The notes below the pieces were generated by a model that saw only the letters and a program-made list of their open reading frames with translations, searched no databases and had not been told where the DNA came from. The position numbers and the translations under genes were made by a program. DNA of 64,000 nt from contig OY282370.1 of assembly GCA_958295745.1 (NCBI GenBank), positions 2,206,548 to 2,270,547 on the forward strand, read 5' to 3'. The DNA comes from an uncultured Acidimicrobiia bacterium. Lineage in GTDB: Bacteria > Actinomycetota > Acidimicrobiia > Spongiisociales > Spongiisociaceae. How positions within the stretch are numbered: position 1 is the stretch's first letter; each line of letters opens with the position of its first letter. Below are positions 1-64,000 of the stretch, in pieces.

Positions 1-230
1 CTGGTGCACGCCCACGACAGGGCGTCGGGGGCGAAGGTTCGCACCTCTTCCATCGGGGCGGCCAGATGCTCGATCGCGCCCACCCGCCGCAGGGCATCCG
101 GCCTATGGGCGTCCTCGGGTACATGGGTGTGGAACACGCGGGCCTCGACCGGCGGTTCCAGGGCGGCGGCCATAAGCGGGTAGTCGTCCTCGCTGGCATA
201 GTCGGGGTAGAGGAAACCGAGCCGCTTCAC
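1..230 (-). CDS. Maleate isomerase / Asp-Glu racemase-like protein, partial
   Basis: The reading frame starts at a GTG (position 230) behind a GGAGG ribosome site and runs off the left edge, so only about 76 N-terminal residues are visible. The opening MKRLGFLYPDYASEDDYP resembles the first strand of the maleate isomerase / arylmalonate decarboxylase branch of the Asp/Glu racemase superfamily, as does the complete gene at 13478. These enzymes act on small dicarboxylic or amino acids with two cysteines, both outside the visible part. It lies 53 bases behind the M24 gene at 284-1432 and is probably cotranscribed. The family call rests on a short stretch and is moderate. Confidence 0.5.
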   Translation of the reverse strand, partial: MKRLGFLYPDYASEDDYPLMAAALEPPVEARVFHTHVPEDAHRPDALRRVGAIEHLAAPMEEVRTFAPDALSWACT

Positions 231-283
231 CGGGGCGGCCCTCCTGATCCGGGTTTCATGTGTAGCTGCTCACCGTTGCCGTC

Positions 284-1432
284 TCATACCACGGCCAGGG
301 CGGCGGGGGAGGAACCCAGCACACGGGCGCCGCCGTCCTCCACGACGAGGGTATGGCTCAGGTTGACCCCGTACTCACCGTATTTGCGGATCGACATCGG
401 CAGGTGGAAGGTCATCCCGCGCTCGAGGGGACGGTCGTTGTCGGTGCGGATGAAGAACCCGAGCGCTTCGATCCAGGACGGGGGATACCCGATCCCGACC
501 GGATAGCCGAAGTAGTGATGGAAAATGCGCCCCTCCAGGACCGGTTCGAGGGCGGTTAGGCCGAGGGCGGCTACCGAGCAGGCCGAAGCACCCGCCTTGG
601 CGTTCGTCCGGATCTCGTACAGGGCGGACGTTACCGCCGCCTCGACCCGGAGCATCTCGGGAGACGGTTCGCCCGCCACCACGGTCCGCATGAGCGGGGA
701 CACGTACCGGGACGCCTCCCCGGTGATCTCCAGGAACACCGTCTCTCCTAGCCCGATCCGGTGGCCGTTGAAGGTGCTGTGGGCCGCCCCCGCCCTATAA
801 CCGGCGGCCACGATTGGCCCCCAGCAGAGGGTGTCGCTCCCCGCCCGGTACATGGCGTCCACGGCGGCCGCTGCCACCGTCCGGTCCTCCACCCCGTCCG
901 CTATGGCCGCGGTGGCCGCACCTACGCCGATGTCGGTGAGCGCCGCCGCCCGTTCCATCAGCTCCAGCTCGGCTTCCGACTTGACCAGCCGCCCCCCTTC
1001 CACCAGCCCGAAGGCGTCGAGCAGCTCGTAGCCGGCCAGTCCGGCGGTGAGGCTGCCGTAGCGGGCCACGGCCAGGGTGTTCCGGTCGAGGGCGATCCGC
1101 CTTCCCGGCAGCCCGGTCAGCTGGGCGAGTGTGAAGGCAATGGGGTCGTCGAACGGCCCGTAGGAACGGATGTCGTCCACCAACGCCGAGTTCTCGGCCC
1201 GGGCCAGCTCGAACTCGAAGATCACCAGCACCGGTGCATCCCGGTCGGCAGAGACGATGGCGCACTGGTAGTCGAACAGGTTCTCGGAGTCCATACCCGT
1301 GAGATAGAAGACGTTGTGCGGGCCGAAGGTCACCAGGATGTCCACCCCGGCTTCCTCCATCTCTCCCCTGACTCCCTCCCAGCGCCTGCGGAACTCGGCC
1401 AAACCGAACGCCGGCTGCCGCGGAATCGTCAC
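284..1432 (-). CDS. M24-fold hydrolase, creatinase / ectoine hydrolase-like
   Basis: The 382-residue product has an N-terminal creatinase domain (about 1-150) and a C-terminal pita-bread domain (about 155-375). Where metal-dependent M24 peptidases carry an Asp ligand it reads SPLMRT (245-250), so the dinuclear metal site looks lost, as in creatinase and ectoine hydrolase. His218 and a YPPSW motif (316-320) are kept. I infer C-N hydrolysis of a small amino-acid-like compound rather than dipeptide cleavage. GTG start at 1432 behind AAGGGAGG. It heads the short leftward unit with the partial racemase-like gene and has a paralogue at 5851-7032. The substrate is unknown. Confidence 0.75.
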   Translation of the reverse strand: MTIPRQPAFGLAEFRRRWEGVRGEMEEAGVDILVTFGPHNVFYLTGMDSENLFDYQCAIVSADRDAPVLVIFEFELARAENSALVDDIRSYGPFDDPIAFTLAQLTGLPGRRIALDRNTLAVARYGSLTAGLAGYELLDAFGLVEGGRLVKSEAELELMERAAALTDIGVGAATAAIADGVEDRTVAAAAVDAMYRAGSDTLCWGPIVAAGYRAGAAHSTFNGHRIGLGETVFLEITGEASRYVSPLMRTVVAGEPSPEMLRVEAAVTSALYEIRTNAKAGASACSVAALGLTALEPVLEGRIFHHYFGYPVGIGYPPSWIEALGFFIRTDNDRPLERGMTFHLPMSIRKYGEYGVNLSHTLVVEDGGARVLGSSPAALAVV

Positions 1433-1683
1433 CCGGCGCCTCCCTTATGTCTGATGGAGGATGCGCCGCTAGACACGGAACACTTTCATTACTTCGTCAC
1501 CCAGATGGTTTATCACCTTTACGGCGATACGGCAGGAGGACGGTTTGTCATTTCTCCATCGTAATAGCGGCGTGTGACAGACCTTGCCGGTGAAGCGGGA
1601 GGCCGCGGCGGGTCCGGGCGGATGGGTGAAGGCTGTTCGCAGGCGCGGCTACCATCCTCCCGGCAGGGACGGAAGGAGCAAGT
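1433..1683. promoter_or_regulatory. Divergent intergenic region between M24 and aminotransferase genes
   Basis: These 251 bases separate two divergent catabolic genes and must hold both promoters. I see an AAGGGAGG ribosome site for the leftward gene and GGAAGGAGC for the rightward one, but no convincing -35/-10 pair and no clear operator palindrome. Short reading frames here look like chance. Confidence 0.4.
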
Positions 1684-3015
1684 GTGCAAGCCGGCGCCGG
1701 CAAGTTCGGTTTCGAGCGGTCTCGCCTGCTCCACGAGGCATCCAAGAAGGTCATTCCCGGCGGGGTCAACAGCAACATCCGTCTGGGGGAGAGGCCGCAC
1801 CCGATCTTCTTCGAGTCGGGCGAGGGGCCTTACCTGTACGACGTAGACGGGAATCGGCTGATCGACTACGTGATGGGGCAGGGGCCGATGCTCCTCGGCC
1901 ATAGACCAGGGTTCGTCGTGGAGGCGGTCGAGGCGCAGCTGGCCAAGGGAATCCTGTACGGGGCCCAGCATGAGCTGGAGGTGGAGGCCGCCCGCCTCGT
2001 CACCCGGATGGTGCCGTCTGCCGAGGCGGTGCGCTTCAACATGACCGGGACCGAGGCCGTTCAAGCGGCCCTGCGGATCGCCCGCGCCGCCGCCGGACGC
2101 GACCTGGTGCTCAAGTTCGAGGGCCACTACCACGGCTGGGCCGACAGCATGCTCTTCAACACGGGCAGCCCGTCGGAGCCCGGGTCCGACGGCCTGGGGG
2201 TGGCGCCGGTTCCCGAGTCGTCCGGCATCGCTTCCGGCGCCGGCGCCCCGTTGATCGTCGCGCCCTGGAACGATGCCGAGGCCTTGGCCCGAATACTCTC
2301 GGACCGAGGAGGCTCGATAGCCGCCGTGATCATGGAGCCGGTCATGGCCAACAGCGGGGTGGTCGAGCCGGTGGACGGCTACCTGGAGGCGGTGCGCCGG
2401 CTGTGCGATGACCACGGCATCGTGCTGATCTTCGATGAGGTGATCACCGGGTTCCGGGCCGGTCTCGGAGGCGCCCAGGGCCGCTATGGCGTCACCCCCG
2501 ACCTGACGACGATGGGCAAGGCGATGGCATCGGGGTTTCCGGTGGGGTGTGTGGCCGGACGGCGGGACCTCATGGAGGATATAGGCACCGGGGCCATCAC
2601 CCATGCGGGTACTTTCAACGCTTCCCCGATCAGCATGGCGGCGGCTAGGGTCACCCTCGAACATCTCTACGCGGGCGGCGAGGAGTGGTATGCCCGCCTG
2701 GAGAACCGGGGTCGGCGACTCATGCGAGGTTTGCGTGAGGTCATCTCCGGCCGCGGCGTTCCATGCCTCGTCCAGGGCCTGCCGACCATCTTCAACCTGA
2801 TGTTCACCGACCGCCGCGAGGTGCGCAGCCACCGGGACGTTCTCACCACCGACCGAGCCATGCGGACGGCCTTCCTTCCCTTTCTGATGGAGGACGGCGT
2901 CCGCATATCCGGTCTGGGCAACCTGTTCCTTTCGGATGCCCACACGGAGGCGGTGATAGACGAGACCGTGGAGCGGTTCGACTCGGCCCTCCGCACCTTC
3001 GGCTCGGCGTCATGA
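1684..3015 (+). CDS. Class III PLP aminotransferase, glutamate-1-semialdehyde aminomutase-like
   Basis: The 443-residue protein has the fold-type I layout of class III transaminases: HYHGW (148-152) for cofactor contact, DEVITGFR (251-258) with the pyridine-binding Asp, and TMGKAMASG with Lys279 as the Schiff-base lysine. The N-terminus (HEASKKVIPGGVNS) is of the HemL type, but the location in a catabolic cluster rather than with haem genes argues for amino transfer to a degradation intermediate. GTG start with AAGGAGC upstream. Its stop overlaps the next gene's ATG (ATGA), so the two are translationally coupled. The true substrate cannot be read from sequence. Confidence 0.85.
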   Translation: MQAGAGKFGFERSRLLHEASKKVIPGGVNSNIRLGERPHPIFFESGEGPYLYDVDGNRLIDYVMGQGPMLLGHRPGFVVEAVEAQLAKGILYGAQHELEVEAARLVTRMVPSAEAVRFNMTGTEAVQAALRIARAAAGRDLVLKFEGHYHGWADSMLFNTGSPSEPGSDGLGVAPVPESSGIASGAGAPLIVAPWNDAEALARILSDRGGSIAAVIMEPVMANSGVVEPVDGYLEAVRRLCDDHGIVLIFDEVITGFRAGLGGAQGRYGVTPDLTTMGKAMASGFPVGCVAGRRDLMEDIGTGAITHAGTFNASPISMAAARVTLEHLYAGGEEWYARLENRGRRLMRGLREVISGRGVPCLVQGLPTIFNLMFTDRREVRSHRDVLTTDRAMRTAFLPFLMEDGVRISGLGNLFLSDAHTEAVIDETVERFDSALRTFGSAS

Positions 3016-4073
3016 GCGCCGCCGGGGAAACGGCCGAAGCGGTGGTGCAGACCATCATGGGACCCGTACCCGTCGACCGGCTCGGCGCCACCATGATCCA
3101 CGAGCATCTGATGGTGAACCTCCGTTGCTACTGGAGCCCGTCCGACGATCCGGGGGCGGCTTTCCTGCCGCTGAACGTCGAGAGGCTGGGCCGCATCCGG
3201 GCCAACCCGTTCGCGGTCCGCGACAACCTTTTGATCGACCATCCGCTCGTGATGGCCGAGGAGCTGCATCGTTACAAGGACGCGGGCGGGGCCACCATCG
3301 TCGACCTGACGCCCCCCGGACTGGGGCGCGACCCCCGCGTCCTCGAATGGTTGGCCGCCCGGACGGAGGTGAACATCGTGGCCGGATGCGGTTACTACGC
3401 AGAGGCCGCCCATCCGCCGGGCATGGAGAACAAGTCCGTGGACGACCTAGCCGCCGAGATGATCCGCGACATCACCGAGGGCATGGACGGGACCGGCCTC
3501 AAAGCCGGGGTGATAGGCGAGATAGGGATGACGGCCTGCCCGATGCGTCCGGTCGAACGCAAGGTGCTCGAAGCGGCGGCGCTCGCCCAGCAGGAGACCG
3601 GATGCGCGGTCATCGCCCACTCCGCCCCCGGCCCCGAATCTCCCTTCGAGGTGCTGGAGGTGCTGGCCGCCGCCGGAGCGGATATGGGCCGGGTGGTACA
3701 GAGCCATCTCGACGAGCGGTTCCGCACCGACCTGGACAAATACCGGCGGGTGGCCGACATGGGGGCCAACTTGGGACTCGACACCTTCGGGCGGGAGCTC
3801 TACTACGAGTCCCGGCGCCGCCAGCACCCCAGCGACGAGGTGAGGTTGGAGGCGGTGGTCATGCTGCTGGAGGACGGGCTTGTCGATCGCATCCTGCCCG
3901 CCCAGGACATCTGCTTCAAGCACGAGCTGGGCACTTATGGAGGCCAGGGGTACGACCACTTCCTCCTCCGCATCGCGCCCAGGCTCCGGCATCGGGGCGT
4001 GTCCGACGACGAGCTCGACCGGATGTTGCGCGTCAATCCCGCCCGGGTGCTCGCCGGCCGCGGACCTGCGTGA
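3012..4073 (+). CDS. Phosphotriesterase-family metal-dependent hydrolase
   Basis: The 353-residue TIM barrel of the amidohydrolase superfamily shows all expected ligands: HxH at His30/His32, a bridging carboxylate at Glu170 (GEIG) in place of the usual carboxylated lysine, His203, His232 (SHLDE) and the catalytic Asp299 (PAQD). Relatives of this type are mostly lactonases or amidases rather than organophosphate esterases. The ATG overlaps the aminotransferase stop by four bases and its own stop overlaps the next GTG, which makes a tight three-gene unit. I infer hydrolysis of a cyclic or amide intermediate in the same pathway. Confidence 0.85.
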   Translation: MSAAGETAEAVVQTIMGPVPVDRLGATMIHEHLMVNLRCYWSPSDDPGAAFLPLNVERLGRIRANPFAVRDNLLIDHPLVMAEELHRYKDAGGATIVDLTPPGLGRDPRVLEWLAARTEVNIVAGCGYYAEAAHPPGMENKSVDDLAAEMIRDITEGMDGTGLKAGVIGEIGMTACPMRPVERKVLEAAALAQQETGCAVIAHSAPGPESPFEVLEVLAAAGADMGRVVQSHLDERFRTDLDKYRRVADMGANLGLDTFGRELYYESRRRQHPSDEVRLEAVVMLLEDGLVDRILPAQDICFKHELGTYGGQGYDHFLLRIAPRLRHRGVSDDELDRMLRVNPARVLAGRGPA

Positions 4074-5770
4074 TCCGGCCCCGTCCGGGTATCCACTCTT
4101 CGGACGGAAGGAACGAGAGGCGTAGGGGCGGGCGGTTCCCGGCCCTGTTGCGGTGGGCGATTACTTCTGTCGGGTTGGTGATGGTCATCACCTCGTGCGG
4201 TGGCCGGCCCGCCCGGGCTCCTTCCATTTCCTCCCCGCCCTCTGCCCCGGTACAGCCGGCGGCCGATGCGCCGGGATCCGTCCAGGCCGCCGGTCCCGCT
4301 TCCGTCCCCTCTACCGCCGCCGCTCCTGCGACGACCGCCGCCTCCACCACGACAACCACCATCACTACGACAACCACCACCACTACGACCCTCCCGCCGG
4401 TCGCGGTGCCGGCTTCGACGGTGGGGGAGCCGTGGGGAACGGTGGAAGGGGTCACGATGTTCCGCGGCAACCCGACCCGCACCTATTACGGAGTCGGGCC
4501 GGTGCCGGACGAACCGGAGATACTGTGGCGTTACCCCGACCGGACCATGTGCGCCCAGGCCACCAAGGGCGGCGAGACGGTCACCTGGTGCGGAACCGGC
4601 TGGACCGGACAGCCGCTGGTGTGGGAGCGCCCGGACGGGATCACCGAGGTCATCTTCGGCGCCTACGACCGCAACGTGCATTTCGTCGATGCCGAGACCG
4701 GCCTGCCCACCCGCCCGAGGTTCGAGGCCGGGGACATCGTCAAAGGATCGCCGACCCTCGATCCCGACGGCTACCCGCTTCTTTATTTCGGTGCCCGGGA
4801 CAACCTGCTGCGAATCGTTGCCCTGGACCGGGATGCCCCGACCGAGCTGTGGGCGCGCTCGGCTTACGAGAGCCTGGTGCGTTGGAACGACGACTGGGAC
4901 AGCAATCCGGTGATCGTCGACGATGTCATGTACGAGGGCGGGGAGAACGGATGGTTCTACGCCTTCCGGCTCAACCGGGGGTACGGCGAGGACGGCCTGG
5001 TGACTGTTTCTCCCGAAGTCCTGATCGAGATTCCCACCTGGAACGACGAGCTGCTGAGGCGGGAGGGCGGCAACCAGGTGAGCGTGGAGAACTCGGCGGC
5101 CCTCTTCGAAGACCGGGTGTTCTTCGCCAACTCGGCGGGGAGGGTGATGGGCCTGGACATCTCCGGGATCTCGGAGGCCGGGGCGGGGGAGGCGGCGGCG
5201 CCGTTGGTGTTCGATTTCTGGGTGGGCGAGGACGTGGACGCCACCATCGTGGTAGACGGGGACGGGTATATCTACGCGGCGGCGGAGCAGGAGCTGTTCA
5301 GCGCGCGGGGCCGGGAGGTGGGGCAGCTGATGAAGCTCGATCCGGCCAGGCCCGACGACCCGCTGGTGTGGAGCGCGGCGGTGCCTCCCAGGGGCGGAGG
5401 GGACGGCGGCATCTGGGCCACGCCCGCCTTGGGGGACGGAGTGTTGTACGCCGCCACCCACCCCGGCGAGCTGCTGGCGGTGGATATGGAGACCGGCGAG
5501 GTGGTGTGGAGGGACGAGATCGGACCGCACGCCTGGTCGTCGCCCATCCTCATCGGATCGACCCTGGTGGTGGCGGTCGGCTGCGGCATCTTGGGAGGGT
5601 TGCGGGCATACGAGGTGAGCTCTCCCCGCCAACCCATTCCGCTGTGGGAGACCTCCCTTCCCAGCGGCGCCTGCATCGAATCCACTCCGGTGGTGTGGAA
5701 GGGCCGCATCTACGTCGGTTCCAGGGACGGCTACTTCTACGCCTTCGGCGAGGGCGGCGGCCGAACCTGA
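4070..5770 (+). CDS. PQQ-like beta-propeller lipoprotein
   Basis: The start is chosen at GTG 4070, which overlaps the previous stop (GTGA). It gives a 566-residue protein with a basic N-terminus, a hydrophobic signal segment ending in the lipobox VITSC, an Ala/Pro and Thr-rich tether (about residues 50-115), then repeated beta-propeller blades of the outer-membrane-assembly / PQQ-dehydrogenase type (WRYPD, YDRNVHFVD, GVLYAATHPGELLAVDMETG). I see no clear catalytic dehydrogenase signature, so it may be a binding or scaffold protein on the cell surface. A long frame extending upstream to 3125 is only the shadow of the hydrolase gene. Confidence 0.75.
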   Translation: MIRPRPGIHSSDGRNERRRGGRFPALLRWAITSVGLVMVITSCGGRPARAPSISSPPSAPVQPAADAPGSVQAAGPASVPSTAAAPATTAASTTTTTITTTTTTTTTLPPVAVPASTVGEPWGTVEGVTMFRGNPTRTYYGVGPVPDEPEILWRYPDRTMCAQATKGGETVTWCGTGWTGQPLVWERPDGITEVIFGAYDRNVHFVDAETGLPTRPRFEAGDIVKGSPTLDPDGYPLLYFGARDNLLRIVALDRDAPTELWARSAYESLVRWNDDWDSNPVIVDDVMYEGGENGWFYAFRLNRGYGEDGLVTVSPEVLIEIPTWNDELLRREGGNQVSVENSAALFEDRVFFANSAGRVMGLDISGISEAGAGEAAAPLVFDFWVGEDVDATIVVDGDGYIYAAAEQELFSARGREVGQLMKLDPARPDDPLVWSAAVPPRGGGDGGIWATPALGDGVLYAATHPGELLAVDMETGEVVWRDEIGPHAWSSPILIGSTLVVAVGCGILGGLRAYEVSSPRQPIPLWETSLPSGACIESTPVVWKGRIYVGSRDGYFYAFGEGGGRT

Positions 5771-5812
5771 CCTGCTTGTTCGATTCGGTTGCGCTGCGGT
5801 GGTTCCCCGTTC

Positions 5813-5843
5813 CCGTTCCGTAACAGGCAACACTCCGGAACGG
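5813..5843. terminator. Hairpin between convergent genes
   Basis: CCGTTCCG (5813-5820) pairs perfectly with CGGAACGG (5836-5843) across a 15-base loop, in the 80-base gap between two converging genes. There is no T-run on either side, so this is a candidate bidirectional terminator of the unpaired-tail kind only. Confidence 0.4.
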
Positions 5844-5850
5844 CCGTTGC

Positions 5851-7032
5851 TTACGCTCGGACAGCTATGGGGCCGGGTTGCAGGGTGTTCAGGAACTCGC
5901 ATCCGTCCTCGGTTACCAGCACCACCTCGCTGGTTCCCACCCGGGCGGAGGGAAGCTGGAAGAACGAGACCATATGGAACAGCACGTTCGGCCGCAGCAC
6001 GTAGCCGCTGGAGGCAGTGATGATGTCCGCCTCGGTCCAGTCCGGCGGGTAGCCGATCCCCACTGAGTACCCGCCCGGCAGGTAGGCCGCATCCACCCCT
6101 TCGGCCCGCAGGTGCTCCGTCCCCGCGTCGTAGGCCGCCCGGCGCACCTCCCGGCCCGCAGCCCCCGGCCGGGCCGCCCCCCTGACCGCCTCCATGCCCA
6201 GCCGGGCCGCTTCGGCGCAGACGGCCAGATCGCCCTCGATGGGCCCGGCCGCCGCATAGCGGAGGATCGGGGCGTTGTACCTCCTGCGGACCGCCGCCAC
6301 CTCCAGCTCGGCCACATGGCCGGGCTCGAAGGTCCTTCCCTGCCAGGTGAGGTGGCCCTCCACCATCGTGGGGCCGAACCGCACGTAGGGTCCCATGGCG
6401 AAGTAGTCGGAGCCGAGCCGGATGGAATCGCTGCTGAAGATGGAGGCGATCTCCCGGTCGTTGACGCCGATCCGCATCGCTTCGTAGACCCGTCCCATCA
6501 CCTCGTTGGAGACGGCTGCCGCTTCCCGCATGTAGGCCACCTCCGCCGGGGACTTGACCAGCCGCTGCTCCTCGGCCATACGCCCGATGTCGACCAGCTC
6601 CGCCGACAGCGCCCGTTCCAGCTCCCGGAAGACCCCGGCGGGCAGGTAGCGGCCCCAGACGTCCACGCCGATCCGCCCCTTGCCGAGGCCGCACCGCTCC
6701 ACGGTCTCGACCGTCATGCGGATGTGGTCCCCGCCGAAGGCGTAACCGGCGTGCTGCAGCCCCCGCGCCTCGGCATGGAGCACCTCCTCCACGAAGCAGA
6801 CCAGGGTGAGCGGCCCGTCCGCCGGGGCGATCATCGCCTGGTAGGCCCAGAACCCCTGGGTGTCGTAGCCGCTCAGGTAGTAGATGTCCGAAGGCTCCGT
6901 GAGGATCAGCCCGTCTAGGCGCTCAGCCTCCATGGCCAGGCGAAGCCGGTGGATCCGGGCGTCGTATTCGGCCCGGTCGAACGGAATGTCATAGGCGGGG
7001 ACGTCGGCGATTCCGGTATCGATCTCGGTCAT
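5851..7032 (-). CDS. M24-fold hydrolase, creatinase / ectoine hydrolase-like (paralogue)
   Basis: The 393-residue product is a second member of the same M24 branch as the gene at 284-1432. It keeps YPPDW (328-332), seen in ectoine-hydrolase-like sequences, and a His at 227 (EGHLTW), but reads APILRY (254-259) where metal-dependent enzymes place a ligand Asp. It is the last gene of the leftward importer operon, 44 bases behind the SDR, with GAGGAG before its ATG. Coupling to a substrate importer suggests it acts on the imported compound or its first breakdown product. Creatine-, ectoine- or hydantoin-like substrates are possible; none is proven. Confidence 0.78.
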   Translation of the reverse strand: MTEIDTGIADVPAYDIPFDRAEYDARIHRLRLAMEAERLDGLILTEPSDIYYLSGYDTQGFWAYQAMIAPADGPLTLVCFVEEVLHAEARGLQHAGYAFGGDHIRMTVETVERCGLGKGRIGVDVWGRYLPAGVFRELERALSAELVDIGRMAEEQRLVKSPAEVAYMREAAAVSNEVMGRVYEAMRIGVNDREIASIFSSDSIRLGSDYFAMGPYVRFGPTMVEGHLTWQGRTFEPGHVAELEVAAVRRRYNAPILRYAAAGPIEGDLAVCAEAARLGMEAVRGAARPGAAGREVRRAAYDAGTEHLRAEGVDAAYLPGGYSVGIGYPPDWTEADIITASSGYVLRPNVLFHMVSFFQLPSARVGTSEVVLVTEDGCEFLNTLQPGPIAVRA

Positions 7033-7076
7033 ATGTCACTCCTCGGGAGACGGTGGGGAAGGGGTTCTGATACCGA

Positions 7077-7874
7077 TCAATGGAAATCGAGGCCTCCGTC
7101 CACGTTGATGGCTTGGCCGGTGATGTAGTCGTTGACGGGGAGGCTCAGCCAACGCACCGCCCCGGCTATGTCCTCGGGCCGCCCCATGCGCCCCAGCGGG
7201 ATCTGGTTCCGCATGCGCATCCGCACCTCTGCCTCGGAGATGTTCGGGTCGCGGGATTGCCAGAACCTGGTTTCGGTGCGGGTCATCGGCGTCTCCACGA
7301 ACCCGGGGCAGATGCAGTTGACCGTTACATGGGGCGCCACCTCGAGGGAGACGGACCGGCTGAGGGCGATCAGGCCCCGCTTGGCCGCGCAGTAGTGGGA
7401 TGCGAAGGCCTCGCCGGTCTTTCCGGCGGTCGACGAGATCGACACCACCCGCCCCCAGCGCTGTTCGATCATCCGGGGAATGAAGGCCTGCATCATCAGG
7501 AACGGACCCTTCAGGTTCACCTCGATCATCCGGTCCCACTCCGCCGGTTCGATGTCCTCTATGGCCGCCATCCCGAATATCGCGGCGTTGTTGACGAGCA
7601 CGTCGGGCATCCATCCTTCGGCCTCGAGACGGCTGCGTATCCCTCCGATGGCCGCCGAATCGGTCACGTCCAAGGCGACCGGCCTGGCCTGATGGCCGTC
7701 CAGAGAGAGAAGGTCGACGGTGTCGAGGGCGCCTTCGTACGATATGTCCGCCGCCAGGAGGCGGGCGCCGGCCCGGGCCAGCTCACGGCAGATTCCCCGC
7801 CCGATGCCCGACCCGCCCCCCGTGACCAGGGCGGTGCGGCCTTCGAGGCCCCGGCCTCCGTCGCGGGATGTCAT
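7077..7874 (-). CDS. Short-chain dehydrogenase/reductase
   Basis: A 265-residue classical SDR: TGGGSGIG near residue 18 binds the NAD(P) cofactor, NNAA follows in strand 4, and Ser...YxxxK appears as SISST and HYCAAK (Tyr to Cys spacing HYCAAKRG). It carries the C-terminal NVDGG signature. The ATG overlaps the stop of the next SDR upstream (ATGA), so it belongs to the importer operon. I infer oxidation or reduction of a hydroxyl or keto intermediate of the same pathway; the substrate cannot be predicted. Confidence 0.88.
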   Translation of the reverse strand: MTSRDGGRGLEGRTALVTGGGSGIGRGICRELARAGARLLAADISYEGALDTVDLLSLDGHQARPVALDVTDSAAIGGIRSRLEAEGWMPDVLVNNAAIFGMAAIEDIEPAEWDRMIEVNLKGPFLMMQAFIPRMIEQRWGRVVSISSTAGKTGEAFASHYCAAKRGLIALSRSVSLEVAPHVTVNCICPGFVETPMTRTETRFWQSRDPNISEAEVRMRMRNQIPLGRMGRPEDIAGAVRWLSLPVNDYITGQAINVDGGLDFH

Positions 7875-8638
7875 TGGACGCCCGGCGAGGCCGCCCGGCC
7901 CCCGTCCACCACCACGTTGGCGCCGGTTATGTAAGAAGCATCGTCGGAGGCCAGGAACAGGTAGGCCCCCGCCACCTCAGCGGCGGCTGCCATCCGGCCC
8001 AGCGGCACCGCCTCCGAGACGGCCTGCCGCCACCCGTCGGCGGCGGAGATGTCTTTCAGGACCTTGCCGATCATCGGGGTTTCGATATAGCCGGGCCGCA
8101 CCCCCGCCACCCGTATCCCATAGGGGGCCAGCTCGACCGCCAGCCCCTTGGTGAAGGCGTCGACCGCCGCCTTGGTGGCGCTGTAGGGGACGTACAGCGG
8201 CTCGACCATGGTGGAGTTGAGCGAGGAGGTGTTGATGATGACGCCGCCGGTTCCCTGTCCGATCATCACCTTGGCGGCTTCCCGGCTCATCAGGAACACC
8301 CCGGTCAGGTTGGTGGCCATCAGCGCCGCCCAGGTCTCGTCGTCCGTGTCGATCACCGAGGCCTCCCGGCAGATGCCGGCGTTGTTGACCAGGACATCCA
8401 CCGATCCGAGCCGCTCCTTCGCGACGGCCAGAACCCGCCGTACATCGCCGGGGTCCGACACGCTCGCCGGCGCCGCGACCGCCTCGTACCCTTCCTCGGC
8501 CAGCAGGGCGCGGGCCTCGTCGAGGGCTTCGGCGGAACGGGCGGTGATCATCACCCGGTCGCCGTTGGCCGCGAACCGGCGGGCCACCTCGAACCCGATT
8601 CCGGTGCTCCCACCCGTGACGATCACCCCGCGGCTCAT
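7871..8638 (-). CDS. Short-chain dehydrogenase/reductase
   Basis: The 255-residue SDR starts at ATG 8638, overlapping the permease stop. It shows TGGSTGIG (about residues 8-15), NNAG, a catalytic Ser in NTSSLN, and YSATK as the YxxxK motif, then NVVVDGG near the end. A longer in-frame extension to 9466 is only the permease gene read in the wrong frame. It sits between the importer permeases and the second SDR. Two distinct SDRs in one operon suggest successive oxidations of one substrate, as in sugar or polyol breakdown. Confidence 0.88.
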   Translation of the reverse strand: MSRGVIVTGGSTGIGFEVARRFAANGDRVMITARSAEALDEARALLAEEGYEAVAAPASVSDPGDVRRVLAVAKERLGSVDVLVNNAGICREASVIDTDDETWAALMATNLTGVFLMSREAAKVMIGQGTGGVIINTSSLNSTMVEPLYVPYSATKAAVDAFTKGLAVELAPYGIRVAGVRPGYIETPMIGKVLKDISAADGWRQAVSEAVPLGRMAAAAEVAGAYLFLASDDASYITGANVVVDGGRAASPGVQ

Positions 8639-9552
8639 TTCAGCGCCCCTTCGGTGAGGCCTCGAATGAGGGCCCGCCGGCCGATGGCGAACATGGCCAC
8701 CAGCGGGATGATGGTGATCGTGACCCCGGCCATGAGCAACGGTACGTCGCGGACCCCCGTCCGGCCCGGACCGAGGGTGGCCAGCCCCATCATCAGGGTC
8801 TCGAACCGCCCTTCCTGCCAGAGGATCAGCGGCACCAGCAGGTCGTTCCAGGCGAAGATGCCAGAGATCATGGCGGTTGTCACCAGCGCCGAGCGGGAGA
8901 GGGGGAGGGCTACATGCCGGAACTGGCCGATCGATCCGGCCCCGTCCAGCGCCGCCGCGTCGAAGAGGTCCTTGGGCAGGTCCTTCATGAAGCTGTACAG
9001 CAGAAAGATGGCGAACGGGAGCAACAGCCCCACCTCGGCGATGATGGCGGCGTGGTAGGTGTTCACCCATCCGAAGTCGCTCATCGTCAGGAACAGGGGA
9101 ATGATGATCACGATCGGCGGGACGGCGATGGCGCCGATGATGGCCGCCATCAGCACCGTGCGGCCCTTGAAACGGAATCTGACGAGGGCGAAGGCCGCCG
9201 CCGCGGCCAGCAGAGTGGTGGCTGTCGCCGCCGAGACGGCCAGGATGGCGCTGTTGGAGAACATGCCCTGGAATCCGAGGTCCCGCCAGGCCAGGATGTA
9301 GTTGTCGAAGGTCGGGTTGGAGGGCGGTGCGATACCCCCGCCGCTCAGTTCGCCGCGGGGGGTCATCGATGTCGTGAGGGCGGTGTACAGCGGCGCCAGC
9401 GACACGAACGCCACCAGGACGAGGAGGAGCTGCTGGCCGATCTTTACCAGCCCGCTCTCCCGCCACACGCGGCGGCGGGCGGCGTAGGAGCGGTTCCGGC
9501 TCCGGTGCTTTCGCCGTCTGGTCCGGGTTTGTCCATCGGTGCGGCGGTTCAT
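8635..9552 (-). CDS. ABC importer permease, MalG type
   Basis: The 305-residue membrane protein has an Arg-rich cytoplasmic N-terminus (about 1-30), six predicted membrane spans, and an EAA loop read as DAAALDGAGSIGQFRHVALP that docks to the ATPase subunit. The family (carbohydrate uptake CUT1) imports sugars, oligosaccharides and related compounds. The ATG overlaps the MalF-type stop and its stop overlaps the next SDR. No ATP-binding subunit is encoded in this operon, so it probably shares an MsiK-like ATPase encoded elsewhere. Confidence 0.9.
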   Translation of the reverse strand: MNRRTDGQTRTRRRKHRSRNRSYAARRRVWRESGLVKIGQQLLLVLVAFVSLAPLYTALTTSMTPRGELSGGGIAPPSNPTFDNYILAWRDLGFQGMFSNSAILAVSAATATTLLAAAAAFALVRFRFKGRTVLMAAIIGAIAVPPIVIIIPLFLTMSDFGWVNTYHAAIIAEVGLLLPFAIFLLYSFMKDLPKDLFDAAALDGAGSIGQFRHVALPLSRSALVTTAMISGIFAWNDLLVPLILWQEGRFETLMMGLATLGPGRTGVRDVPLLMAGVTITIIPLVAMFAIGRRALIRGLTEGALK

Positions 9553-10478
9553 ACGGCGGCCTCCGAGCGCGCCCGCCTCACCTGGTAGACGGCCACCACC
9601 ACCGCCATCACCAGGAGCAACACCGCCACCGCCGAGGCCAGCCCCACCAGCCGCCGCCTGAACAGGATGTTGTAGAGGAGGTATTCCAGGATGTAGGTGT
9701 TCTTGAAGGGGCCGCCCCGGGTCAGGACATGCACGTAGGCGAAGGTGAAGGAGAACACCTCGATGAAGCCGAGGACGACCACGAACTGGATGATCGCTTT
9801 CATCTCCGGTATCACCACATGGCGCACGGTACGCCCCCATGTGGCGCCGTCCACCGCCGCCGCGTCGAGAAGATCCGGATCGATGCTGAGCATGCGGGCC
9901 ATGAACAGGAGCACCACGAACCCGACGCGCTTCCACGTGACCACCCCGAGTATGGACCAGATCGCCAGGCCCGGATCCGTCAACCAGGCCTGCGCCAGCG
10001 GTTCCAGGCTGAGCGCCCGCAGTGTCTCGTTCAGCGGCCCCTGCCATCCCAGCAGGTAGATGAAGATCACCGAGATGGACGCCACCGCCGGCAGGAAGGG
10101 CAGGAAGATGAACACCTCGTACAGCCGCGATCCGCGGATGCCCCGGTAGAGCATGGACGCCACCACCAAGGCCGCGAGGATCGTTACCGGGATGCTGACC
10201 AGCAAGACCAGGTTGTTGCGGAAGGACAGCCAGAACTGCTCTCGATCGCCCCCCGCCACCAGGTCCCGGTAGTTGTCCACCCCGATGAACTCGCCGGGGT
10301 TTATGAACGTCCGGTTGGTGAAGCTGTCGATGATGACCTGGACCAGCGGGTAGCCGACCACGAAGCCCACCACCAGCAAGGCCGGCAGGAGCCAGCCTAT
10401 GACCGGGAGGTACCGGCGGGCGCCCCATCCCATCCTCCGGCGGCGGGAGGTGGCCGGGGCGGCGTGTCCGATGCTCAT
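9549..10478 (-). CDS. ABC importer permease, MalF type
   Basis: A 309-residue membrane protein with a first span after residue 30, a cluster of further spans and the docking loop DAAAVDGATWGRTVRHVVIP typical of CUT1 permeases. It overlaps the MalG-type gene by four bases, and 142 bases separate it from the binding-protein gene upstream. Together the three form an importer for a sugar or a sugar-like solute. A longer frame running up to 10512 has no better ribosome site. Confidence 0.9.
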   Translation of the reverse strand: MSIGHAAPATSRRRRMGWGARRYLPVIGWLLPALLVVGFVVGYPLVQVIIDSFTNRTFINPGEFIGVDNYRDLVAGGDREQFWLSFRNNLVLLVSIPVTILAALVVASMLYRGIRGSRLYEVFIFLPFLPAVASISVIFIYLLGWQGPLNETLRALSLEPLAQAWLTDPGLAIWSILGVVTWKRVGFVVLLFMARMLSIDPDLLDAAAVDGATWGRTVRHVVIPEMKAIIQFVVVLGFIEVFSFTFAYVHVLTRGGPFKNTYILEYLLYNILFRRRLVGLASAVAVLLLVMAVVVAVYQVRRARSEAAV

Positions 10479-10620
10479 CGCCGATACGGCCTTCCGACTG
10501 CGGGTTGCCCATCTGGGAGGGTGAAGGCGCCGGGGGTCACCGCGGTCCTACCTAGGCAGATCGGATTCGGCGGACGTACGGTTGGGCTTCCGCCCGGCTC
10601 TGCGGTCCGCCTGGGTTCGT

Positions 10621-12069
10621 CTATGCGGTGGCCGCGTCGTAGAACTCCTGCACCCGTCCCATAGCCTCGGCGTTTCCCTCCCGCCAATCCTCCATCTCCT
10701 GGTCGTACCTCGTGCGCAGCTCGTCGGCCGGGGTGCCGGCTATGACCTCCTGCCCGAACGCGAACAGGATCGAGAAGATCACGTCGTAGTGCATGAAGTC
10801 GTGAACCCAGAACGGCGACGGTGTGTTGGGGTCGTTGATGAGACCCCAGGTCTTCGCCGCCAGGGCGCCGAGACCGCCGGCGTCGAACCGGCTGTCGCAG
10901 GGGAGCTCGGATGTGACCTCGTTGAACAGTTTGGAGGTCTCGGGCCGATGCAGGAAGCTGATCAGATCCCCGGCGGCCTGCGGATCCTCGGCGAAGGACG
11001 TCACCATCATGCCGCTCCCGGCCACGGCCATCGGGGCGGAGGCGGCCCCCGGCCCCTGCCAGTATCCGACCACGTCGAATTTGTCCTCGGCCAGAGCGAA
11101 CACAGCTCCGGGGTACAGCATCATCATGCCGCCCTCGCCCGCGGTGAACCTCTCCAGGGCCTGCTGCTCGGTGATCATGGCGGCGTCCTCGTTGATGAGA
11201 CCGTCGGTGCGCAGCTGGGCGAGGCGGTCGATCCAGCCCGAGGCCAAGCCCTCGTCGATGGTCCGAGTGCCCAGGTTCCATTCGGTGAGGTCGGTGGGGC
11301 GGTCGAGGAACTCCATCTCGGAGGCCATCACCCACTTCTCGGAGTTGAACCCGTCCGCCGAGCCCATCATGATCGGGGTGCCGCCGGACGCCTTGATCTT
11401 CTGGAGGTCCGAGATCATGTCGTTCCACGAAGGGAAACGATCGGGGATATCCACCCCGGCGTTGTTGAATATGTCCCGGTTCACCACGATCATCGATATC
11501 TCGGCCAGCAGGGGAGCGTTGTATTGCATGCCGTTGAAGCGCTGGCCGGTGAACAGCCAGTTGTCGATCTCGGCGTTCCCGCCCACCAAGGGGTCCAGCG
11601 GCTGGATGGAGCCCTGCGCCAGGAACTCGTAGGTGCTGTAGTTGGCGAAGAAGGTCTCGATGGACGGCCCGGACTGGGCGGCATGGGCGGCCTCGATGCG
11701 GATGCCGAGGTCCTCCAGAGCAACCTCGGTTCCTTCTACGACGATCCCTTCGGCGGCCGCCCGGGTGGTTACCTCATCCCAGAACCGGCCCATGCTCCCG
11801 GGCGTCCCGGCGTATCCGTAGTCGAACAGCACCGGAACGGTGCGGCGGGCAGCGACGGTCGTCGGAGCGGCGGTGGTGGCCGGAGCGGCGGTGGTGGCCG
11901 GAGCGGCGGTGGTGGTCGTCGAGCCGTCCCTCCCACAAGCCCCGACGAGCAAACCGGCGGCGCCGAGCGCACCCGTCTTCAGGACCTGGCGGCGACTGTA
12001 CAGCCTTCTGTAGATCTGCGATGGTCGCGGTGAGCCTGCCGGTACCTCGTTTTGCCTTCGACCGGGCAC
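10621..12069 (-). CDS. ABC importer solute-binding lipoprotein
   Basis: The 482-residue protein begins at GTG 12069. A twin-arginine-like signal (SRRQVLKTG, Arg26-Arg27) runs into the lipobox LVGAC with Cys45, then a Thr/Ala/Pro linker (about 50-72) whose DNA is an 18-bp tandem repeat, then a family-1 extracellular binding domain to the end. It is the first gene of the leftward importer operon; 142 bases follow before the permease. Twin-arginine export of lipoprotein binding proteins is common in actinobacteria. The ligand is unknown. Confidence 0.88.
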   Translation of the reverse strand: MPGRRQNEVPAGSPRPSQIYRRLYSRRQVLKTGALGAAGLLVGACGRDGSTTTTAAPATTAAPATTAAPTTVAARRTVPVLFDYGYAGTPGSMGRFWDEVTTRAAAEGIVVEGTEVALEDLGIRIEAAHAAQSGPSIETFFANYSTYEFLAQGSIQPLDPLVGGNAEIDNWLFTGQRFNGMQYNAPLLAEISMIVVNRDIFNNAGVDIPDRFPSWNDMISDLQKIKASGGTPIMMGSADGFNSEKWVMASEMEFLDRPTDLTEWNLGTRTIDEGLASGWIDRLAQLRTDGLINEDAAMITEQQALERFTAGEGGMMMLYPGAVFALAEDKFDVVGYWQGPGAASAPMAVAGSGMMVTSFAEDPQAAGDLISFLHRPETSKLFNEVTSELPCDSRFDAGGLGALAAKTWGLINDPNTPSPFWVHDFMHYDVIFSILFAFGQEVIAGTPADELRTRYDQEMEDWREGNAEAMGRVQEFYDAATA

Positions 12070-12255
12070 TTTCCCCTCCTCCTCTGCTGAAACACGTCAC
12101 CCGTGCCATTGGCCGGTCGGCCTCGGACCGAGCGAGCTATTCCGTGAAAAGCAATGATAGTGATCTTCTCCGATCCGGGGACGGGTTACCCGGTCGCGAG
12201 CTTCTCACCACCGGCGGGACCGTTCGATCCTCCGCGGTGCGTCGATCGAATCCGA

Positions 12256-13419
12256 TCAGGCGCCGGGCCGGATGCCCGACCGGGTCGCGCCGGGGAGGTG
12301 GGTGCGTTCCCGCCATGCCCACCAGGCGGCGGCCATCGAGACCACCACCAGGACCGCCGACACCCACCCCAGTCCGATGAAACTCCAGTAGCGGAATATG
12401 AAAGAGGCCAGCACCGCTCCCAGCCCGTAGCCCACCTGCAGCGGCAGGGCCGTGAAGGTGAGCATCCGGCGCTGGTCCTCCACCTCCACCGACTCGGCCA
12501 GAAGTCCTTGGAGAACGACGAGCGCGAACCAGTGGGAACACGACCAGACGGCTATGGCCAGCAGGAAGCCGGCCGTGTCGTCGGTTCTCACCATCCACAG
12601 GACCGCCGCGGCGCCCACCGCCAAGCCGGCTTGAAGGCCGAGCGGACGCCCCGCGAAGGACAACCTTCCGGCCAGTATGGACGCCCCGAACCCGGCGACG
12701 CCGCTCACCGTCAGCGCGATGCCGCTCAGGATGGCGCCTCCGCCCAAGACCACCTCGGCGTAGGCGCCTACGAAGACCCAGGGCACCATGGATCCGATTG
12801 CCCAGAACATCCCTGATGAGATGCCGATGGCCGCCGTCCGGCCGAACAGGCGGCCTGGACGGATCTCCGGTTCCACCGGGTCCCGGTCCCGCACCGAGCA
12901 GACGACGGCCAGGCTTGCCAGAGCCGCGGCTGCTATCGCCGCCTGGGTCATCCGCCACCCGTGGGTGTCGGTGATCCAGCCCGCCCCCGGCATGAGTAGG
13001 GAGGCGGCCGGCATCACCGCCGTGAGGGCGCCGACCCGTCTGGGTATGTCGTCGCCGTCGACCACCACCCCCATCGCCCCTGCCACCACCACCCCCAAGG
13101 CGAAGCCGACCGCGGTCCGGGCCGCCAGATGGGTGAGGAAGTCGGGAGCGGCGGCGGCGGCCAGGTTGGTTACCGACACGGAGGCCAAGCCCAGAATCAG
13201 CATCCTTCGCCGGCGGATATTCCGTATCCCGAACCAGAAGGCGGCCAGCCCGAACCCGAAATCGATCATGGCGTAGAGCCAGGCGCCCGACGAGAGCGCC
13301 GCGCCGTACCACTCGACGGTCGGCGGCACCAGCAGCGGGACGATATCGAAGCTCAGGGTCAGAGCGCAGAAGGCTGCCAGGGCCGGTATGAGCGAGGCGG
13401 GACGGGAGGAGAGGGTCAT
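12256..13419 (-). CDS. MFS transporter
   Basis: A 387-residue integral membrane protein with twelve predicted spans, a basic loop between spans 2 and 3 (RNIRRRRM) and a long central loop near residue 200, as in the major facilitator superfamily. It is divergent from the maleate-isomerase-like gene, with only 58 bases between them and an inverted repeat next to its ATG. The position suggests import or export of a compound linked to the racemase-like enzyme. The substrate is not predictable. Confidence 0.85.
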   Translation of the reverse strand: MTLSSRPASLIPALAAFCALTLSFDIVPLLVPPTVEWYGAALSSGAWLYAMIDFGFGLAAFWFGIRNIRRRRMLILGLASVSVTNLAAAAAPDFLTHLAARTAVGFALGVVVAGAMGVVVDGDDIPRRVGALTAVMPAASLLMPGAGWITDTHGWRMTQAAIAAAALASLAVVCSVRDRDPVEPEIRPGRLFGRTAAIGISSGMFWAIGSMVPWVFVGAYAEVVLGGGAILSGIALTVSGVAGFGASILAGRLSFAGRPLGLQAGLAVGAAAVLWMVRTDDTAGFLLAIAVWSCSHWFALVVLQGLLAESVEVEDQRRMLTFTALPLQVGYGLGAVLASFIFRYWSFIGLGWVSAVLVVVSMAAAWWAWRERTHLPGATRSGIRPGA

Positions 13420-13439
13420 CCCCGGGTAGAGTACCGGGG
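13420..13439. promoter_or_regulatory. Inverted repeat next to MFS start
   Basis: CCCCGG (13420-13425) and CCGGGG (13434-13439) form arms around an eight-base centre, immediately upstream of the MFS ATG and 38 bases from the divergent GTG. A regulator binding here could control both genes. This is inference from position only. Confidence 0.35.
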
Positions 13440-13477
13440 CGCCGCCCGGGCTTCGGGCCGACCGTTACGATCCGGGC

Positions 13478-14269
13478 GTGGCCGGACGAGTTCCTCCTCC
13501 CAGCACCGTCTACACCCGAGTGGAGGGTGTTCAGGCCGCTGCCGATGTCCGTCGCCCGGTCGGTATCGGGGTGGTGGCCCCGTTCGATTTCGTCCTCGAC
13601 GACGAGCTGTGGGCCTACCTGCCGGAGGGCGTCCGCCTCCATGTGACCCGCACCCCCGCCCGAGAGGGCCCGATCGACGCCGACCTGGCGGCGGCGGTCA
13701 GCGAGGAGGGGGCGGTGGGGGAGGCGGCGGCTGCGCTCGCGGCGGCCCGTCCGGCGGTGACCGTCTACGCCTGCACCACCGGCAGCTACATGAGGGGGGC
13801 GGCCGGCGAGCGGTCCCTCCGGGATACGATCCGCAAGGCGAGCGGCTCGGAGGCCATCACCACCAGCGGGGCCCTGCTGGAGGCGGCGGCCGCCCTAGAC
13901 GTTTCCCGCCTGGCCTTGGCCACGCCCCACGACCGCGCTCTGGCCGCCGGTCTGGTCGGCTACCTCGAGGAGGCGGGCATCTCCGCACCGTCGGCCTCCT
14001 ATCTGGCCCTCGACCGGGATATATCGGAGGCCTCGGTGTCCTCCGTCAGGGAGCTGGCCTGCCGCGCCGACACCGACGAGGCCCAAGCCCTGTTCCTGAG
14101 CTGCACCAACCTCTCCACCCTGGAAATGATCCCCGAACTCGAGGAAGAGCTCGGCAAGCCGGTACTGGCCGCCAACCAGGTGTCGATGTGGGCGGCCCTC
14201 CGGCGGCTCGGGCGGACCAACCCGGCTATCGGGCATGCCTTGTTCCGGGTCGGCCCGGACAGCCCTTGA
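13478..14269 (+). CDS. Maleate isomerase / Asp-Glu racemase-like protein
   Basis: The 263-residue protein has the two-lobed racemase layout with one cysteine in each half: Cys99 in YACTTGSY and Cys209 in LSCTNLST. This spacing is typical of maleate cis-trans isomerase and arylmalonate decarboxylase relatives. GTG start. It is divergent from the MFS gene and resembles the truncated gene at the left edge, so the island carries two such enzymes. Isomerisation or decarboxylation of a dicarboxylic intermediate is the likely role; the exact reaction is open. Confidence 0.78.
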   Translation: MAGRVPPPSTVYTRVEGVQAAADVRRPVGIGVVAPFDFVLDDELWAYLPEGVRLHVTRTPAREGPIDADLAAAVSEEGAVGEAAAALAAARPAVTVYACTTGSYMRGAAGERSLRDTIRKASGSEAITTSGALLEAAAALDVSRLALATPHDRALAAGLVGYLEEAGISAPSASYLALDRDISEASVSSVRELACRADTDEAQALFLSCTNLSTLEMIPELEEELGKPVLAANQVSMWAALRRLGRTNPAIGHALFRVGPDSP

Positions 14270-14285
14270 CCGGTGGGGGAAAATG

Positions 14286-14307
14286 ACCATTCCCGAACGC
14301 GAATGGT
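14286..14307. terminator. Hairpin between convergent genes
   Basis: ACCATTC (14286-14292) pairs with GAATGGT (14301-14307) around an eight-base loop just after the racemase-like gene. No T-run follows. Bases 14350-14367 further on resemble the right end of the intergenic repeat described at 56478-56645. Confidence 0.35.
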
Positions 14308-14368
14308 TCATAGCCGGGTACAACCGGCCCCGCCGTGTACGCGTCACCACATGAATGATCAGGGCTGA

Positions 14369-15616
14369 TCAGGATCGATGCCGAACGGCCATTTCGAGGG
14401 GCGGCACTTCGTCGTAGGCGGCCCGGAGGATGCGGGCGCAGTCGTCGCGGTCCATAGGACGGGGGTTCAGGTCCAGCTCTATCCCGATGTGGCCGTAGAT
14501 GTGGTCGGTGAGCTCGTCTAGATGGCCGGCCCGGACGCCGATGTCTCTGAGGGTGGGCATATCCAGCTCCCCGAGCAGCGAGGTCACGAAACCCACCAGC
14601 CGGTCGATGACCTCCTGCTCATCTTCGGCCGGGTCGTCCATCACCGCCTCGGCCAGTCCGGCCAGGCGGACGGCCGAGACCTCCCGGTTGAACTGGAGTA
14701 TGTAGGGGAGGAACATTCCGACCGACACTCCATGAGGTATGGCGTAGCGCGGACCCACGATCTCGGCGAAGAAGTGTTCTCCTATGCATTCGGCGTTGTT
14801 CATCGCCATGCCCATCATCAGGCTGCCGTACGCCATCGCCGAGCGGGCGGCCATGTCACCGCCGTCGCGGTAGGCCGCCAGGAGGTTACGGCCCAGGAGC
14901 CTCACCGCCTCCCGCGCCAAGACATCGGTCACCGGGTGCCTGAGGGGCGACAGGTAAGGGCCGATGGCCTGGGCGAGGGCGTCGATGCCGGTGTGGGCGG
15001 TGGTGGCGGGCGGCACCGAAGCGGTGAGGTCGGGGTCTACCACAGCCATGTTCGGGACCATGTAAGGCGACCCCACGAACCGCTTGGTGGAGGTTTCCTC
15101 GTGGGTGAAGATCGCCGCGTATCCCGTTTCGGATCCGGTGCCGGCGGTGGTGGCGACGGCGGCGAGCGGGGCGTCGGACGGTCCAGGAACCGCGCCGATG
15201 CCTTCGTAGTCCTCGATCCGGCCCCCGAACCGGGACAGCACCCGGGCGCTCTTGGCCGAGTCGATGGTGGCGCCCCCGCCGACGGCGACGATGCCGGCCG
15301 GGTCGAGATCCGCGGTGTGCTCGCCTAGGGCGTTGACCGCCGAGGCGGTGGGTTCCTCGGGCGGGCGGGCGTAGACCTCGACCATGAGCCCGATCCTTTC
15401 CAGAGATTCGACCACCGATCCGGCGACGCCCACCCGGGCCAGCACCTCGTCCGTCACCACCAGTACCGGACGGTCTCCCAGATCGCTGAGCAACCGGACG
15501 AAAAGTTCCGGAAAGCGGGCAGCCGCCCCTCTCCCATATAGGATCTGGCCGGGGGCGTCGAACCGGAACAGGGTGTCCGGAAGCATCGCCGCTTCTTCGA
15601 GGCTCGGTGTTCTCAT
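14369..15616 (-). CDS. Iron-containing alcohol dehydrogenase
   Basis: A 415-residue group III alcohol dehydrogenase. The N-terminal nucleotide domain has VGGGATIDSAK (about 105-115); the C-terminal helical domain carries metal ligands in HTGIDALAQ, GEHFFAE and IPHGVSVGM. Substrates in the family range from ethanol and butanol to lactaldehyde, hydroxyacids and maleylacetate. It converges with the racemase-like gene and diverges from DUF4349. An alternative ATG lies ten codons in; the outer one has GGAAAAGG before it. It closes the catabolic island. Confidence 0.88.
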   Translation of the reverse strand: MRTPSLEEAAMLPDTLFRFDAPGQILYGRGAAARFPELFVRLLSDLGDRPVLVVTDEVLARVGVAGSVVESLERIGLMVEVYARPPEEPTASAVNALGEHTADLDPAGIVAVGGGATIDSAKSARVLSRFGGRIEDYEGIGAVPGPSDAPLAAVATTAGTGSETGYAAIFTHEETSTKRFVGSPYMVPNMAVVDPDLTASVPPATTAHTGIDALAQAIGPYLSPLRHPVTDVLAREAVRLLGRNLLAAYRDGGDMAARSAMAYGSLMMGMAMNNAECIGEHFFAEIVGPRYAIPHGVSVGMFLPYILQFNREVSAVRLAGLAEAVMDDPAEDEQEVIDRLVGFVTSLLGELDMPTLRDIGVRAGHLDELTDHIYGHIGIELDLNPRPMDRDDCARILRAAYDEVPPLEMAVRHRS

Positions 15617-15733
15617 ATCGACCTTTTCCTGAACAGTTGCTGACCGGAGAATAACGGTCCGGCGGCAGGCCTATCCCACAGATCGGGATGGAGATACATG
15701 AGCTGCGCTATAGGAATCAGGTATGGTGTCCTC

Positions 15734-17170
15734 ATGCGTTGCCGAAGCACCGGGGAATTGGGAGGACAAAGGGGGGCGCAGCGTAATCTTCTCCTGGTGT
15801 TGCTTGCCTTGCTCTTCGTGACGGCAAGTGCCTGCGGCGGCGAAGATTCAGCCGATTTCGATACCACCGCCCTTCCTATTACCGCCGCGGCCGCTCCCGC
15901 TTCGGCGGAAGCCGCTGCCGATAGCGCCGCGGCGCCTGCCGTTACAGCAGCCCCTTCCACCGTTGCCGCGGCCGGCGATTCCGATAGCGCCGCGGCCGCC
16001 CTCGCAGCGCCGACCGTGTCTTCGCCCGCCGATCTTGGGCGCGACATCGTCTACCGGGCCACTATTTCGGTAGAGGCGGCCGATGTGGCGGCGGCTACCC
16101 GGGAAGCCGCCGCCATCGTGCAGGGTTTGGGAGGGATCGTGTTCGGCCAACAGACCCGAACCACGCCGCAGCCGCGCTCGGAGACCATCTTCAAGGTGCT
16201 GCCCGAGGACTTCTCCCTGGCCTTGGAGCGGCTGGCCGGGGTGGGCGAGCTGGTGGATCAGCAGATCAGCGCCGACGATGTTACCGAGCGCGTCGTCAAC
16301 TTCGAGAGCCGCATCGCCACCGCCGAGGCGAGCGTGCTGCGCCTGCGCAAGTTCCTGGAAGAGGCCGCCAACATCGACAACGTTGCCCTTATCGAGCGGG
16401 AACTGATGAATCGGGAGACCGACTTGGAGACGCTTCGAGGTCAGTTGCGCACCTTGCAGGATCAGGTGAACCTGGCCACGATCACCCTGACGATCTACCA
16501 GCTGCCCGACCCGCTCGCGGTGATTCCCGAGACGGGGATGACCGTCGAGGCCTGGGTTTCCACCGGCGGCGAGGACCCATGCCTCGGCGTCTGGAACATC
16601 GACGTGGAGCGCGACGCCACCGTGCACTTCTGTCTTCAGATAGAGAACACGGGCGAAGTGGCGCTCTCCGGTATGCGGGTGCGTTCCGAAGCCCTGCGTC
16701 TCCGCTCCGACGCCCCGAGTCCGAACACGAATTCTTTCGCGCTGGTACAAGGCAGCTTCGAACGGCTCGAACCCGGCCAATTGCTCATCGCCACCCTGTC
16801 CGAGGATATAGTCAACGGACGGCTGGCCGGCAGAACATCCAGGAGACTCGAAGTCTCGTTCGATGTCACTGTCACGCCGGTGGACTCCGGCGGCGCCGAA
16901 TTGGATGATATCTACGGCACTTACCCGGTTTCTGTGTCCGTGGCGGAAGAGGATATGCTGTTTAGCTTCCCCGCCGCTGTTCGCGCAGGTTTCGGCGCGT
17001 TGGTCTTCGCAGGGAGGGTTTTGGCTGTAGTTGTCGGTGTGCTGGTCCCGTTCTTGCCCGTCATCGCCCTCATCGTTGCCGCAGTCTGGTGGATCAGCCG
17101 CCGGATTCGCCGCACCCCATGGTGGACAGCTGAGGCTTCGGACGATGCCTCGGAAAAGGAGCTCACTTGA
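15734..17170 (+). CDS. DUF4349 lipoprotein
   Basis: The 478-residue product starts at ATG 15734, where a basic N-terminus leads into a hydrophobic signal with lipobox TASAC. A long Ala/Ser-rich tether follows (about 40-100), then the DUF4349 domain (about 100-260) with an acidic coiled-coil (about 180-235), an Ig-like domain (about 270-410), one membrane span near 435-460 and a basic cytoplasmic tail. The function of DUF4349 is not established; the layout suggests an envelope sensor or scaffold. Confidence 0.85.
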   Translation: MRCRSTGELGGQRGAQRNLLLVLLALLFVTASACGGEDSADFDTTALPITAAAAPASAEAAADSAAAPAVTAAPSTVAAAGDSDSAAAALAAPTVSSPADLGRDIVYRATISVEAADVAAATREAAAIVQGLGGIVFGQQTRTTPQPRSETIFKVLPEDFSLALERLAGVGELVDQQISADDVTERVVNFESRIATAEASVLRLRKFLEEAANIDNVALIERELMNRETDLETLRGQLRTLQDQVNLATITLTIYQLPDPLAVIPETGMTVEAWVSTGGEDPCLGVWNIDVERDATVHFCLQIENTGEVALSGMRVRSEALRLRSDAPSPNTNSFALVQGSFERLEPGQLLIATLSEDIVNGRLAGRTSRRLEVSFDVTVTPVDSGGAELDDIYGTYPVSVSVAEEDMLFSFPAAVRAGFGALVFAGRVLAVVVGVLVPFLPVIALIVAAVWWISRRIRRTPWWTAEASDDASEKELT

Positions 17171-17310
17171 AAGGGGGTTCACTCGCCGAGTGGGAGAGGG
17201 TGGAGGTCCGCCGCCTTCGGCAGGATCGTCCGACTGAGCGGGTACCGTCCGGCCTTCGGTAGGCTTCCCGCCATGCCCCTGCGCCTCGGCTTCCGCGCCC
17301 CGTCCCGGAT

Positions 17311-18669
17311 ATGACCCGGCCTGATCGCGCCGCTCCCGACGACTTGGCGGCGGCGGTCGATGAGCTCTGGCCGGTCATGCGGGCCGACCTCGAGGAGCTG
17401 GTGAGGATCGATTCGGTGAGCGCCCCCGGGTTCGATCCGGTACGGGTCCGCCGTTGCGCTCAGGCCTCCGCCGTCCAGCTCGAAGCGGCCGGTTTCCACG
17501 GTGTGAGGCTGCTCGAGATGGAGGGCGCCCACCCCGCCGTGTACGGGGAGATACCGCCTCCCGCCGCCGGATTGCCCACTGTCCTGCTGTACGCCCATCA
17601 CGATGTGCAGCCCTCCGGCCCGGAAGAGATGTGGAACACCCCGCCGTTCGAGCCGGTCGAGATCGGAGGGCGGCTCTACGGAAGGGGTTCGGCCGACGAC
17701 AAGTCCGGCATCGTCATCCACACCGGGGCGGTGCGGGTGCATGGAGGCCGCCCGCCGGTGGGGGTGAAGGTCTTTCTCGAAGGGGAGGAAGAGATCGGCT
17801 CTGCCCACCTGGACGGGTTCCTGGCTTCCTACCGCGACCTGCTGGCCGCCGACGCCATCGTGGTAGCCGACGCGGGCAACTGGGATGTCGGCGTCCCCGC
17901 CTTCACGACCTCCCTCAGAGGCTTGGTCGACTGCGTGATCGAGGTGCGCACCCTCGAGGCCGGCGTCCACTCGGGCATGTGGGGAGGGGTGTTCCCCGAC
18001 GCCCTCTCCGCGCTGGTGAAGGCTTTGTCCACCCTGCACGACCGCCGAGGCCGGGTGGCCGTATCCGGCCTGATGCGCGGCGGGCGCCCCCCGGTGGACA
18101 TCGGGGAGGAAACGGCCCGCCGCCAAGCCGGCGCCCTGGAAGGGGTCGAGACCATCGGCGGAGGATCCATCACCGAGCGGCTCTGGCTGGGGCCCGCCGC
18201 CGCCATCCTGGCGATCGACGCCCCTCCGGTGTCCGAGGCCATCAACCAGCTGGTGCCGTCCGCCCGGGCCAAGGTGTCGCTGCGCCTAGCCCCGGAGGAC
18301 GACCCCGAGCGGGCGATGGAGGCGCTCCTCGCCCACTTGGAGAAGGCGGTGCCGTGGGGCGCCGGCGTCGAAGTGATCCCTGGAACATCCGCCCATTCCG
18401 TTTCCCTCGACACCACTGGGCCCGCCTACGACGCCTTCCGGTTCGGTTTCCGCCAGGCCTACGGGCGCGACCCCATCGACAAGGGGGTCGGAGGCTCGAT
18501 CCCGTTCGTGAAGGCCTTCTCCGATGCCTTTCCCGCCGCCGACCTGCTCCTGACCGGGGCTTCGGACCCCGCCAGCGGCATACACGGACCCGATGAGAGC
18601 CTCGATCTGGGAGAGCTGCGCCGGAGCATCCTGGCCGAAGCGGCGGCTTTGGGGGCCATGGCAGGCTGA
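17311..18669 (+). CDS. M20 family dipeptidase / deacylase
   Basis: A 452-residue M20 metallopeptidase: YAHHDVQP (about 93-100) supplies the first zinc ligand and nearby Asp, GSADDKSG the bridging Asp, and EGEEEIGS the general base and ligand Glu. The central dimerisation domain spans about 205-340. Relatives cleave dipeptides, N-acyl amino acids or carnosine-like compounds. It is preceded by 140 bases without another gene and converges with trmL. The ATG at 17311 is favoured because the catalytic domain begins soon after. Confidence 0.87.
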   Translation: MTRPDRAAPDDLAAAVDELWPVMRADLEELVRIDSVSAPGFDPVRVRRCAQASAVQLEAAGFHGVRLLEMEGAHPAVYGEIPPPAAGLPTVLLYAHHDVQPSGPEEMWNTPPFEPVEIGGRLYGRGSADDKSGIVIHTGAVRVHGGRPPVGVKVFLEGEEEIGSAHLDGFLASYRDLLAADAIVVADAGNWDVGVPAFTTSLRGLVDCVIEVRTLEAGVHSGMWGGVFPDALSALVKALSTLHDRRGRVAVSGLMRGGRPPVDIGEETARRQAGALEGVETIGGGSITERLWLGPAAAILAIDAPPVSEAINQLVPSARAKVSLRLAPEDDPERAMEALLAHLEKAVPWGAGVEVIPGTSAHSVSLDTTGPAYDAFRFGFRQAYGRDPIDKGVGGSIPFVKAFSDAFPAADLLLTGASDPASGIHGPDESLDLGELRRSILAEAAALGAMAG

Positions 18670-18702
18670 GCAACCCCCCGGCCGTGCGGCCCGCGTCTGC
18701 GG

Positions 18703-19167
18703 TCAGACCCCGCCGCGAAACCCGAGTTGCCGCCAGGCTTCGAACAGGACGACGGCCGCGGAGTTGGACAGGTTCAGGCTCCTCCGGTCGGCCCGCATGG
18801 GTATCCGCAGCACCTCGGCCACCGCCTCGTGGGACAGCAGCCGGTCGTCGAGGCCCGTGCTCTCGGATCCGAACAGGAAGGCATCGCCCTCCCGATACGC
18901 CTCTTCCGCGTATCTTCGGGTTCCCTTGCCGGACAGGGCGAACAGCCGCAGGGGCCGGACCGATTCGAGATAGGCATCGAAGTTGGGGTGTTCGGCGACC
19001 TCTGCGTACTCCCGGTAGTCCAGCCCGGCCCTGCGCAGCCGGGCGTCATCCATCGAGAACCCCAACGGGTGGATCAGGTGGAGGGCCGCCCCCGTGTTGG
19101 CGCACAGCCGGATGATGTTGCCGGTGTTGGGCGGGATCTCGGGTTGGTGGAGAACGACCTGGAACAC
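18703..19167 (-). CDS. trmL: tRNA (cytidine/uridine-34 2'-O)-methyltransferase TrmL
   Basis: The 154-residue SPOUT methyltransferase has the short single-domain length of TrmL, the N-terminal VVLHQPEIPPNTGNIIRLC, and the C-terminal knot motifs GSESTGL and IPM...LNLSNSAAVVLFE that bind S-adenosylmethionine. TrmL methylates the wobble base of certain leucine tRNAs. It lies 34 bases downstream of nucS on the same strand, so the two are probably cotranscribed. Confidence 0.92.
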   Translation of the reverse strand: MFQVVLHQPEIPPNTGNIIRLCANTGAALHLIHPLGFSMDDARLRRAGLDYREYAEVAEHPNFDAYLESVRPLRLFALSGKGTRRYAEEAYREGDAFLFGSESTGLDDRLLSHEAVAEVLRIPMRADRRSLNLSNSAAVVLFEAWRQLGFRGGV

Positions 19168-19201
19168 GGGGAGGCTGCTCGATCGGTCTGTAGGGAGGCC
19201 C

Positions 19202-19861
19202 TCAGAAGAGCCGCAGGTGGTTGGAGGGGGCGCCCCGCAGATCGTCGTAGTCGACCTCCACGCAGCGGATCCCCCGGGCGCCGGCCAGCACCTTCGCCTG
19301 CTGGGTGATGGCCGTCGCCGCCAGGATCCCCCGCAGCGGATGGAGCCGGGAATCGTGGCTCAATCGCTCCAGGTAGCGGGTGAGCTGCTCCACCCCGTCG
19401 ATCTCGCCCATCCGCTTGATCTCCACGGCCACGGTGTCCCCGCCGGGCGACCGGCACAGCAGATCCACCGGGCCGATGTCGGTGGGGTATTCCCGGCGGA
19501 CCAATTCCAGGCCGTCCTCCAGGACCTGCGGTTTGGCGGCCAACAGCTCCTGCAGATGGGCCTCCACACCGTCCTTCTCCAAGCCGGGATCGACCCCCAT
19601 TTCGAACTCCATATCGGAGATCGACTCCTCGATATGGATGGCTAGTTCCTCTCCCTTAGGGTTGGTGATTAGCCAGCGGTCGTCCTCTTCGACCAGGGTG
19701 TTGGGGGCGTTCATCCAGTTCAACGGTTTGTAGGCGCCGCCGTCGGCATGGATCGCCACGCATCCGTCGGCCTTGACCATGACCAGCCGAACGGCGGACG
19801 GAAGATGGGCGGTGAGACGACCTCGATAGTCGACCGAACATCGTGCGATAACCAGACGCAT
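19202..19861 (-). CDS. nucS: Mismatch endonuclease NucS/EndoMS
   Basis: The 219-residue protein starts at [12 protein letters not shown] (19861), the usual NucS opening; a longer frame starts at 19903. The N-terminal beta domain (about 1-110) is followed by a RecB-like nuclease domain with VDLL and VEIKR as the PD-(D/E)xK core, and the protein ends in HLRLF, the motif that contacts the sliding clamp. NucS replaces MutS/MutL mismatch repair in most actinobacteria and supports the phylum assignment of this window. Confidence 0.93.
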
Positions 19862-19936
19862 ATCAGACGAGGATACCGCCGCCGGGTCAACAGCCGGTTT
19901 CATCGAATCGACGGGCCTGCCGCCGGTCCCCGAGGG

Positions 19937-19980
19937 GTTCTCAGGGAGTTTTCATGCGGTTCTCAGGGAACTCACAGGTT
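19937..19980 (+). promoter_or_regulatory. Four 11-bp direct repeats, response-regulator-like operator
   Basis: Reading from 19937 in steps of 11 bases gives GTTCTCAGGGA, GTTTTCATGCG, GTTCTCAGGGA and ACTCACAGGTT. Units one and three are identical. The 11-base phase is the hallmark of PhoB/OmpR-family operators. It lies 227 bases upstream of the ABC exporter genes and 76 bases from nucS, and could serve either. The rest of the 345-base gap holds a possible -10 (CATAAT, 20120-20125) and no convincing gene. Confidence 0.45.
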
Positions 19981-20206
19981 GGAGATGAAAGATGCTCACG
20001 ACATGACCGGACAGATCGAAAGGGAAGGGACAATGAGCAAGATCAGCATCCGGGCATCCGCCGTAACGGTCGCCCGGCGGGGAGGGCGCAGATTTCTGCC
20101 GTCCCGTCGTCCGATACCGCATAATTCGGGGTTGCCTCTAAGCTCGGAGGCCGTAACGGGGCGGCCCGCCGATGCCGTCACCGATCCCTTCCGAAAGGAT
20201 ATGCCA

Positions 20207-20935
20207 ATGACCGATGCGGCGGCCCGCGCGGAGGGCGTCACCAAAGTGTACGGATGGGGCGACACCCGTGTGACCGCCCTCGATCAGGTTACGGTGTCCT
20301 TCCACCGGGGGGAGTTCACCGCCGTGATGGGGCCTTCCGGGTCCGGCAAGTCGACCCTCATGCATTGCATGGCCGGCCTCGACGAGGTGACCGAAGGGGC
20401 CGTCTTCATCGGCGACCAGAACCTCTCCACCCTGAGCGACCGGCGGCTGACCAAGCTGCGCCGCGAGCGGGTGGGTTTCATCTTCCAGACCTTCAACCTG
20501 GTTCCCACCCTGACCGCCAAGGAGAACATCACCCTCCCCCTCGACCTGGCCGGACGGAAAGAAAACGGGGAATGGTTCACCCGGCTGGTGGAGACCCTCG
20601 GGATAGCCGACCGGCTCAGCCACCGGCCCAAGGAGATGTCGGGCGGTCAACAGCAACGGGTGGCGGCTGCCCGGGCGCTGTTCTCCCGCCCCGATCTGAT
20701 CTTCGCGGACGAGCCCACCGGGAACCTCGACTCGACCGCCAGCGCCGAGCTGCTCGAGTTCCTGCAGAACGCGGTGAAAGAACACGGCCAGACCATCGTG
20801 ATGGTCACCCATGACCCGGTGGCGGCCAGCTATTCGGACCGGATCGTGTTCCTGGCCGACGGGCGGGTGGTGGACACCATGGGTGACCCCACCCCGGCCC
20901 GGGTGTTGGACCGCATCAAGGAACTGGAGGGCTAG
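20207..20935 (+). CDS. ABC exporter ATPase, MacB/LolD type
   Basis: The 242-residue ATPase starts at ATG 20207, behind GAAAGGA; the frame stays open far upstream but without domain content. Walker A is GPSGSGKS, the signature is SGGQQQR, Walker B runs into FADEPTGNLD, and the switch His is in VTHD. FIFQTFNLVPTLTA is the Q-loop typical of the MacB/LolD/FtsE group. It is followed two bases later by its FtsX-type permease, so the pair forms one exporter or lipoprotein-handling machine. Confidence 0.93.
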   Translation: MTDAAARAEGVTKVYGWGDTRVTALDQVTVSFHRGEFTAVMGPSGSGKSTLMHCMAGLDEVTEGAVFIGDQNLSTLSDRRLTKLRRERVGFIFQTFNLVPTLTAKENITLPLDLAGRKENGEWFTRLVETLGIADRLSHRPKEMSGGQQQRVAAARALFSRPDLIFADEPTGNLDSTASAELLEFLQNAVKEHGQTIVMVTHDPVAASYSDRIVFLADGRVVDTMGDPTPARVLDRIKELEG

Positions 20936-20937
20936 AG

Positions 20938-23571
20938 ATGCTGAGGATCTCACTAAAGGGCGTGTGGGCCTACAAGATACGCTTGGCCCTCACCGCCCTG
21001 GCCATCATCCTCGGGGTCGGGTTGATCAGCGGGGTCTACGTATACACCGACACCATAAGCAAGGCTTTCGACGATATCTTCACCAATGCCTTCTCGGGCA
21101 TCGACATCGTGGTCGGCACCGAATCCGAATTGAGCTTCGGGGAGGGCTCCTTCCTGGACGAGGCCGAGGTGGCGTCTATCGAAGAGGTCGAGGGGGTCGA
21201 GCAGGTCTTCCCGTCCATCCAGGGCACGGGCGTTACCCTCATCGACGCGGAGGGGGAGGTGATGGGGACCGGGTTAGGACCCCCCACCTTCGTGGCCAAC
21301 ATCTCCCCGCCCGCCGAAGGCGCAGCCGAGACCGGCGGTTTCACGATCGAAGGCGCCTACCCACAGGGTGAAGGCGAGGTGGTCTTCGACCGGGATACGA
21401 TAGAGCAGGGCGGTTTCGAGGTCGGAGGGCCGGTAACAGTCATCTCGGACCGGGCAGGCCGCCTGGATATGACCCTGACCGGCGTCGCCGAATTCTCCGG
21501 AGGCGATCTGGGAGGAACCAAGTGGGTATTGTTCGACCTTCCCACCGCCCAGTCGGTTCTCCAGCGGCCCGGCCAGCTGTCGGGGGCTTCCGTGCAGGTC
21601 ACGCCGGGGACCTCCGTGGACGAGGTCATAGCCCGCATCGACGCCCAGCTGCCCGACCACGCCACCGTGGTGTCCGGTCAGAACACCGCCGAAGAGCAGG
21701 CCGCCGAGCTCCAGAGCAGCCTCTCGGCCTTCACCGTTTTCCTGTCGGTGTTCGGGTGGGTGGCCCTGTTCGTGGGCGCCTTCCTGATCTACAACACCTT
21801 CCGCATTGTGGTGGGGCAGCGGACCAGGGAGCTGGCGCTGCTGCGGGCGCTGGGGGCCGGACGGCGCCAGGTGAGGTGGATCATGCTGATCGAGGCGTCT
21901 GTCATCGGCCTGATCGGCGCCCTGCTCGGAATCGGATTCGGGGTCCTGATAGCGCTCCTCCTCCAGCTGGCCCTGCCGCTGATAGGTCTGGATCTGCCCA
22001 CCGCCGCGCTGGTGATCCAGCCGCGCACCGTGATCGTAGGGCTGGCGGCGGGCCTGGGCATCACGCTCGTGTCGGCGCTCGTCCCCGCCTACCGCGCCTC
22101 CAAGATCGCGGTGATGGCCGCCCTCCGGGAGGACGCCGCTTCCCCGCCCCGCCCCGGCTATCTGCGCCGCGTCCTGACGGGGTCGGGCGTGCTGGCGCTG
22201 GGCGTGGCTGCGCTCGTCTTCGGCCTCTACGGGGACACCGGTTCCGGCCCCGGCCCGTTGGTCTACGTCGGGGCCGGGGTGGCGGTGATCTTCATGGCTA
22301 TCTTCGTGTTGAGCCCCTTGGCGGCCGGGCCCATAACCAGCCTCCTGGGGTGGATGTTCGAGCGGCCCATGGGCGCATCGGGCAGGCTGGCTCGGCGCAA
22401 CGCCATGCGAAGCCCCCGCCGCACGGCGGCCACCGCCGCGGCGGTGATGATCAGCATCACCCTGGTCGCCCTAGCTTCGACCCTCACCGGCTCCATCCGG
22501 GGGACCATCAACGAGGTGCTGTCCAGCGGGGTCGACGCCGAGGTGGTCGTACAGCCGGCCAACTCCCAGGGCGGGTTTGCCGAGGGAGGGTTCCCGACCG
22601 AGGTGGCCGAGCGCATAGGCGGGGTGGACCAGGTCGCCGACCTCACCCGGCGGAAGAACGGTTGGGGGTTGATCGTCGGCGAGACGGTCGACCAGTCCGG
22701 CGCCGTCACCTATGACACCACCGAGACCCTCATCGTCGGCGCCGAGCCGAACCTGGCCGAGTTCCTCCCGCCGGACACCTTCCAGGGGTCGCTCGTCCCC
22801 GGACCCGGCGAGGTGATCATGGAGGAGACGGTCGCCGAGAACAACGGCTTCGGGTTGGGCGACACCGTCACGCTGCGGTTCCAACAGACCGGGGAGCAGA
22901 CCTTCACCCTGGTGGGGACGGCCGACGGCCAGGCATGGACCGGCCTGGTCGCCATACCTGCGCCCGATTGGACGGCCAACTTCGGCCTCGACCTAGATTC
23001 TCAGATCGACGTGAAAGCGGTGCCCGGAGTCTCCGCCGACGAGCTCAAGGCCGCCATCGAGCCGTTGCTGACGGATCTGCCGAGCGTGGCCGTTCTTACC
23101 CTCGAAGAGGTGCAGAGCGGCGCCGAGGCGCAGCTGAATGGACTGCTCAACCTGATCCTGGCCCTGCTGGCGCTGACCGTGCTGATCGGGATGCTGGGCG
23201 TCACCAACACCATGGCCCTTTCGGTGTTCGAACGCACCCGCGAGATCGGGTTGCTGCGGGCGGTCGGGTTGGGCCGCCGGGCCACCCGCTGGATGGTGCG
23301 GGCCGAGGCCTCGGTCGTCTCGGTGTTCGGCGCCCTGATGGGGGTCGGGCTGGGGATATTCTTCGGCTGGGTGCTGATCAGGGCGCTGTCCGACGTGGGT
23401 TTCACGACCTTCGTGATCCCCTGGCTGCCCTCTTCGGCGTCGGTGGCGGGAGTGTTGGGCAGCCTGGTCTTCTGGCTGGCGGCGACCGGCCTGCTAGGGA
23501 TCGTCTTCGCCGTCTATCCGGCCCGGCGGGCCGCCAGGCTCAACATCATCGAGGCCATCTCCCACCTCTGA
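20938..23571 (+). CDS. ABC exporter permease with two FtsX domains
   Basis: The 877-residue protein has an N-terminal span, a large extracellular MacB-like domain (about 45-240), a first FtsX domain with three spans (about 270-400), further spans near 420-470, a second extracellular domain (about 500-715) and a final FtsX domain ending in PARRAARLNIIEAISHL. ERTREIGLLRAVG and QRTRELALLRALG mark the two coupling helices. It works with the ATPase upstream, probably in lipid, lipoprotein or antibiotic export. Confidence 0.92.
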   Translation: MLRISLKGVWAYKIRLALTALAIILGVGLISGVYVYTDTISKAFDDIFTNAFSGIDIVVGTESELSFGEGSFLDEAEVASIEEVEGVEQVFPSIQGTGVTLIDAEGEVMGTGLGPPTFVANISPPAEGAAETGGFTIEGAYPQGEGEVVFDRDTIEQGGFEVGGPVTVISDRAGRLDMTLTGVAEFSGGDLGGTKWVLFDLPTAQSVLQRPGQLSGASVQVTPGTSVDEVIARIDAQLPDHATVVSGQNTAEEQAAELQSSLSAFTVFLSVFGWVALFVGAFLIYNTFRIVVGQRTRELALLRALGAGRRQVRWIMLIEASVIGLIGALLGIGFGVLIALLLQLALPLIGLDLPTAALVIQPRTVIVGLAAGLGITLVSALVPAYRASKIAVMAALREDAASPPRPGYLRRVLTGSGVLALGVAALVFGLYGDTGSGPGPLVYVGAGVAVIFMAIFVLSPLAAGPITSLLGWMFERPMGASGRLARRNAMRSPRRTAATAAAVMISITLVALASTLTGSIRGTINEVLSSGVDAEVVVQPANSQGGFAEGGFPTEVAERIGGVDQVADLTRRKNGWGLIVGETVDQSGAVTYDTTETLIVGAEPNLAEFLPPDTFQGSLVPGPGEVIMEETVAENNGFGLGDTVTLRFQQTGEQTFTLVGTADGQAWTGLVAIPAPDWTANFGLDLDSQIDVKAVPGVSADELKAAIEPLLTDLPSVAVLTLEEVQSGAEAQLNGLLNLILALLALTVLIGMLGVTNTMALSVFERTREIGLLRAVGLGRRATRWMVRAEASVVSVFGALMGVGLGIFFGWVLIRALSDVGFTTFVIPWLPSSASVAGVLGSLVFWLAATGLLGIVFAVYPARRAARLNIIEAISHL

Positions 23572-23603
23572 CGACGCGCCGCCGCGGACGCTGAACGACC
23601 GGA

Positions 23604-24101
23604 TTACTTCGGGGTGTCCGCGGCCGGCGCCGGTCGTTTGGTGGGCAGCCGGAGGATGTAGACGGCCAGGCCGATCGCCAGCCCCACCAGCAACGCCCGA
23701 ATCGGTGCGGCGTCCACCGCGAAGACGACCGTTACCGTGAAGGTCATCGCGATGGCGGTGACGGCGGTGATCTTGAGCCGGACCGTGAACCCCCGCCCGG
23801 CCCGCCAGTCCTGGACGATGGGGCCGAAGACCCGGTGTTCGGACAGCCAACTATCGAACCGCGCCGAGGAAATCGAGAACAGGAAGGCGGCCAACAGGAT
23901 CGGCCCCGTGGTGGGAACGAGGGGGAGGGCGACGCCGATGAACCCTATTCCCACGAAAATCCAACCGAGCCCTATCAGCAATATCCGCAAGGCGCGTTGT
24001 TCGACCAACCTGGACACATATCTGACGGTAACCATCGCGGGTGGCAACATGCAGTCGGAAACGAAGAGGGCCGCGCCTTCCGCGCCTCCTGATCCGATCA
24101 T
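23604..24101 (-). CDS. DUF454 (YbaN family) membrane protein
   Basis: A small protein of up to 165 residues with ILLIGLGWIFVGIGFIGVALPLVPTT-like DUF454 core (about 45-70), then LLAAFLFS and a C-terminal pair of membrane spans (about 110-150). DUF454 has no firmly known function. The start is uncertain: ATG codons at 24101, 24050 and 24035 are all possible and none has a good ribosome site. It converges with the FtsX permease and is divergent from nhaA, 36 bases away. Confidence 0.75.
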   Translation of the reverse strand: MIGSGGAEGAALFVSDCMLPPAMVTVRYVSRLVEQRALRILLIGLGWIFVGIGFIGVALPLVPTTGPILLAAFLFSISSARFDSWLSEHRVFGPIVQDWRAGRGFTVRLKITAVTAIAMTFTVTVVFAVDAAPIRALLVGLAIGLAVYILRLPTKRPAPAADTPK

Positions 24102-24137
24102 TTTCGCGCTGTCTCACCGCATTGGTAACCTCACCGC

Positions 24138-25619
24138 ATGACAGACGCCCGGAAGAACTGGATCGCCTCCGATCGGTTCATCCCCACTAAATTCGTCCGC
24201 CCTGCCCTGCGCCTGACGCGGATATCGGCCGCCTCGGGGATTGTGCTGGTGGCCGCCGCGGTCTTAGCCATGCTGTGGGCGAACCTTCCGGTATTCGGCG
24301 ATACTTATCTGGATTTCTGGCAGGAAACCGATCTGAAGCTGTTGATCGGCCCCGTCCACTTCGAAGAAAGTCTCAAAGACCTGGTCAACGACGGGCTCAT
24401 GACCGTCTTCTTCTTCGTCATGGGCCTCGAGATCAAGCGGGCGCTGGTCATGGGCGAGCTGCGAGACCCCCGCAAGGCGGTTCTGCCCGTGGTGGCCGCC
24501 TTGGGAGGCATGGTCCTGCCTGCGCTCATCTTCGCCGGGTTCAACTCCGGCGATCCGGCCCTTCTGCGGGGGTGGGGGATTCCGATGGCAACCGACATAG
24601 CCTTCTCGCTCGGCATACTCACCCTGCTGGGCACCCGGGCGCCTGTTGGTACACGGCTTTTCCTGCTAGCGGTAGCCATCGTCGACGACATCGGCGCTCT
24701 CCTGGTGATCGCCATCTTCTATACGGCCGAGCTCCATTTCGGGTATCTGGCTTTGGGTCTGGGCGCGCTGGCGGTGTGCGGCGCCGCTACCAAGGCCAAC
24801 ATCCGCTCCCACCTCTTCTACCTGCCCTTGGCGGTGGTGGCGTGGTACGGCTTCCTCGAATCAGGGGTCCACGCCACCATCGCCGGGGTCATCCTCGCCT
24901 TCATCGTCCCCGCCCGCCCTCTCTACGAAGCAAATGAGTTCGACCGCGCCGCCCAGCGGACCATCGAGCGGCTCAGGGACATCGAGCGGCTCACCATCCC
25001 GCCCAAGGGGGTAGATCCGGCAGTGTGGCTGCAGACCATCGAGCGCCTCCGTTCCATCGAGCAGGTTTTCCCTCCTGAAGATCCCAGCTTCCAGGAAAAG
25101 GTCGAGCACCAGGCCAGGCTGATGACCGACATCGCCAGGGAGTCGATCGCTCCACTTTCCCGTCTGGAGCATCTTCTCTACAACTGGAGCGCCTTCCTCA
25201 TACTCCCCATATTCGCCTTGGCCAACGCCGGGGTTCGGCTGGCCGGAATAGACCCCGTGGAGGCAGCCTCCTCCAGTATCACGCTCGGTGTGATCGCGGG
25301 TCTGGTGGCCGGGAAGTCGATCGGGGTGGCCGGGTTCTCCTGGCTGGTGGTCAAGCTCCGTCTGGCCCGCCTGCCCAGCGGGGTCGGTTGGCGTCACATG
25401 ACCGGCACCGCCATGCTGGCCGGAGTCGGCTTCACCGTTGCCTTGTTCATCGCCGAGCTGGCCTATGTCCACGCTGTTCAGCCGATCTCTTCCCCCCTCG
25501 ACTTGGCCAAGATAGGTGTCTTCGTCGGGTCCATCCTGGCCGGCGTGTTGGGCTATGTGATTCTGCGAACGGCGCCGTCCGGACGGTCCTCCGCGCCGCA
25601 GGATGTATCCACCGACTGA
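24138..25619 (+). CDS. nhaA: Na+/H+ antiporter NhaA
   Basis: The 493-residue membrane protein matches NhaA throughout, with ATDIAFSLG (about 150-158) and VDDIGALLVIA (about 180-190), where the two aspartates bind the cation. Compared with the 388-residue E. coli protein it has a longer central cytoplasmic segment (about 265-335) rich in IERLR repeats, and a longer C-terminus. It exchanges cytoplasmic sodium for protons and fits a saline habitat. The next gene begins two bases after the stop. Confidence 0.94.
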   Translation: MTDARKNWIASDRFIPTKFVRPALRLTRISAASGIVLVAAAVLAMLWANLPVFGDTYLDFWQETDLKLLIGPVHFEESLKDLVNDGLMTVFFFVMGLEIKRALVMGELRDPRKAVLPVVAALGGMVLPALIFAGFNSGDPALLRGWGIPMATDIAFSLGILTLLGTRAPVGTRLFLLAVAIVDDIGALLVIAIFYTAELHFGYLALGLGALAVCGAATKANIRSHLFYLPLAVVAWYGFLESGVHATIAGVILAFIVPARPLYEANEFDRAAQRTIERLRDIERLTIPPKGVDPAVWLQTIERLRSIEQVFPPEDPSFQEKVEHQARLMTDIARESIAPLSRLEHLLYNWSAFLILPIFALANAGVRLAGIDPVEAASSSITLGVIAGLVAGKSIGVAGFSWLVVKLRLARLPSGVGWRHMTGTAMLAGVGFTVALFIAELAYVHAVQPISSPLDLAKIGVFVGSILAGVLGYVILRTAPSGRSSAPQDVSTD

Positions 25620-25621
25620 AC

Positions 25622-27037
25622 ATGACTTTCTACGACGCGGTGGTCGTAGGGTCGGGACCCAACGGTCTGGCGGCGGCGGTGGTGCTGGCCGAGCACGGAC
25701 GCCGGGTCTTGGTATTGGAAGGCCGTGAAACCATCGGCGGGGGCACCCGCACTGAAGAGCTCACCCTGCCCGGCTTCCGCCATGACGTTTGCTCGGCCTT
25801 CCACCCCTTGGGGGCGGCTTCACCGTTGTTCGGCAGGCTCCCGATGGAGCGGCTCGGCGTCCGATGGATAGTCCCCGACATCCAGGTTGCTCATCCGCTC
25901 GACGATGGCCGGGCAGCGGCGTTGCGGCGGTCGCTCGACGCGACCTGCGCCCGCCTCGGCCCGGACGGCGACGTCTGGCGCCGCGCCGTCGGCAGGGTTG
26001 TCGAAGGTTGGGACGGTCTGGCCTATGCCTTGATGAAACCCCTGCTCACCAGGCCGTTTCCGTCGATCGCCCTCGCCCCCGGTCTGCTGCCCGCCTCGGT
26101 ATTCGCCAAGCGGTTCCGTTCCGAGCCCGCCCGGGCCCTGTTCGCCGGTCTGGCCGCCCACGGGATGCGCCCGATGGGGGCGCCGGCGACGGCTGCGTTC
26201 GGTATCGTGCTGGGCGCTCTGGCCCATGTGGGAGGGTGGCCGCCGGCGGAGGGCGGGTCGTCGGCCATCTCCGAGGCGCTGGCCGTCCACCTGGAGTCGC
26301 TGGGCGGCGCGGTGAGGACGGGTCATCGGGTACGGCGGCCCGGTGATCTGCCGCCCAGCCGGGTGGTCCTGTTCGACACCCATCCGGCGGCTCTGTCGGA
26401 TGTATACGGCGACCGGTTGCCTTCATCCGCCAGACGCCGGATCACCCGTTACCGTCGGGGTGCGGCCGCCTACAAGATCGACTACGCGCTGGATGGTCCG
26501 ATCCCCTGGTCCGCTCCGGAATGCACCCGGGCCGGGGTGGTCCATGTCGGCGGCGCCTACCGCGAGGTGGCCGACGCTGCTCTGGCGGTCGAAGCCGGCG
26601 CCGCTCCCGAACGGCCATTCGTATTGGTCGGCCAGCAGAGCCTCTTCGACCCGACCAGGGCCCCGGCCGGGAAGCACACCGCCTGGACCTACACCCATGT
26701 CCCCGCCGGATTCCGAGGGCCGATGCAGGACCGGATAGAGGCGCAGATCGAGCGTTTCGCCCCCGGATTCCGGGACCTGGTGCTGGCCTCCCGCGTCACC
26801 TCCCCGCCGGATTTCGAGGCCTACAACCCCAACTACCCAGGAGGGGACATCGGCGCCGGCGCCCACACCCTCCGCCGGATGCTGGGCCGCCCCGGCCCGT
26901 TACTGAACCCCTACCGCACCGGGATTCCGGGGGTGTACCTGTGCTCGGCCGCCGCGCCGCCCGGCCCCGGCGTCCACGGAATGTGCGGCGCAGGCGCCGC
27001 CGCGGCCGTCCTGCGGGACAGCTTCGATCCGATGTGA
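25622..27037 (+). CDS. FAD-dependent oxidoreductase, phytoene dehydrogenase-like
   Basis: The 471-residue protein starts at ATG 25622, two bases after nhaA. An N-terminal dinucleotide motif (VVVGSGPNGLAAA, residues 6-18), the GGGTRTEE segment and a C-terminal flavin motif (YLCSAAAPPGPGVHGMCG) identify the carotenoid desaturase / NAD(P)-FAD amine oxidase superfamily. No phytoene synthase or other carotenoid gene is nearby, so a carotenoid substrate is not supported. The tight spacing suggests cotranscription with nhaA. Confidence 0.85.
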   Translation: MTFYDAVVVGSGPNGLAAAVVLAEHGRRVLVLEGRETIGGGTRTEELTLPGFRHDVCSAFHPLGAASPLFGRLPMERLGVRWIVPDIQVAHPLDDGRAAALRRSLDATCARLGPDGDVWRRAVGRVVEGWDGLAYALMKPLLTRPFPSIALAPGLLPASVFAKRFRSEPARALFAGLAAHGMRPMGAPATAAFGIVLGALAHVGGWPPAEGGSSAISEALAVHLESLGGAVRTGHRVRRPGDLPPSRVVLFDTHPAALSDVYGDRLPSSARRRITRYRRGAAAYKIDYALDGPIPWSAPECTRAGVVHVGGAYREVADAALAVEAGAAPERPFVLVGQQSLFDPTRAPAGKHTAWTYTHVPAGFRGPMQDRIEAQIERFAPGFRDLVLASRVTSPPDFEAYNPNYPGGDIGAGAHTLRRMLGRPGPLLNPYRTGIPGVYLCSAAAPPGPGVHGMCGAGAAAAVLRDSFDPM

Positions 27038-27040
27038 CCT

Positions 27041-28201
27041 CTACACAACCTCTTCGAACAGGTTGATGTAGTCCCGGTATACGAAGCGGCGGTTGCGTTT
27101 TTGGCCGGTGACCTCGTGGAGAATGCCGTGCCCTACCAACCGGGCAACCAAATTGTTGGCGGCTGCAAATGTCGTACCGATGATTCCTCGGATATCGTCC
27201 ACCGAAACGTAAGGGCGCCGGTAGAGGCTCTCGAGAACCCGCATGCCGTTGGCGGTGGAACGGCCCAGATGGTCTGTAAGGATCTTCCGGTGGTCTTCCC
27301 TCGATGTGAGGATCTTACGGGCGGTGTCCGCGGCCTGTAAGCTGACCTCTCTTACGCCCCTGAGGAAAAAGGTCAGCCATTCCTCCCAGGAACCGCGGTC
27401 TCGGACGGATTGCAGACGGTCGTAGTACTCCTGATGGTGTTGTTTGAAGAAATGCGAGAGGTAGAGAACGGGCTTCTGCAGTGCCCCCTGTTCGCAGAGC
27501 ATGAAGGTTATGAGCAGGCGGCCCAGCCGACCGTTGCCGTCCACGAAGGGATGGATCGTCTCGAACTGTGAGTGGGCCAGCCCCACCCTGATCAACAGCG
27601 GCAACGGCGATCCGTCATGTATGAACCGCTCCAACCGGCTCAACGCATCAGAAACCTCATGGGGAGGAGGGGGAACGAAGACGGCGTCGGACAGTGGGGT
27701 GCCCGCAGTCCCGATCCAGTTCTGCGTCGTCCGCAGCTCTCCCGGTGTCTTGTCGCGCCCGCGAGCGCCCACCAGCAGCTCGGCATGGATTTCCCGGAGG
27801 AGTCGGACGGACAGAGGCAGATCCTCCAAGCGCCGGAGGCCATGGTTCATGGCGCGAACGTAGTTGAACACCTCGTCGACGTCTTGCGGCCGGCCGGGCA
27901 GGAACACATCGGCTTCGGCGGCGAGCACATCATGCAGCGAGCTCTGGGTGCCTTCGATCTGGCTGGAGAGTACGGCCTCTTTGCGGACATACATAGCAAT
28001 GAATAGGTCGGGGTAGGGCAGGGTGGTGATGGAACCGTCGAGCCGTCCGAGGGCGCGGTCGGCCTCCGAAAGCACATTCTGAAGCTCGCCTCGAAGTTCG
28101 ATCGGCGGCTTCGGCGGCAAGGGTTCGGGGATGAAAGCCCTGTAGCCGCCGGGTTGGCTGACGTACCTGCCTGCCCTGTTCTGCCTCTGTGTCTCCGACA
28201 C
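27041..28201 (-). CDS. Fic family AMP-transferase, class II
   Basis: The 386-residue protein has a Fic_N domain (about 35-115), the inhibitory helix SSQIEG (79-84) that blocks ATP binding in class II proteins, the catalytic loop HPFVDGNGRLGR (217-228), and a C-terminal winged helix (about 315-385). Fic enzymes transfer AMP to Tyr or Thr of target proteins, often themselves. No antitoxin partner is needed in class II. GTG start. The 40-bp repeat array lies just upstream, past its promoter region. Confidence 0.9.
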   Translation of the reverse strand: MSETQRQNRAGRYVSQPGGYRAFIPEPLPPKPPIELRGELQNVLSEADRALGRLDGSITTLPYPDLFIAMYVRKEAVLSSQIEGTQSSLHDVLAAEADVFLPGRPQDVDEVFNYVRAMNHGLRRLEDLPLSVRLLREIHAELLVGARGRDKTPGELRTTQNWIGTAGTPLSDAVFVPPPPHEVSDALSRLERFIHDGSPLPLLIRVGLAHSQFETIHPFVDGNGRLGRLLITFMLCEQGALQKPVLYLSHFFKQHHQEYYDRLQSVRDRGSWEEWLTFFLRGVREVSLQAADTARKILTSREDHRKILTDHLGRSTANGMRVLESLYRRPYVSVDDIRGIIGTTFAAANNLVARLVGHGILHEVTGQKRNRRFVYRDYINLFEEVV

Positions 28202-28260
28202 CGTCGGTTGCTGCCCTTTCCAGTAGTGGCCTTATATTCAACGGTGTATGCACTATAGCC

Positions 28261-28460
28261 CGGTGAGGGGGTTCTTGTTATGGGCTGTGTGCTGTATGGG
28301 CGGTGAGGGGGTTCTTGTTATGGGCTGTGTGTAGTATGGGCGGTGAGGGGGTTCTTGTTATGGGCTGTGTGTAGTATGGGCGGTGAGGGGGTTCTTGTTA
28401 TGGGCTGTGTGTAGTATGGGCGGTGAGGGGGTTCTTGTTATGGGCTGTGTGCTGTATGGG
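28261..28460. repeat. Five tandem copies of a 40-bp repeat
   Basis: Exact 40-base periodicity begins at 28261, 28301, 28341, 28381 and 28421. Each unit starts CGGTGAGGGGGTTCTTGTTA and ends in TATGGG. Copies 2-4 are identical; copies 1 and 5 share one variant (GCTG instead of GTAG), and a sixth start at 28461 breaks off. The array separates the FMO stop codon from the Fic promoter. There are no spacers, so it is a minisatellite, not a CRISPR array. Confidence 0.95.
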
Positions 28461-28479
28461 CGGTGTGGGGGTCGGCAAC

Positions 28480-29745
28480 TCAGCGGACCTGTCCGTTGCT
28501 TGCCACCGGCGTGCGCGCTTTCAGATAGGCGGCCAGGTGATCCACCAGATCGCGGGCGTCGTCTTCGGCGCCGTGGATGAAGCTCGACTTGCGTCTGCGG
28601 AGGAAGTTCAGCCCGATCCTGTACATGCCCGGCGAGCCGGTCACCACCCCGCCCTCGTGGCGCAGCCGGCCCCTGTGGTCCAGCACCGGGACGTCCAGCC
28701 ACGAGTAGTCCGGCCGGTAGCCGGTGGCCCATAGGACCGTCCGTACCTCGCCCCCTTCCAGGTCGAGGCTCAACGGCGGCGACTTCTCGACACGGGTGGG
28801 TTCGAACCGGTGCGGGGGGTCGAACTCGTTGTCGAGACCGTTCTCGGCGACCCACTCGTCGATGGTGGTGAGGAGGCGGTTCATCTTCAGGTCGGCGCGT
28901 TTGCACTTGTTGTGGAGCCCTCCGGACATCTGGGCCTTCCCGTCCCGGATGCCTGCCAGCCGGCCCACCATCCTCACCCCCATGTCTGTCAGGAAGTTGA
29001 GGTCGAGCGTCTTGCGCTCAGGCGTGCCGACCAGCTGAGGGGAAGGAACCCGGCGGGCCCGAATTATGTCGTCCACCTCGTCGAAGCGCTCGTTGCTGAC
29101 CCCGACCATATCCATCCACCAGTGGATGTCCTTGCCCCGGTACACCCGGGGCAAGCGGACATGTTCCCCTACCGAAACGGTCACCGGGCGCCCCGAACGA
29201 TGGATCTCCTCGGCGATCTGGATGCCGGTGGCCGAGACCCCCACCACCAGCACCGCCCCTTCCCGGAGATCCGAGGGACGGCGGTAGTCGAGCGAGGTCA
29301 CCGAGTCGACCGAAGTGGGGAGGGCCGCGGCGATGGGCGGCACCTTGGGCAGGTTGAACCCGCCGGAGGCCAGCACCACCGACCGGCACAGCCAGTCGCC
29401 GCGGTCCGTCACCACCTCGTAGTCCTCGCCGTCCTTGCGCACCGAGAGAACGGTGGTGAGCGTCTCGAGGGGCGGGTCCAGCAACCGGGCGTACCGGTCT
29501 ATGAAATCGACCACTTCGGGCATGGTCATGTAACCGTCCGGGTCCTTCCCGTCGTAGGGGAGGCCGGGCAGGCCGGTTTTCCAGTTGGGCGTGAGCAGGC
29601 GCAGGGAGTCCCAGCGTTCCGTACGCCACGAGTTGGCCACCTCGCCGCGTTCGAGCACTACGTGGTCGATCGAGCGTGCGGAGAGGAAGTGGCTGACGGC
29701 TAGGCCGCTGTGCCCGGCGCCGATTACGACAGTGGTGGTGCGCAC
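28480..29745 (-). CDS. Flavin-containing monooxygenase-like oxidoreductase (CzcO type)
   Basis: The 421-residue flavoprotein has VIGAGHSGLAVSHFL at the N-terminus for FAD, a second dinucleotide motif (VVGVSATGIQIAEE, about 172-185) for NADPH, and the LWATGYRPDYSW segment near 345 typical of FMO-like enzymes. GTG start at 29745. It follows osmC by 17 bases and is therefore under the SAM riboswitch leader. Oxidation of a sulfur-containing compound fits that control; this is inference from regulation, not from the protein itself. Confidence 0.83.
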   Translation of the reverse strand: MRTTTVVIGAGHSGLAVSHFLSARSIDHVVLERGEVANSWRTERWDSLRLLTPNWKTGLPGLPYDGKDPDGYMTMPEVVDFIDRYARLLDPPLETLTTVLSVRKDGEDYEVVTDRGDWLCRSVVLASGGFNLPKVPPIAAALPTSVDSVTSLDYRRPSDLREGAVLVVGVSATGIQIAEEIHRSGRPVTVSVGEHVRLPRVYRGKDIHWWMDMVGVSNERFDEVDDIIRARRVPSPQLVGTPERKTLDLNFLTDMGVRMVGRLAGIRDGKAQMSGGLHNKCKRADLKMNRLLTTIDEWVAENGLDNEFDPPHRFEPTRVEKSPPLSLDLEGGEVRTVLWATGYRPDYSWLDVPVLDHRGRLRHEGGVVTGSPGMYRIGLNFLRRRKSSFIHGAEDDARDLVDHLAAYLKARTPVASNGQVR

Positions 29746-29762
29746 CCGGATTCCCCGATCTG

Positions 29763-30317
29763 TCAGCTGACGCTGACGGATACGTTGGTGGGGTTGGTCA
29801 TGATGTCGAAGACCGCCGAGATCTTCTGCGACTGGGCGACCAATGCTTCGAGGTCCGCTTGGCCGGCACCGTCTGCGTCGATCTCGTAGTTGACCCGAAC
29901 ATCGTTGAACCCGTTGCGGACATCGGGGTCCGCTCCGAGGATGCCGCCGATGTTCATGTCTGCTTCCAACGTAGCCTTTACCGACCTCAGCTTGATCTCC
30001 CGGTTCTCGGCCACCGCGGCCACGCCGGCGGTCAAGCAGCTCGCCAGGCCGGCCAGCACGATCTCCACCGGGGTGGCGGCGTTGTCCTTGGCGTTGAACT
30101 CCAGAGGATGGTCAGCCTCGAACTCGTAGTTCGACTTGTGGGCGCGCTCCTCACCCAGGCCGAAGTAGCCGTCGATCCTCGTCCTGCTGTGCGTTCCGTG
30201 GACCCACTCGTTCGAAGCCCTCCACGTGTAGTCGCCGGCTGCCGGCGCATCTCCGACCACTCCCCGAGCGAACAGCAAGTGTGCCGTGTCGACTCCGTTG
30301 ATCTCACCTTTACTCAT
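29763..30317 (-). CDS. OsmC family protein
   Basis: The 184-residue protein has the OsmC/Ohr swap-dimer pattern, with the conserved ETVLAGLASC-like helix (Cys94 in GLASCLTAG) and the C-terminal SAVFDIMTNPTNV strand. Cys94 is the only cysteine: the partner cysteine of peroxide-reducing OsmC is replaced by Ser, so peroxidase chemistry is doubtful. A GGGAGA ribosome site precedes the ATG. It is the first gene behind a 440-base leader with a SAM riboswitch and a Cys-codon frame, which points to a sulfur-related role. Confidence 0.88.
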   Translation of the reverse strand: MSKGEINGVDTAHLLFARGVVGDAPAAGDYTWRASNEWVHGTHSRTRIDGYFGLGEERAHKSNYEFEADHPLEFNAKDNAATPVEIVLAGLASCLTAGVAAVAENREIKLRSVKATLEADMNIGGILGADPDVRNGFNDVRVNYEIDADGAGQADLEALVAQSQKISAVFDIMTNPTNVSVSVS

Positions 30318-30473
30318 GGTTCTCCCTTTGTCTTTGTGTTGGTTGGATGACTTGTGACTGTTATCCGATCTTCATCTTGGAGGCCGGTTCTCCGGCTGTA
30401 GAGCCTTCACGTTCGAGCCGGGACCGGTCCTCGGTAGATTCGATCGAACGCCGCGGCCAGAAGGGCCTTCGGT

Positions 30474-30540
30474 GGCTCCCGGGTGGTGGCGTTCGCTACG
30501 GGCGGCTAGCGGGGCCGCCCGGGTGGACCACCCGGGAGCC
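30474..30540 (-). promoter_or_regulatory. Competing hairpins, attenuator-like
   Basis: On the transcript, the segment from 30540 to 30527 can pair over 14 perfect bases with the segment 30487-30474 (GGCTCCCGGGTGGT with ACCACCCGGGAGCC). The same 5' segment can instead pair with the adjacent CCACCCGGG, and GGGCGGC pairs with GCCGCCC around CCCGCTA. The folds exclude each other and overlap a short frame with two Cys codons. No T-run follows, so the switch may act on Rho or on later translation. Confidence 0.6.
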
Positions 30541-30594
30541 CGGACAACACATGTCCCCGCGTCGGACGGATGGCAAAAGGTGCGGGGTGTTCAT
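30496..30594 (-). CDS. Putative Cys-codon leader peptide, 32 residues
   Basis: A short frame starts at ATG 30594 behind AAGGAG (30604-30609, nine-base spacing) and ends at TAG. It contains tandem Cys codons (MCCPGSR, residues 15-21), placed just before and within the competing hairpins, so that a ribosome slowed at Cys codons would change which hairpin forms. Cys-rich leader frames that attenuate sulfur genes are known in mycobacteria. It lies between the SAM aptamer and osmC. Expression is unproven; the codon, ribosome-site and hairpin arrangement is the evidence. Confidence 0.55.
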   Translation of the reverse strand: MNTPHLLPSVRRGDMCCPGSRVVHPGGPASRP

Positions 30595-30664
30595 GATGAC
30601 GGTCTCCTTCTCGCTCTCCACGCGCTCCTCGAGCGCCGTGAGCGGAATAACCCGCCTCGGCAGA

Positions 30665-30743
30665 CTCATCGATCAGGCATTGGCACCGCTCTGGTCGGTT
30701 GCCGCGGCTTCACAGGGCCTGTCCCTCCACCGCTCTGGATGAG
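30665..30743 (-). ncRNA. SAM-I-clan riboswitch aptamer
   Basis: Read on the minus strand, the stretch begins CTCATC (30743-30738) and ends GATGAG (30670-30665), forming P1. Between them lie AGAG, GGAGGGAC, GGCCCTGTGAAGCC, GGCAACC and GGTGCCAAT, in the order and spacing of the SAM-I (S-box) core. The usual P4 hairpin seems to be missing: after GGTGCCAATGCC the strand returns almost at once to P1, as in P4-less SAM-I/IV variants. A hairpin at 30622-30636 (GCGCTC with GAGCGC) and the leader-peptide ribosome site follow as a likely expression platform. Confidence 0.88.
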
Positions 30744-30760
30744 CGCGTTATGTCGCCGAC

Positions 30761-30789
30761 ATTAGAACACAGATATCCACGAATGTCAA
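30761..30789 (-). promoter_or_regulatory. Housekeeping-type promoter of the osmC-FMO operon
   Basis: On the minus strand TTGACA (30789-30784), a 17-base spacer and TCTAAT (30766-30761) make a near-consensus promoter. Transcription would start near 30754, about ten bases before P1 of the riboswitch. The AT-richer bases here stand out from their surroundings. Bases 30790-30867 up to the exonuclease stop show nothing further. Confidence 0.75.
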
Positions 30790-30867
30790 GGCAAGCGCCC
30801 GGCGGCGGTTTGCTCACCGGCTGGCCGGCCCATGCCAAGAGCGGTCGGATCTCTCCGGAGATGCTTC

Positions 30868-31737
30868 CTATTCGATCCAGCGGTGGGGGCGGCGGCGGAT
30901 CCCGCCGAACCCGAGCCGTTCGCAAAGGGCGGTGAACCGGGCCCGGCGGGCGCCCCGCCATTCGAGGTCGTCGAGCGTCTCGGCCAGCGGCGCGTCGCGG
31001 CGCAGGGTGGTGAGCGTCCGGTACAGCAGCGCCTCCGGGCGGGCCGCCTCCAGGTTGGCCGAGAGGCGGGCCGCCCCCCGCACCGCAACATCCCAGAGCC
31101 GGGCCGAGCCGGGGATGCGCTCGATGCGCACATACCTGGCTAGCACCGCGGCGGTGGACTTGGCCCCCCAGCCGGTTATCCCTGGTATACCGTCGGCGGC
31201 GTCCCCGACCAGGGCCAGGTAGTCGGGGATGGAGGCCGGGAGGACCCCGAACTTCTCGACCACCGCCGCCTCGTCGAACAACTTGCGTTGCCGTCGGTTG
31301 TAGGTAACCACCCGGTCGCTGATCACGCACTGCATGAGGTCCTTGTCCGGGCTGAGGATCACCACTCTTGCGGTATCGTCGGACCATCGGAGGGCGGCGG
31401 TGGCCAGGGCGTCGTCCGCCTCGAACTCGCGCATCGCCCACACCGTCACCCCGAGGGCTTCCAGCGCCTCCTCGGCCAGCGGGAACTGGTTCAACAGCTC
31501 CGGCTCTATCCCTTCGCCGGTCTTGTAGCCGTCGAACAGCTCGTTGCGGAACGACTCGATGATCTGATCGGTGGCCGCCGCCACATGGGTTACCCCGTCC
31601 TCCCTGAGCAGGCGGAGGGTTGTTTCGATTATGCCGTAGACTGCGCCCACTTCCATACCGTCGGGCGCCCTGCGCTTGGGGAAACCGAAGTAGGCTCGGA
31701 AGAGCTCGTAGGTAGCATCGAGCAGGTGGAGATTCAC
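30868..31737 (-). CDS. 5'-3' exonuclease (Pol I-type FEN domain)
   Basis: The 289-residue protein starts at GTG 31737, giving NLHLLDATYELFRAY, the usual first strand of stand-alone actinobacterial 5'-3' exonucleases. It has the acidic cluster FEADDALA, SPDKDLMQ, the helical arch, and the H3TH motif GDAADGIPGITGWGAKSTAAVL (about 178-199). It removes RNA primers or flaps. Its GTG abuts the GTG of the divergent 120-residue gene within the palindrome CACGTG. Confidence 0.9.
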   Translation of the reverse strand: MNLHLLDATYELFRAYFGFPKRRAPDGMEVGAVYGIIETTLRLLREDGVTHVAAATDQIIESFRNELFDGYKTGEGIEPELLNQFPLAEEALEALGVTVWAMREFEADDALATAALRWSDDTARVVILSPDKDLMQCVISDRVVTYNRRQRKLFDEAAVVEKFGVLPASIPDYLALVGDAADGIPGITGWGAKSTAAVLARYVRIERIPGSARLWDVAVRGAARLSANLEAARPEALLYRTLTTLRRDAPLAETLDDLEWRGARRARFTALCERLGFGGIRRRPHRWIE

Positions 31738-32100
31738 GTGGACGATTCTAGAGAAGACAACAGACCCGAGGCTTTCTGGGAGCAGCTGTCCACCGGGTTC
31801 GCAGAACTCGGTGATCTGATGCGCTCCGGCCTCACCGACCTCCAAGACCGGGACGGCCCCGCCAGGGAGGAGCTTCGCCAGGCTTGGGGCGACTTCGCGT
31901 CCGCTTCCCAACGCTTGGGCCTGGCTCTGGCCGCGACCGTTCGCGACCCCGAGTTACGGACCGGGGCCAAGCAGGCCTTCGGATCCATCGTCGATGTGGT
32001 CGGAACGACGGTCCGGAACGCCGCCGCCCGCACCCGGCAGGATCTCGAGAAGGATCATGGGTCAGAGGACGGGGAAGCCGCCGCCGACCGAGCCGTCTGA
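31738..32100 (+). CDS. Small helical hypothetical protein
   Basis: I do not recognise this 120-residue protein. It is acidic at both ends and predicted to be mostly helical, with a middle part (about 45-100) of the phasin or apolipoprotein-like kind: FASASQRLGLALAATVRD and FGSIVDVVGTTV. The start is uncertain; GTG 31738 abuts the divergent exonuclease start, and ATG 31816 is an alternative. It runs nine bases short of the sulfurtransferase gene, which suggests cotranscription. Confidence 0.6.
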   Translation: MDDSREDNRPEAFWEQLSTGFAELGDLMRSGLTDLQDRDGPAREELRQAWGDFASASQRLGLALAATVRDPELRTGAKQAFGSIVDVVGTTVRNAAARTRQDLEKDHGSEDGEAAADRAV

Positions 32101-32109
32101 GGCGATCGG

Positions 32110-32961
32110 ATGAGCGGGCCGATCGTTTCCTGTGCTTGGTTGGCCGAGCGGCTGGGCGATCCGGGGATCCGGGTGGCGGACACCAGATGGTTCCTCGGGC
32201 AACCGGGGGAAGGCCGTCTGCGGTACGCGGAGGGTCACATACCGGGTGCGGTATTCCTCGATCTCGACGAGGACTTGGCCGGGCCGGTCGGGCCGGGCCG
32301 GCACCCGCTTCCTGACCCGGCGGTTTTCGCGTCCACACTGGCCAGCAACGGGATCGGCAACCGCCATCACGTCGTGGCCTATGACCAAGGTCCCGGTTCT
32401 ATAGCGGCCCGGCTCTGGTGGATGCTGCGCAGCTTTGGACACGAGCAGGTCAGCGTGCTGGACGGGGGTTTCCATCATTGGATCGGGTCGGGCTTGCCCG
32501 CGGAGGCAGGTCCGGAGCGGGCCGCCGCCCCCGCCGTGTTCGAGGTGCGGGCCGACGCCACCCACACCATCGACCGCGACTCGCTCCGAGCCCGGCTGGG
32601 CGCCGTCCAGGTAATCGACGCCCGCCCGCCGGCCCGTTACCGCGGGGAGGACGAATCGGTGGATCCCGTCGCAGGACATATACCAACCTCGATCTCGGCC
32701 CCCACCGACGGGAACGTCCGGGCGGACGGAACCTTCAAGACGCCCGAGGATCTGGCGGCCCGCTTCGCCGGTCTGGGCATCGATCCCGCCGCGCCGGTGG
32801 TCAGCTCGTGCGGGAGCGGGGTGACGGCCTGCCACAACATCCTGGCCCTGCACTTGGCGGGTTTCCCCGAAGCAATCCTCTATCCCGGCTCATGGTCGGA
32901 CTGGTCGTCGTCAGGCTTCCCCGCCGCTGTGGGCCCCCGGCCCGGCCCTTCCCCGGGATAG
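32110..32961 (+). CDS. sseA: Thiosulfate / 3-mercaptopyruvate sulfurtransferase
   Basis: The 283-residue protein has two rhodanese domains (about 1-135 and 150-280). The C-terminal one carries the active loop CGSGVTA with Cys234; this loop, rather than CRKGVT, favours 3-mercaptopyruvate as donor. The N-terminal domain keeps GHIPGAVFLDLD and DQGPGSIAARLWW without a catalytic Cys, as usual. It makes a persulfide for transfer to thiol or cyanide acceptors. Its nearness to the SAM-regulated operon, though on the other strand, gives a small sulfur cluster. Confidence 0.9.
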   Translation: MSGPIVSCAWLAERLGDPGIRVADTRWFLGQPGEGRLRYAEGHIPGAVFLDLDEDLAGPVGPGRHPLPDPAVFASTLASNGIGNRHHVVAYDQGPGSIAARLWWMLRSFGHEQVSVLDGGFHHWIGSGLPAEAGPERAAAPAVFEVRADATHTIDRDSLRARLGAVQVIDARPPARYRGEDESVDPVAGHIPTSISAPTDGNVRADGTFKTPEDLAARFAGLGIDPAAPVVSSCGSGVTACHNILALHLAGFPEAILYPGSWSDWSSSGFPAAVGPRPGPSPG

Positions 32962-33003
32962 TATCCGTGCTCATACCTTACGAGCTGCGAGGAGGTTCGT
33001 TCA

Positions 33004-33270
33004 GTGCCGAAGCCCGCTCGCATCATGAGCAGCCGAGAGTTCAACCAGGGCACAGGTGACGCCAAACGGGCTGCCCGCAACGGCCCGGTCTACATCACGG
33101 ATCGCGGTAGGCCTTCCCATGTGCTGGTGAGTTACGACCATTACCGGCAGCTCGTCGACGACGAGCCCACCCTCGTCGACATGCTCTGCAGCACGCCCGG
33201 CGTCGGCGGCGTCGAGCTCGAGATCCCCGTTCTCGACGACCGCGCGCGACCTGTCTCTCTGGATGGATAG
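33004..33270 (+). CDS. Phd/YefM-type antitoxin, now without toxin
   Basis: The 88-residue protein matches Phd-type antitoxins: MSSREFNQGTGDAKRAA for the DNA-binding helices, then GPVYITDRGRPSHVLVSYDHY, the usual core strand pair. The acidic C-terminal tail (LEIPVLDD) that would wrap the toxin is present. No toxin gene follows; only a short remnant resembling the end of a PIN-domain toxin does (33274-33327). It may be a solitary repressor or a relic. Confidence 0.8.
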   Translation: MPKPARIMSSREFNQGTGDAKRAARNGPVYITDRGRPSHVLVSYDHYRQLVDDEPTLVDMLCSTPGVGGVELEIPVLDDRARPVSLDG

Positions 33271-33273
33271 TTC

Positions 33274-33327
33274 CAAGGGTCAGGCGCTTCCACCGACTCG
33301 ACGTCTTCGACCCGTGGAATCAGTCGT
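33274..33327 (+). pseudogene. Remnant of a PIN-domain toxin C-terminus
   Basis: Directly behind the antitoxin, one frame reads RVRRFHRLDVFDPWNQS and then a stop. FitB/VapC toxins typically end with a similar run (asparagine- or arginine-rich, then FxxxxxVxVxxPW). The rest of the expected 130 codons is missing, so an internal deletion would have joined the antitoxin tail to the last 17 toxin codons. Short match, so moderate at best. Confidence 0.4.
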
Positions 33328-33384
33328 GACGGATATCCGCGATGTGGGGAATGATTCGGCGGGGCTTGGGAAGTCCGCCTCGGC

Positions 33385-33972
33385 TCACCAAACGGCGACG
33401 CCCGCCTGCCTGAGCTCGGACGCCGCCTTCTCGCCGTCGCCCGGTTCCAAATCGACGGCCAGGGTGGCGTTCAGAAGGACGGTGGTCTCGAAGCCGTTCG
33501 CCGCCGCGTCTAGGGCGGTGTCCTTCACGCAGTAATCGAGAGCCAGCCCCACCACCACCACCCGGCTGCATCCGGCCTCGCGGAGCATGGATGCCAGAGG
33601 AGTGGGGATCGTCTTGCCGGAGACCGGGTCCCGCATCGTGAAGCCGGAGTATCCGTCCTCGCCGTTGGCCCCCTTGCGCACGCTCGGGCCGTCCACCAGC
33701 AGGTCCGTATGGAACTCGGCTCCTCGGGTGCCCGCCACGCAGTGCACCGGCCATATCCCGCCGTCGACGGCGAAGTGGGGGGTGCGTTCGGGGTGCCAGT
33801 CCTGGGTGTAGAAGACGCCGGCCCCCGCCGCCGCGGCCTTCCTGACCTCGCGGTTGACGGCCGGCACCACCCGGGTGTCGCCCCCCTTCACGTACAGGCT
33901 GCCGCCGGGGTCGGCGAAGTCGTTCTGGACGTCTACCACCACCAAGGCCGTTTCCCGGTCGTATTCTGTCAT
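33385..33972 (-). CDS. pncA: Nicotinamidase
   Basis: The 195-residue isochorismatase-fold hydrolase starts at MTEYDRETALVVVDVQNDF, with catalytic Asp in DVQNDF, metal site Asp-x-His-x-x-His read as DWHPERTPH, Lys in VRKGAN, and the nucleophile Cys in ALDYCVKDTALDA. It converts nicotinamide to nicotinate for NAD salvage. It is divergent from the nicotinate phosphoribosyltransferase gene, the next step, with only 43 bases between starts; both could be leaderless. Confidence 0.92.
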   Translation of the reverse strand: MTEYDRETALVVVDVQNDFADPGGSLYVKGGDTRVVPAVNREVRKAAAAGAGVFYTQDWHPERTPHFAVDGGIWPVHCVAGTRGAEFHTDLLVDGPSVRKGANGEDGYSGFTMRDPVSGKTIPTPLASMLREAGCSRVVVVGLALDYCVKDTALDAAANGFETTVLLNATLAVDLEPGDGEKAASELRQAGVAVW

Positions 33973-34015
33973 GTTCACAGCGTAGTAGTTGTGTGGTTCG
34001 GGTAGTGTTACGGCC
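33973..34015. promoter_or_regulatory. Compact divergent promoter of pncA and pncB
   Basis: Rightward, TAGTGT (34001-34006) sits about nine bases before the GTG of pncB. Leftward, TACGCT lies about seven bases before the pncA ATG. With 43 bases in total and no ribosome sites, both mRNAs are probably leaderless. The -10 assignments are by eye. Confidence 0.4.
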
Positions 34016-35548
34016 GTGCTCACCGAGGGCATCCTCTTCACCGACCGTTACCAGCTGACCATGACTCAGCTCTACCACAGGTATGGGCTGGCCGAACGGA
34101 CCGCCCAGTTCGATTACACCTTCCGCTCCTACCCGGACTACGGCAGCCATCAGGCGGGATACTGCATCACGGCCGGGCTGGGTCCCTTGCTCGACTGGAT
34201 GGGCCGGACCTGGTTCGGCCCCGAGGAGCGGGAGGCCCTGCGCGCGGTAAGGACCAGCACCGGAGACCGGCTGTTCGAGGAATCGTTCATCGACTGGCTC
34301 AGGGAATCGGACGGCTTCGGGGCCGCGTCCATCTGGGCGGTTCCCGAGGGGAGGGTGGTGCATCCCAAGACCCCGATCCTGACCGTCGAGGCGCCCCTCG
34401 CCGTCGCCCAGCTCTTGGAGACGCCCCTGCTCAACCGGCTCAACTACGCCACCCTCATCGCCACCAAGACCTCTCGGGTGATCGAGGCGGCCGGAGGCGC
34501 GGCGGTGCTCGAGTTCGGTATGCGCCGGGCGCCGGACGCGGCCGCCAACGTCGCGACCCGCTCAGCCCTGATCGGCGGCGCGGCCGGCTCCTCCAACTTC
34601 GCCGCCTCCCATCGCCTCGGATTCGATTCGAAAGGGACGCACGCCCATTCCATGGTACAGGTGTTCATGGCCGACGCCGGGAGCGAGCTGGATGCGTTCC
34701 GCGCCTACGCCGAGGTGTACCCCGATGATTGCCTGCTGCTGGTCGACACCATCGATACCCTGGAATCCGGCATCCCCAACGCCATCACCGTCTTCGAGGA
34801 GCTGCGCCGCCGCGGACACCGGCCGGTCGGGGTGCGGCTCGACTCCGGCGACCTGGCCCACCTAGCCGTCAGGTCGGCCGCCCTGCTCGATGAGGCCGGT
34901 TTCGAGGACGCGTCGATCGTCCTGTCCTCGGAACTGGACGAGCTGACCATCTGGCAGATCCGCAACCAGATACTCGAGGAGGCCGGCGGCTACGGCGTGG
35001 ACGCGGATCGGCTCCTCGGCCGGCTGGTGTACGGAGTGGGGACCCGCCTGGCCACCTCCCACGGTTACCCGAGCCCGGACGGGGTCTTCAAGCTGGTGGC
35101 CCTCGAGTCGCCGGACGGTGGTTGGCGGCCGGCGATCAAGATCTCCGAGACGCCCGCCAAGGTGCCCGACCCCGGGCGCAAGCGGCTCTGGCGGGTCTAC
35201 GACCGCCGGGGCACGGCCACCGCCGACCTCATCACCCTCGACGACCACGACCCGGCCGGCCGGCCCATCCGCCTAGTGCACCCAAGCTACCCCGAGGTGC
35301 GGCGGATGCTCACCGCCCATCAGGTGTCGGAGGTGGAGCCGATCCGGGTGCAGGTGATGGACGGAGGTCGGAGGACATCGGCTGGCGCGGGTGACATAGA
35401 GGCGGCCCGGGCCCGCCGCGCCCGCGATCTGGCCCGGCTCGACCCCGGCGTGCGCCGCCTGGTGAACCCCCACACCTACCATGTGTCCCTGAGCCCGGAA
35501 CTGTCCGACCTCAAACAGGACCTGATCGCCGGTTTCAAGGGACCTTAA
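34016..35548 (+). CDS. pncB: Nicotinate phosphoribosyltransferase
   Basis: The 510-residue protein starts at GTG 34016 ([16 protein letters not shown]). It shows the NAPRT landmarks [21 protein letters not shown] with the catalytic region, [23 protein letters not shown] and VRLDSGDL. It joins nicotinate to phosphoribosyl pyrophosphate using ATP. Together with the divergent nicotinamidase it forms a complete nicotinamide-to-NaMN salvage pair. Its length matches the long bacterial NAPRT form. Confidence 0.94.
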
Positions 35549-35575
35549 AGCAGATCTATAGGAGAGGAATATCCC

Positions 35576-36190
35576 ATGAATGCTCTTGATCCCATTGATG
35601 CTACTCGGAAGACAGGTAAAGAGAATTTCCGTTCCGGAGGGGAGGATATTTCGATTGGATTGAAAGAATTTTGGAGTTGGTCTTACTCCGATCTGTTGAA
35701 CAATGTATCTCGCGGGGTGCTCGCCGAGTTTCTGGTCGCGCATGCCTTGGGTGTAGTTAAGGGTAATACTCGCAAGGAATGGCATCCTGTAGATCTCGAA
35801 AGTAAAACGGGTATCAAAATCGAAGTAAAGAGTGCAGCTTATATTCAGTCTTGGAAGCAAAAAACTTTCTCCCGGATTGAATTCGGCATTGCGCCAACTT
35901 TGGGATGGGATGGGCAAACCAATAAATGGTCTAGTGAGAAGAAACGACATTCTGACGTCTATGTTTTTTGTCTGCTTGGGGAAAAGATCAAAGATAAAAT
36001 ACCAGACCCGAGCGATATAGATCAGTGGAAGTTCTATGTAATCAGTACACGCAAGTTGTGCGAAGAACAGGGTGAACAAAAGAGGATATCATTGAATATG
36101 CTGAAGGAACTAAAACCAGCGAAAGTAACATTTGATGGATTAAAGGATGCTGTGGAGAGAGCAGGGGAGGAAGGTTCATCGTCCGGCTAG
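35576..36190 (+). CDS. AT-rich PD-(D/E)xK nuclease-like hypothetical protein
   Basis: The 204-residue product shows a restriction-nuclease core: Glu51 in VLAEFLVAHAL, Asp73 in HPVDLE, and Glu83-Val-Lys85 in IKIEVKSAAY, followed by RHSDVYVFCLL and WKFYVISTRKL. I do not recognise a named family. The DNA is clearly poorer in G+C than its neighbours (AAAGAATTTT, TTTTTTGTC), which suggests recent transfer. GGAG precedes the ATG. The end overlaps the convergent MenF-MenD gene by 15 bases. It could be a solitary restriction-like nuclease. Confidence 0.7.
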   Translation: MNALDPIDATRKTGKENFRSGGEDISIGLKEFWSWSYSDLLNNVSRGVLAEFLVAHALGVVKGNTRKEWHPVDLESKTGIKIEVKSAAYIQSWKQKTFSRIEFGIAPTLGWDGQTNKWSSEKKRHSDVYVFCLLGEKIKDKIPDPSDIDQWKFYVISTRKLCEEQGEQKRISLNMLKELKPAKVTFDGLKDAVERAGEEGSSSG

Positions 36191-39100
36191 GCGGTCGTAG
36201 GCGGAGAAGGCGGAGGCCGGGTCGGTCTCTACGACCAGCACGTTGACGCCGGGGCGGGAGCGGGCCTTGGCCAGCGCCTCCGTGATCCGGTCGGGGGCGG
36301 AGCGTTCGGTCGATACGCCGAACCCGGCGGCGACCGCGGCCAGGTCTTGGCCGTGCGGGGTGACGAAGAGTTCCCGGCCCTCGGCGTAGGCCCCGGCGCG
36401 GCCCGCCTCGCGCAGAGACCGGAGGTAGGGGAGTACCTCGAAGATGGCCCCCCCGCCATTGTCGAGCACCACTATGGAGAGATCCACCTCCAGCCTCCGG
36501 GCGGCGGCCAGCGACCCTACATCGTGCAGGAAGGTGAGGTCGCCGATCAGGGCGGTCACTCTCTGCCGCAGGGCCAGGGCCGCGCCCGCCGCCGAGGCAA
36601 TGGCGCCGTCTATCCCGCACGCCCCCCGATTGCCGAAGACCGCAGCGGCGCATCCCGCTTCCATCATCGCGTCCGCGTGGCGCACCGGCAGGCTGGAACC
36701 CACCCACACGACCGGCTCGGATTCGAGCACCGCCGCGGTCACTGCCAGTTCCGTATCGGGGTGTTCCGACCGCTCCACCTGCCGCCTCTGCCGCATCCGC
36801 TCCTCGGCGGCGCGCCACGACGTCCGCCATCCCGGTTCGAGCGGGGGCGGCGACACCTTTTCCAGCAGGGAAGCGATCGGGTCGCGGAGCACCAGCTCCG
36901 GACCCGGGGCGGTCCGGCGGAAGTCCGGGTCCAGGAAGGCTTGGGGGGCGTCGAGGGCCGCCAGCCAGTTCTGGGCGGCCGCTCCGGTGGGGGCGCCGCC
37001 GATCCGGATGACGGCGTCGGGTAGGTGACCGGCGGCAAACTCGGCATCCCGCAGCAGCAGATCGCCCGCGGTGATGAGGTTCTCGTGTTCGAGGACCCGC
37101 AGGCCCGACATCGGATCGGCCAGGATCGGCCAGCCCGCCGCACATGCGAGACGGGCGAGGGCCGCCCGCTCCGCCGGGTCAGCGGCGCGCGGCCCGGCTG
37201 CGATCACCCCTCGCTCCGACCTTTTCATGAAGCGCAGCAGCTGGTCGGCCGAGCGGGTGCTCGCCACGGGCGCCGGGGGCGGTTCCGGCGGCGGCGCCTC
37301 GGCGGGGGGTGACCGGCGGGGGGGCGGCTCCAAGGGCTTGGCGAAGGGGAAGTTCACATGGACCGGTCCGGCCCGAGGCGGCCCGGCCGCCCGGAGCACG
37401 CGCCGCGTCTCTTCGATCACCCGCTGCGGGTCGCATTCGTGTGCGATCGGGAGGCAGGTGAATGCCCGCACCCGGCTGCCGTACAGTTCGATCTGGTCGA
37501 TGGTCTGGGGGGCGTCCCGTTCGAGGAAACCGGGCGGGCGGTCGGCGGTGATCACCACTAGGGGAACCCGCGCCCGGTCGGCCTCCGCCACCGCCGGCAG
37601 GTAGTTGGCGGCGGCGGTGCCGGAGGTGCATATCAGCGCCGCCGGCCTGCCGGACGCCTTGGCCATGCCGAGCGCGACGAACCCGGCCGAACGCTCGTCG
37701 ATCACCGTCCACCACGGCGGCCCTTCGGCTGCTGCGGCGAGCGCGAGGGGCGTGGACCGGGAACCGGGCGAGATAAACGCCCCTTCCACCGAGCCGGAGC
37801 GGAGGGCGGCCGCCAAGGCGTCGGCGGCGGCGTAGGTGCGCCTGCGATGATCCTGCACCCCGTACAAGGAGGGCAGCACCGCGCCGAGTTTCAGGTCGGT
37901 CTCCTCCAGCTCCCGCTCCGGCGTGGACGCCGCCACGATCCCGGCCCCGGCGAAGGCCAGGGTGCGGCCGCCTTCGATCAGGCAGGAACGGAGGGCGGCG
38001 TGGAACTCGCCGTTCCCGGCTAGGTCGCAGTAACCGACCGGCCCGGCGTACCAGCCCCGGTCGAAGCCCTCATGACGGTCGATCCAATCCACGGCCAAGT
38101 CTCCCGGCAGGCCCGCCACGGCGGGGGTGGGGTGCAGGGCGCCCACCACATCCAGGATGTTCGTCCCGACGGGGGCGACGGCGCCGACCGGCGCGGCCAG
38201 ATGCTGGATGCCGGACAGCCGCAGTACCTCGGTCGGGGCCGGGGGATCGAGCACGAAGCCTCCGTCATCCAGCCTACGGCGCACCTCGTCGTGTACGTGG
38301 CGGTGTTCCTCCAGCTCCTTCGGATCGTTCCGGAGGCGCTCGGCTAGGAGGCGGTCCTCGGCGGGGCCGCCGCCCCTGGGAGCGGTCCCGGCCAGCGCGA
38401 GCGCAGACACGGTCACCCCGTCCACCCGCACCAGGAGCTCGGGAGTGGCCCCGCAGAAAACCGAACCCTCCGCCGCGCCGAAGGCGAAGACGGCGCAGGC
38501 GCCGTGGATCTGCCGCAGCGCGGCCAGGAACGGGCCGATCTCCGGGCGGTGGTCCACCTCCACTCGGCGGGCCAGGACCACCTTTTGCAGCCCGCCGCTC
38601 CGGACCAGCCGGACCGCATTTTCCGCCTTCGCCAGAAAGTCGGGGCCGCCGCGGCCGGTGCCGCCCGGCATCGGCCGGTCGATCGCATCGGGCTCTATCG
38701 GGTCGGGGCGCAGAGCGGCGGCCTCTTCGATCCGGCCGATCAGGCGGTCGGCCTGCTCGCCGGGGTCCGCGCCCCCGTCGATCTCGGCGGCTGCGACCCA
38801 TACGCCTTTGCCGCGCCCGCGGCGGATGAGCGCCAGCTCGGGAAGCACCAACCGCCCGGGCGGGAAGTCCGGCCATGTCCTGCGGGGATGGAACGAGAAG
38901 CCGCCCAGCAGCAGCGGCGTCCGCTCGGCGCCGCCGAAGGCGACCTGATGGGTGCGGGCCGCCAGGTCGCGCAGCGCCGCCGATGCGTCAGCGAACCTGT
39001 TCGGACCGGCCTCCGGCGCGATCGTGCACGCCTCCCCGAGTGCGGCGATGGAAACCCCCCGGTCGGGCGCCTCCCAGTAGGCGAAAGGCGGTCCGGCTTC

Positions 39101-39235
39101 CAACACTAGGGCCAGCGGATCGACATCGCCCGCCGGGGCCGCCAAGGTGACCGTCGAGGGCAGACCGGATACCGCGGCCCGGACGGCCGCCTTGGCAATG
39201 CGGTCCTCCAGACGGCGCCGGCCGCTCATCCCCAT
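36176..39235 (-). CDS. Isochorismate synthase - SEPHCHC synthase fusion (MenF-MenD)
   Basis: The 1019-residue protein joins two menaquinone enzymes. Residues about 1-457 are a chorismate-using isochorismate synthase (KVVLARRVE, GATPELLV, HPTPAVAGLP 369-377, RGWYAGPVGY). Residues about 465-1019 are a ThDP-dependent MenD: SPGSRSTPL (489-497), DERSAGFVALG, TSGTAAANYLPAV, RGACGIDGAIA, GDLTFLHDVGSL and DNGGGAIFEVLP. Together they turn chorismate into SEPHCHC without releasing isochorismate. No stop, frameshift or gap marks the join. Its start lies ten bases inside the MerR gene, so the two are coupled. Confidence 0.93.
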   Translation of the reverse strand: MGMSGRRRLEDRIAKAAVRAAVSGLPSTVTLAAPAGDVDPLALVLEAGPPFAYWEAPDRGVSIAALGEACTIAPEAGPNRFADASAALRDLAARTHQVAFGGAERTPLLLGGFSFHPRRTWPDFPPGRLVLPELALIRRGRGKGVWVAAAEIDGGADPGEQADRLIGRIEEAAALRPDPIEPDAIDRPMPGGTGRGGPDFLAKAENAVRLVRSGGLQKVVLARRVEVDHRPEIGPFLAALRQIHGACAVFAFGAAEGSVFCGATPELLVRVDGVTVSALALAGTAPRGGGPAEDRLLAERLRNDPKELEEHRHVHDEVRRRLDDGGFVLDPPAPTEVLRLSGIQHLAAPVGAVAPVGTNILDVVGALHPTPAVAGLPGDLAVDWIDRHEGFDRGWYAGPVGYCDLAGNGEFHAALRSCLIEGGRTLAFAGAGIVAASTPERELEETDLKLGAVLPSLYGVQDHRRRTYAAADALAAALRSGSVEGAFISPGSRSTPLALAAAAEGPPWWTVIDERSAGFVALGMAKASGRPAALICTSGTAAANYLPAVAEADRARVPLVVITADRPPGFLERDAPQTIDQIELYGSRVRAFTCLPIAHECDPQRVIEETRRVLRAAGPPRAGPVHVNFPFAKPLEPPPRRSPPAEAPPPEPPPAPVASTRSADQLLRFMKRSERGVIAAGPRAADPAERAALARLACAAGWPILADPMSGLRVLEHENLITAGDLLLRDAEFAAGHLPDAVIRIGGAPTGAAAQNWLAALDAPQAFLDPDFRRTAPGPELVLRDPIASLLEKVSPPPLEPGWRTSWRAAEERMRQRRQVERSEHPDTELAVTAAVLESEPVVWVGSSLPVRHADAMMEAGCAAAVFGNRGACGIDGAIASAAGAALALRQRVTALIGDLTFLHDVGSLAAARRLEVDLSIVVLDNGGGAIFEVLPYLRSLREAGRAGAYAEGRELFVTPHGQDLAAVAAGFGVSTERSAPDRITEALAKARSRPGVNVLVVETDPASAFSAYDRLAGR

Positions 39236-39954
39236 TCGGTGGTGATGACGAGCCGTTGCCGTCCGGCCTTCTCCAAGGCCTCGATCAATGCCAGGTCGTC
39301 GGATCCCTGCAACCGTTCCTTCACCCGGTGGATCACGGTGTGATGAAAGTGCTGGGCCACCAACCTGGTCACGTGGCGGAACAGCTCGGCGAGCTCTTGG
39401 GGATGGCCGGGCCGGACGGACCGCACATGCTCGTTGAACAGGTCGATGGCGTCGTCCACCACGCTCTCGACGCCGGTGGCGTGGCGGGCGGCCAGCGCCG
39501 CCAGATCGTCGAGAGGGAAACCGGCTTCCAGCAGGGACATCCCGGCGGCCAGCATGGGCGCCACGTCGGGCGAGAACCGCTCCTCGCCCCCTTCACCCAG
39601 CGGCTCGATCAGGCCGGCCGACGCGGCTATGTCGACCAACGGCGGCGCCAGCCCGGACCGTTCGGCCAGCTCGGCCCTGGTGAGGCCGACCGCCGACCCG
39701 GCCAGCGAGGCCAACAGGGGATGGCCGGACTCGTCCAGGAGCCGCTTGATCTGGGCCAGGGTGAACCCGTCGTCCGCCAGGGCGCGGATGGTTCTCAGCC
39801 GGGTCAGGTGCGCGGGCCCGTAGACGGCGGCGCGGCCCTCCCGACCGATTGGCGGCAGCAACCCCATCCCCTGGTAGTAGCGGACGGTGTCCACCCCGAC
39901 CCCCGCCTCGGCGGCCAGCTCCTCGACCCGGTAGGTGGGCATTTCGTCTGTCAT
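39226..39954 (-). CDS. MerR family transcriptional regulator
   Basis: The 242-residue regulator has the winged helix-turn-helix (YRVEELAAEAGVGVDTVRYYQGMGLLPP), a coiled-coil dimer helix near 75-120 (LTRLRTIRALADDGFTLAQIKRLL) and a long helical C-terminal domain without the Cys pattern of metal sensors. ATG 39954 is used; ATG 39942 (MPTYRVEEL) is an alternative that would fit a leaderless mRNA. It overlaps the MenF-MenD gene and is likely to control it and itself through the palindrome just upstream. Confidence 0.9.
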   Translation of the reverse strand: MTDEMPTYRVEELAAEAGVGVDTVRYYQGMGLLPPIGREGRAAVYGPAHLTRLRTIRALADDGFTLAQIKRLLDESGHPLLASLAGSAVGLTRAELAERSGLAPPLVDIAASAGLIEPLGEGGEERFSPDVAPMLAAGMSLLEAGFPLDDLAALAARHATGVESVVDDAIDLFNEHVRSVRPGHPQELAELFRHVTRLVAQHFHHTVIHRVKERLQGSDDLALIEALEKAGRQRLVITTEWG

Positions 39955-39955
39955 A

Positions 39956-39978
39956 GTGACTACTCTAGGAGTAATCAC
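39956..39978. promoter_or_regulatory. Palindrome upstream of the MerR gene
   Basis: GTGACTACTC (39956-39965) and GAGTAATCAC (39969-39978) form ten-base arms with one mismatch around TAG, one base from the regulator's ATG. Size and symmetry fit a MerR-family operator and suggest autoregulation. Confidence 0.6.
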
Positions 39979-40030
39979 TCATAATATCACTGAGGCAATG
40001 CGGACCGGCGGTTGTTCGCCCTTCCTCGGA

Positions 40031-40429
40031 TCAGGCGGGCGCGGCGGGTGCGCGTAGGTCTTCGACCTTCCACGGGCCGTCCGCGGCAAGGACCTCAGGA
40101 TCACCGGTGAGGAGTACGGCGCCGTAGGCGTGGGAGGTCGCGATAGCGAAGGCGTCGGCCAGCGCCATGTCGTGGCGGGCCTTTACCCGGGCGGCGGATA
40201 GCACACGTTCGGAGGTGACTTCATCGGCAGTTACCAGATCCCTGATTGCCCGCAACGTCCGGCGGGCCTAGGGTTCGCCCACCCTGCGTATCAAGATGTA
40301 GTAGACCTCGCCGAGGTTGATCCAACTCATTACGGGCCGATCCGCCAGCCGTTCCTCGATTTTGGCGGCGGCGGGTTCTTCACCCTCGAGCCAGCTCAGC
40401 ACCGCCCAAGAGTCGAGCGCCCATCTCAC
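40031..40429 (-). pseudogene. VapC-type PIN toxin interrupted by TAG
   Basis: From GTG 40429 (overlapping the antitoxin stop as GTGA) the frame gives a PIN toxin of 132 codons with all four acidic positions: Asp6 in WALDSW, Glu41 in LGEVYY, Asp in LADAFAIATS and Asp in LTGDPE. Codon 54 is TAG (40270-40268), and the same frame goes on directly with ARRTLRAIRDL. One base change from Glu or Gln would explain it. A downstream TTG at 40255 could start only the second half. The toxin is most likely inactive. Confidence 0.85.
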
Positions 40430-40641
40430 CTGGGTTCGGACTCACGGTCTCGCCGCAGGGCCGCCAATAGTTGTTGTCCGGCGAATGCGCCTCTGAGGGC
40501 GCCGTCCTCACGAACCGGTGCAACCAGCACCCCTCCATCCGTGAGCTCGAAGTTCACGGTGTCGCCCGGCAACAGCGCAAGCGTCTCCCTGATCGTCTTG
40601 GGGATCACAACCTGACCCTTGGGCCCGACTATGTGAGTCAT
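40426..40641 (-). CDS. AbrB/MazE-type antitoxin (VapB)
   Basis: The 71-residue protein has the swapped-hairpin DNA-binding domain of AbrB-type antitoxins (IVGPKGQVVIPKTIRETL), then a strand pair (VNFELTDGGVLVAPV) and a charged C-terminal tail that would bind the toxin. The stop overlaps the toxin start. The promoter just upstream predicts a leaderless transcript, and a perfect palindrome covers the promoter spacer. The frame is intact although its toxin partner carries a stop codon. Confidence 0.85.
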   Translation of the reverse strand: MTHIVGPKGQVVIPKTIRETLALLPGDTVNFELTDGGVLVAPVREDGALRGAFAGQQLLAALRRDRESEPR

Positions 40642-40648
40642 ACCAGGC

Positions 40649-40667
40649 AGTATAACTCGACTCGAGT
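40649..40667 (-). promoter_or_regulatory. Leaderless promoter with operator palindrome for vapB
   Basis: Minus-strand TATACT (40654-40649) is a strong -10 box that sits seven bases before the antitoxin ATG. The perfect palindrome ACTCGA-C-TCGAGT (40655-40667) adjoins it upstream. This fits toxin-antitoxin autorepression and a leaderless mRNA. Confidence 0.6.
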
Positions 40668-40746
40668 GGAAGAGAGATGCAAGCCGCGGGTAAGTACAGA
40701 AGGGGGCAGCCGCTCGAGACGCATCCGAGTTTCGAGGGGGAGGCAC

Positions 40747-40803
40747 CCCGCCGTCTCGACCCGCCGGACGGCGGGCCGACGCCCGGGCGGTGCCGGCCCG
40801 GGC
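40747..40803 (+). other. Strong hairpins in the methyltransferase leader
   Basis: CCCGCCGTC (40747-40755) pairs with GACGGCGGG (40767-40775), and GCCCGGG (40781-40787) with CCCGGGC (40797-40803). They lie 50-110 bases before the methyltransferase ATG, where they could act as a terminator for incoming transcription or as a translation control. No T-run follows. Confidence 0.4.
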
Positions 40804-40854
40804 CCGCAGGCCCGCAAATGCAAGGGGCCGTTCATAGAGGTAACCTGGAGGGAC

Positions 40855-41775
40855 ATGAAGAAATCGGAGACCTCCTCGTTCGGTACTGTAAGCCGCTCTA
40901 ATCATGACGCCGGAAAGTTCTACAACACCAGGTTATACGAGGGTATTGCCTCCCCTGATGACTCAAAAGGTCCTTACCATGAGAATGAACCGTCTCAAGT
41001 GAATGTGATCCACAATGCCGACAGCAGGAACATGGAACATCTACCCGATGAATCTGTACACCTGATGATTACTTCACCTCCCTACAATGTCGGGAAGGAA
41101 TATGATGACGACCTGTCTTTGACCGAATATAGGAAGCTATTGGCCGAGGTAATAGCCGAAACATACAGGACCCTCGTCGTAGGCGGACGCGCCTGCATCA
41201 ACATCGCCAATGTAGGGCGAACCCCCTATATACCGCTGCACGCCCATATCATTGAGATCGCCCTGGGGTGCGGCTTCCACATGAGGGGGGAGATAATATG
41301 GGACAAGGGTGCCAGCGCCGGCTCTTCCTGTGCGTGGGGCAGCTGGAAATCATCGAGCAACCCCGTATTGCGCGATGTCCACGAATACATCTTGGTGTTC
41401 TCCAAAGGGAGCTTCAAGCGTCGAACTAAAGACGATGGAAAGGGCATCGACAGCATCGGGCGGGATGATTTCCTGGAGTTCACCAGGAGCGTCTGGCAGT
41501 TTCCCGCCGCCAGCGCCCGGCAGGCCAAACATCCCGCCCCCTTCCCGGTCGAGCTGCCCCGGAGGCTCATCCATCTCTACTCGTTCGAGAACGATCTCGT
41601 CCTGGATCCCTTCATGGGGTCGGGCACCACCGCGGAGGCCGCAGTGCTAGCCGGCCGCCGATACGTCGGATACGACATAGATTCCCAGTATGTCCAACAG
41701 GCCAGGGCCAGGCTGGAGAAGGCGGCGAACGCGGGGAAACAGATGTCGCTCGACGCAGATCAGGCGCACATTTAG
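40855..41775 (+). CDS. DNA methyltransferase, beta class (m4C or m6A)
   Basis: The 306-residue enzyme starts at ATG 40855 behind GGAGGG. The catalytic motif TSPPY (73-77) precedes the AdoMet-binding motif DPFMGSGTT (251-259), the beta-class order. SPPY is commonest in N4-cytosine enzymes but also found in N6-adenine ones. About 160 residues lie between the motifs and should hold the target recognition region. The first 300 bases are poorer in G+C than the rest of the region. No restriction gene is adjacent; the nearest nuclease-like gene is 35576-36190. Confidence 0.87.
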   Translation: MKKSETSSFGTVSRSNHDAGKFYNTRLYEGIASPDDSKGPYHENEPSQVNVIHNADSRNMEHLPDESVHLMITSPPYNVGKEYDDDLSLTEYRKLLAEVIAETYRTLVVGGRACINIANVGRTPYIPLHAHIIEIALGCGFHMRGEIIWDKGASAGSSCAWGSWKSSSNPVLRDVHEYILVFSKGSFKRRTKDDGKGIDSIGRDDFLEFTRSVWQFPAASARQAKHPAPFPVELPRRLIHLYSFENDLVLDPFMGSGTTAEAAVLAGRRYVGYDIDSQYVQQARARLEKAANAGKQMSLDADQAHI

Positions 41776-41782
41776 ATCGACC

Positions 41783-43588
41783 TCAGCCGGGGTGGATCTC
41801 CAAGGCTTCCTCCGCTTCGTCTAGGCGCTGGCCGCCCTGCAAAACGGGGGCGAACAGATCCCCGTACCGGGAGATGCGGTCCCAGACGGTGGCGATGGTG
41901 AAATCTTCGGGGCGGATGCGGTTCAGCTCATCCCATCGGATCGGGGTGGAGACCGGAGCCCCCGGCCGGGGCCGCACCGAGTACACGGAGGCGATGGTGG
42001 CGCCGGCCCGGTTCTGGCCGGAGTCGATGAACACTTTTCCCTTCCGGCCGGGGATGTACCGGTCCATTGTCACGCCGCCGGGGTGGGCGGCGGCCAGCAG
42101 GCGGCCCAACGTCTCCACGAACCTCCGCACCCTTCCGTAGCCGTGCACCGGGTCGAGCGGCACGTAGACATGGATGCCCCGGGAACCGGAGGTCTTGGGA
42201 TAGCCCGCCAGCCCCAGACGATCCAGGGCCACCCCCAGCAGTTCGGCCGCTTCCGCCGTCTGCTTCCAGGACGCCCCTTCGGCGGGGTCGAGGTCGAACA
42301 CCGCGAAGTCGGCCCGGTCGGGGCGCCCCACCCTGGACAGCCACGGATGGATCTCGATGCATCCCATGTTGGCCAGCCACATGAGCGACTCGACGTTGCG
42401 GGCGGTAACGAAATCGATCTTTCCCTTGTGGGCCGATTCGAGCGGGGCGAGCGGCATCCATTCGGGTTGGTGGCCGGGGGCGTGTTTCTCGTAGAAGAAG
42501 CTTCCCTCCGCCCCGTCCGGGTAGCGGGCCATCACGATCGCCCGGTCCTCCAGATGGGGGAGCAGCACCCCGGCTATCGAGGCGTAGTAGGCGATCAGGT
42601 CGCCCTTCGTATATCCGTCGGGGAAGAACGGTTTGTCGAGGTTCGACAGGCGGAGCTTACGGTCGTATCCGGCCAGCATGTATCCGTCGGGTGTTTCCTC
42701 GGCCCTGGGGACGACCGGCAGATCGACCGCGCCGCTCCCCACCGCACGGCCCGCCTCCCCGCCCGGAGCGGCATCCCGGAGGGCGGTAGATATCGCTTGG
42801 TAGATGGCGTCGTGCGACCAGGCGTCGCGGGATTCGGAGATGATCGTCATGCGGAATCCGGCGGAGCGGGCCGCTTCTACGAGCGGAGCCGCCCGAAGGG
42901 TTCCTTCTCCGTAGGGAAGATGCCGTATCTCCCCTTTTTCGCCGTAGAGGACATCGCTGAAATGGGTGTGGAGAGGGTCGATCTTCCAACCGGGGAAGCG
43001 TTGGCGCAGGAAACCGAACACCGCCTCGAAGGCCTCGACCGACCGCAGGCCGCCTCCGCTGATGGCGTGGACATGGGCCCAGTCGACCACCGGGCGCACG
43101 AACGGGAACTCGTCGGACAGCAAGGCGATGTCTCCCAGGCTGCCCATATGGTTGACCCGCCCCGTGGTCTCCAACCCGAGGCCCACCCCCAGGTCGGACA
43201 CTTTGGAAGCGATCCAGTCGAGGTGCCTTTTCATGCGGTCGATCAGCGCCTCGGGGGGTTCCTCCCGCCGGGAACCCAGGTGGGCTACCACAGTGCGGGC
43301 GTCGAGTGCGGCCCCCAGCTTGACGGTGTGCTCGATAGCGGCCCGGCACTGTCTGGCCCGGTCTTCGTCCGCTACGGTGAGCACCGCGAAATAAGGAGCA
43401 TGAGCCGACAGCCGGATTCCCCGGTCTGCCGCTTCTCGGGCGAAGGCGGCGCAGCGCCGCTCTTTCCAGGAAAACCCCCTGGTGAAGGCCAACTCGAAGG
43501 CCTGGTGGCCCTTTTCCGCCAGACCGTCCAAGAACTCACCGTCCGTCATGCCCCTAGGGGGAAGGCCCGAATATCCGTAGCTGATCAC
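41783..43588 (-). CDS. Endonuclease IV-like / LigD polymerase fusion
   Basis: The 601-residue protein has two repair domains. Residues about 1-275 form an endonuclease IV-type TIM barrel with likely metal ligands His63, His103, Glu140, Asp169, His172, His209, His223 and Glu252. Residues about 300-590 are a LigD-type primase-polymerase with DLD at 432-434, SGSRGIH (467-473) and IDSGQN (521-526). No ligase domain is attached and no Ku gene is in view. The enzyme could open abasic sites and refill the gap. GTG start; converges with the methyltransferase, seven bases apart. Confidence 0.85.
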   Translation of the reverse strand: MISYGYSGLPPRGMTDGEFLDGLAEKGHQAFELAFTRGFSWKERRCAAFAREAADRGIRLSAHAPYFAVLTVADEDRARQCRAAIEHTVKLGAALDARTVVAHLGSRREEPPEALIDRMKRHLDWIASKVSDLGVGLGLETTGRVNHMGSLGDIALLSDEFPFVRPVVDWAHVHAISGGGLRSVEAFEAVFGFLRQRFPGWKIDPLHTHFSDVLYGEKGEIRHLPYGEGTLRAAPLVEAARSAGFRMTIISESRDAWSHDAIYQAISTALRDAAPGGEAGRAVGSGAVDLPVVPRAEETPDGYMLAGYDRKLRLSNLDKPFFPDGYTKGDLIAYYASIAGVLLPHLEDRAIVMARYPDGAEGSFFYEKHAPGHQPEWMPLAPLESAHKGKIDFVTARNVESLMWLANMGCIEIHPWLSRVGRPDRADFAVFDLDPAEGASWKQTAEAAELLGVALDRLGLAGYPKTSGSRGIHVYVPLDPVHGYGRVRRFVETLGRLLAAAHPGGVTMDRYIPGRKGKVFIDSGQNRAGATIASVYSVRPRPGAPVSTPIRWDELNRIRPEDFTIATVWDRISRYGDLFAPVLQGGQRLDEAEEALEIHPG

Positions 43589-43688
43589 ACTTCGAGCCTA
43601 TCGCCCGCCGGCGGTTCTATGACATCGCGGGCTGCCTGCCCGCCCGGCCTGCCCGACTACCGGGCGGAAGGCGGCTACCCTGACGGGC

Positions 43689-43761
43689 GGGCCTGTAGCT
43701 CAGTCGGGAGAGCAGCGGACTTTTAATCCGAAGGTCGCGGGTTCGATCCCCGCCGGGCCCA
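43689..43761 (+). tRNA. tRNA-Lys (anticodon UUU)
   Basis: GGGCCTG (43689-43695) pairs with CGGGCCC (43754-43760) with one G-U pair. TAGCTCAG opens the D arm, the anticodon loop is CTTTTAA, and GGTTCGATCCC forms the T arm. The discriminator is A43761; only CC of the CCA end is encoded. The SPFH gene starts 26 bases later. Confidence 0.95.
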
Positions 43762-43787
43762 CCGGCCCATAGAGGAGAACGGCGTTC

Positions 43788-44669
43788 ATGGCCATGGTAA
43801 AACCCCGCACCGAAGAGAAACTCCACAAAGCCATGTCGGGCTGGCTCAGCCTGATCATCCTGTTGCTGGCGCTGGCGTTGGACATCCTTCTGTTCATCGT
43901 GGGAGTGGCCGGGCCGACCGCGTGGATGATCATCGTGTCCTCCGTGCTCTTCCCGGTCATCCTCTTTCTGTTCGGCGGCCTGTTCACGATCTCGCCCAAC
44001 GAGGCGCGGGTGCTACAGCTGTTCGGACGCTACATCGGCACCGTCCACGATCCGGGGCTTCGCTACGCCAACCCGTTCTACACGAAGCGGCGCATCTCGG
44101 TCCGGGTGCGCAACTTCGAGACGGAACGATCCAAGGTCAACGACACCGACGGCAACCCCATCGAGATGGCGGCCGTCGTTGTGTGGAAGGTGATCGACAC
44201 CGCCGTGGCGGCCTTCGAGGTGGACGACTACGTCAATTTCGTGCGGGTCCAGAGCGAGACGGCGGTCCGCAGCCTGGCGACCCAGTACCCCTACGACACG
44301 GAACTGGACGATCAGATATCGCTGCGCGGCGACACCGAGGAGATCGCCGCCCGGCTGAAGACCGAGATACAGGACCGGCTCGTCGAGGCGGGTGTGGAGG
44401 TTCTCGAAGCGCGCATCACCCACTTGGCCTACGCGCCGGAGATCGCCTCGGCGATGCTCCAGCGCCAGCAGGCCGGCGCCATCATCGCCGCCCGCAGCCG
44501 CATCGTCGAGGGTGCCGTCAGCATGGTGCAGATGGCCCTCGATCAGTTGTCCGACCGCGATATCGTCGAGCTCGACGAGGAGCGCAAGGCGGCCATGGTG
44601 AGCAACCTGCTGGTGGTGCTGTGCGGCGACAAGGCCACCCAGCCGGTGGTGAGCACCGACGCCCTCTGA
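43788..44669 (+). CDS. SPFH / band 7 domain protein
   Basis: The 293-residue protein has two membrane spans near the N-terminus (about 20-65) and an SPFH domain (about 68-245) with [41 protein letters not shown] and [22 protein letters not shown]. The coiled stretch ends with a short C-terminus. SPFH proteins form membrane-bound oligomers in lipid microdomains and often support proteases or stress responses. GAGGAG precedes the ATG. It directly follows tRNA-Lys. Confidence 0.88.
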
Positions 44670-44691
44670 CCCTCTCGGTTCAGCATCCGCT

Positions 44692-44894
44692 ATGAAGATC
44701 CTCGATGAGGTGGAGCACAACGGTGGTCATCTCACAGTGATTCGTCACGGCAAGGCGGTAGCGAGCATCGCGCCGGACCCCGGGGGGTTGGGGCTGATGT
44801 GAAAGCCCTCCTGCGCGCTCGGCATCGGGATGAGCAATGGGTCGAGCAATTGCAGTCGGTACGCAATATGCTCGAGATAGACCGCCGGAAATGA
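44692..44894 (+). pseudogene. Phd-type antitoxin, frameshifted and N-terminally short
   Basis: The frame from ATG 44692 reads MKILDEVEHNGGHLTVIRHG and further antitoxin core, then meets TGA at 44800 just after a run of six G (44782-44787). Shifting by one base there restores ADVKALLRARHRDEQWVEQL to a TGA that overlaps the toxin's ATG at 44891 in the classic ATGA manner. The first 12-15 residues of a normal Phd fold are also absent. Loss of one G in the run is the simplest explanation. Confidence 0.75.
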
Positions 44895-45289
44895 ACCGGC
44901 TTCTGCTCGATACGACATTCCTGATAGGCGTCGAGCCCTCCGGCGCGGTGCTGGATGTTTCGATAGACGATTCCGACGATGTAGCCATGTTTGGCCTGTA
45001 AGCCTTTGCCGAGCTGCTGGTCGGCATCGGGCCGGCCGCATCGCGTTACCGCCCCCAACGTATGGAATATGCCGATGCGGTCAGGTCGCTCGTACCGGTT
45101 ATCCCTTACGACGAGAGGGTTGCAGCTCACCATGCCGAGCTATTGGTTGCGGTCCGGCGCGCCGGTAGGCCCCGAGGTGCCCACGGCCTCGTCATTGCCG
45201 CGACCGCGAGGGCGACTCGGCGGACGGTGGTGACAACCGACGCGGGCGCATTCGAAGGCTTGCCCGGTGCCAGGTTGATCATCCACTGA
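44891..45289 (+). pseudogene. PIN-domain toxin interrupted by TAA
   Basis: The frame opens MNRLLLDTTFLIGVE with the first PIN aspartate, runs 36 codons, hits TAA (44999-45001) and continues in the same frame with AFAELLVGIG, PYDERVAAHHAELL, HGLVIAATARAT and VVTTDAGAFEGLPG to a normal end. The total of 132 codons is the usual PIN toxin length. The expected fourth acidic position reads H-G in place of N/D-D in LIAA, a second sign of decay. The toxin is almost certainly dead. Confidence 0.85.
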
Positions 45290-45402
45290 ACCCGGATCGA
45301 CCGGCGGGTGATGATGTGTGGAGGGCCTCTCTCTGGGCAGGGTCGAAGGCTACGAGGTTGCCTCAGCTACCTGCCGGACGCCTCCCGCTTTGCCGGCGGT
45401 CG

Positions 45403-45813
45403 TTATGTCCAGAGGGTGATGATGATGGCCATGGCCGTGTGGCCTATGACGCCGATCCCGCCGTTGGCGATCACTAGGCCCATCGGACGGCCTTCGTAGT
45501 TGGCGTTGATCCAGGCTTGCAGGGCTATGAAGGCGATGCCGGTGGATAGGCCCAGAGTCAGGGCGTCGCCGAAGGTAGATGCGCCTATCCCGCGGGCGAT
45601 CATCGCCAATACGATGGCCATGATGAAGTAGATGATCAGGGTTATCAGGAACATCAGCGGGTTCGGCCCGCCCTCCGACTCGGGGTCGACGCCGGCGGCC
45701 GCCATCCACTTGCGGCCCATGACTGCCGGCTGGTACCAGACTGCCGCCAAGCCGAAGAACACCACCGCCGCCACCGCGATCGCCCACCAGTTCAATCCCT
45801 GAAGTTCGAGCAT
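45403..45813 (-). CDS. DUF1761 membrane protein
   Basis: The 136-residue protein starts at ATG 45813, with GGGAGAG just before it. It has four membrane spans and the DUF1761 landmarks: an N-terminal NWWAIAVAAVVFFGLAAVWY, a loop with RKWM, and WINANYEGRPMGLVIANGG near the end. No function is established for this family. It is divergent from the gene at 45892, with a 78-base gap. Confidence 0.82.
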   Translation of the reverse strand: MLELQGLNWWAIAVAAVVFFGLAAVWYQPAVMGRKWMAAAGVDPESEGGPNPLMFLITLIIYFIMAIVLAMIARGIGASTFGDALTLGLSTGIAFIALQAWINANYEGRPMGLVIANGGIGVIGHTAMAIIITLWT

Positions 45814-45891
45814 ATCTCTCCCGTCGTCGGTTGCCTCCACCATAGACCGGATCGGCAACCCTCATACTCCCATCTCGAAGTAGGATTCGGG

Positions 45892-46611
45892 ATGTCGCCA
45901 TCCGGAGGCGGCAGACCGGAGGCGGCAGATATGGAACGAGGCGAGGTCGAGGAAGTCTTGAAGGCGGTGGAGGCGCGGCTGGCCGATGATCCGGCCGCCG
46001 GGCTCGGAGGGTCAGGGTTCTGGAAGGCGGTGGCTGCCGTGAAGCGGGACCCGGCGCTGGTGCAGGAGTTCGCCGGGCGGATCGCCTCTGTCGACAGGGA
46101 GGCATTCGAACGGTGGGCGTTGCTCGCCGTCCCTGTCCGGGTAGGTACGGCCATCGCCGTCATCGGCGCCGCGGTCGGGCTGGCGCTGTCCGCCCTGGCC
46201 TACTACACGTCCGACCCGTGGAACGGGTTGCTGCTCCTCGCCGGGATGGGCGTCCTGCTGGTGTCCACCCACGGGTTGGCGCACCTGGCGGTGGGGCGGC
46301 TGGCCGGAATCCGGTTCACACACTGGTTCGTCGGGAGCGTCAAGCACATACAGCCGGGGGTGAAGACCGACTACGCCACCTACCTGGCCACCGATGCGAA
46401 GCGGCGGGCGTGGATGCACGCCTCCGGGGCGATCGTCTCCAAGATCGTGCCGTTCGCCCTCATCCCGGCGGGGTTGGTCGCCGAGGTTCCCGCCTGGACC
46501 ACGATCCTGTTGGCGGTGACCGGCGTGGTTTCGATCATTACCGACGTCCTATGGTCCACCAAGGTCTCTGACTGGAAGAAGTTCCGCCGGGAGATGGCTA
46601 TCGCCGGATGA
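45892..46611 (+). CDS. Membrane protein resembling an inactive M50 protease
   Basis: I do not recognise a named family for this 239-residue protein. It has a soluble helical N-terminus (1-75), then membrane spans near 85-105, 112-126, 182-200 and 203-220. HGLAHLAVGRLAGI (127-140) follows the pattern of the M50 motif HExxH plus a following basic-GI turn, but with Gly in place of the catalytic Glu, and WMHASGAIVSK resembles the M50 GPxA region. It could be a non-catalytic relative. The end overlaps the convergent rnhA by 14 bases. Confidence 0.6.
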   Translation: MSPSGGGRPEAADMERGEVEEVLKAVEARLADDPAAGLGGSGFWKAVAAVKRDPALVQEFAGRIASVDREAFERWALLAVPVRVGTAIAVIGAAVGLALSALAYYTSDPWNGLLLLAGMGVLLVSTHGLAHLAVGRLAGIRFTHWFVGSVKHIQPGVKTDYATYLATDAKRRAWMHASGAIVSKIVPFALIPAGLVAEVPAWTTILLAVTGVVSIITDVLWSTKVSDWKKFRREMAIAG

Positions 46612-47158
46612 CGTCCCGGCGGGCTGTTCGCAGCCAGGCTTCGGACAGGGGCCCCTCTCCTTCTATTCCTTCCTGGGTGAGCGCCGCCTCCACCGCCAGC
46701 CGGTCGGCGGTGTCGTTCCACTTGTTGCCTCCGTGCCCCTTCACCCAGCGGAAGGCGACCGGCTTGGCCCGGTAGAGCTCCACCAGCGGTTCCCATAGAT
46801 CGCGGTTGGCGACCGGCTTCTTCTTCGTGTTGACCCAGCCCCGCCGCAGCCACCCCTTCCACCAGCCGTCCCGGAAGCAGTTCACCACATATTTCGAATC
46901 GCTGAACACTTGGAGGGCGCCGTCCAGCGTTCGAACCGCATCCAGGACGGCGGCCAGCTCCATGCGCTGGTTGGTGGTGTGGCGGTCGGCGCCGCTCCGG
47001 TAAGCCCCGTTCGGGATCACCCAGGCCCATCCGCCCGGGCCGGGGTTGCCGGAACAGGCCCCGTCGGTGTACACCACTGTCGGCCCGGCCCCTTTGTTTC
47101 CTTGGCTGTTCCTGTTTGGTTGCGCCCTTCGTTCAGACACCTCGACCTCTCTTCGCAT
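46598..47158 (-). CDS. rnhA: Ribonuclease HI
   Basis: The 186-residue protein has a polar N-terminal extension (about 25 residues) and then the RNase H fold: YTDGACSGNPGPGGW with the first Asp, NQRMELAAV with Glu, SDSKYVV with the second Asp, the basic GWWKGWLRRGWVNTKKKPVANRDLW handle and HGGNKWNDTADRLA with the last Asp and active-site His. It removes RNA from RNA-DNA hybrids. A 20-residue C-terminal extension is of unknown use. Confidence 0.93.
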   Translation of the reverse strand: MRREVEVSERRAQPNRNSQGNKGAGPTVVYTDGACSGNPGPGGWAWVIPNGAYRSGADRHTTNQRMELAAVLDAVRTLDGALQVFSDSKYVVNCFRDGWWKGWLRRGWVNTKKKPVANRDLWEPLVELYRAKPVAFRWVKGHGGNKWNDTADRLAVEAALTQEGIEGEGPLSEAWLRTARRDVIRR

Positions 47159-47364
47159 CCGCGGCCCTGCCCGGGGGCCATGATTACATCCCCCGGCTTC
47201 GCATGAGTCCCTGATCCCGCCCTTTCGGCATGACCGCGAAAGATTTCAAGACTTCACGATCGAGAGGCGCAGGGGGTTGGATGATAAAGGGGTGGAACAA
47301 CGGTTCTTTCGGGTTTTCCGTTCCGGCGAGTAGCGTCAGGCAGTCGTCGAAGGAGGTAGAAGGC

Positions 47365-48126
47365 ATGGAACTGACAGGAGCAGCGGCGGTCGTAACCGGA
47401 GGGGCGTCGGGGCTCGGGGCGGCCTCGGCCCGGGCGTTGGCCGCCGCCGGATCACGGGTGGCGATTCTCGACATCGCCGACGAGCAGGGAGAGGCCCTGG
47501 CCGAGGAACTGGGCGGGCGGTTCGTCCACTGCGATGTGACCAGCGAGGCAGACGTGATGGCCGGTGTGGAGGCGGCAGGACGGCTGGGTGAACTGCGGGT
47601 GGCGGTGAACTGTGCGGGGATCGGACTGCCCAAACGCACCCTGGCGCGGGACGGAACCCCCCACGATCTGGACTTGTTCCGCAAGGTGATCGAGATCAAC
47701 CTGATCGGCACCTTCAACACCATCCGCATCGCCGCCTCGGCGATGGCCGGTAACCAGCCCGGCGCCCACAACGACCGGGGGGCGATCGTCAACACCGCCT
47801 CGGTGGCCGCCTACGACGGCCAGATCGGCCAGGCCGCCTATTCGGCCTCGAAGGGGGGCGTCGTAGGGATGACCCTGCCCATCGCCCGCGACCTCTCGGT
47901 GATCGGGGTGCGGGTCAACACCATCGCTCCGGGGATCATCGATACGCCCATGCTGGCCGGGCTGCCCGAGCCGGCCAAGGCGTCGCTGGGGCAACAGGTA
48001 TTGCATCCCAAGCGGCTGGGCCGGCCCGACGAGTACGCCGACCTGGTGATGTTCCTGGTCACCCACCGCTACATGAACGGCGAGACCATCCGCATGGACG
48101 GCGGCATCAGGATGGGGCCCCGCTAG
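47365..48126 (+). CDS. SDR, 3-hydroxyacyl-CoA dehydrogenase type II-like
   Basis: The 253-residue SDR starts at ATG 47365 behind AAGGAGG. It shows TGGASGLG, CDVTSEADV, NCAGIG, NTASVAAYDGQIGQAAYSASKGG with catalytic Ser, Tyr and Lys, and PGIIDTPML. The insertion around GNQPGAHNDRGAIVN is typical of 3-hydroxy-2-methylbutyryl-CoA / HSD10-type enzymes of branched-chain and fatty acid breakdown. The acyl-CoA dehydrogenase at 59.2 kb could feed the same kind of pathway but is not linked. Confidence 0.87.
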   Translation: MELTGAAAVVTGGASGLGAASARALAAAGSRVAILDIADEQGEALAEELGGRFVHCDVTSEADVMAGVEAAGRLGELRVAVNCAGIGLPKRTLARDGTPHDLDLFRKVIEINLIGTFNTIRIAASAMAGNQPGAHNDRGAIVNTASVAAYDGQIGQAAYSASKGGVVGMTLPIARDLSVIGVRVNTIAPGIIDTPMLAGLPEPAKASLGQQVLHPKRLGRPDEYADLVMFLVTHRYMNGETIRMDGGIRMGPR

Positions 48127-48185
48127 GCGCAAGCAGGCCAATAGCAGGCCAATATGACGATGCCGTAGGAGACTTGGAGGCCGGT

Positions 48186-48800
48186 TTGGAAAAGGTGTTC
48201 GTCTACTGGGACAACTCGAATATCTTCATCGGCGCGCAGGATGCGGCGGTCGAAAGGGAAGGTGATGACGCCCGCTACCGGGTGCAGATCGATTTTCGTA
48301 ACATTTTGAAGCTGGCCCGCGCCGGACGGCGCACGCAACGCGCCTTGGCGGCCGGTTCGATCCCGCCCGAGCTGCGGCACGTCTGGAACCGGCTGGAGAA
48401 TGAAGGGGTCGAGGTGAAGCTGCTGGAGCGCGGGGCGATACAAGGCCGGGAACAGGGCGTGGACTCCGTACTCCAAGCGGAGATGCTGCGCGACGCGCTC
48501 GACTACAACGGAGATCTCGGGATAGCCGTACTGCTCACCGGCGACGGGGCCGGTTTCCTGGACGGGGCGGGCTTCCACGCCGATCTGGAGCGTATGCACT
48601 CTCGGGGCTGGCGCATCGAGGTCATATCGTGGCTGCATAGTTGCAACAACCGGATGAGGCGATGGGCGGAAGAGAAGGGCAGGTTCATCGCCCTCGATGA
48701 CTTCTACGAAAGCGTGACCTTCCTGGAGCCGCCTGCCCCCGGGCGGCCGGTTGGCGGCCCGCGTTACCCGTTGCCGCTGGATCTCGGTAAGCGCCCGTGA
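48186..48800 (+). CDS. NYN domain protein
   Basis: The 204-residue protein starts at TTG 48186, with GGAGG at 48176-48180; a TTG at 48174 is less likely for lack of spacing. The fold is PIN-like: VYWDNSNIFIGA supplies Asp and Asn, GVDSVLQAEMLRDAL the middle Asp, and LLTGDGAGFLDG the last Asp. NYN domains are found in ribonucleases acting on tRNA or mRNA. The role here is unknown. The direct repeat AGCAGGCCAAT occurs twice just upstream (48131-48153). Confidence 0.78.
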   Translation: MEKVFVYWDNSNIFIGAQDAAVEREGDDARYRVQIDFRNILKLARAGRRTQRALAAGSIPPELRHVWNRLENEGVEVKLLERGAIQGREQGVDSVLQAEMLRDALDYNGDLGIAVLLTGDGAGFLDGAGFHADLERMHSRGWRIEVISWLHSCNNRMRRWAEEKGRFIALDDFYESVTFLEPPAPGRPVGGPRYPLPLDLGKRP

Positions 48801-48813
48801 CGACGCGGTCCGG

Positions 48814-50652
48814 TCATCCCGAGCGGGCGGCCGTCTCTGAAGTGCCCCGCTCCCAGGCTTGGTAGAGCCGCCCGTACACTCCTCCTTCGGCCAGCAGATC
48901 CTGGTGGACGCCGTCCTGGACCACCCGGCCCAGGTCGTAGACGAGCACCCGGTCGGCATTTTCCGCCGTTGACAGGCGGTGGGCGATGGTGATCACGGTC
49001 CGCCCCGCGGTCAGTTCCTCCAGCGCCCGGGAGATACGCACCTCGGTGAACGGGTCCACCGCCGAGGTGGCCTCGTCCAAGATCAGCAGGTCGGGGTCGG
49101 CGATGGCGGCCCGGGCCAGGGTGACCAGCTGGCGTTCTCCCACCGAGAGGGACGATCCCCGCTCGCCTACCTGGGTCTCGAGGCCCAGGTTCAGCTCGGC
49201 CAGCCACCCCTCCAGCCCCAGCCGGGAGAAGGCTCTTTCCACTTCTGCCCGGTCGGCGCCGGGGCGGCCCATCTGCACGTTGTCGAGGATCGATCCGCGG
49301 AACAGCATCCCGTCCTGGGGGACCATGACCACCCGGGCGCGAAGCGAATCGAACCGGATGCGGGAAGCGTCCACCCCTCCCAACATCACCCGGCCGGCGG
49401 TCGGGTCCATGAGCCGGGCGACCAGCTTGGCGAAGGTGGTCTTGCCCGAGCCGGTCTCTCCGACCACCGCCACATGGGTGCGCGGATCGATCTCCGTGTT
49501 CACGCCCTCGAGGGCCATCACCCCGGATGCTTCATGGGCTTTCTGGCCCGGTGTCGGGTAGCGGAACGAGACGTTCTCTAACCGGACCCCCAGAGGGCCG
49601 CCGGGGAGGTCCACCCCTTCCGGCCCCGGGTCGGCCACATCGGGATGGATGTCCAGCACATCGAGCACCCTCCGCCACCCGGCCACGGCGGTCTGCGCTT
49701 CGTTGACCGCCTCCCCGAACATCTGGACCGGCTGGATGAACAGCTGCACCAGGAACAGGAAGGCCACCACCGTGCCGATAGAGGTGCCGCTGTCCACCAC
49801 GAGCACCGCCCCCACGACCACCACCGCCGCGATGACCGACGACGTGATCATCTCGCTGACCCCGGTCAGACCGGAAGATATCCCCCCGGCGCGGGAGGCC
49901 GAGCTCCGATGTTCCTCGATAGCCCGGGCCAGTTTGGCCCGCATCCGGTCCTCTATCCCGTAGGCCCGGATCACCGGCGCCCCCACCACCACCTCGGCTA
50001 GGGCGCCGAGCATGAACCCCACCTTCTCCCGGACCGTCAGGTAGGCGACGGCCAGCCGGGATTGGAACCAGCGAATGGCGATGACGATCAGCGGAAGGGA
50101 GGCCATAACGGTCAGGAACAGCGGCCACGAGTACAGGGCCATCACCACCACGGCCATCAGGGCCTGTCCGAAGTTCACGATGATCATCAACCCGGCCCAC
50201 TGCATGAAGCGGCTGATCTGGTCCACGTCGGTGGTCACCCGCGCCACCAGCACCCCCCGCTGCTCCGCAGCCTGATGGAGCATCGACAGGTCGTGTATGT
50301 GTCGGAAGGCCCTTATACGGATACCGGAGAGCGCAGCCTCCGAGACTCTGGCCAGGCGCAGATGCATCAGCCCGGTGGCCGAGGCGGTGATGAGCACCGC
50401 CAACAGGGACAGCCCCATCATGAGCCCCACGAAGCCCATATCGACCCCGGCGTCGGTCAAGCCCCCGTCCAGCACCTGCTGGATCGCCACCGGTATTATC
50501 ACCCGCCCCGCCGTGGCGAAGAGGGCCAGAACCAAGGTGAAGACCAAGCCCCGGCGCAGTTCCGGGGAGAGGCCGAGCCCCCTCCGCATGGTGCGCCATG
50601 CGTCCACTTTGGACCGGCCGGGCCGCTCCTTACGGTCCTGGAGGGCGGTCAT
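48814..50652 (-). CDS. ABC exporter half-transporter, catalytic subunit
   Basis: The 612-residue half-transporter has six membrane spans (about 35-330) and an ATPase domain with Walker A GETGSGKT, signature LSVGERQ, Walker B with catalytic Glu (LILDEATSAVD) and the switch His in IAHRL. All catalytic residues are intact. Its ATG overlaps the stop of the partner gene upstream, so the two form a heterodimeric exporter of the multidrug or lipid type. The substrate is unknown. Confidence 0.93.
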   Translation of the reverse strand: MTALQDRKERPGRSKVDAWRTMRRGLGLSPELRRGLVFTLVLALFATAGRVIIPVAIQQVLDGGLTDAGVDMGFVGLMMGLSLLAVLITASATGLMHLRLARVSEAALSGIRIRAFRHIHDLSMLHQAAEQRGVLVARVTTDVDQISRFMQWAGLMIIVNFGQALMAVVVMALYSWPLFLTVMASLPLIVIAIRWFQSRLAVAYLTVREKVGFMLGALAEVVVGAPVIRAYGIEDRMRAKLARAIEEHRSSASRAGGISSGLTGVSEMITSSVIAAVVVVGAVLVVDSGTSIGTVVAFLFLVQLFIQPVQMFGEAVNEAQTAVAGWRRVLDVLDIHPDVADPGPEGVDLPGGPLGVRLENVSFRYPTPGQKAHEASGVMALEGVNTEIDPRTHVAVVGETGSGKTTFAKLVARLMDPTAGRVMLGGVDASRIRFDSLRARVVMVPQDGMLFRGSILDNVQMGRPGADRAEVERAFSRLGLEGWLAELNLGLETQVGERGSSLSVGERQLVTLARAAIADPDLLILDEATSAVDPFTEVRISRALEELTAGRTVITIAHRLSTAENADRVLVYDLGRVVQDGVHQDLLAEGGVYGRLYQAWERGTSETAARSG

Positions 50653-52568
50653 CGTTCGCCCGCCTCGCCCGCCTCGTACGACTCTGCCAGCTCGGCGTTG
50701 GCGGGCAGCGTTTCGTATATTTCATAGGCGTCGATCAGCGCCGCATAGGCGGGCAGCGTCTCGTACAGATCTAAATGGGCGCCCCGCCCGGTGATGCGGC
50801 CTTCCTCGATGAAGATGACCTCGTCGGCCGCCACGATCGAGGCGCGGCGGTAGGCGACCATGATCACGGTGGTGTCCAGGCCGGCCAGCCCGTCGAGGAT
50901 CTCCTTCTCGACCGCCGGATCCACCGCGGAGGTGGCGTCGTCCAGCACCAGCAGGCGGGGGCGGCGGACGAGGGCCCGGGCCAGCGCGATCCGCTGGCGC
51001 TGGCCGCCGGACAGGCTGGCGCCCCGCTCGCCGACGACGGTGGAGTAGCCGTCTTCCAACTCGGAGATGAACTCGTGGGCTTGGGCCAGCCGGGCGGCGG
51101 CCGCCACCTCTTCCTCCCCATATTCGCCGCCGAGGGTGATGTTCTCCCGAATCGCGGCGTTGAAGAGGAAGGGTTCCTGGAAGACCAGGGCGGCGGTGCT
51201 TCCCATCACCGGACGGGACAGCTCGGGGAGGGGCGTCCGGTCGAGACGGATGGCCCCCGAGTCGGGATCGAAGAGGCGCACCAGGAGCTGGGCCACGGTC
51301 GACTTGCCCGAACCGGTGGGCCCCACCAGCGCCACCTTCTTGGCGGGCGGCACCCGGAAGGAGACCGACTCGACCCCCCGGCGGTCTTCATCGGCGGTGC
51401 TGTCACTACCCGCGGCGCCGGGCGGGCGGCGGGTCTGTTCTCCGTCGAGGTCGGCGAGCTCCGTTTCCGGATGCAAGTAGTAGACATCCGAAGCTTCGGT
51501 CTCCGCTCCGCCCCGCCCGTCGAGTACTTCCCGTCCGTATGTGACCTTCCCGGGCTCGGACAGGACCGCCTCTATGCGGTCCAGGCCCACCGCGCCCATG
51601 GGAAGCTGGGCGAGCAACCAGGCGAAAACCCTCATCGGCATGGTTATCAGCCGGAAGAGGTAGGCGAAGGCGACAAGGGTGCCGGCGGTCATCAGACCCT
51701 GGTCGACCCGCCAGGCGCCCACCCCCACCACCGCCAGGACCCCGATGGTGGGCAGGGCCTCCATCATCGGATCGAAGACGGCCCGCAGCTTTCCGATCTC
51801 CACCATGTTCTGGCGGAGGCGGTCCGACAGATCCCCGAACCGTTCGACTTCCTGGTCTTCCCTGCCCAGGGTCTTGACCACCAGCGCCGCATCGAACGAC
51901 TCGTGGGCGGCTTCCGATACCTCGGCCCTGATCCGCTGGGAGGCGGCGGCGACGATCCGCATCTTCCGCTGGTAGTAGAGGTTGTTCCCCATGATGGCCG
52001 GTATGACCGAGAACCCGACCAGAGACAGGAACGGATCGGTCACCAACAGCAGGACGCAGGTGATGACCAGCATGACCAGCACTCCGAACGCCATGGGAAG
52101 GGGTGCCGCGATGTAGGCGGCCGCCTCCACATCGGCGTTGACGTTGGACAGCAGCTGGCCGGTGGGGTGCCGGCGGTGCCACTCGATGGGCAGCTCGAGG
52201 TACCGGTCGGTGATGTCGGTTCGGTCCTTTTTTTCCAACCGGTACATGGCCAGGTAGGCGCCGTAGCGTCGGAGGCTGATCCCCAACCCCTTGGCTACTC
52301 CCACCCCCACCAGAGCCAAAGCCACCCCGACCAGGGAGGCGGAGGTCACATCGCCGCGCCGGGCAGCCGGCAGCAACACCGAGTCTGTGGCCCACCCGAT
52401 CAGGTACGAGGAGACGATCGTGGCCACGGCAAAGAGGGTGGTGGCGGCCAACCCCACCCCGAACTCCCAGGGTGCCCGGCGGAGCTGGCGGAAGATCAGC
52501 TCGGCCCCCCGGCCCAGTATCTTTCGCTCCGGTTGGCGCGCCTCGTCCAAGACCGCGTTTTTGCTCAT
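50649..52568 (-). CDS. ABC exporter half-transporter, degenerate-site subunit
   Basis: The 639-residue half-transporter has the same layout as its partner, with Walker A GPTGSGKS and signature LSGGQRQ, but Walker B reads LVLDDATSAVD (Asp for the catalytic Glu) and the switch segment VAYRR (Tyr for His). These changes mark the non-hydrolytic site of heterodimeric exporters such as TM287/288. A polar, acidic insertion (about 360-400) precedes the ATPase core. It is the first gene of the pair. Confidence 0.92.
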   Translation of the reverse strand: MSKNAVLDEARQPERKILGRGAELIFRQLRRAPWEFGVGLAATTLFAVATIVSSYLIGWATDSVLLPAARRGDVTSASLVGVALALVGVGVAKGLGISLRRYGAYLAMYRLEKKDRTDITDRYLELPIEWHRRHPTGQLLSNVNADVEAAAYIAAPLPMAFGVLVMLVITCVLLLVTDPFLSLVGFSVIPAIMGNNLYYQRKMRIVAAASQRIRAEVSEAAHESFDAALVVKTLGREDQEVERFGDLSDRLRQNMVEIGKLRAVFDPMMEALPTIGVLAVVGVGAWRVDQGLMTAGTLVAFAYLFRLITMPMRVFAWLLAQLPMGAVGLDRIEAVLSEPGKVTYGREVLDGRGGAETEASDVYYLHPETELADLDGEQTRRPPGAAGSDSTADEDRRGVESVSFRVPPAKKVALVGPTGSGKSTVAQLLVRLFDPDSGAIRLDRTPLPELSRPVMGSTAALVFQEPFLFNAAIRENITLGGEYGEEEVAAAARLAQAHEFISELEDGYSTVVGERGASLSGGQRQRIALARALVRRPRLLVLDDATSAVDPAVEKEILDGLAGLDTTVIMVAYRRASIVAADEVIFIEEGRITGRGAHLDLYETLPAYAALIDAYEIYETLPANAELAESYEAGEAGER

Positions 52569-52588
52569 GAGCCGGTAAGGGTACGGCT

Positions 52589-52752
52589 TGACGCCGGTTA
52601 TTCATGTGGTTTCGCGTATGCGGCGGGGTGGTGGCGCCGATCATGGGGTGTAGGAGGGTCGGTTCGAGCAGCCGACCCGCCGCACGCCCCTCGCATCCGT
52701 CGGGCCGCCTGCTGTTGCCTTCACCTCATGGGCGGCGCTTCCGACCAGGGAT
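52589..52752 (+). repeat. Intergenic repeat copy 2
   Basis: Landmarks shared with the copy at 56478-56645, measured from GGTT[A/G]TTCATG (here 52596): CGACCCG at +77 (versus +76), TGCTGTTGCC at +114 (versus +112) and CAGGG at +150 (versus +153). The ends TGAC.C.GGTT.TTCATG also agree. The copy fills most of the 297-base gap 52569-52865; the remaining bases show no gene. Confidence 0.6.
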
Positions 52753-52865
52753 ATTACGAGTCTGTTACGACCGGTGATCCCGGGGCATGAGGCTGCTCGA
52801 CATGCTTGATCGCCATTATGGGCCGCCCACCCCGACTCCTCGGCCTTGAACAAGCGGGGCGACGA

Positions 52866-53546
52866 TCAGGGTAGGCGTCCTGCCGCAAGTGACAGTGCGG
52901 CAACCGCCGCCGTCAGTAAGGACGCCCACCCGGTGAGCCGGAGCAACCCCGGCAGGCACCCTCTAGGGGTTCTTCCCGGCGGCGGTGCCTTCCGTCTGTC
53001 GGGGGGCGATGAACCCTTCCCCGAGTACTGCCCCGCCTGGGAGCAGCGCACGTATTCCGTCACCCTCACCTTGGCGTCCAAGGCCTGTTCGACCAGCTGC
53101 GCGACCTCCCTGACGACCCTGGGCAGATCGGAGGGAGCGGGTTCGGCGGCCATTTCCCAGTTGCGGAACAGGCCCGCGCCGGTGAGGTTGGCCGACCCGA
53201 CCAGAGCCGCCGAACCATTTTCCGTGTGGGTGACCCACACCTTGAGGTGGGCTTCTGCCGGGGTGGGGCGTTTTCGGTACCAGTTCTTCAGCGTTACGTC
53301 GTCGCGTTCGAGGAATGCGATAGCGGCGGCCCGGTCGGCGGCGCCCGCCTTTGCGAAGTTGTTGCGGCGGCAGTTACCGATCACCAGGGTGACAGGCCGG
53401 GCCGCGGTCCGTTCGGCGAGCCATGCCAGCCCCCGGACGCTGGCGAAACCGACCGCCACCGTCAGCGGGGCGTAGGGACGCGCATCGAGGAAGGCTTCGA
53501 CCTGCCTGGCAACCCCGCGGCTCTCGTACCGTCTCTTTGCTGCCAT
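52866..53546 (-). CDS. Phospholipase D-like domain protein
   Basis: The 226-residue protein carries one HKD-type motif, AHLKVWVTH followed by VGSANLTGAGL (about 98-125), after a domain with ASVRGLAWLAERTAA. A single motif suggests that the active site forms in a dimer, as in Nuc-type nucleases. A C-terminal hydrophobic segment (about 203-222) could be a membrane anchor. The role is unknown; related PLD-like proteins are nucleases or phospholipases. A direct repeat lies just upstream of its start. Confidence 0.7.
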   Translation of the reverse strand: MAAKRRYESRGVARQVEAFLDARPYAPLTVAVGFASVRGLAWLAERTAARPVTLVIGNCRRNNFAKAGAADRAAAIAFLERDDVTLKNWYRKRPTPAEAHLKVWVTHTENGSAALVGSANLTGAGLFRNWEMAAEPAPSDLPRVVREVAQLVEQALDAKVRVTEYVRCSQAGQYSGKGSSPPDRRKAPPPGRTPRGCLPGLLRLTGWASLLTAAVAALSLAAGRLP

Positions 53547-53590
53547 GGCCGACGACCGTAACAGTAGGACGACCGGAACGATCCCATGAC

Positions 53591-53629
53591 CGCCGGTTTT
53601 GTTTCGCGACCCGCCGGTTTGTTTCGCGA
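53591..53629. promoter_or_regulatory. Direct repeat upstream of the PLD-like gene
   Basis: CGCCGGTTTTGTTTCGCGA (53591-53609) and CGCCGGTTTGTTTCGCGA (53612-53629) repeat with 21-base spacing, two helical turns, 45 bases before the PLD-like start. This fits two sites for a dimeric regulator on one face of the helix. Confidence 0.45.
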
Positions 53630-53685
53630 GAGCTCGACGCGGCTGTCGGCCGCCGATGCCGAGCCGATCTGTTGCCTGCGTTACA

Positions 53686-54351
53686 TCACACCTGGCGCCG
53701 GCCCGGCTGCTCGGTCCACTCGCGGGCGCGTTCCAGCAGATCGACCACTTCCCGGTCGGGGGTGGGGCGGAAGTCGGCGTAGAAAGGGCCGATGGCGGCG
53801 AAGCGTCTCGGGGTGTGTACAGCTGTGAACTCGTCGGCGGCCGCCTCGAAGGTGAGGGGGGCGTCGCGGGGGGCTACCGGAACGGCCACCACCACCCGGG
53901 CCGCACCGAGGCGGCGTGCGATAGGGCAGGCGGCCAAGGCGGTGGCCCCGGTTGCGATCCCGTCGTCGACGATGACCGCCGTTCTCCCGGACAGGTCGGC
54001 AGGTTGGCGGCCCGCCCGGAAAAGCCGGGCCTGGCGTTCGATCTCCTCGCGCTCGCGGTGTTCCACCAGAGCTATCTGGTCGGGGCGGATCCCCAGGCGC
54101 TCCACCCGGCCTTCGTCGATGATTCGTATCCCGCCTTCGCCGATGGCGCCCATGGCCAGCTCCGGTTGGAACGGGACGCCGAGCTTGCGCACCAGCAACA
54201 CCTCGAGCTGCGCCGACATCTCACGGGCCACCTCGAAACCCACCGGGATCCCCCCTCTCGGTAGGCCCAACACCACCGGACGCTCGCCGCGCAGATGCTC
54301 GAGGATGCCTGCCAGCTTCCGGCCGGCGTGAGACCGGTTCACAAATCGCAC
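53686..54351 (-). CDS. Phosphoribosyltransferase domain protein
   Basis: The 221-residue protein has LGLPRGGIPVGFEVA near the N-terminus and the PRPP-binding loop TAVIVDDGIATGATA (about 126-140). It belongs to the free-standing PRTase-like proteins often found near stress genes, with no base specificity established. It is divergent from the mscS gene. A relation to erythromycin-esterase-type operons is known for the family but no such gene is present here. Confidence 0.82.
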   Translation of the reverse strand: MRFVNRSHAGRKLAGILEHLRGERPVVLGLPRGGIPVGFEVAREMSAQLEVLLVRKLGVPFQPELAMGAIGEGGIRIIDEGRVERLGIRPDQIALVEHREREEIERQARLFRAGRQPADLSGRTAVIVDDGIATGATALAACPIARRLGAARVVVAVPVAPRDAPLTFEAAADEFTAVHTPRRFAAIGPFYADFRPTPDREVVDLLERAREWTEQPGRRQV

Positions 54352-54407
54352 TGCGCCCTCCTGCCTGCCCGGCCTGATTGTGCCAGACGCCGGGGCCGTT
54401 GAGCATA

Positions 54408-54436
54408 TTGAAATGAGGGTGAGCAGCGGGTAGCGT
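54408..54436 (+). promoter_or_regulatory. Promoter of mscS, leaderless
   Basis: TTGAAA (54408-54413), a 17-base spacer and TAGCGT (54431-54436) precede the ATG at 54444 by seven bases. A transcript from here would begin at or next to the start codon. Confidence 0.6.
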
Positions 54437-54443
54437 GGAACCC

Positions 54444-55562
54444 ATGTTTACCTTACTGATCGCACAAACGGTGACCGATGCCTGCGGCGCCAATCCGGGG
54501 GCTGTCTGCAGTCTGATGTTCGACCTGACCGGCAGCCCTACCGCGGCCCGGGTCTTCGACTTCGCGGCCCGCCCTCTGAAGGTTCTGCTGATCCTGCTGG
54601 CGGCATGGTTGATCAACCAGCTGGTCCGTCGGTGGTTGAACCGGATGGTCGAGGGTTGGCTGGCCGGCCGGGCCGAGGCGGCCGCCAAGGCCGAAGAAGC
54701 CGATGAATCCGGAGCGGAATCATCCGAGGATGCGGACCGGCTCGAGAAGCTGCGCGAGGCGGCGATGCGCCGGGCCCGGCTGATCGTCGAGCAACAGGAA
54801 CGGGGCACGCAGCGGACCCGCACCCTCGGGGCTGTGCTTCGCTCGGTCGCCTCCATCGTCATCTACGGAATCGCTGCGATGATGGCTCTGGCGGAGTTCA
54901 ACATCAACCTGGGCCCGCTGATCGCCAGCGCCGGGATCGTCGGTGTAGCGATCGGGTTCGGCGCTCAGAGCCTGGTCAAGGACTTCCTGTCCGGTATCTT
55001 CATGCTGCTGGAGGACCAGTACGGGGTCGGCGATGTGGTGGACGCGGGCGATACGGTCGGGGTGGTCGAGGAGGTGAAGCTGCGCACCACCCAGATCCGG
55101 GACGTCAATGGCACCCTTTGGTATATACCCAACGGGTCGATTCGCCGGATGGCCAACATGTCGCAGGGATGGGGGCGGATGGTGCTCGATATAGAGGTTG
55201 CCTACGACACCGACATCGCGGCGGCGATGGATGTCATCAAGGAGGCGGCGGACGGGCTGTGGCGCGACCAGCTGCCCAACGCCACCATCACCGAGGAGCC
55301 TTCGATAGCGGGTGTACAGGGGTTCGGCGAGAGCGCGGTCGTCATACGGCTGATGGCCAAGACAGAGCCGGTGGAGCAGTGGGCGGCCGCCCGGGAACTC
55401 CGGCGGAGGATCAAGGAAGCCTTCGACGAAGCAGGCATCGAGATACCGTTCCCGCAGCGCACCGTATGGGTGCGCGGGGCCCTGGATACGGGAGAGAAAA
55501 CGCCGCCTCATTCCGCCGATAAGCCGTCCACCGCCGCCGCGCCCGGAGCCGAGGGGTCTTGA
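54444..55562 (+). CDS. Small-conductance mechanosensitive channel (MscS family)
   Basis: The 372-residue protein (ATG 54444; GTG 54435 is an alternative) has a span near 45-60, an acidic cytoplasmic loop (about 80-105), two spans (about 130-190) including the pore helix with GIVGVAIGFGAQSLVKDFLSG, then the MscS beta domain (EDQYGVGDVV, NGTLWYIPNG) and an alpha-beta end. The C-terminal tail is Pro/Ala-rich. It releases solutes on hypo-osmotic shock. The stress protein follows directly. Confidence 0.93.
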   Translation: MFTLLIAQTVTDACGANPGAVCSLMFDLTGSPTAARVFDFAARPLKVLLILLAAWLINQLVRRWLNRMVEGWLAGRAEAAAKAEEADESGAESSEDADRLEKLREAAMRRARLIVEQQERGTQRTRTLGAVLRSVASIVIYGIAAMMALAEFNINLGPLIASAGIVGVAIGFGAQSLVKDFLSGIFMLLEDQYGVGDVVDAGDTVGVVEEVKLRTTQIRDVNGTLWYIPNGSIRRMANMSQGWGRMVLDIEVAYDTDIAAAMDVIKEAADGLWRDQLPNATITEEPSIAGVQGFGESAVVIRLMAKTEPVEQWAAARELRRRIKEAFDEAGIEIPFPQRTVWVRGALDTGEKTPPHSADKPSTAAAPGAEGS

Positions 55563-56432
55563 TTGGCCCGTAACCGCGGCATGAACGAGGTGGTGGCGGC
55601 CGTCGACCTGAGCCCGATTGCCAGACGGGTGGCGGATCGGGCCCGGATCATGGCTGAGGAGCGCGAGGCGATGCTCACCCTCATGCATGTGAGGGAACCT
55701 CCCGACGTCGATCTTCCCGACGAAATGCGGGAACGGGTGCGGCTCTATCAACACAGTCTGGCCGAGGACCTGTTGGCGTGGATCAATGCCCGGGCCTCCT
55801 GCCCGGTCGAGCTGGAGGTGCGCTCTGGGAACGCGGCGGTCGAGCTGGTGCGCCGCTCCCGCCGGGCCGAGATACTGGTGACCGGAACTTCCGCCGTCGA
55901 TCACATCAGGGTCAGCCCTCGCGCCGCCCGGCTGGCCCGCATGGCCTACTGTCCGGTGCTGGCCGTCCGCCGCCGCTCCCGTCTTCCCTACCGGCGGGTG
56001 ATCGCCGCCGTCGATCTGTCCGATGGGGGCGTGCATGCCCTCGAGCTGGCCATGGACATGGCCGCCGCCGAGAGGGTCACCGCCGTGGTCTCGCTGTCTC
56101 CCCATGCCGAGATGCTGCTCTCCGACGCGGGGATCAATCCGGAACGGCTCGACGCGTTGCGGCGCGACCGCCTAGCGGTGCTCGAAGACCGCCTCGACAA
56201 GTTCACGGCCGGTTGGGGTGAGCGGGTGGTGACCAGGGTGCTGGACGGGCCTCCCGCCGAGTCGGTGGCCGAGCTGGCCCGCCGCCGCCGGGCGGATCTG
56301 GTGGTGGTTGCCGATCGGGCGGCCGCCGGGACCAGCATGGTCATGTTGGGCGGCACCGCCGAGGCGATGATGGGGTCGGTGCCCTGTGATGTGGCGGTTG
56401 CCCGGGTACCGGGACGGTTCCGCCGCCCCTGA
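55563..56432 (+). CDS. Two-domain universal stress protein
   Basis: The 289-residue protein starts at TTG 55563 immediately after the mscS stop, with GAGGGG before it; ATG 55581 is an alternative without a ribosome site. Two USP domains (about 5-137 and 140-286) each open with a VAAVDLS strand. The ATP-binding GxxGx9GS pattern is only partly kept: VTGTSAVDHIRVSP in the first and LGGTAEAMMGSVP in the second. Coupling to mscS suggests a shared role in osmotic stress. Confidence 0.87.
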   Translation: MARNRGMNEVVAAVDLSPIARRVADRARIMAEEREAMLTLMHVREPPDVDLPDEMRERVRLYQHSLAEDLLAWINARASCPVELEVRSGNAAVELVRRSRRAEILVTGTSAVDHIRVSPRAARLARMAYCPVLAVRRRSRLPYRRVIAAVDLSDGGVHALELAMDMAAAERVTAVVSLSPHAEMLLSDAGINPERLDALRRDRLAVLEDRLDKFTAGWGERVVTRVLDGPPAESVAELARRRRADLVVVADRAAAGTSMVMLGGTAEAMMGSVPCDVAVARVPGRFRRP

Positions 56433-56477
56433 ACAACCTTCGCCTCGAATGCATAGCGTTGCGTTGTCGGCACTGTA

Positions 56478-56645
56478 TGACCCTGGTTGTTCATGAAGTT
56501 CGGTTGGGGTGGGTGAGAGGCGATGGTTGCGAGGTGTGGATGTGTTGGGCCTGAGCGGCTCGACCCGTTGCCCGCGTCTCTTTGTATCCCCACCCGTGCT
56601 GTTGCCGTCCATTCCAAACGCCCCGGCCATGAACAATCAGGGCTA
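56478..56645 (+). repeat. Intergenic repeat copy 1 with inverted ends
   Basis: CCCTGGTTGTTCAT (56481-56494) and ATGAACAATCAGGG (56629-56642) are inverted repeats with one mismatch, bounding 162 bases, which is the shape of a small non-coding mobile element. A second copy lies at 52589-52752, and a piece of the right end (ATGAATGATCAGGG) at 14351-14364. No target duplication is visible. The right end abuts the tRNA promoter region. Confidence 0.65.
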
Positions 56646-56662
56646 ACCTAGGGGCCGAAGCC

Positions 56663-56736
56663 GGGCCCGTAGCTCAAGTGGTCAGAGCAGCGGACTCATA
56701 ATCCGTTGGTTGCAGGTTCGAGTCCTGCCGGGCCCA
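56663..56736 (+). tRNA. tRNA with CAU anticodon (Met or Ile2)
   Basis: GGGCCCG (56663-56669) pairs fully with CGGGCCC (56729-56735). TAGCTCAAG opens the D arm, the anticodon loop is CTCATAA, and GGTTCGAGTCC forms the T arm; the discriminator is A. The C4-G69 and C5-G68 pairs are features that TilS uses to recognise tRNA-Ile2, so isoleucine identity after lysidine modification is possible. It is not an initiator: the acceptor's first pair is G-C. Confidence 0.92.
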
Positions 56737-56815
56737 CCGGTTGCCGGAACGACCCTGTCGAAATACGGATCGCAGACCGTTGCGGTGTCTTGTCGTCGAT
56801 GGAATACTGGTCGGT

Positions 56816-57850
56816 ATGAGAGATAGAAACTCACCTGAACACCAAGGTAACGGTCATGATCACGCCGGACACGATCATGCTCATCATGATCACGCCGACC
56901 ATTCCCATGACTACCGGGAGGCCAGTCGACGCAGCCTCGTCATAGCCTTGGTGCTGATATTGGGATTCATGGTGGTCGAGGTGATCGGCGGTGTCCTGTC
57001 CGGCAGCCTGGCGTTGCTGTCGGATGCGGGGCATATGATCACCGACGGAGCGGCGATCGCGCTGGCCCTGTTTGCCCAACATATGGCGAATCGCCCCGCC
57101 TCCGCCGAGCGGACCTTCGGGTACCAGCGGGCGGAGGTGCTGGCCGCTTTGATCAACGCTCTGAGTCTATGGATGATCGCCGGCTGGATTTTCTTCGAGG
57201 CGTTTCGCCGGTTACGGGACGTTCCGGAGATCGAAGGGGGGCTGATGCTGGTCATCGGGGTCATCGGACTCCTCGTCAACCTGGCCGCCGCATGGGTGCT
57301 TCATCGGTCGGCGCAGCACAGCCTCAATGTGGAAGGAGCTCTCAAGCACGTGATGGCCGACCTGATGGGGTCGGTCGGTGTGGTCATCTCCGGCGTGCTG
57401 GTCCTGACCACGGGATGGACGCTCGTCGACCCCATCCTGAGTGTGCTAATCGGCGTGCTGATCCTGGCCAGTTCCTGGCGTCTGACGATCAAGGTATTCC
57501 GAGTGCTGCTGGACACGGTGCCCGAGCACATCGATGTGTATCGGCTTTGCAGTGAGCTGGAAGAGCAGGAAGGTGTCACTTTGGTCCACGACGTGCACGT
57601 GTGGACCATTTCCTCAGGTCATGAGTCCTTTACCGCCCATATCCTGGTCGATCCGGCTTACGAGGGCGACATGAACGAATTGCTCTCTAGTTCTCAGGAG
57701 ATCGTCCGCCATGACCACGGAGTCGGACATGTCACCATACAGCTGGAGCAGTTACGGGTGGGGGCGGACTGCGCCGAAGATCACCATGTAGATCATCTGC
57801 TGGCCCGGTCGCGGGAGCAGCGGAAGAAAAGAAAGCGCCTGTTGCTCTGA
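56816..57850 (+). CDS. CDF family metal exporter (CzcD/ZitB-like)
   Basis: The 344-residue protein starts at ATG 56816; a TTG at 56741 touches the tRNA end and is unlikely. A His/Asp-rich N-terminus (about 11-32, with repeated HDHA) leads into six spans and the HxxxD sites LLSDAGHMITDG and VMADLMGSVG, then a cytoplasmic domain with VHDVHVWTISSGHESFTAHI. It exports zinc or related divalent metals in exchange for protons. The convergent His-rich protein 73 bases away may bind the same metal. Confidence 0.92.
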   Translation: MRDRNSPEHQGNGHDHAGHDHAHHDHADHSHDYREASRRSLVIALVLILGFMVVEVIGGVLSGSLALLSDAGHMITDGAAIALALFAQHMANRPASAERTFGYQRAEVLAALINALSLWMIAGWIFFEAFRRLRDVPEIEGGLMLVIGVIGLLVNLAAAWVLHRSAQHSLNVEGALKHVMADLMGSVGVVISGVLVLTTGWTLVDPILSVLIGVLILASSWRLTIKVFRVLLDTVPEHIDVYRLCSELEEQEGVTLVHDVHVWTISSGHESFTAHILVDPAYEGDMNELLSSSQEIVRHDHGVGHVTIQLEQLRVGADCAEDHHVDHLLARSREQRKKRKRLLL

Positions 57851-57923
57851 CCGCCGACAAAGCCGACCGTCTGTCACCGCCGCAACAGACGGCCTCCCGA
57901 CTGGTCAGGGTATGTAGATCGGC

Positions 57924-58142
57924 TCAGTGTTCGTGGTGCTCGTGATCGTCGCACTCGTGGATGTCGTGCACGTGGCCGGGTTCGTCGCCGTGGTGTTCGT
58001 GGGTGTCGCATTCGTGCTGGCCGTGCGCATGCTCCTCGGCATGGTGCTCGTGATCGTCGCACTCGTGGGCGTCGTGCACGTGGCCGGGTTCGTCGCCGTG
58101 GTGTTCGTGGGTGTCGCATTCGTGCTGGCCGTGCTTTTCCAT
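57924..58142 (-). CDS. His-rich duplicated small protein, putative metal buffer
   Basis: The 72-residue protein starts at ATG 58142, behind a strong AAGGAGG. One third of its residues are His (24), with four Cys (all in HEC) and many Asp/Glu. Residues 5-34 and 41-70 are the same 30-residue block, differing only at Ala25/Ile61, set 36 residues (108 bp) apart. No hydrophobic core is visible, so it is probably disordered until it binds metal. It faces the CDF exporter. I know of no named family with this repeat. Confidence 0.8.
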   Translation of the reverse strand: MEKHGQHECDTHEHHGDEPGHVHDAHECDDHEHHAEEHAHGQHECDTHEHHGDEPGHVHDIHECDDHEHHEH

Positions 58143-58344
58143 CGTGTTCCTCCTTCTCGAAGTGGGTTCCTGGACTGTTCGAGATATCGAGACGGTAGGC
58201 TGACAAGGCCCTCATCCATTACATAGGCTAACAAAACTCCGCGGCCTTTTTCGGGTATTGGACGCGAGGCGGGCCGCCCAGCCCGCGGAAACGAGCGGTT
58301 GTCCGAGATGACATGGACCGGATGGCTTCGCCGGCCTGCGGTGG

Positions 58345-59169
58345 TCAGCCGAGGATGATCATGGCCAGGGCTGCCGCCGCCAACCCGAATCCCGCCACCT
58401 GGAGGCGGGCGGCGCGTTCTCCGGCGAAGAGTATCTGGAAGAGCAGGGTGAATCCGTAGCACATCTGGAACAGCAGTCCGGCGACGGCCAGGTTGTCCTG
58501 GGCTGCCAGCGTGAAGGCGCCGAGGCCCGCGCCCCCGCCCAGCCCGATCACCATGGCGGTCGGGATGAGGCCTTCCGACGGTTTCACGGGCTGGCGGCCC
58601 AGGAGAACCATCAGCAGGACGGCGCCTATGGCCACCACCCTCCCCGGCACCACCGGCCAGACCCCCGATGCGGGGCCGGTCAGACCCAACATGGTGGCGG
58701 TTATTCCGAACATCACGCCGGCGGTCAGACCATGCTTCATGGCTGCCCTGTCCCATCCGTCGGAAGTGCTGCGGGCGCCGATCAGCCAGATGGCGGCCAC
58801 CCCCACCAAGATGCCGCCGCTCGTCACCGCCGAGGGGAGGCCTTCCAGGATCGCGTCCATTACTATGGGGATCACCGCACCCGTCACCGCCGCCACCGGC
58901 CCCACTATCCCTACTCCTCTGGTGACGTATCCGATGTAGAGCTGGGTCAGCGCCAAGCTCGCCGACAGTCCGGATACGCCGCCCAGCACCAGGTCGACGG
59001 CGGTGGGAGCACCCCCTATGAGGATGGCCAGAGCCGCGGCGGAGAGGGCGGTGAACACGTATATCCACAGCACCATCGTCAGCAGGCGGCCTCTTCTGCC
59101 GAAGTTGGCCCCTAGATGGTCGACGTACCCGATCAGCAGGGGGGAGAGGATGCCGAGCAGGATGGTCAT
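58345..59169 (-). CDS. DMT superfamily (EamA-like) membrane transporter
   Basis: The 274-residue protein has ten predicted membrane spans in two five-span halves, the EamA-type layout, with little else besides short loops. The conserved Gly/Pro pattern near the end of the halves (GPVAAVTGAVIPIV and LFQMCYGFTLLFQILFAGE) supports the assignment. Members move metabolites such as amino acids or nucleotide precursors. The downstream stretch to 58143 carries a weak hairpin (GCGGGC with GCCCGC, 58272-58289) only. Confidence 0.78.
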   Translation of the reverse strand: MTILLGILSPLLIGYVDHLGANFGRRGRLLTMVLWIYVFTALSAAALAILIGGAPTAVDLVLGGVSGLSASLALTQLYIGYVTRGVGIVGPVAAVTGAVIPIVMDAILEGLPSAVTSGGILVGVAAIWLIGARSTSDGWDRAAMKHGLTAGVMFGITATMLGLTGPASGVWPVVPGRVVAIGAVLLMVLLGRQPVKPSEGLIPTAMVIGLGGGAGLGAFTLAAQDNLAVAGLLFQMCYGFTLLFQILFAGERAARLQVAGFGLAAAALAMIILG

Positions 59170-59246
59170 CGCACACCCGATGCGGGGAGGCGCGCCGGAG
59201 GACGGGCGGCGACGACTTCATACCTGTACATCTTCGGCTCGTATCG

Positions 59247-60431
59247 TTACGTGAAGGCGGCCATGCCGGTCAGCGACTGGCCGAGGATGAGGGTGTGTAT
59301 CTCGTTGGTCCCTTCGTAGGTGAGCACCGATTCCAGGTTGTTCATATGGCGGATGACCGGGTAGTCGAGCGTTACTCCGTTGGCGCCGAGGACCGATCGG
59401 GCCTGGCGGGCCACTTCCAGGGCGGCCCGGACGTTGTCGAACTTGCCGAAGGAGATGTGGCTCGGATGGGCCAAGCCCTCGTCTTTCATGCGGCCGAGAT
59501 GGAGGGCGGTGAGCATCCCCCGGTTGACGGCCACCATCATGTCCACCAGCTTGCGCTGGGTCAGCTGGAATGCGGCGATGGGCTTCCCGAACTGGCGGCG
59601 GTCCACGGCGTAGTCGAGGGCCGTCTCATAACAGGAACGGGCCGCACCCATGGCACCCCAAACTATGCCGTAGCGGGCCTCGTTCAGGCACGAGAGCGGC
59701 CCGCGCATCGACGCCACCCCCGGAAGCACCGCATCATCCGGAAGGCGAACCCCGTCGAGCACGATCTCCGAGGTGTGCGACGCCCGCAATGACAACTTGC
59801 GCGGGATGTCCCGGGCCGTGAACCCCGGCGCGTCGGCGGGGACGATGAAACCCCGCACCCCCTGGTCGGTCCTCGCCCAGACGATCGCTACATCGGCGGT
59901 CGACCCGTTGGATATCCAGGTCTTGGCGCCGTCGAGGATCCAGTCTGAACCGTCCCGCCGGGCGCGGGTGCGCATGGAACTCGGATCGGATCCGGAGTCG
60001 GGTTCGGTGAGGCCGAAGCACCCCAGCGCCTCGCCGGAGGCCATGGCGGGGAGCCAGCGTTGCTTCTGCTCCTCCGAACCGTATTCCCAGATGGGGAACA
60101 TGGCGAGCGATCCCTGCACCGACACCATGCTGCGCAATCCCGAGTCGCCCGCCTCCAGCTCCAGGCATGCCAGGCCGTACTGGACCGCCGAGGCGCCGGG
60201 GCATCCGTAACCCTCCAGATGCATACCCAGCAGGCCCAGCCTGCCCAGCTCCTCGGTCAGCTCGCGGGGAAGGATTCCCTTCTCGAACCAGTCGTTGATG
60301 GATGGGAGCACCCGGTCGGCCACCCAGCGGCGCACGGTGTCGCGCAGCAACCGTTCCTCCTGGTCGAGGAGACGCTCGATACCGAGGAAGTCCTTGGGGT
60401 CGGGAGCGAAAGGCAGGGAGGCGGGAGGCAT
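59247..60431 (-). CDS. Acyl-CoA dehydrogenase, glutaryl-CoA dehydrogenase-like
   Basis: The 394-residue flavoprotein (ATG 60431; TTG 60446 is an alternative) has the three-domain acyl-CoA dehydrogenase layout: CFGLTEPDSGSDPSSM for FAD, KTWISNGSTAD, the C-terminal helical domain with DRRQFGKPIAAFQLTQ, and the catalytic base Glu in TYEGTNEIH near the end. Overall length and the N-terminal FEKGILPRELTEELG segment favour the glutaryl-CoA dehydrogenase group, but oxidation of another acyl-CoA cannot be excluded. Confidence 0.88.
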   Translation of the reverse strand: MPPASLPFAPDPKDFLGIERLLDQEERLLRDTVRRWVADRVLPSINDWFEKGILPRELTEELGRLGLLGMHLEGYGCPGASAVQYGLACLELEAGDSGLRSMVSVQGSLAMFPIWEYGSEEQKQRWLPAMASGEALGCFGLTEPDSGSDPSSMRTRARRDGSDWILDGAKTWISNGSTADVAIVWARTDQGVRGFIVPADAPGFTARDIPRKLSLRASHTSEIVLDGVRLPDDAVLPGVASMRGPLSCLNEARYGIVWGAMGAARSCYETALDYAVDRRQFGKPIAAFQLTQRKLVDMMVAVNRGMLTALHLGRMKDEGLAHPSHISFGKFDNVRAALEVARQARSVLGANGVTLDYPVIRHMNNLESVLTYEGTNEIHTLILGQSLTGMAAFT

Positions 60432-60682
60432 GTTCTGTTCTCTCAACCCCGATTATTTCACGGCCGGGGCGTTGGGGCGGCGGCACAGGCGTCGAGCAAC
60501 CTCATGAACTGCGATTACCGGTCGTGACGACATATCTGTCCTCGGTCGAAAGCCCCACCCATGGGGCGAGGAACAGCATACAACCCCGGCGGGGCGCAAG
60601 GGACGCGGGCGGGGCGTCATTCAGGTAGGTCAACATCCAACAAGCCCCTTGTTCCTCAGAACGGAACAGGTTTCCTTGCTAG

Positions 60683-60696
60683 CGAACGTTTGTACG
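60683..60696 (+). promoter_or_regulatory. SOS-like LexA box overlapping the radical SAM promoter
   Basis: CGAAC-GTTT-GTACG differs in one base from the actinobacterial LexA consensus CGAAC-N4-GTTCG. It overlaps a TACGAT -10 candidate (60693-60698) and ends 17 bases before the ATG, an ideal place for repression. Confidence 0.55.
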
Positions 60697-60713
60697 ATTA
60701 CACTCAGGCCGCT

Positions 60714-61769
60714 ATGTCGAACTTCCGATGGACGACCACCGATGCGCCGGACCGCCGACCGGCCCTGTTCGACGCGGTGGTCGAGCGCAAGATAGGCCGG
60801 GGCGCCTACCGCGGCCTCGAGTTCCTCCATGTGGAATCCCGCAGCCTGATCAACCGGGTTCCGCGCGGCGGCTTCCCATTCGAGTACACCATCAACGCCT
60901 ATCGGGGATGCAGCCACGCCTGCACCTACTGCTTCGCCCGGCCCACCCACGACTATCTGGGCCTCGACATCGCCGGGGACTTCGACACGAAGATCGTGGT
61001 GAAGATCAACGCGCCGGAGGTGCTGCGCCGCGAGACCGAACCGGGCCGGTGGGCCGGCCGCCCGATCGCCATGGGAACCAACACAGATCCCTACCAGCCC
61101 GCCGAAGGCAAGTACAAGCTGACCCGCGAGATCATCGAGGTTCTGGCCGAACGGCGCAACCCGTTCTCGATCCTCACCAAGTCTCCCTTGGTGCTGCGGG
61201 ACCTCGATCTCCTGTCCGAGGCGGCCCGGGCTGCCAAGATCAGCGTGAACCTGTCGATCGGCACACTCGATCCCGACGTTTGGTCCCGCTCGGAGCCGGG
61301 GACTGCCCACCCCCGCAAGCGGCTGGATGCGGTCCGGCGCCTGAACGAACGCGGGATACCGTCCGGTGTCCTCATGGCCCCGGTCCTGCCCGGCCTCTCG
61401 GACAGACCCGACCAGATCGAGGCGGTCATAGAAGGAGCGGCTGAAGCCGGGGCCAGGTTCATAACCGGCGTCTACCTGCACCTGCGGAAACCGCTCAAGG
61501 AACACTACTTCCGATGGGTGGAAGCCGAATACCCCCACCTGATACGGTTCTACCGCCACATGTACGGGAGCAGGTCCTACGCCACGCCGGCCATGCGCAG
61601 GCGGCTGGGGAGGCTGACCGGCCGCTTCATCGCCGCCCGCGGCGGCCCCACGCCGGAGCGCCGCAACGCCGACGGGAACGGCGCCGACAAAACAACCGGC
61701 CCGGACGATGGAAACGCCGCATCATCCGAGCAGCCCGCCGACGACCGCCAGCTGAGCTTGTTCCGCTGA
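60714..61769 (+). CDS. Rv2578c-type radical SAM protein
   Basis: The 351-residue protein starts at ATG 60714. The cluster motif CSHACTYC (66-73, CxxxCxxC) binds 4Fe-4S, followed by FARPTHDYLG and GTNTDPYQPAE. Sequence relatives are annotated as spore-photoproduct-lyase-like, though no spores are expected here. The C-terminus ends in a polar, low-complexity stretch. An SOS-like box upstream fits a DNA repair role. An upstream in-frame extension from 60561 lacks domain content and a ribosome site. Confidence 0.85.
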   Translation: MSNFRWTTTDAPDRRPALFDAVVERKIGRGAYRGLEFLHVESRSLINRVPRGGFPFEYTINAYRGCSHACTYCFARPTHDYLGLDIAGDFDTKIVVKINAPEVLRRETEPGRWAGRPIAMGTNTDPYQPAEGKYKLTREIIEVLAERRNPFSILTKSPLVLRDLDLLSEAARAAKISVNLSIGTLDPDVWSRSEPGTAHPRKRLDAVRRLNERGIPSGVLMAPVLPGLSDRPDQIEAVIEGAAEAGARFITGVYLHLRKPLKEHYFRWVEAEYPHLIRFYRHMYGSRSYATPAMRRRLGRLTGRFIAARGGPTPERRNADGNGADKTTGPDDGNAASSEQPADDRQLSLFR

Positions 61770-61896
61770 CAGCCGGTACAGGAGCGGGCCTCGAACAGAC
61801 ACCGGGCCGTGCATCCCGCAGACCAACACCGCCGAGCGGACTCATCCGGCCCGCCGGGGTGGGGTACTTGGAACTACCCACTCGGCGCAACTGCGG

Positions 61897-63261
61897 TCAG
61901 GCGACTACCGGCACCTTCTCCAATGCGGCGCTGACCGCCTCCGACGGGTACTCGTAGTCGGACAGCTCACCGGCCAGGAAGGAATCGTAGGCGCCCATGT
62001 CGAAGTGACCGTGGCCGCACAAGGCGATGAGAATCACCTTCTCCTCACCCGACTCGCGGCACCGGTCGGCCTCCCGGATCGCGCCGGCGATGGCGTGGGT
62101 GGGTTCGGGCGCAGGGATGATCCCCTCGCTCCGGGCGAACCGCAGGGCCGCCTCGAAGCACTCCGTCTGCCCGATCGCCTCGGCTTCCATGATCCCCAGA
62201 TCGCAGAGATGCGAGACCAGAGGCGCCATCCCGTGGTAGCGCAGGCCGCCGGCATGGATCGGGTCGGGCACGAAGGTATGCCCGAGGGTATGCATCTTCA
62301 TCAGCGGGGTCATGCCGATGGCGTCGCCGAAGTCGTAGCGGTATTCGCCCTTCGTGATGGAGGGGCAGGCCGCCGGCTCCACCGCCCTGATGGTCGGGTC
62401 GCTGTTACCAGCCAGCTTCTCCCGGATGAACGGGAACGACAGACCCGAGAAGTTGGAGCCGCCGCCGGTGCAGCCGATCACCACGTCCGGGGTCCTCTCG
62501 CCCCCCTTGTCGAGCTGGGCGACCGCCTCCTGCCCGATCACCGTCTGATGGAGCAGGACATGGTTCAGTACCGAACCCAGCGAGTAGTTGACGTCCTCGT
62601 TGGTGGCCGCCACCTCCACGGCCTCGGAGATGGCAATCCCCAGACTGCCGGGGCTGTCCGGATCATCCGCCAGAATGCTGCGCCCGGCGTTGGTGGTCTC
62701 CGAGGGGCTGGAGTGCACGGTGGCGCCCCAGGTCCGCATCATGGAGCCGCGGTAAGGCTTCTGGTCGTAGGAGGCCGCCACCTGCCACACCTCGCACTCG
62801 AGGCCGAACATGCCGCAGGCCAAGGCCAAGGCGCTGCCCCACTGGCCGGCCCCGGTCTCGGTGGTGAGCTTGCGCACCCCCGCCTTGGCGTTGTAGTAGG
62901 CCTGCGCCACGGCCGTGTTGGGCTTGTGCGACCCCGCCGGGCTCCCCCCTTCGTACTTGTAGTAGAGGCGGGCCGGGGTGTCGAGATCCTTCTCGAGGCG
63001 GCGGGCCCGATAGAGGGGCGTAGGACGCCACAGACGGTAGATATCGCGTATCTCCTCGGGGATCTCTATGTAGCTGTCCTGGGACACCTCCTGCAGGATG
63101 AGATCCATCGGGAACAACGGCGCCAGGTCGCCGGGTCCCACCGGCTCGAGCGTACCGGGATGCAGTACGGGGGGAGGCGGCGCCGGCAGGTCGGGGATGA
63201 TGTTGTACCAATGGGTCGGAAGCTCCGACTCCTCGAGCAGTATCTTGGTCGATTCGGTCAT
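61897..63261 (-). CDS. TrpB2-type tryptophan synthase beta-like enzyme
   Basis: The 454-residue PLP enzyme starts at ATG 63261 behind GGAGG; a frame open to 63654 is not used. GSHKPNTA carries the Schiff-base Lys113, [10 protein letters not shown] the catalytic Glu, and [10 protein letters not shown] the phosphate site. Length and the long N-terminus ([12 protein letters not shown]) are of the TrpB2 class, which makes tryptophan from indole without TrpA or performs other beta-replacements. No other trp gene is adjacent. Confidence 0.9.
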
Positions 63262-63535
63262 TGGCCCCTCCAATCTGACTCGGATCCGATTTGCGGCCGT
63301 ATCGGGAAAGGGTACTCGCTCAGCCCGCCCGATGCCGCCTGCGGATATGTCCCGAGCGTCTCCCAGGTGGTCGGGTATCGTCCGCTTGACTGCGAGAACC
63401 CGCCCCCCTCCGGGGCCGCAGTTCGGTACGGGATCACCCCCGCCCCGGGTGGAGGGCCTCGCCGGGCGGGTTAACCTGGGGTCTCGGTCTTCCCGATCCG
63501 AACCGTCCGAAGCATCCGACCGTCTGGAACGAGCC
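63262..63535. promoter_or_regulatory. Divergent region between trpB2 and the isomerase gene
   Basis: These 274 bases must hold both promoters. I find no riboswitch consensus, no T-box-like specifier and no obvious operator. The GC-rich stretch CGCCCCGGGTGG near 63450 can fold locally, without meaning I can assign. Confidence 0.35.
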
Positions 63536-64000
63536 ATGTCCGATCTTTCCGCGATCCCCACTGTTTCCTTTGCGTTGGGCGGGCTGGCCGCCCGGGTGCA
63601 GAGCCGCTTGCGATCCTGGGACGAAGCGGACTTCTGCTCCCGCATGTGGCGCATGGATCACACGCTGTGGTCCGAGCAGGAAGCCCCCGAGCTGGCCGAT
63701 CGCTTGGGTTGGCTGCAGTTGCCATCCCGGACCGGCGGGCTGGCCGAGATAGAGGAATTCGCCGCCGAGATCCGCCGAGAAGCCGACCGGGTTGTGCTGC
63801 TGGGCATGGGCGGCTCCAGCCTGGCGCCGGAGGTCTACCAGGCCGCGTTCGGCAACGCCGACGGTCACCCGGAGCTGATGGTGCTGGACAGCACCCACCC
63901 GGCGGCAGTGCGGGCGGCGGCGGAGCGGATAGACCCTCGGCGAACCTTTTTTCTGGTGGCTTCCAAGTCGGGCGGCACCATCGAGACCCTCTCGCTGTTC
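63536..64000 (+). CDS. pgi: Glucose-6-phosphate isomerase, partial
   Basis: The frame starts at ATG 63536 and runs off the right edge after 155 residues. [15 protein letters not shown] (about 89-103) and [15 protein letters not shown] (about 139-153) are the sugar-phosphate-binding loops of SIS-domain phosphoglucose isomerases. The sequence is most like the isomerase half of transaldolase-isomerase fusions, but the N-terminal start here shows that no transaldolase domain is attached in front. Confidence 0.85.

What the first reader, a model, noticed from the sequence alone, without database searches (positions are those of the whole stretch)
30665..30743. P4-less SAM-I-clan riboswitch controls an OsmC-FMO operon
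The minus strand carries the SAM-I core in order (AGAG, GGAGGGAC, GGCCCTGTGAAGCC, GGCAACC, GGTGCCAAT) closed by a six-base P1, but the usual P4 hairpin appears absent. It sits behind a near-consensus promoter and upstream of osmC and an FMO-like gene, neither of which is a standard member of the SAM regulon. That links both proteins to sulfur or methionine metabolism.
Basis: partly seen in the sequence, partly recalled or inferred. Interest (0 to 1): 0.85.

Follow-up and report, generated by a model that had tools for sequence, protein, structure and literature searches.

The report
Riboswitch gating a cysteine-sensing leader peptide
In a group of mostly uncultured actinobacteria, a sulfur-metabolism gene pair carries two RNA sensors in a row, a riboswitch for S-adenosylmethionine and then a tiny gene full of cysteine codons that should stall ribosomes when cysteine runs out, so the pair is probably switched on only when both sulfur compounds are scarce.

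Summary
In detail: a P4-less SAM-I aptamer lies at 30663-30745 (minus), 69.2 bits against an Rfam threshold of 44.4, behind a TTGACA-17-TCTAAT promoter. It is the genome's only SAM-I hit; SAM-I/IV and SAM-IV do not match there. P4 loss is normal in this order (69 of 81 loci).

The ORF nearest the aptamer is not osmC but a 32-codon ORF (30496-30594; MNTPHLLPSVRRGDMCCPGSRVVHPGGPASRP) with its own Shine-Dalgarno. Its Cys-Cys codons abut a 14-bp inverted repeat (30527-30540 / 30474-30487). This Cys/Met-rich leader plus stem is conserved, in frame and with compensatory changes. A covariance model finds it in 61 of about 138 genomes of the order, 49 times just 3' of a SAM-I aptamer and 40 times without one. 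Its downstream genes are osmC(-FMO), metY, rhodanese, sulfite reductase and siroheme/PAPS genes. No Rfam or NCBIfam entry matches.

Best model: the SAM-I platform controls translation of the sensor peptide, and Cys/Met starvation on that peptide opens the osmC-FMO operon (on only when both are low). Aptamer and attenuator are well supported; gating order and direction are inferred.

The parts
30761..30789 (-). Promoter: TTGACA (30784-30789), 17-nt spacer, TCTAAT (30761-30766); start of transcription expected near 30754
   Evidence: 11/12 consensus bases; TTGACN-17-NNTANT-like boxes at the same place in most relatives examined. Transcription start not measured.
30663..30745 (-). SAM-I aptamer without P4. 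P1 30738-30743/30665-30670; loop 2 CAGG pairs with CCTG 3' of P3 (pseudoknot PK-1)
   Evidence: RF00162 69.2 bits, GA 44.4. PK-1 strands co-vary: CAGG:CCTG in most loci, CGGG:CCCG in L179 and L184.
30620..30748 (-). Switching helix (anti-P1): ACGCGCTC (30741-30748, overlaps the 5' strand of P1) pairs with GAGCGCGT (30620-30627), which otherwise forms the hairpin GCGCTC (30631-30636)/GAGCGC (30622-30627)
   Evidence: Same pairing in most SAM-I loci of the order, with compensated variants GAAACGCT:AGCGTTTC and CTCGTTG:CAACGAG. Mean helix score 18.2 observed, 13.4 with the 3' side shuffled, 16.2 with partners swapped.
30604..30609 (-). Shine-Dalgarno AAGGAG of the leader ORF, next to the switching hairpin
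   Evidence: sequence; same position relative to the SAM-I platform as the SDs of metH, thrC and metY in sister loci
30496..30594 (-). Leader ORF, 32 codons: MNTPHLLPSVRRGDMCCPGSRVVHPGGPASRP, stop TAG 30496-30498; tandem Cys codons TGT TGT at 30544-30549
   Evidence: in frame with the stem in all SAM-linked loci with an assignable start (33), distances differing by whole codons; 30/30 distinct leaders have Cys within 12 codons of the stem
30527..30540 (-). Attenuator stem, left arm GGCTCCCGGGTGGT, directly after the Cys codons and inside the leader ORF
   Evidence: pairs perfectly with 30474-30487; covariation
30499..30521 (-). Inner hairpin CGGGCGGC (30514-30521)/GCCGCCCG (30499-30506), nested in the stem, ending at the leader stop codon
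   Evidence: MFE fold, z -2.63 for 30430-30610; an inner hairpin of different sequence is seen at the same place in many relatives
30474..30487 (-). Attenuator stem, right arm ACCACCCGGGAGCC, 8 nt after the leader stop codon; no T-run follows
   Evidence: whole element 30474-30562 is the top hit of model R1 in the genome, E 1.2e-13 (a training sequence)
29763..30317 (-). osmC: OsmC-family protein, 184 aa, a single Cys (C94); the usual second catalytic Cys is Ser167
   Evidence: PF02566 62.7 bits; C94 present in 78/79 relatives
28480..29745 (-). FMO-like flavin monooxygenase, 421 aa, nearest NCBIfam model TIGR04046 (342 bits, below its 498 cut-off)
   Evidence: osmC lies directly upstream on the same strand in 75 of 80 loci from several phyla

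Best explanation
The osmC-FMO operon is controlled by two sulfur sensors in series. First comes a P4-less SAM-I aptamer. When SAM is bound, P1 closes and a downstream hairpin next to the SD of a 32-codon leader ORF can form, so the leader is poorly translated; when SAM is scarce, the 5' strand of P1 pairs with that hairpin's 3' arm and frees the SD. Second, the leader ORF senses charged tRNA-Cys (and probably tRNA-Met): on starvation a ribosome stalls at the Cys codons and covers the left arm of a long stem, so the stem cannot form and the operon is expressed; otherwise the stem forms and expression is attenuated. High SAM (leader not translated) or high Cys (leader translated without a stall) both leave the stem intact, so the operon is on only when both are low. 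Shown by sequence and comparison: aptamer, promoter, leader ORF with in-frame Cys codons, covarying stem, shared platform, sulfur-gene regulon. Inferred: SAM binding, direction of both switches, that SAM acts on leader translation, and that the stem acts on transcription (no U-tract; Rho or a U-less terminator would be needed).
For: Aptamer: RF00162 69.2 bits, all core motifs, PK-1 covariation. Platform: the same platform stands directly before the SD of metH, thrC or metY in loci without a leader, and before the leader's SD at osmC loci; anti-P1 pairing is kept with compensated variants. Leader: in frame with the stem in all 33 SAM-linked loci with an assignable start; Cys 15.8% of the 12 residues before the stem, 30/30 distinct leaders. 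In R1 hits outside the model's alignment, 34 of 36 distinct leaders have Cys, with 16.7% Cys and 16.9% Met in frame, e.g. MCACMCV, CMCLCM, CCCGCC. Stem: 6 of 12 pairs with changes on both sides, 17 such cells against 3.5 in shuffles, 0/500; slid controls pair 33-48% against 93%; 33 against a mean of 9 and a maximum of 23 in 2000 shuffles on the full arm set. Regulon: model R1 hits precede osmC-FMO, osmC-metY, metY-metX, rhodanese, sulfite reductase and siroheme/PAPS reductase genes. Specificity: absent from the SAM-I loci of metH, thrC and the 348-aa protein. 49 of 89 R1 hits lie 41-138 nt 3' of a SAM-I on the same strand, in 37 genomes. Occluding the left arm frees the right arm in most folds.
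Against: No experiment. Folding alone does not show a clear change in accessibility of the leader SD between free and P1-forced states. The osmC SD is 42-174 nt from the stem and is not consistently sequestered by it, and no U-tract follows the stem, so the output step is unproven. Two of the 35 SAM-I/osmC loci (L166, L168) lack the typical stem though they keep a Cys-containing leader. Two of 36 leaders outside the alignment have Met runs but no Cys. The anti-P1 helix score is only moderately above partner-swapped controls.
Confidence: 0.7

Rival explanations
1. Two independent devices in series: the SAM-I element works on its own (for example by premature termination or mRNA decay before the leader ORF), and the Cys leader works separately; SAM does not gate leader translation.
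For: The attenuator occurs 40 times without SAM-I and SAM-I 101 times without the attenuator in the lists compared, so each module works alone. Predicted SD accessibility is much the same in both states.
Against: The platform sits directly against the leader's SD as it sits against enzyme SDs elsewhere, and no terminator-like U-tract follows the platform.
Confidence: 0.3
2. One reading: a plain SAM-I riboswitch directly controls osmC; the short ORF and stem are incidental.
For: The aptamer is real and osmC is the first annotated-size gene.
Against: osmC's SD is over 300 nt from the aptamer; the Cys leader and stem are conserved in frame with covariation and occur without SAM-I before sulfur genes.
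Confidence: 0.04
3. The stem region is a conserved RNA-processing or protein-binding site, and the Cys/Met-rich peptide acts in itself (for example by binding a metal or sensing oxidation), not by codon-specific stalling.
For: No U-tract after the stem; the peptide is rich in both Cys and Met and keeps an xSRV motif.
Against: SRV is simply the translation of the stem's left arm; elsewhere the peptide varies freely and only Cys/Met codons recur just 5' of the arm, as in amino-acid attenuators; the genes controlled are for sulfur assimilation.
Confidence: 0.08

Closest known systems
SAM-I riboswitch (S box, Rfam RF00162)
   Same: Core, K-turn strands, PK-1, P1-P3 and the sites known to contact SAM; scores above the gathering threshold
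   Different: No P4; platform next to the SD of a leader peptide
SAM-IV and SAM-I/IV riboswitches (RF00634, RF01725)
   Same: SAM-IV also lacks P4 (PMC6890682)
   Different: Neither model matches here; SAM-IV's P5/PK-2 partner in loop 3 is not apparent, loop 3 being variable in the loci read
Polycysteine leader ORFs of mycobacteria and related actinobacteria (Seliverstov 2005, PMC1262725; Canestrari 2020, cited in PMC9031893)
   Same: Short ORF with Cys codons before sulfur genes; ribosome-mediated cysteine sensing
   Different: Those leaders were reported without conserved hairpins and as leaderless in M. smegmatis; here there is an SD, a covarying stem and often an upstream SAM-I aptamer
uORFC-8-2 motif before cysS in Rhodobacterales (PMC8632094)
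   Same: Tandem Cys codons in a leader ORF with an attenuator stem
   Different: Has an intrinsic terminator with a U-run, other gene and phylum
B12 riboswitch with uORF in M. tuberculosis metE/ppe2 (PMC11260477)
   Same: A riboswitch coupled with translation of a leader ORF in an actinobacterium
   Different: That uORF is not described as an amino-acid sensor in the abstract read; here the ORF carries Cys/Met codons and a stem
Dual-input SAM-I of Xanthomonas (SAM plus uncharged tRNA-fMet, PMC7270179)
   Same: SAM-I leader that combines SAM with tRNA charging
   Different: There tRNA binds the platform directly; here a translating ribosome reads tRNA charging
Tandem riboswitch NOR gates, e.g. 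SAM-I plus AdoCbl before metE (PMC9481103)
   Same: Two OFF elements in series
   Different: The second input is a leader-peptide attenuator, not an aptamer; the terms leader peptide and attenuator do not occur in that review
SAM-V-linked osmC of Pelagibacter (PMC5069961)
   Same: osmC induced by sulfur limitation under a SAM riboswitch
   Different: Other riboswitch class, no FMO partner or Cys leader described

Membership tests
SAM-I riboswitch RF00162 | Covariance-model score above the gathering threshold | tested here: met
   69.2 against 44.4 bits
SAM-I riboswitch RF00162 | PK-1 between loop 2 and the strand 3' of P3 | tested here: met
   CAGG:CCTG; compensated CGGG:CCCG in L179, L184
SAM-I riboswitch RF00162 | P4 hairpin | tested here: not met
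   P4 columns deleted; the tail has no room for P4 in 69 of 81 loci of the order. The family score is met without it, so it is filed as a P4-less variant.
SAM-I riboswitch RF00162 | Binds SAM and switches | not testable with these tools
   needs in-line probing
SAM-IV RF00634 | Model match | tested here: not met
   no hit at this place at E<=1
SAM-IV RF00634 | P5 plus PK-2 with loop 3 | tested here: inconclusive
   hairpins follow P1 but loop 3 is variable with no shared partner noticed by eye; no formal test made
SAM-I/IV RF01725 | Model match | tested here: not met
   no hit in the genome at E<=1
Ribosome-mediated amino-acid attenuator | Translatable short leader ORF with SD | tested here: met
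Ribosome-mediated amino-acid attenuator | Codons of the regulated amino acid just before the switching stem | tested here: met
   30/30 distinct leaders; 34/36 outside the alignment
Ribosome-mediated amino-acid attenuator | Conserved stem overlapping the ORF, with compensatory changes | tested here: met
Ribosome-mediated amino-acid attenuator | Genes of the matching pathway downstream | tested here: met
Ribosome-mediated amino-acid attenuator | Intrinsic terminator (U-tract) or sequestered downstream SD | tested here: not met
   no T-run after the stem; osmC SD not consistently sequestered
Ribosome-mediated amino-acid attenuator | Response to charged tRNA levels | not testable with these tools
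   needs reporter or ribosome profiling

The most novel reading that the evidence does not exclude
A riboswitch whose regulated ORF is itself a sensor: SAM-I controls whether a Cys/Met-reading leader peptide is translated at all, making a layered two-metabolite (SAM and Cys/Met-tRNA) gate on sulfur genes, in a previously undescribed attenuator family spread through one actinobacterial order.
Probability: 0.5. Interest if true: 0.82.

Novelty: new variant of a known kind. Interest (0 to 1): 0.7.

Why it matters
Both halves are known kinds of device, but a metabolite aptamer placed so that it would license a ribosome-based amino-acid sensor is, as far as the held papers show, not described. It predicts a clean, testable two-input gate. 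The attenuator model also gives a marker for the sulfur regulon of mostly uncultured actinobacteria, and through it ties a widely conserved but functionally unassigned pair (single-Cys OsmC plus FMO-like oxygenase, adjacent in 75 of 80 loci from several phyla) to sulfur assimilation. That makes a substrate hunt possible: organosulfur compounds used when SAM and cysteine are low.

Tried and rejected
SAM-I/IV and SAM-IV membership: models do not match. Sequestration of the osmC SD by the attenuator stem: computed for 19 leaders with and without left-arm occlusion, no consistent effect. Direct demonstration of SD switching by constrained folding: no clear difference. NCBIfam and Pfam models for the leader peptide: none. 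Chance as a source of the Cys codons: the other two frames have fewer Cys; one of them is raised because TGT overlaps. Literature: no held paper found with SAM riboswitch, OsmC and monooxygenase together; only open-licence papers could be searched, so absence of an earlier description is not proven. Structure prediction of OsmC and FMO was not run, as it would not decide the regulatory question.

Full report
1. The observation. The minus strand of 30663-30745 is a SAM-I aptamer: RF00162, 69.2 bits, threshold 44.4. It is the only one in the genome; SAM-I/IV finds nothing and SAM-IV nothing at this place. P4 is absent: the strand after the pseudoknot (CCTG) runs through ATC straight into the 3' strand of P1. 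The positions that contact SAM in the solved SAM-I structure (from general knowledge: the AA of GGCAACC, the UGC of GGUGC, the G of AGAG and the A-U pairs of P1) are all kept. A near-consensus promoter precedes it, TTGACA-17-TCTAAT, kept in relatives.

2. P4 loss is local custom. Of 138 genomes of the same order 95 carry RF00162. Among 81 loci read, 69 have no room for P4; most with P4 stand before metY-like or other Met genes.

3. What lies between aptamer and osmC. Reading the 346 nt in between showed a 32-codon ORF with SD (30496-30594), MNTPHLLPSVRRGDMCCPGSRVVHPGGPASRP. Its two Cys codons stand 3 nt before a 14-bp perfect inverted repeat whose left arm is coding and whose right arm begins 8 nt after the stop codon. 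The region folds better than shuffles (z -2.63).

4. It is conserved. In the relatives with SAM-I before osmC (with FMO, or a second osmC type without FMO) the leader ORF recurs with an SD, in frame with the stem in all 33 loci where a start could be assigned, at distances differing by whole codons, always with Cys within 12 codons of the stem (30 of 30 distinct; 15.8% Cys). The stem covaries: 6 of 12 pairs changed on both sides, 17 such cells against 3.5 in shuffles, and slid controls collapse; the wider arm set gives 33 against a mean of 9. Near relatives are over-represented, so cell counts are not independent events; the count of pairs with double changes is the safer figure. Two loci (L166, L168) lack the typical stem.

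5. It is a family of its own. A covariance model (R1, 26 sequences) finds three copies in this genome: this one, one before a second osmC, and one before a rhodanese. In 395 genomes of the class, hits at E<=0.01 fall in 61 genomes of this order and only two, marginal, outside. E-values from the short calibration are rough. In 36 distinct leaders outside the model's alignment, 34 have Cys and the stretch before the stem is 16.7% Cys and 16.9% Met, e.g. VMCACMCV, TCMCLCM, SCCCGCCV. Two have Met runs and no Cys (SMAMMP, RMMMML), so methionine is probably read too. Genes following: osmC-FMO, osmC-metY, metY-metX, two-domain rhodanese, sulfite reductase, siroheme synthase/PAPS reductase, and a Cys/Met PLP enzyme. 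No Rfam family (gathering level) and no NCBIfam model covers it.

6. Tandem arrangement. 49 of 89 hits stand 41-138 nt 3' of a SAM-I aptamer on the same strand, in 37 genomes; 40 stand alone; 101 listed SAM-I aptamers have none. Part of the 49 is by construction, since the model was trained mostly on such loci; the 40 alone are not. SAM-I loci before metH, thrC and the 348-aa protein do not have the leader. The devices are thus modules, and the double form is used for genes at the sulfide/homocysteine entry and for osmC.

7. How it may work. The SAM-I platform is shared across the order: the 5' flank of P1 (ACGCGCTC) is complementary to the 3' arm of a hairpin (GAGCGCGT) just before an SD, with compensated variants GAAACGCT:AGCGTTTC and CTCGTTG:CAACGAG. 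In metH, thrC and some metY loci that SD belongs to the enzyme; at osmC it belongs to the leader ORF. The simplest reading is that SAM controls translation of the leader. If the leader is not translated, or translated without a pause, the long stem forms; if ribosomes pause on Cys codons the left arm is covered and the right arm is free (folding with the left arm blocked). The stem does not reliably mask the osmC SD (42-174 nt away) and has no U-tract, so a transcriptional output, Rho or a U-less terminator, is proposed but not shown; Rho was already suggested for the actinobacterial cys leaders (PMC1262725). Folding energies alone did not demonstrate the SAM step.

8. The genes. OsmC here has one Cys (C94, 78 of 79 relatives), with Ser at the usual second catalytic Cys, so a two-Cys peroxidase mechanism is unlikely. 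The FMO-like protein is below the TIGR04046 cut-off. The two are adjacent, same strand, in 75 of 80 loci from Actinobacteria, Proteobacteria and Acidobacteria. Expression when SAM and Cys are both low suggests, as inference only, oxygenation of an organosulfur compound for sulfur salvage. osmC is the most strongly induced gene on sulfur limitation in Pelagibacter, downstream of SAM-V (PMC5069961), an independent precedent.

9. Known or new. SAM-I membership by score is met, with P4 not met. Cys leader attenuators are known in mycobacteria (PMC1262725; Canestrari 2020 as cited in PMC9031893) and before cysS in Rhodobacterales (PMC8632094). A B12 riboswitch coupled with uORF translation is known in M. 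tuberculosis (PMC11260477), and a SAM-I that also reads tRNA in Xanthomonas (PMC7270179). A SAM-I aptamer in tandem with a Cys/Met leader attenuator was not found in the papers searched. It is best called a new variant of known kinds.

Noticed in passing
G000:C1:1782449-1782524 (+), L230: A second copy of the Cys-leader attenuator, before a second, divergent osmC, without a SAM-I aptamer.
   Followed up: partly
G000:C1:1521960-1522047 (-), L231: A third copy of the attenuator, before a two-domain rhodanese.
   Followed up: partly
L256, L260: Leaders before osmC with Met runs (SMAMMP, RMMMML) and no Cys: the attenuator may read methionine as well.
   Followed up: no
L178 (stop of leader ORF): The leader ORF runs through the stem and its stop overlaps the osmC start (ATGA), suggesting translational coupling in that genome.
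   Followed up: no
window 32110-32961 (+): A 3-mercaptopyruvate/thiosulfate sulfurtransferase-like gene (NF008557, 180 bits, below cut-off) 2 kb upstream of the operon's promoter, on the other strand.
   Followed up: partly
window 36176-39235 (-): One 1019-aa ORF joins isochorismate synthase (residues about 108-455) and MenD (471-887 and beyond), a fusion.
   Followed up: partly
window 27041-28201 (-): A Fic/DOC-family protein (Fic_N plus Fic) directly after the FMO gene, same strand.
   Followed up: no
L118, L156, L158, L162: SAM-I hits whose aptamer end overlaps or nearly touches the start of a protein (about 370-390 aa, no NCBIfam match for L158) with an MTHFR-like gene following in L156.
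   Followed up: no
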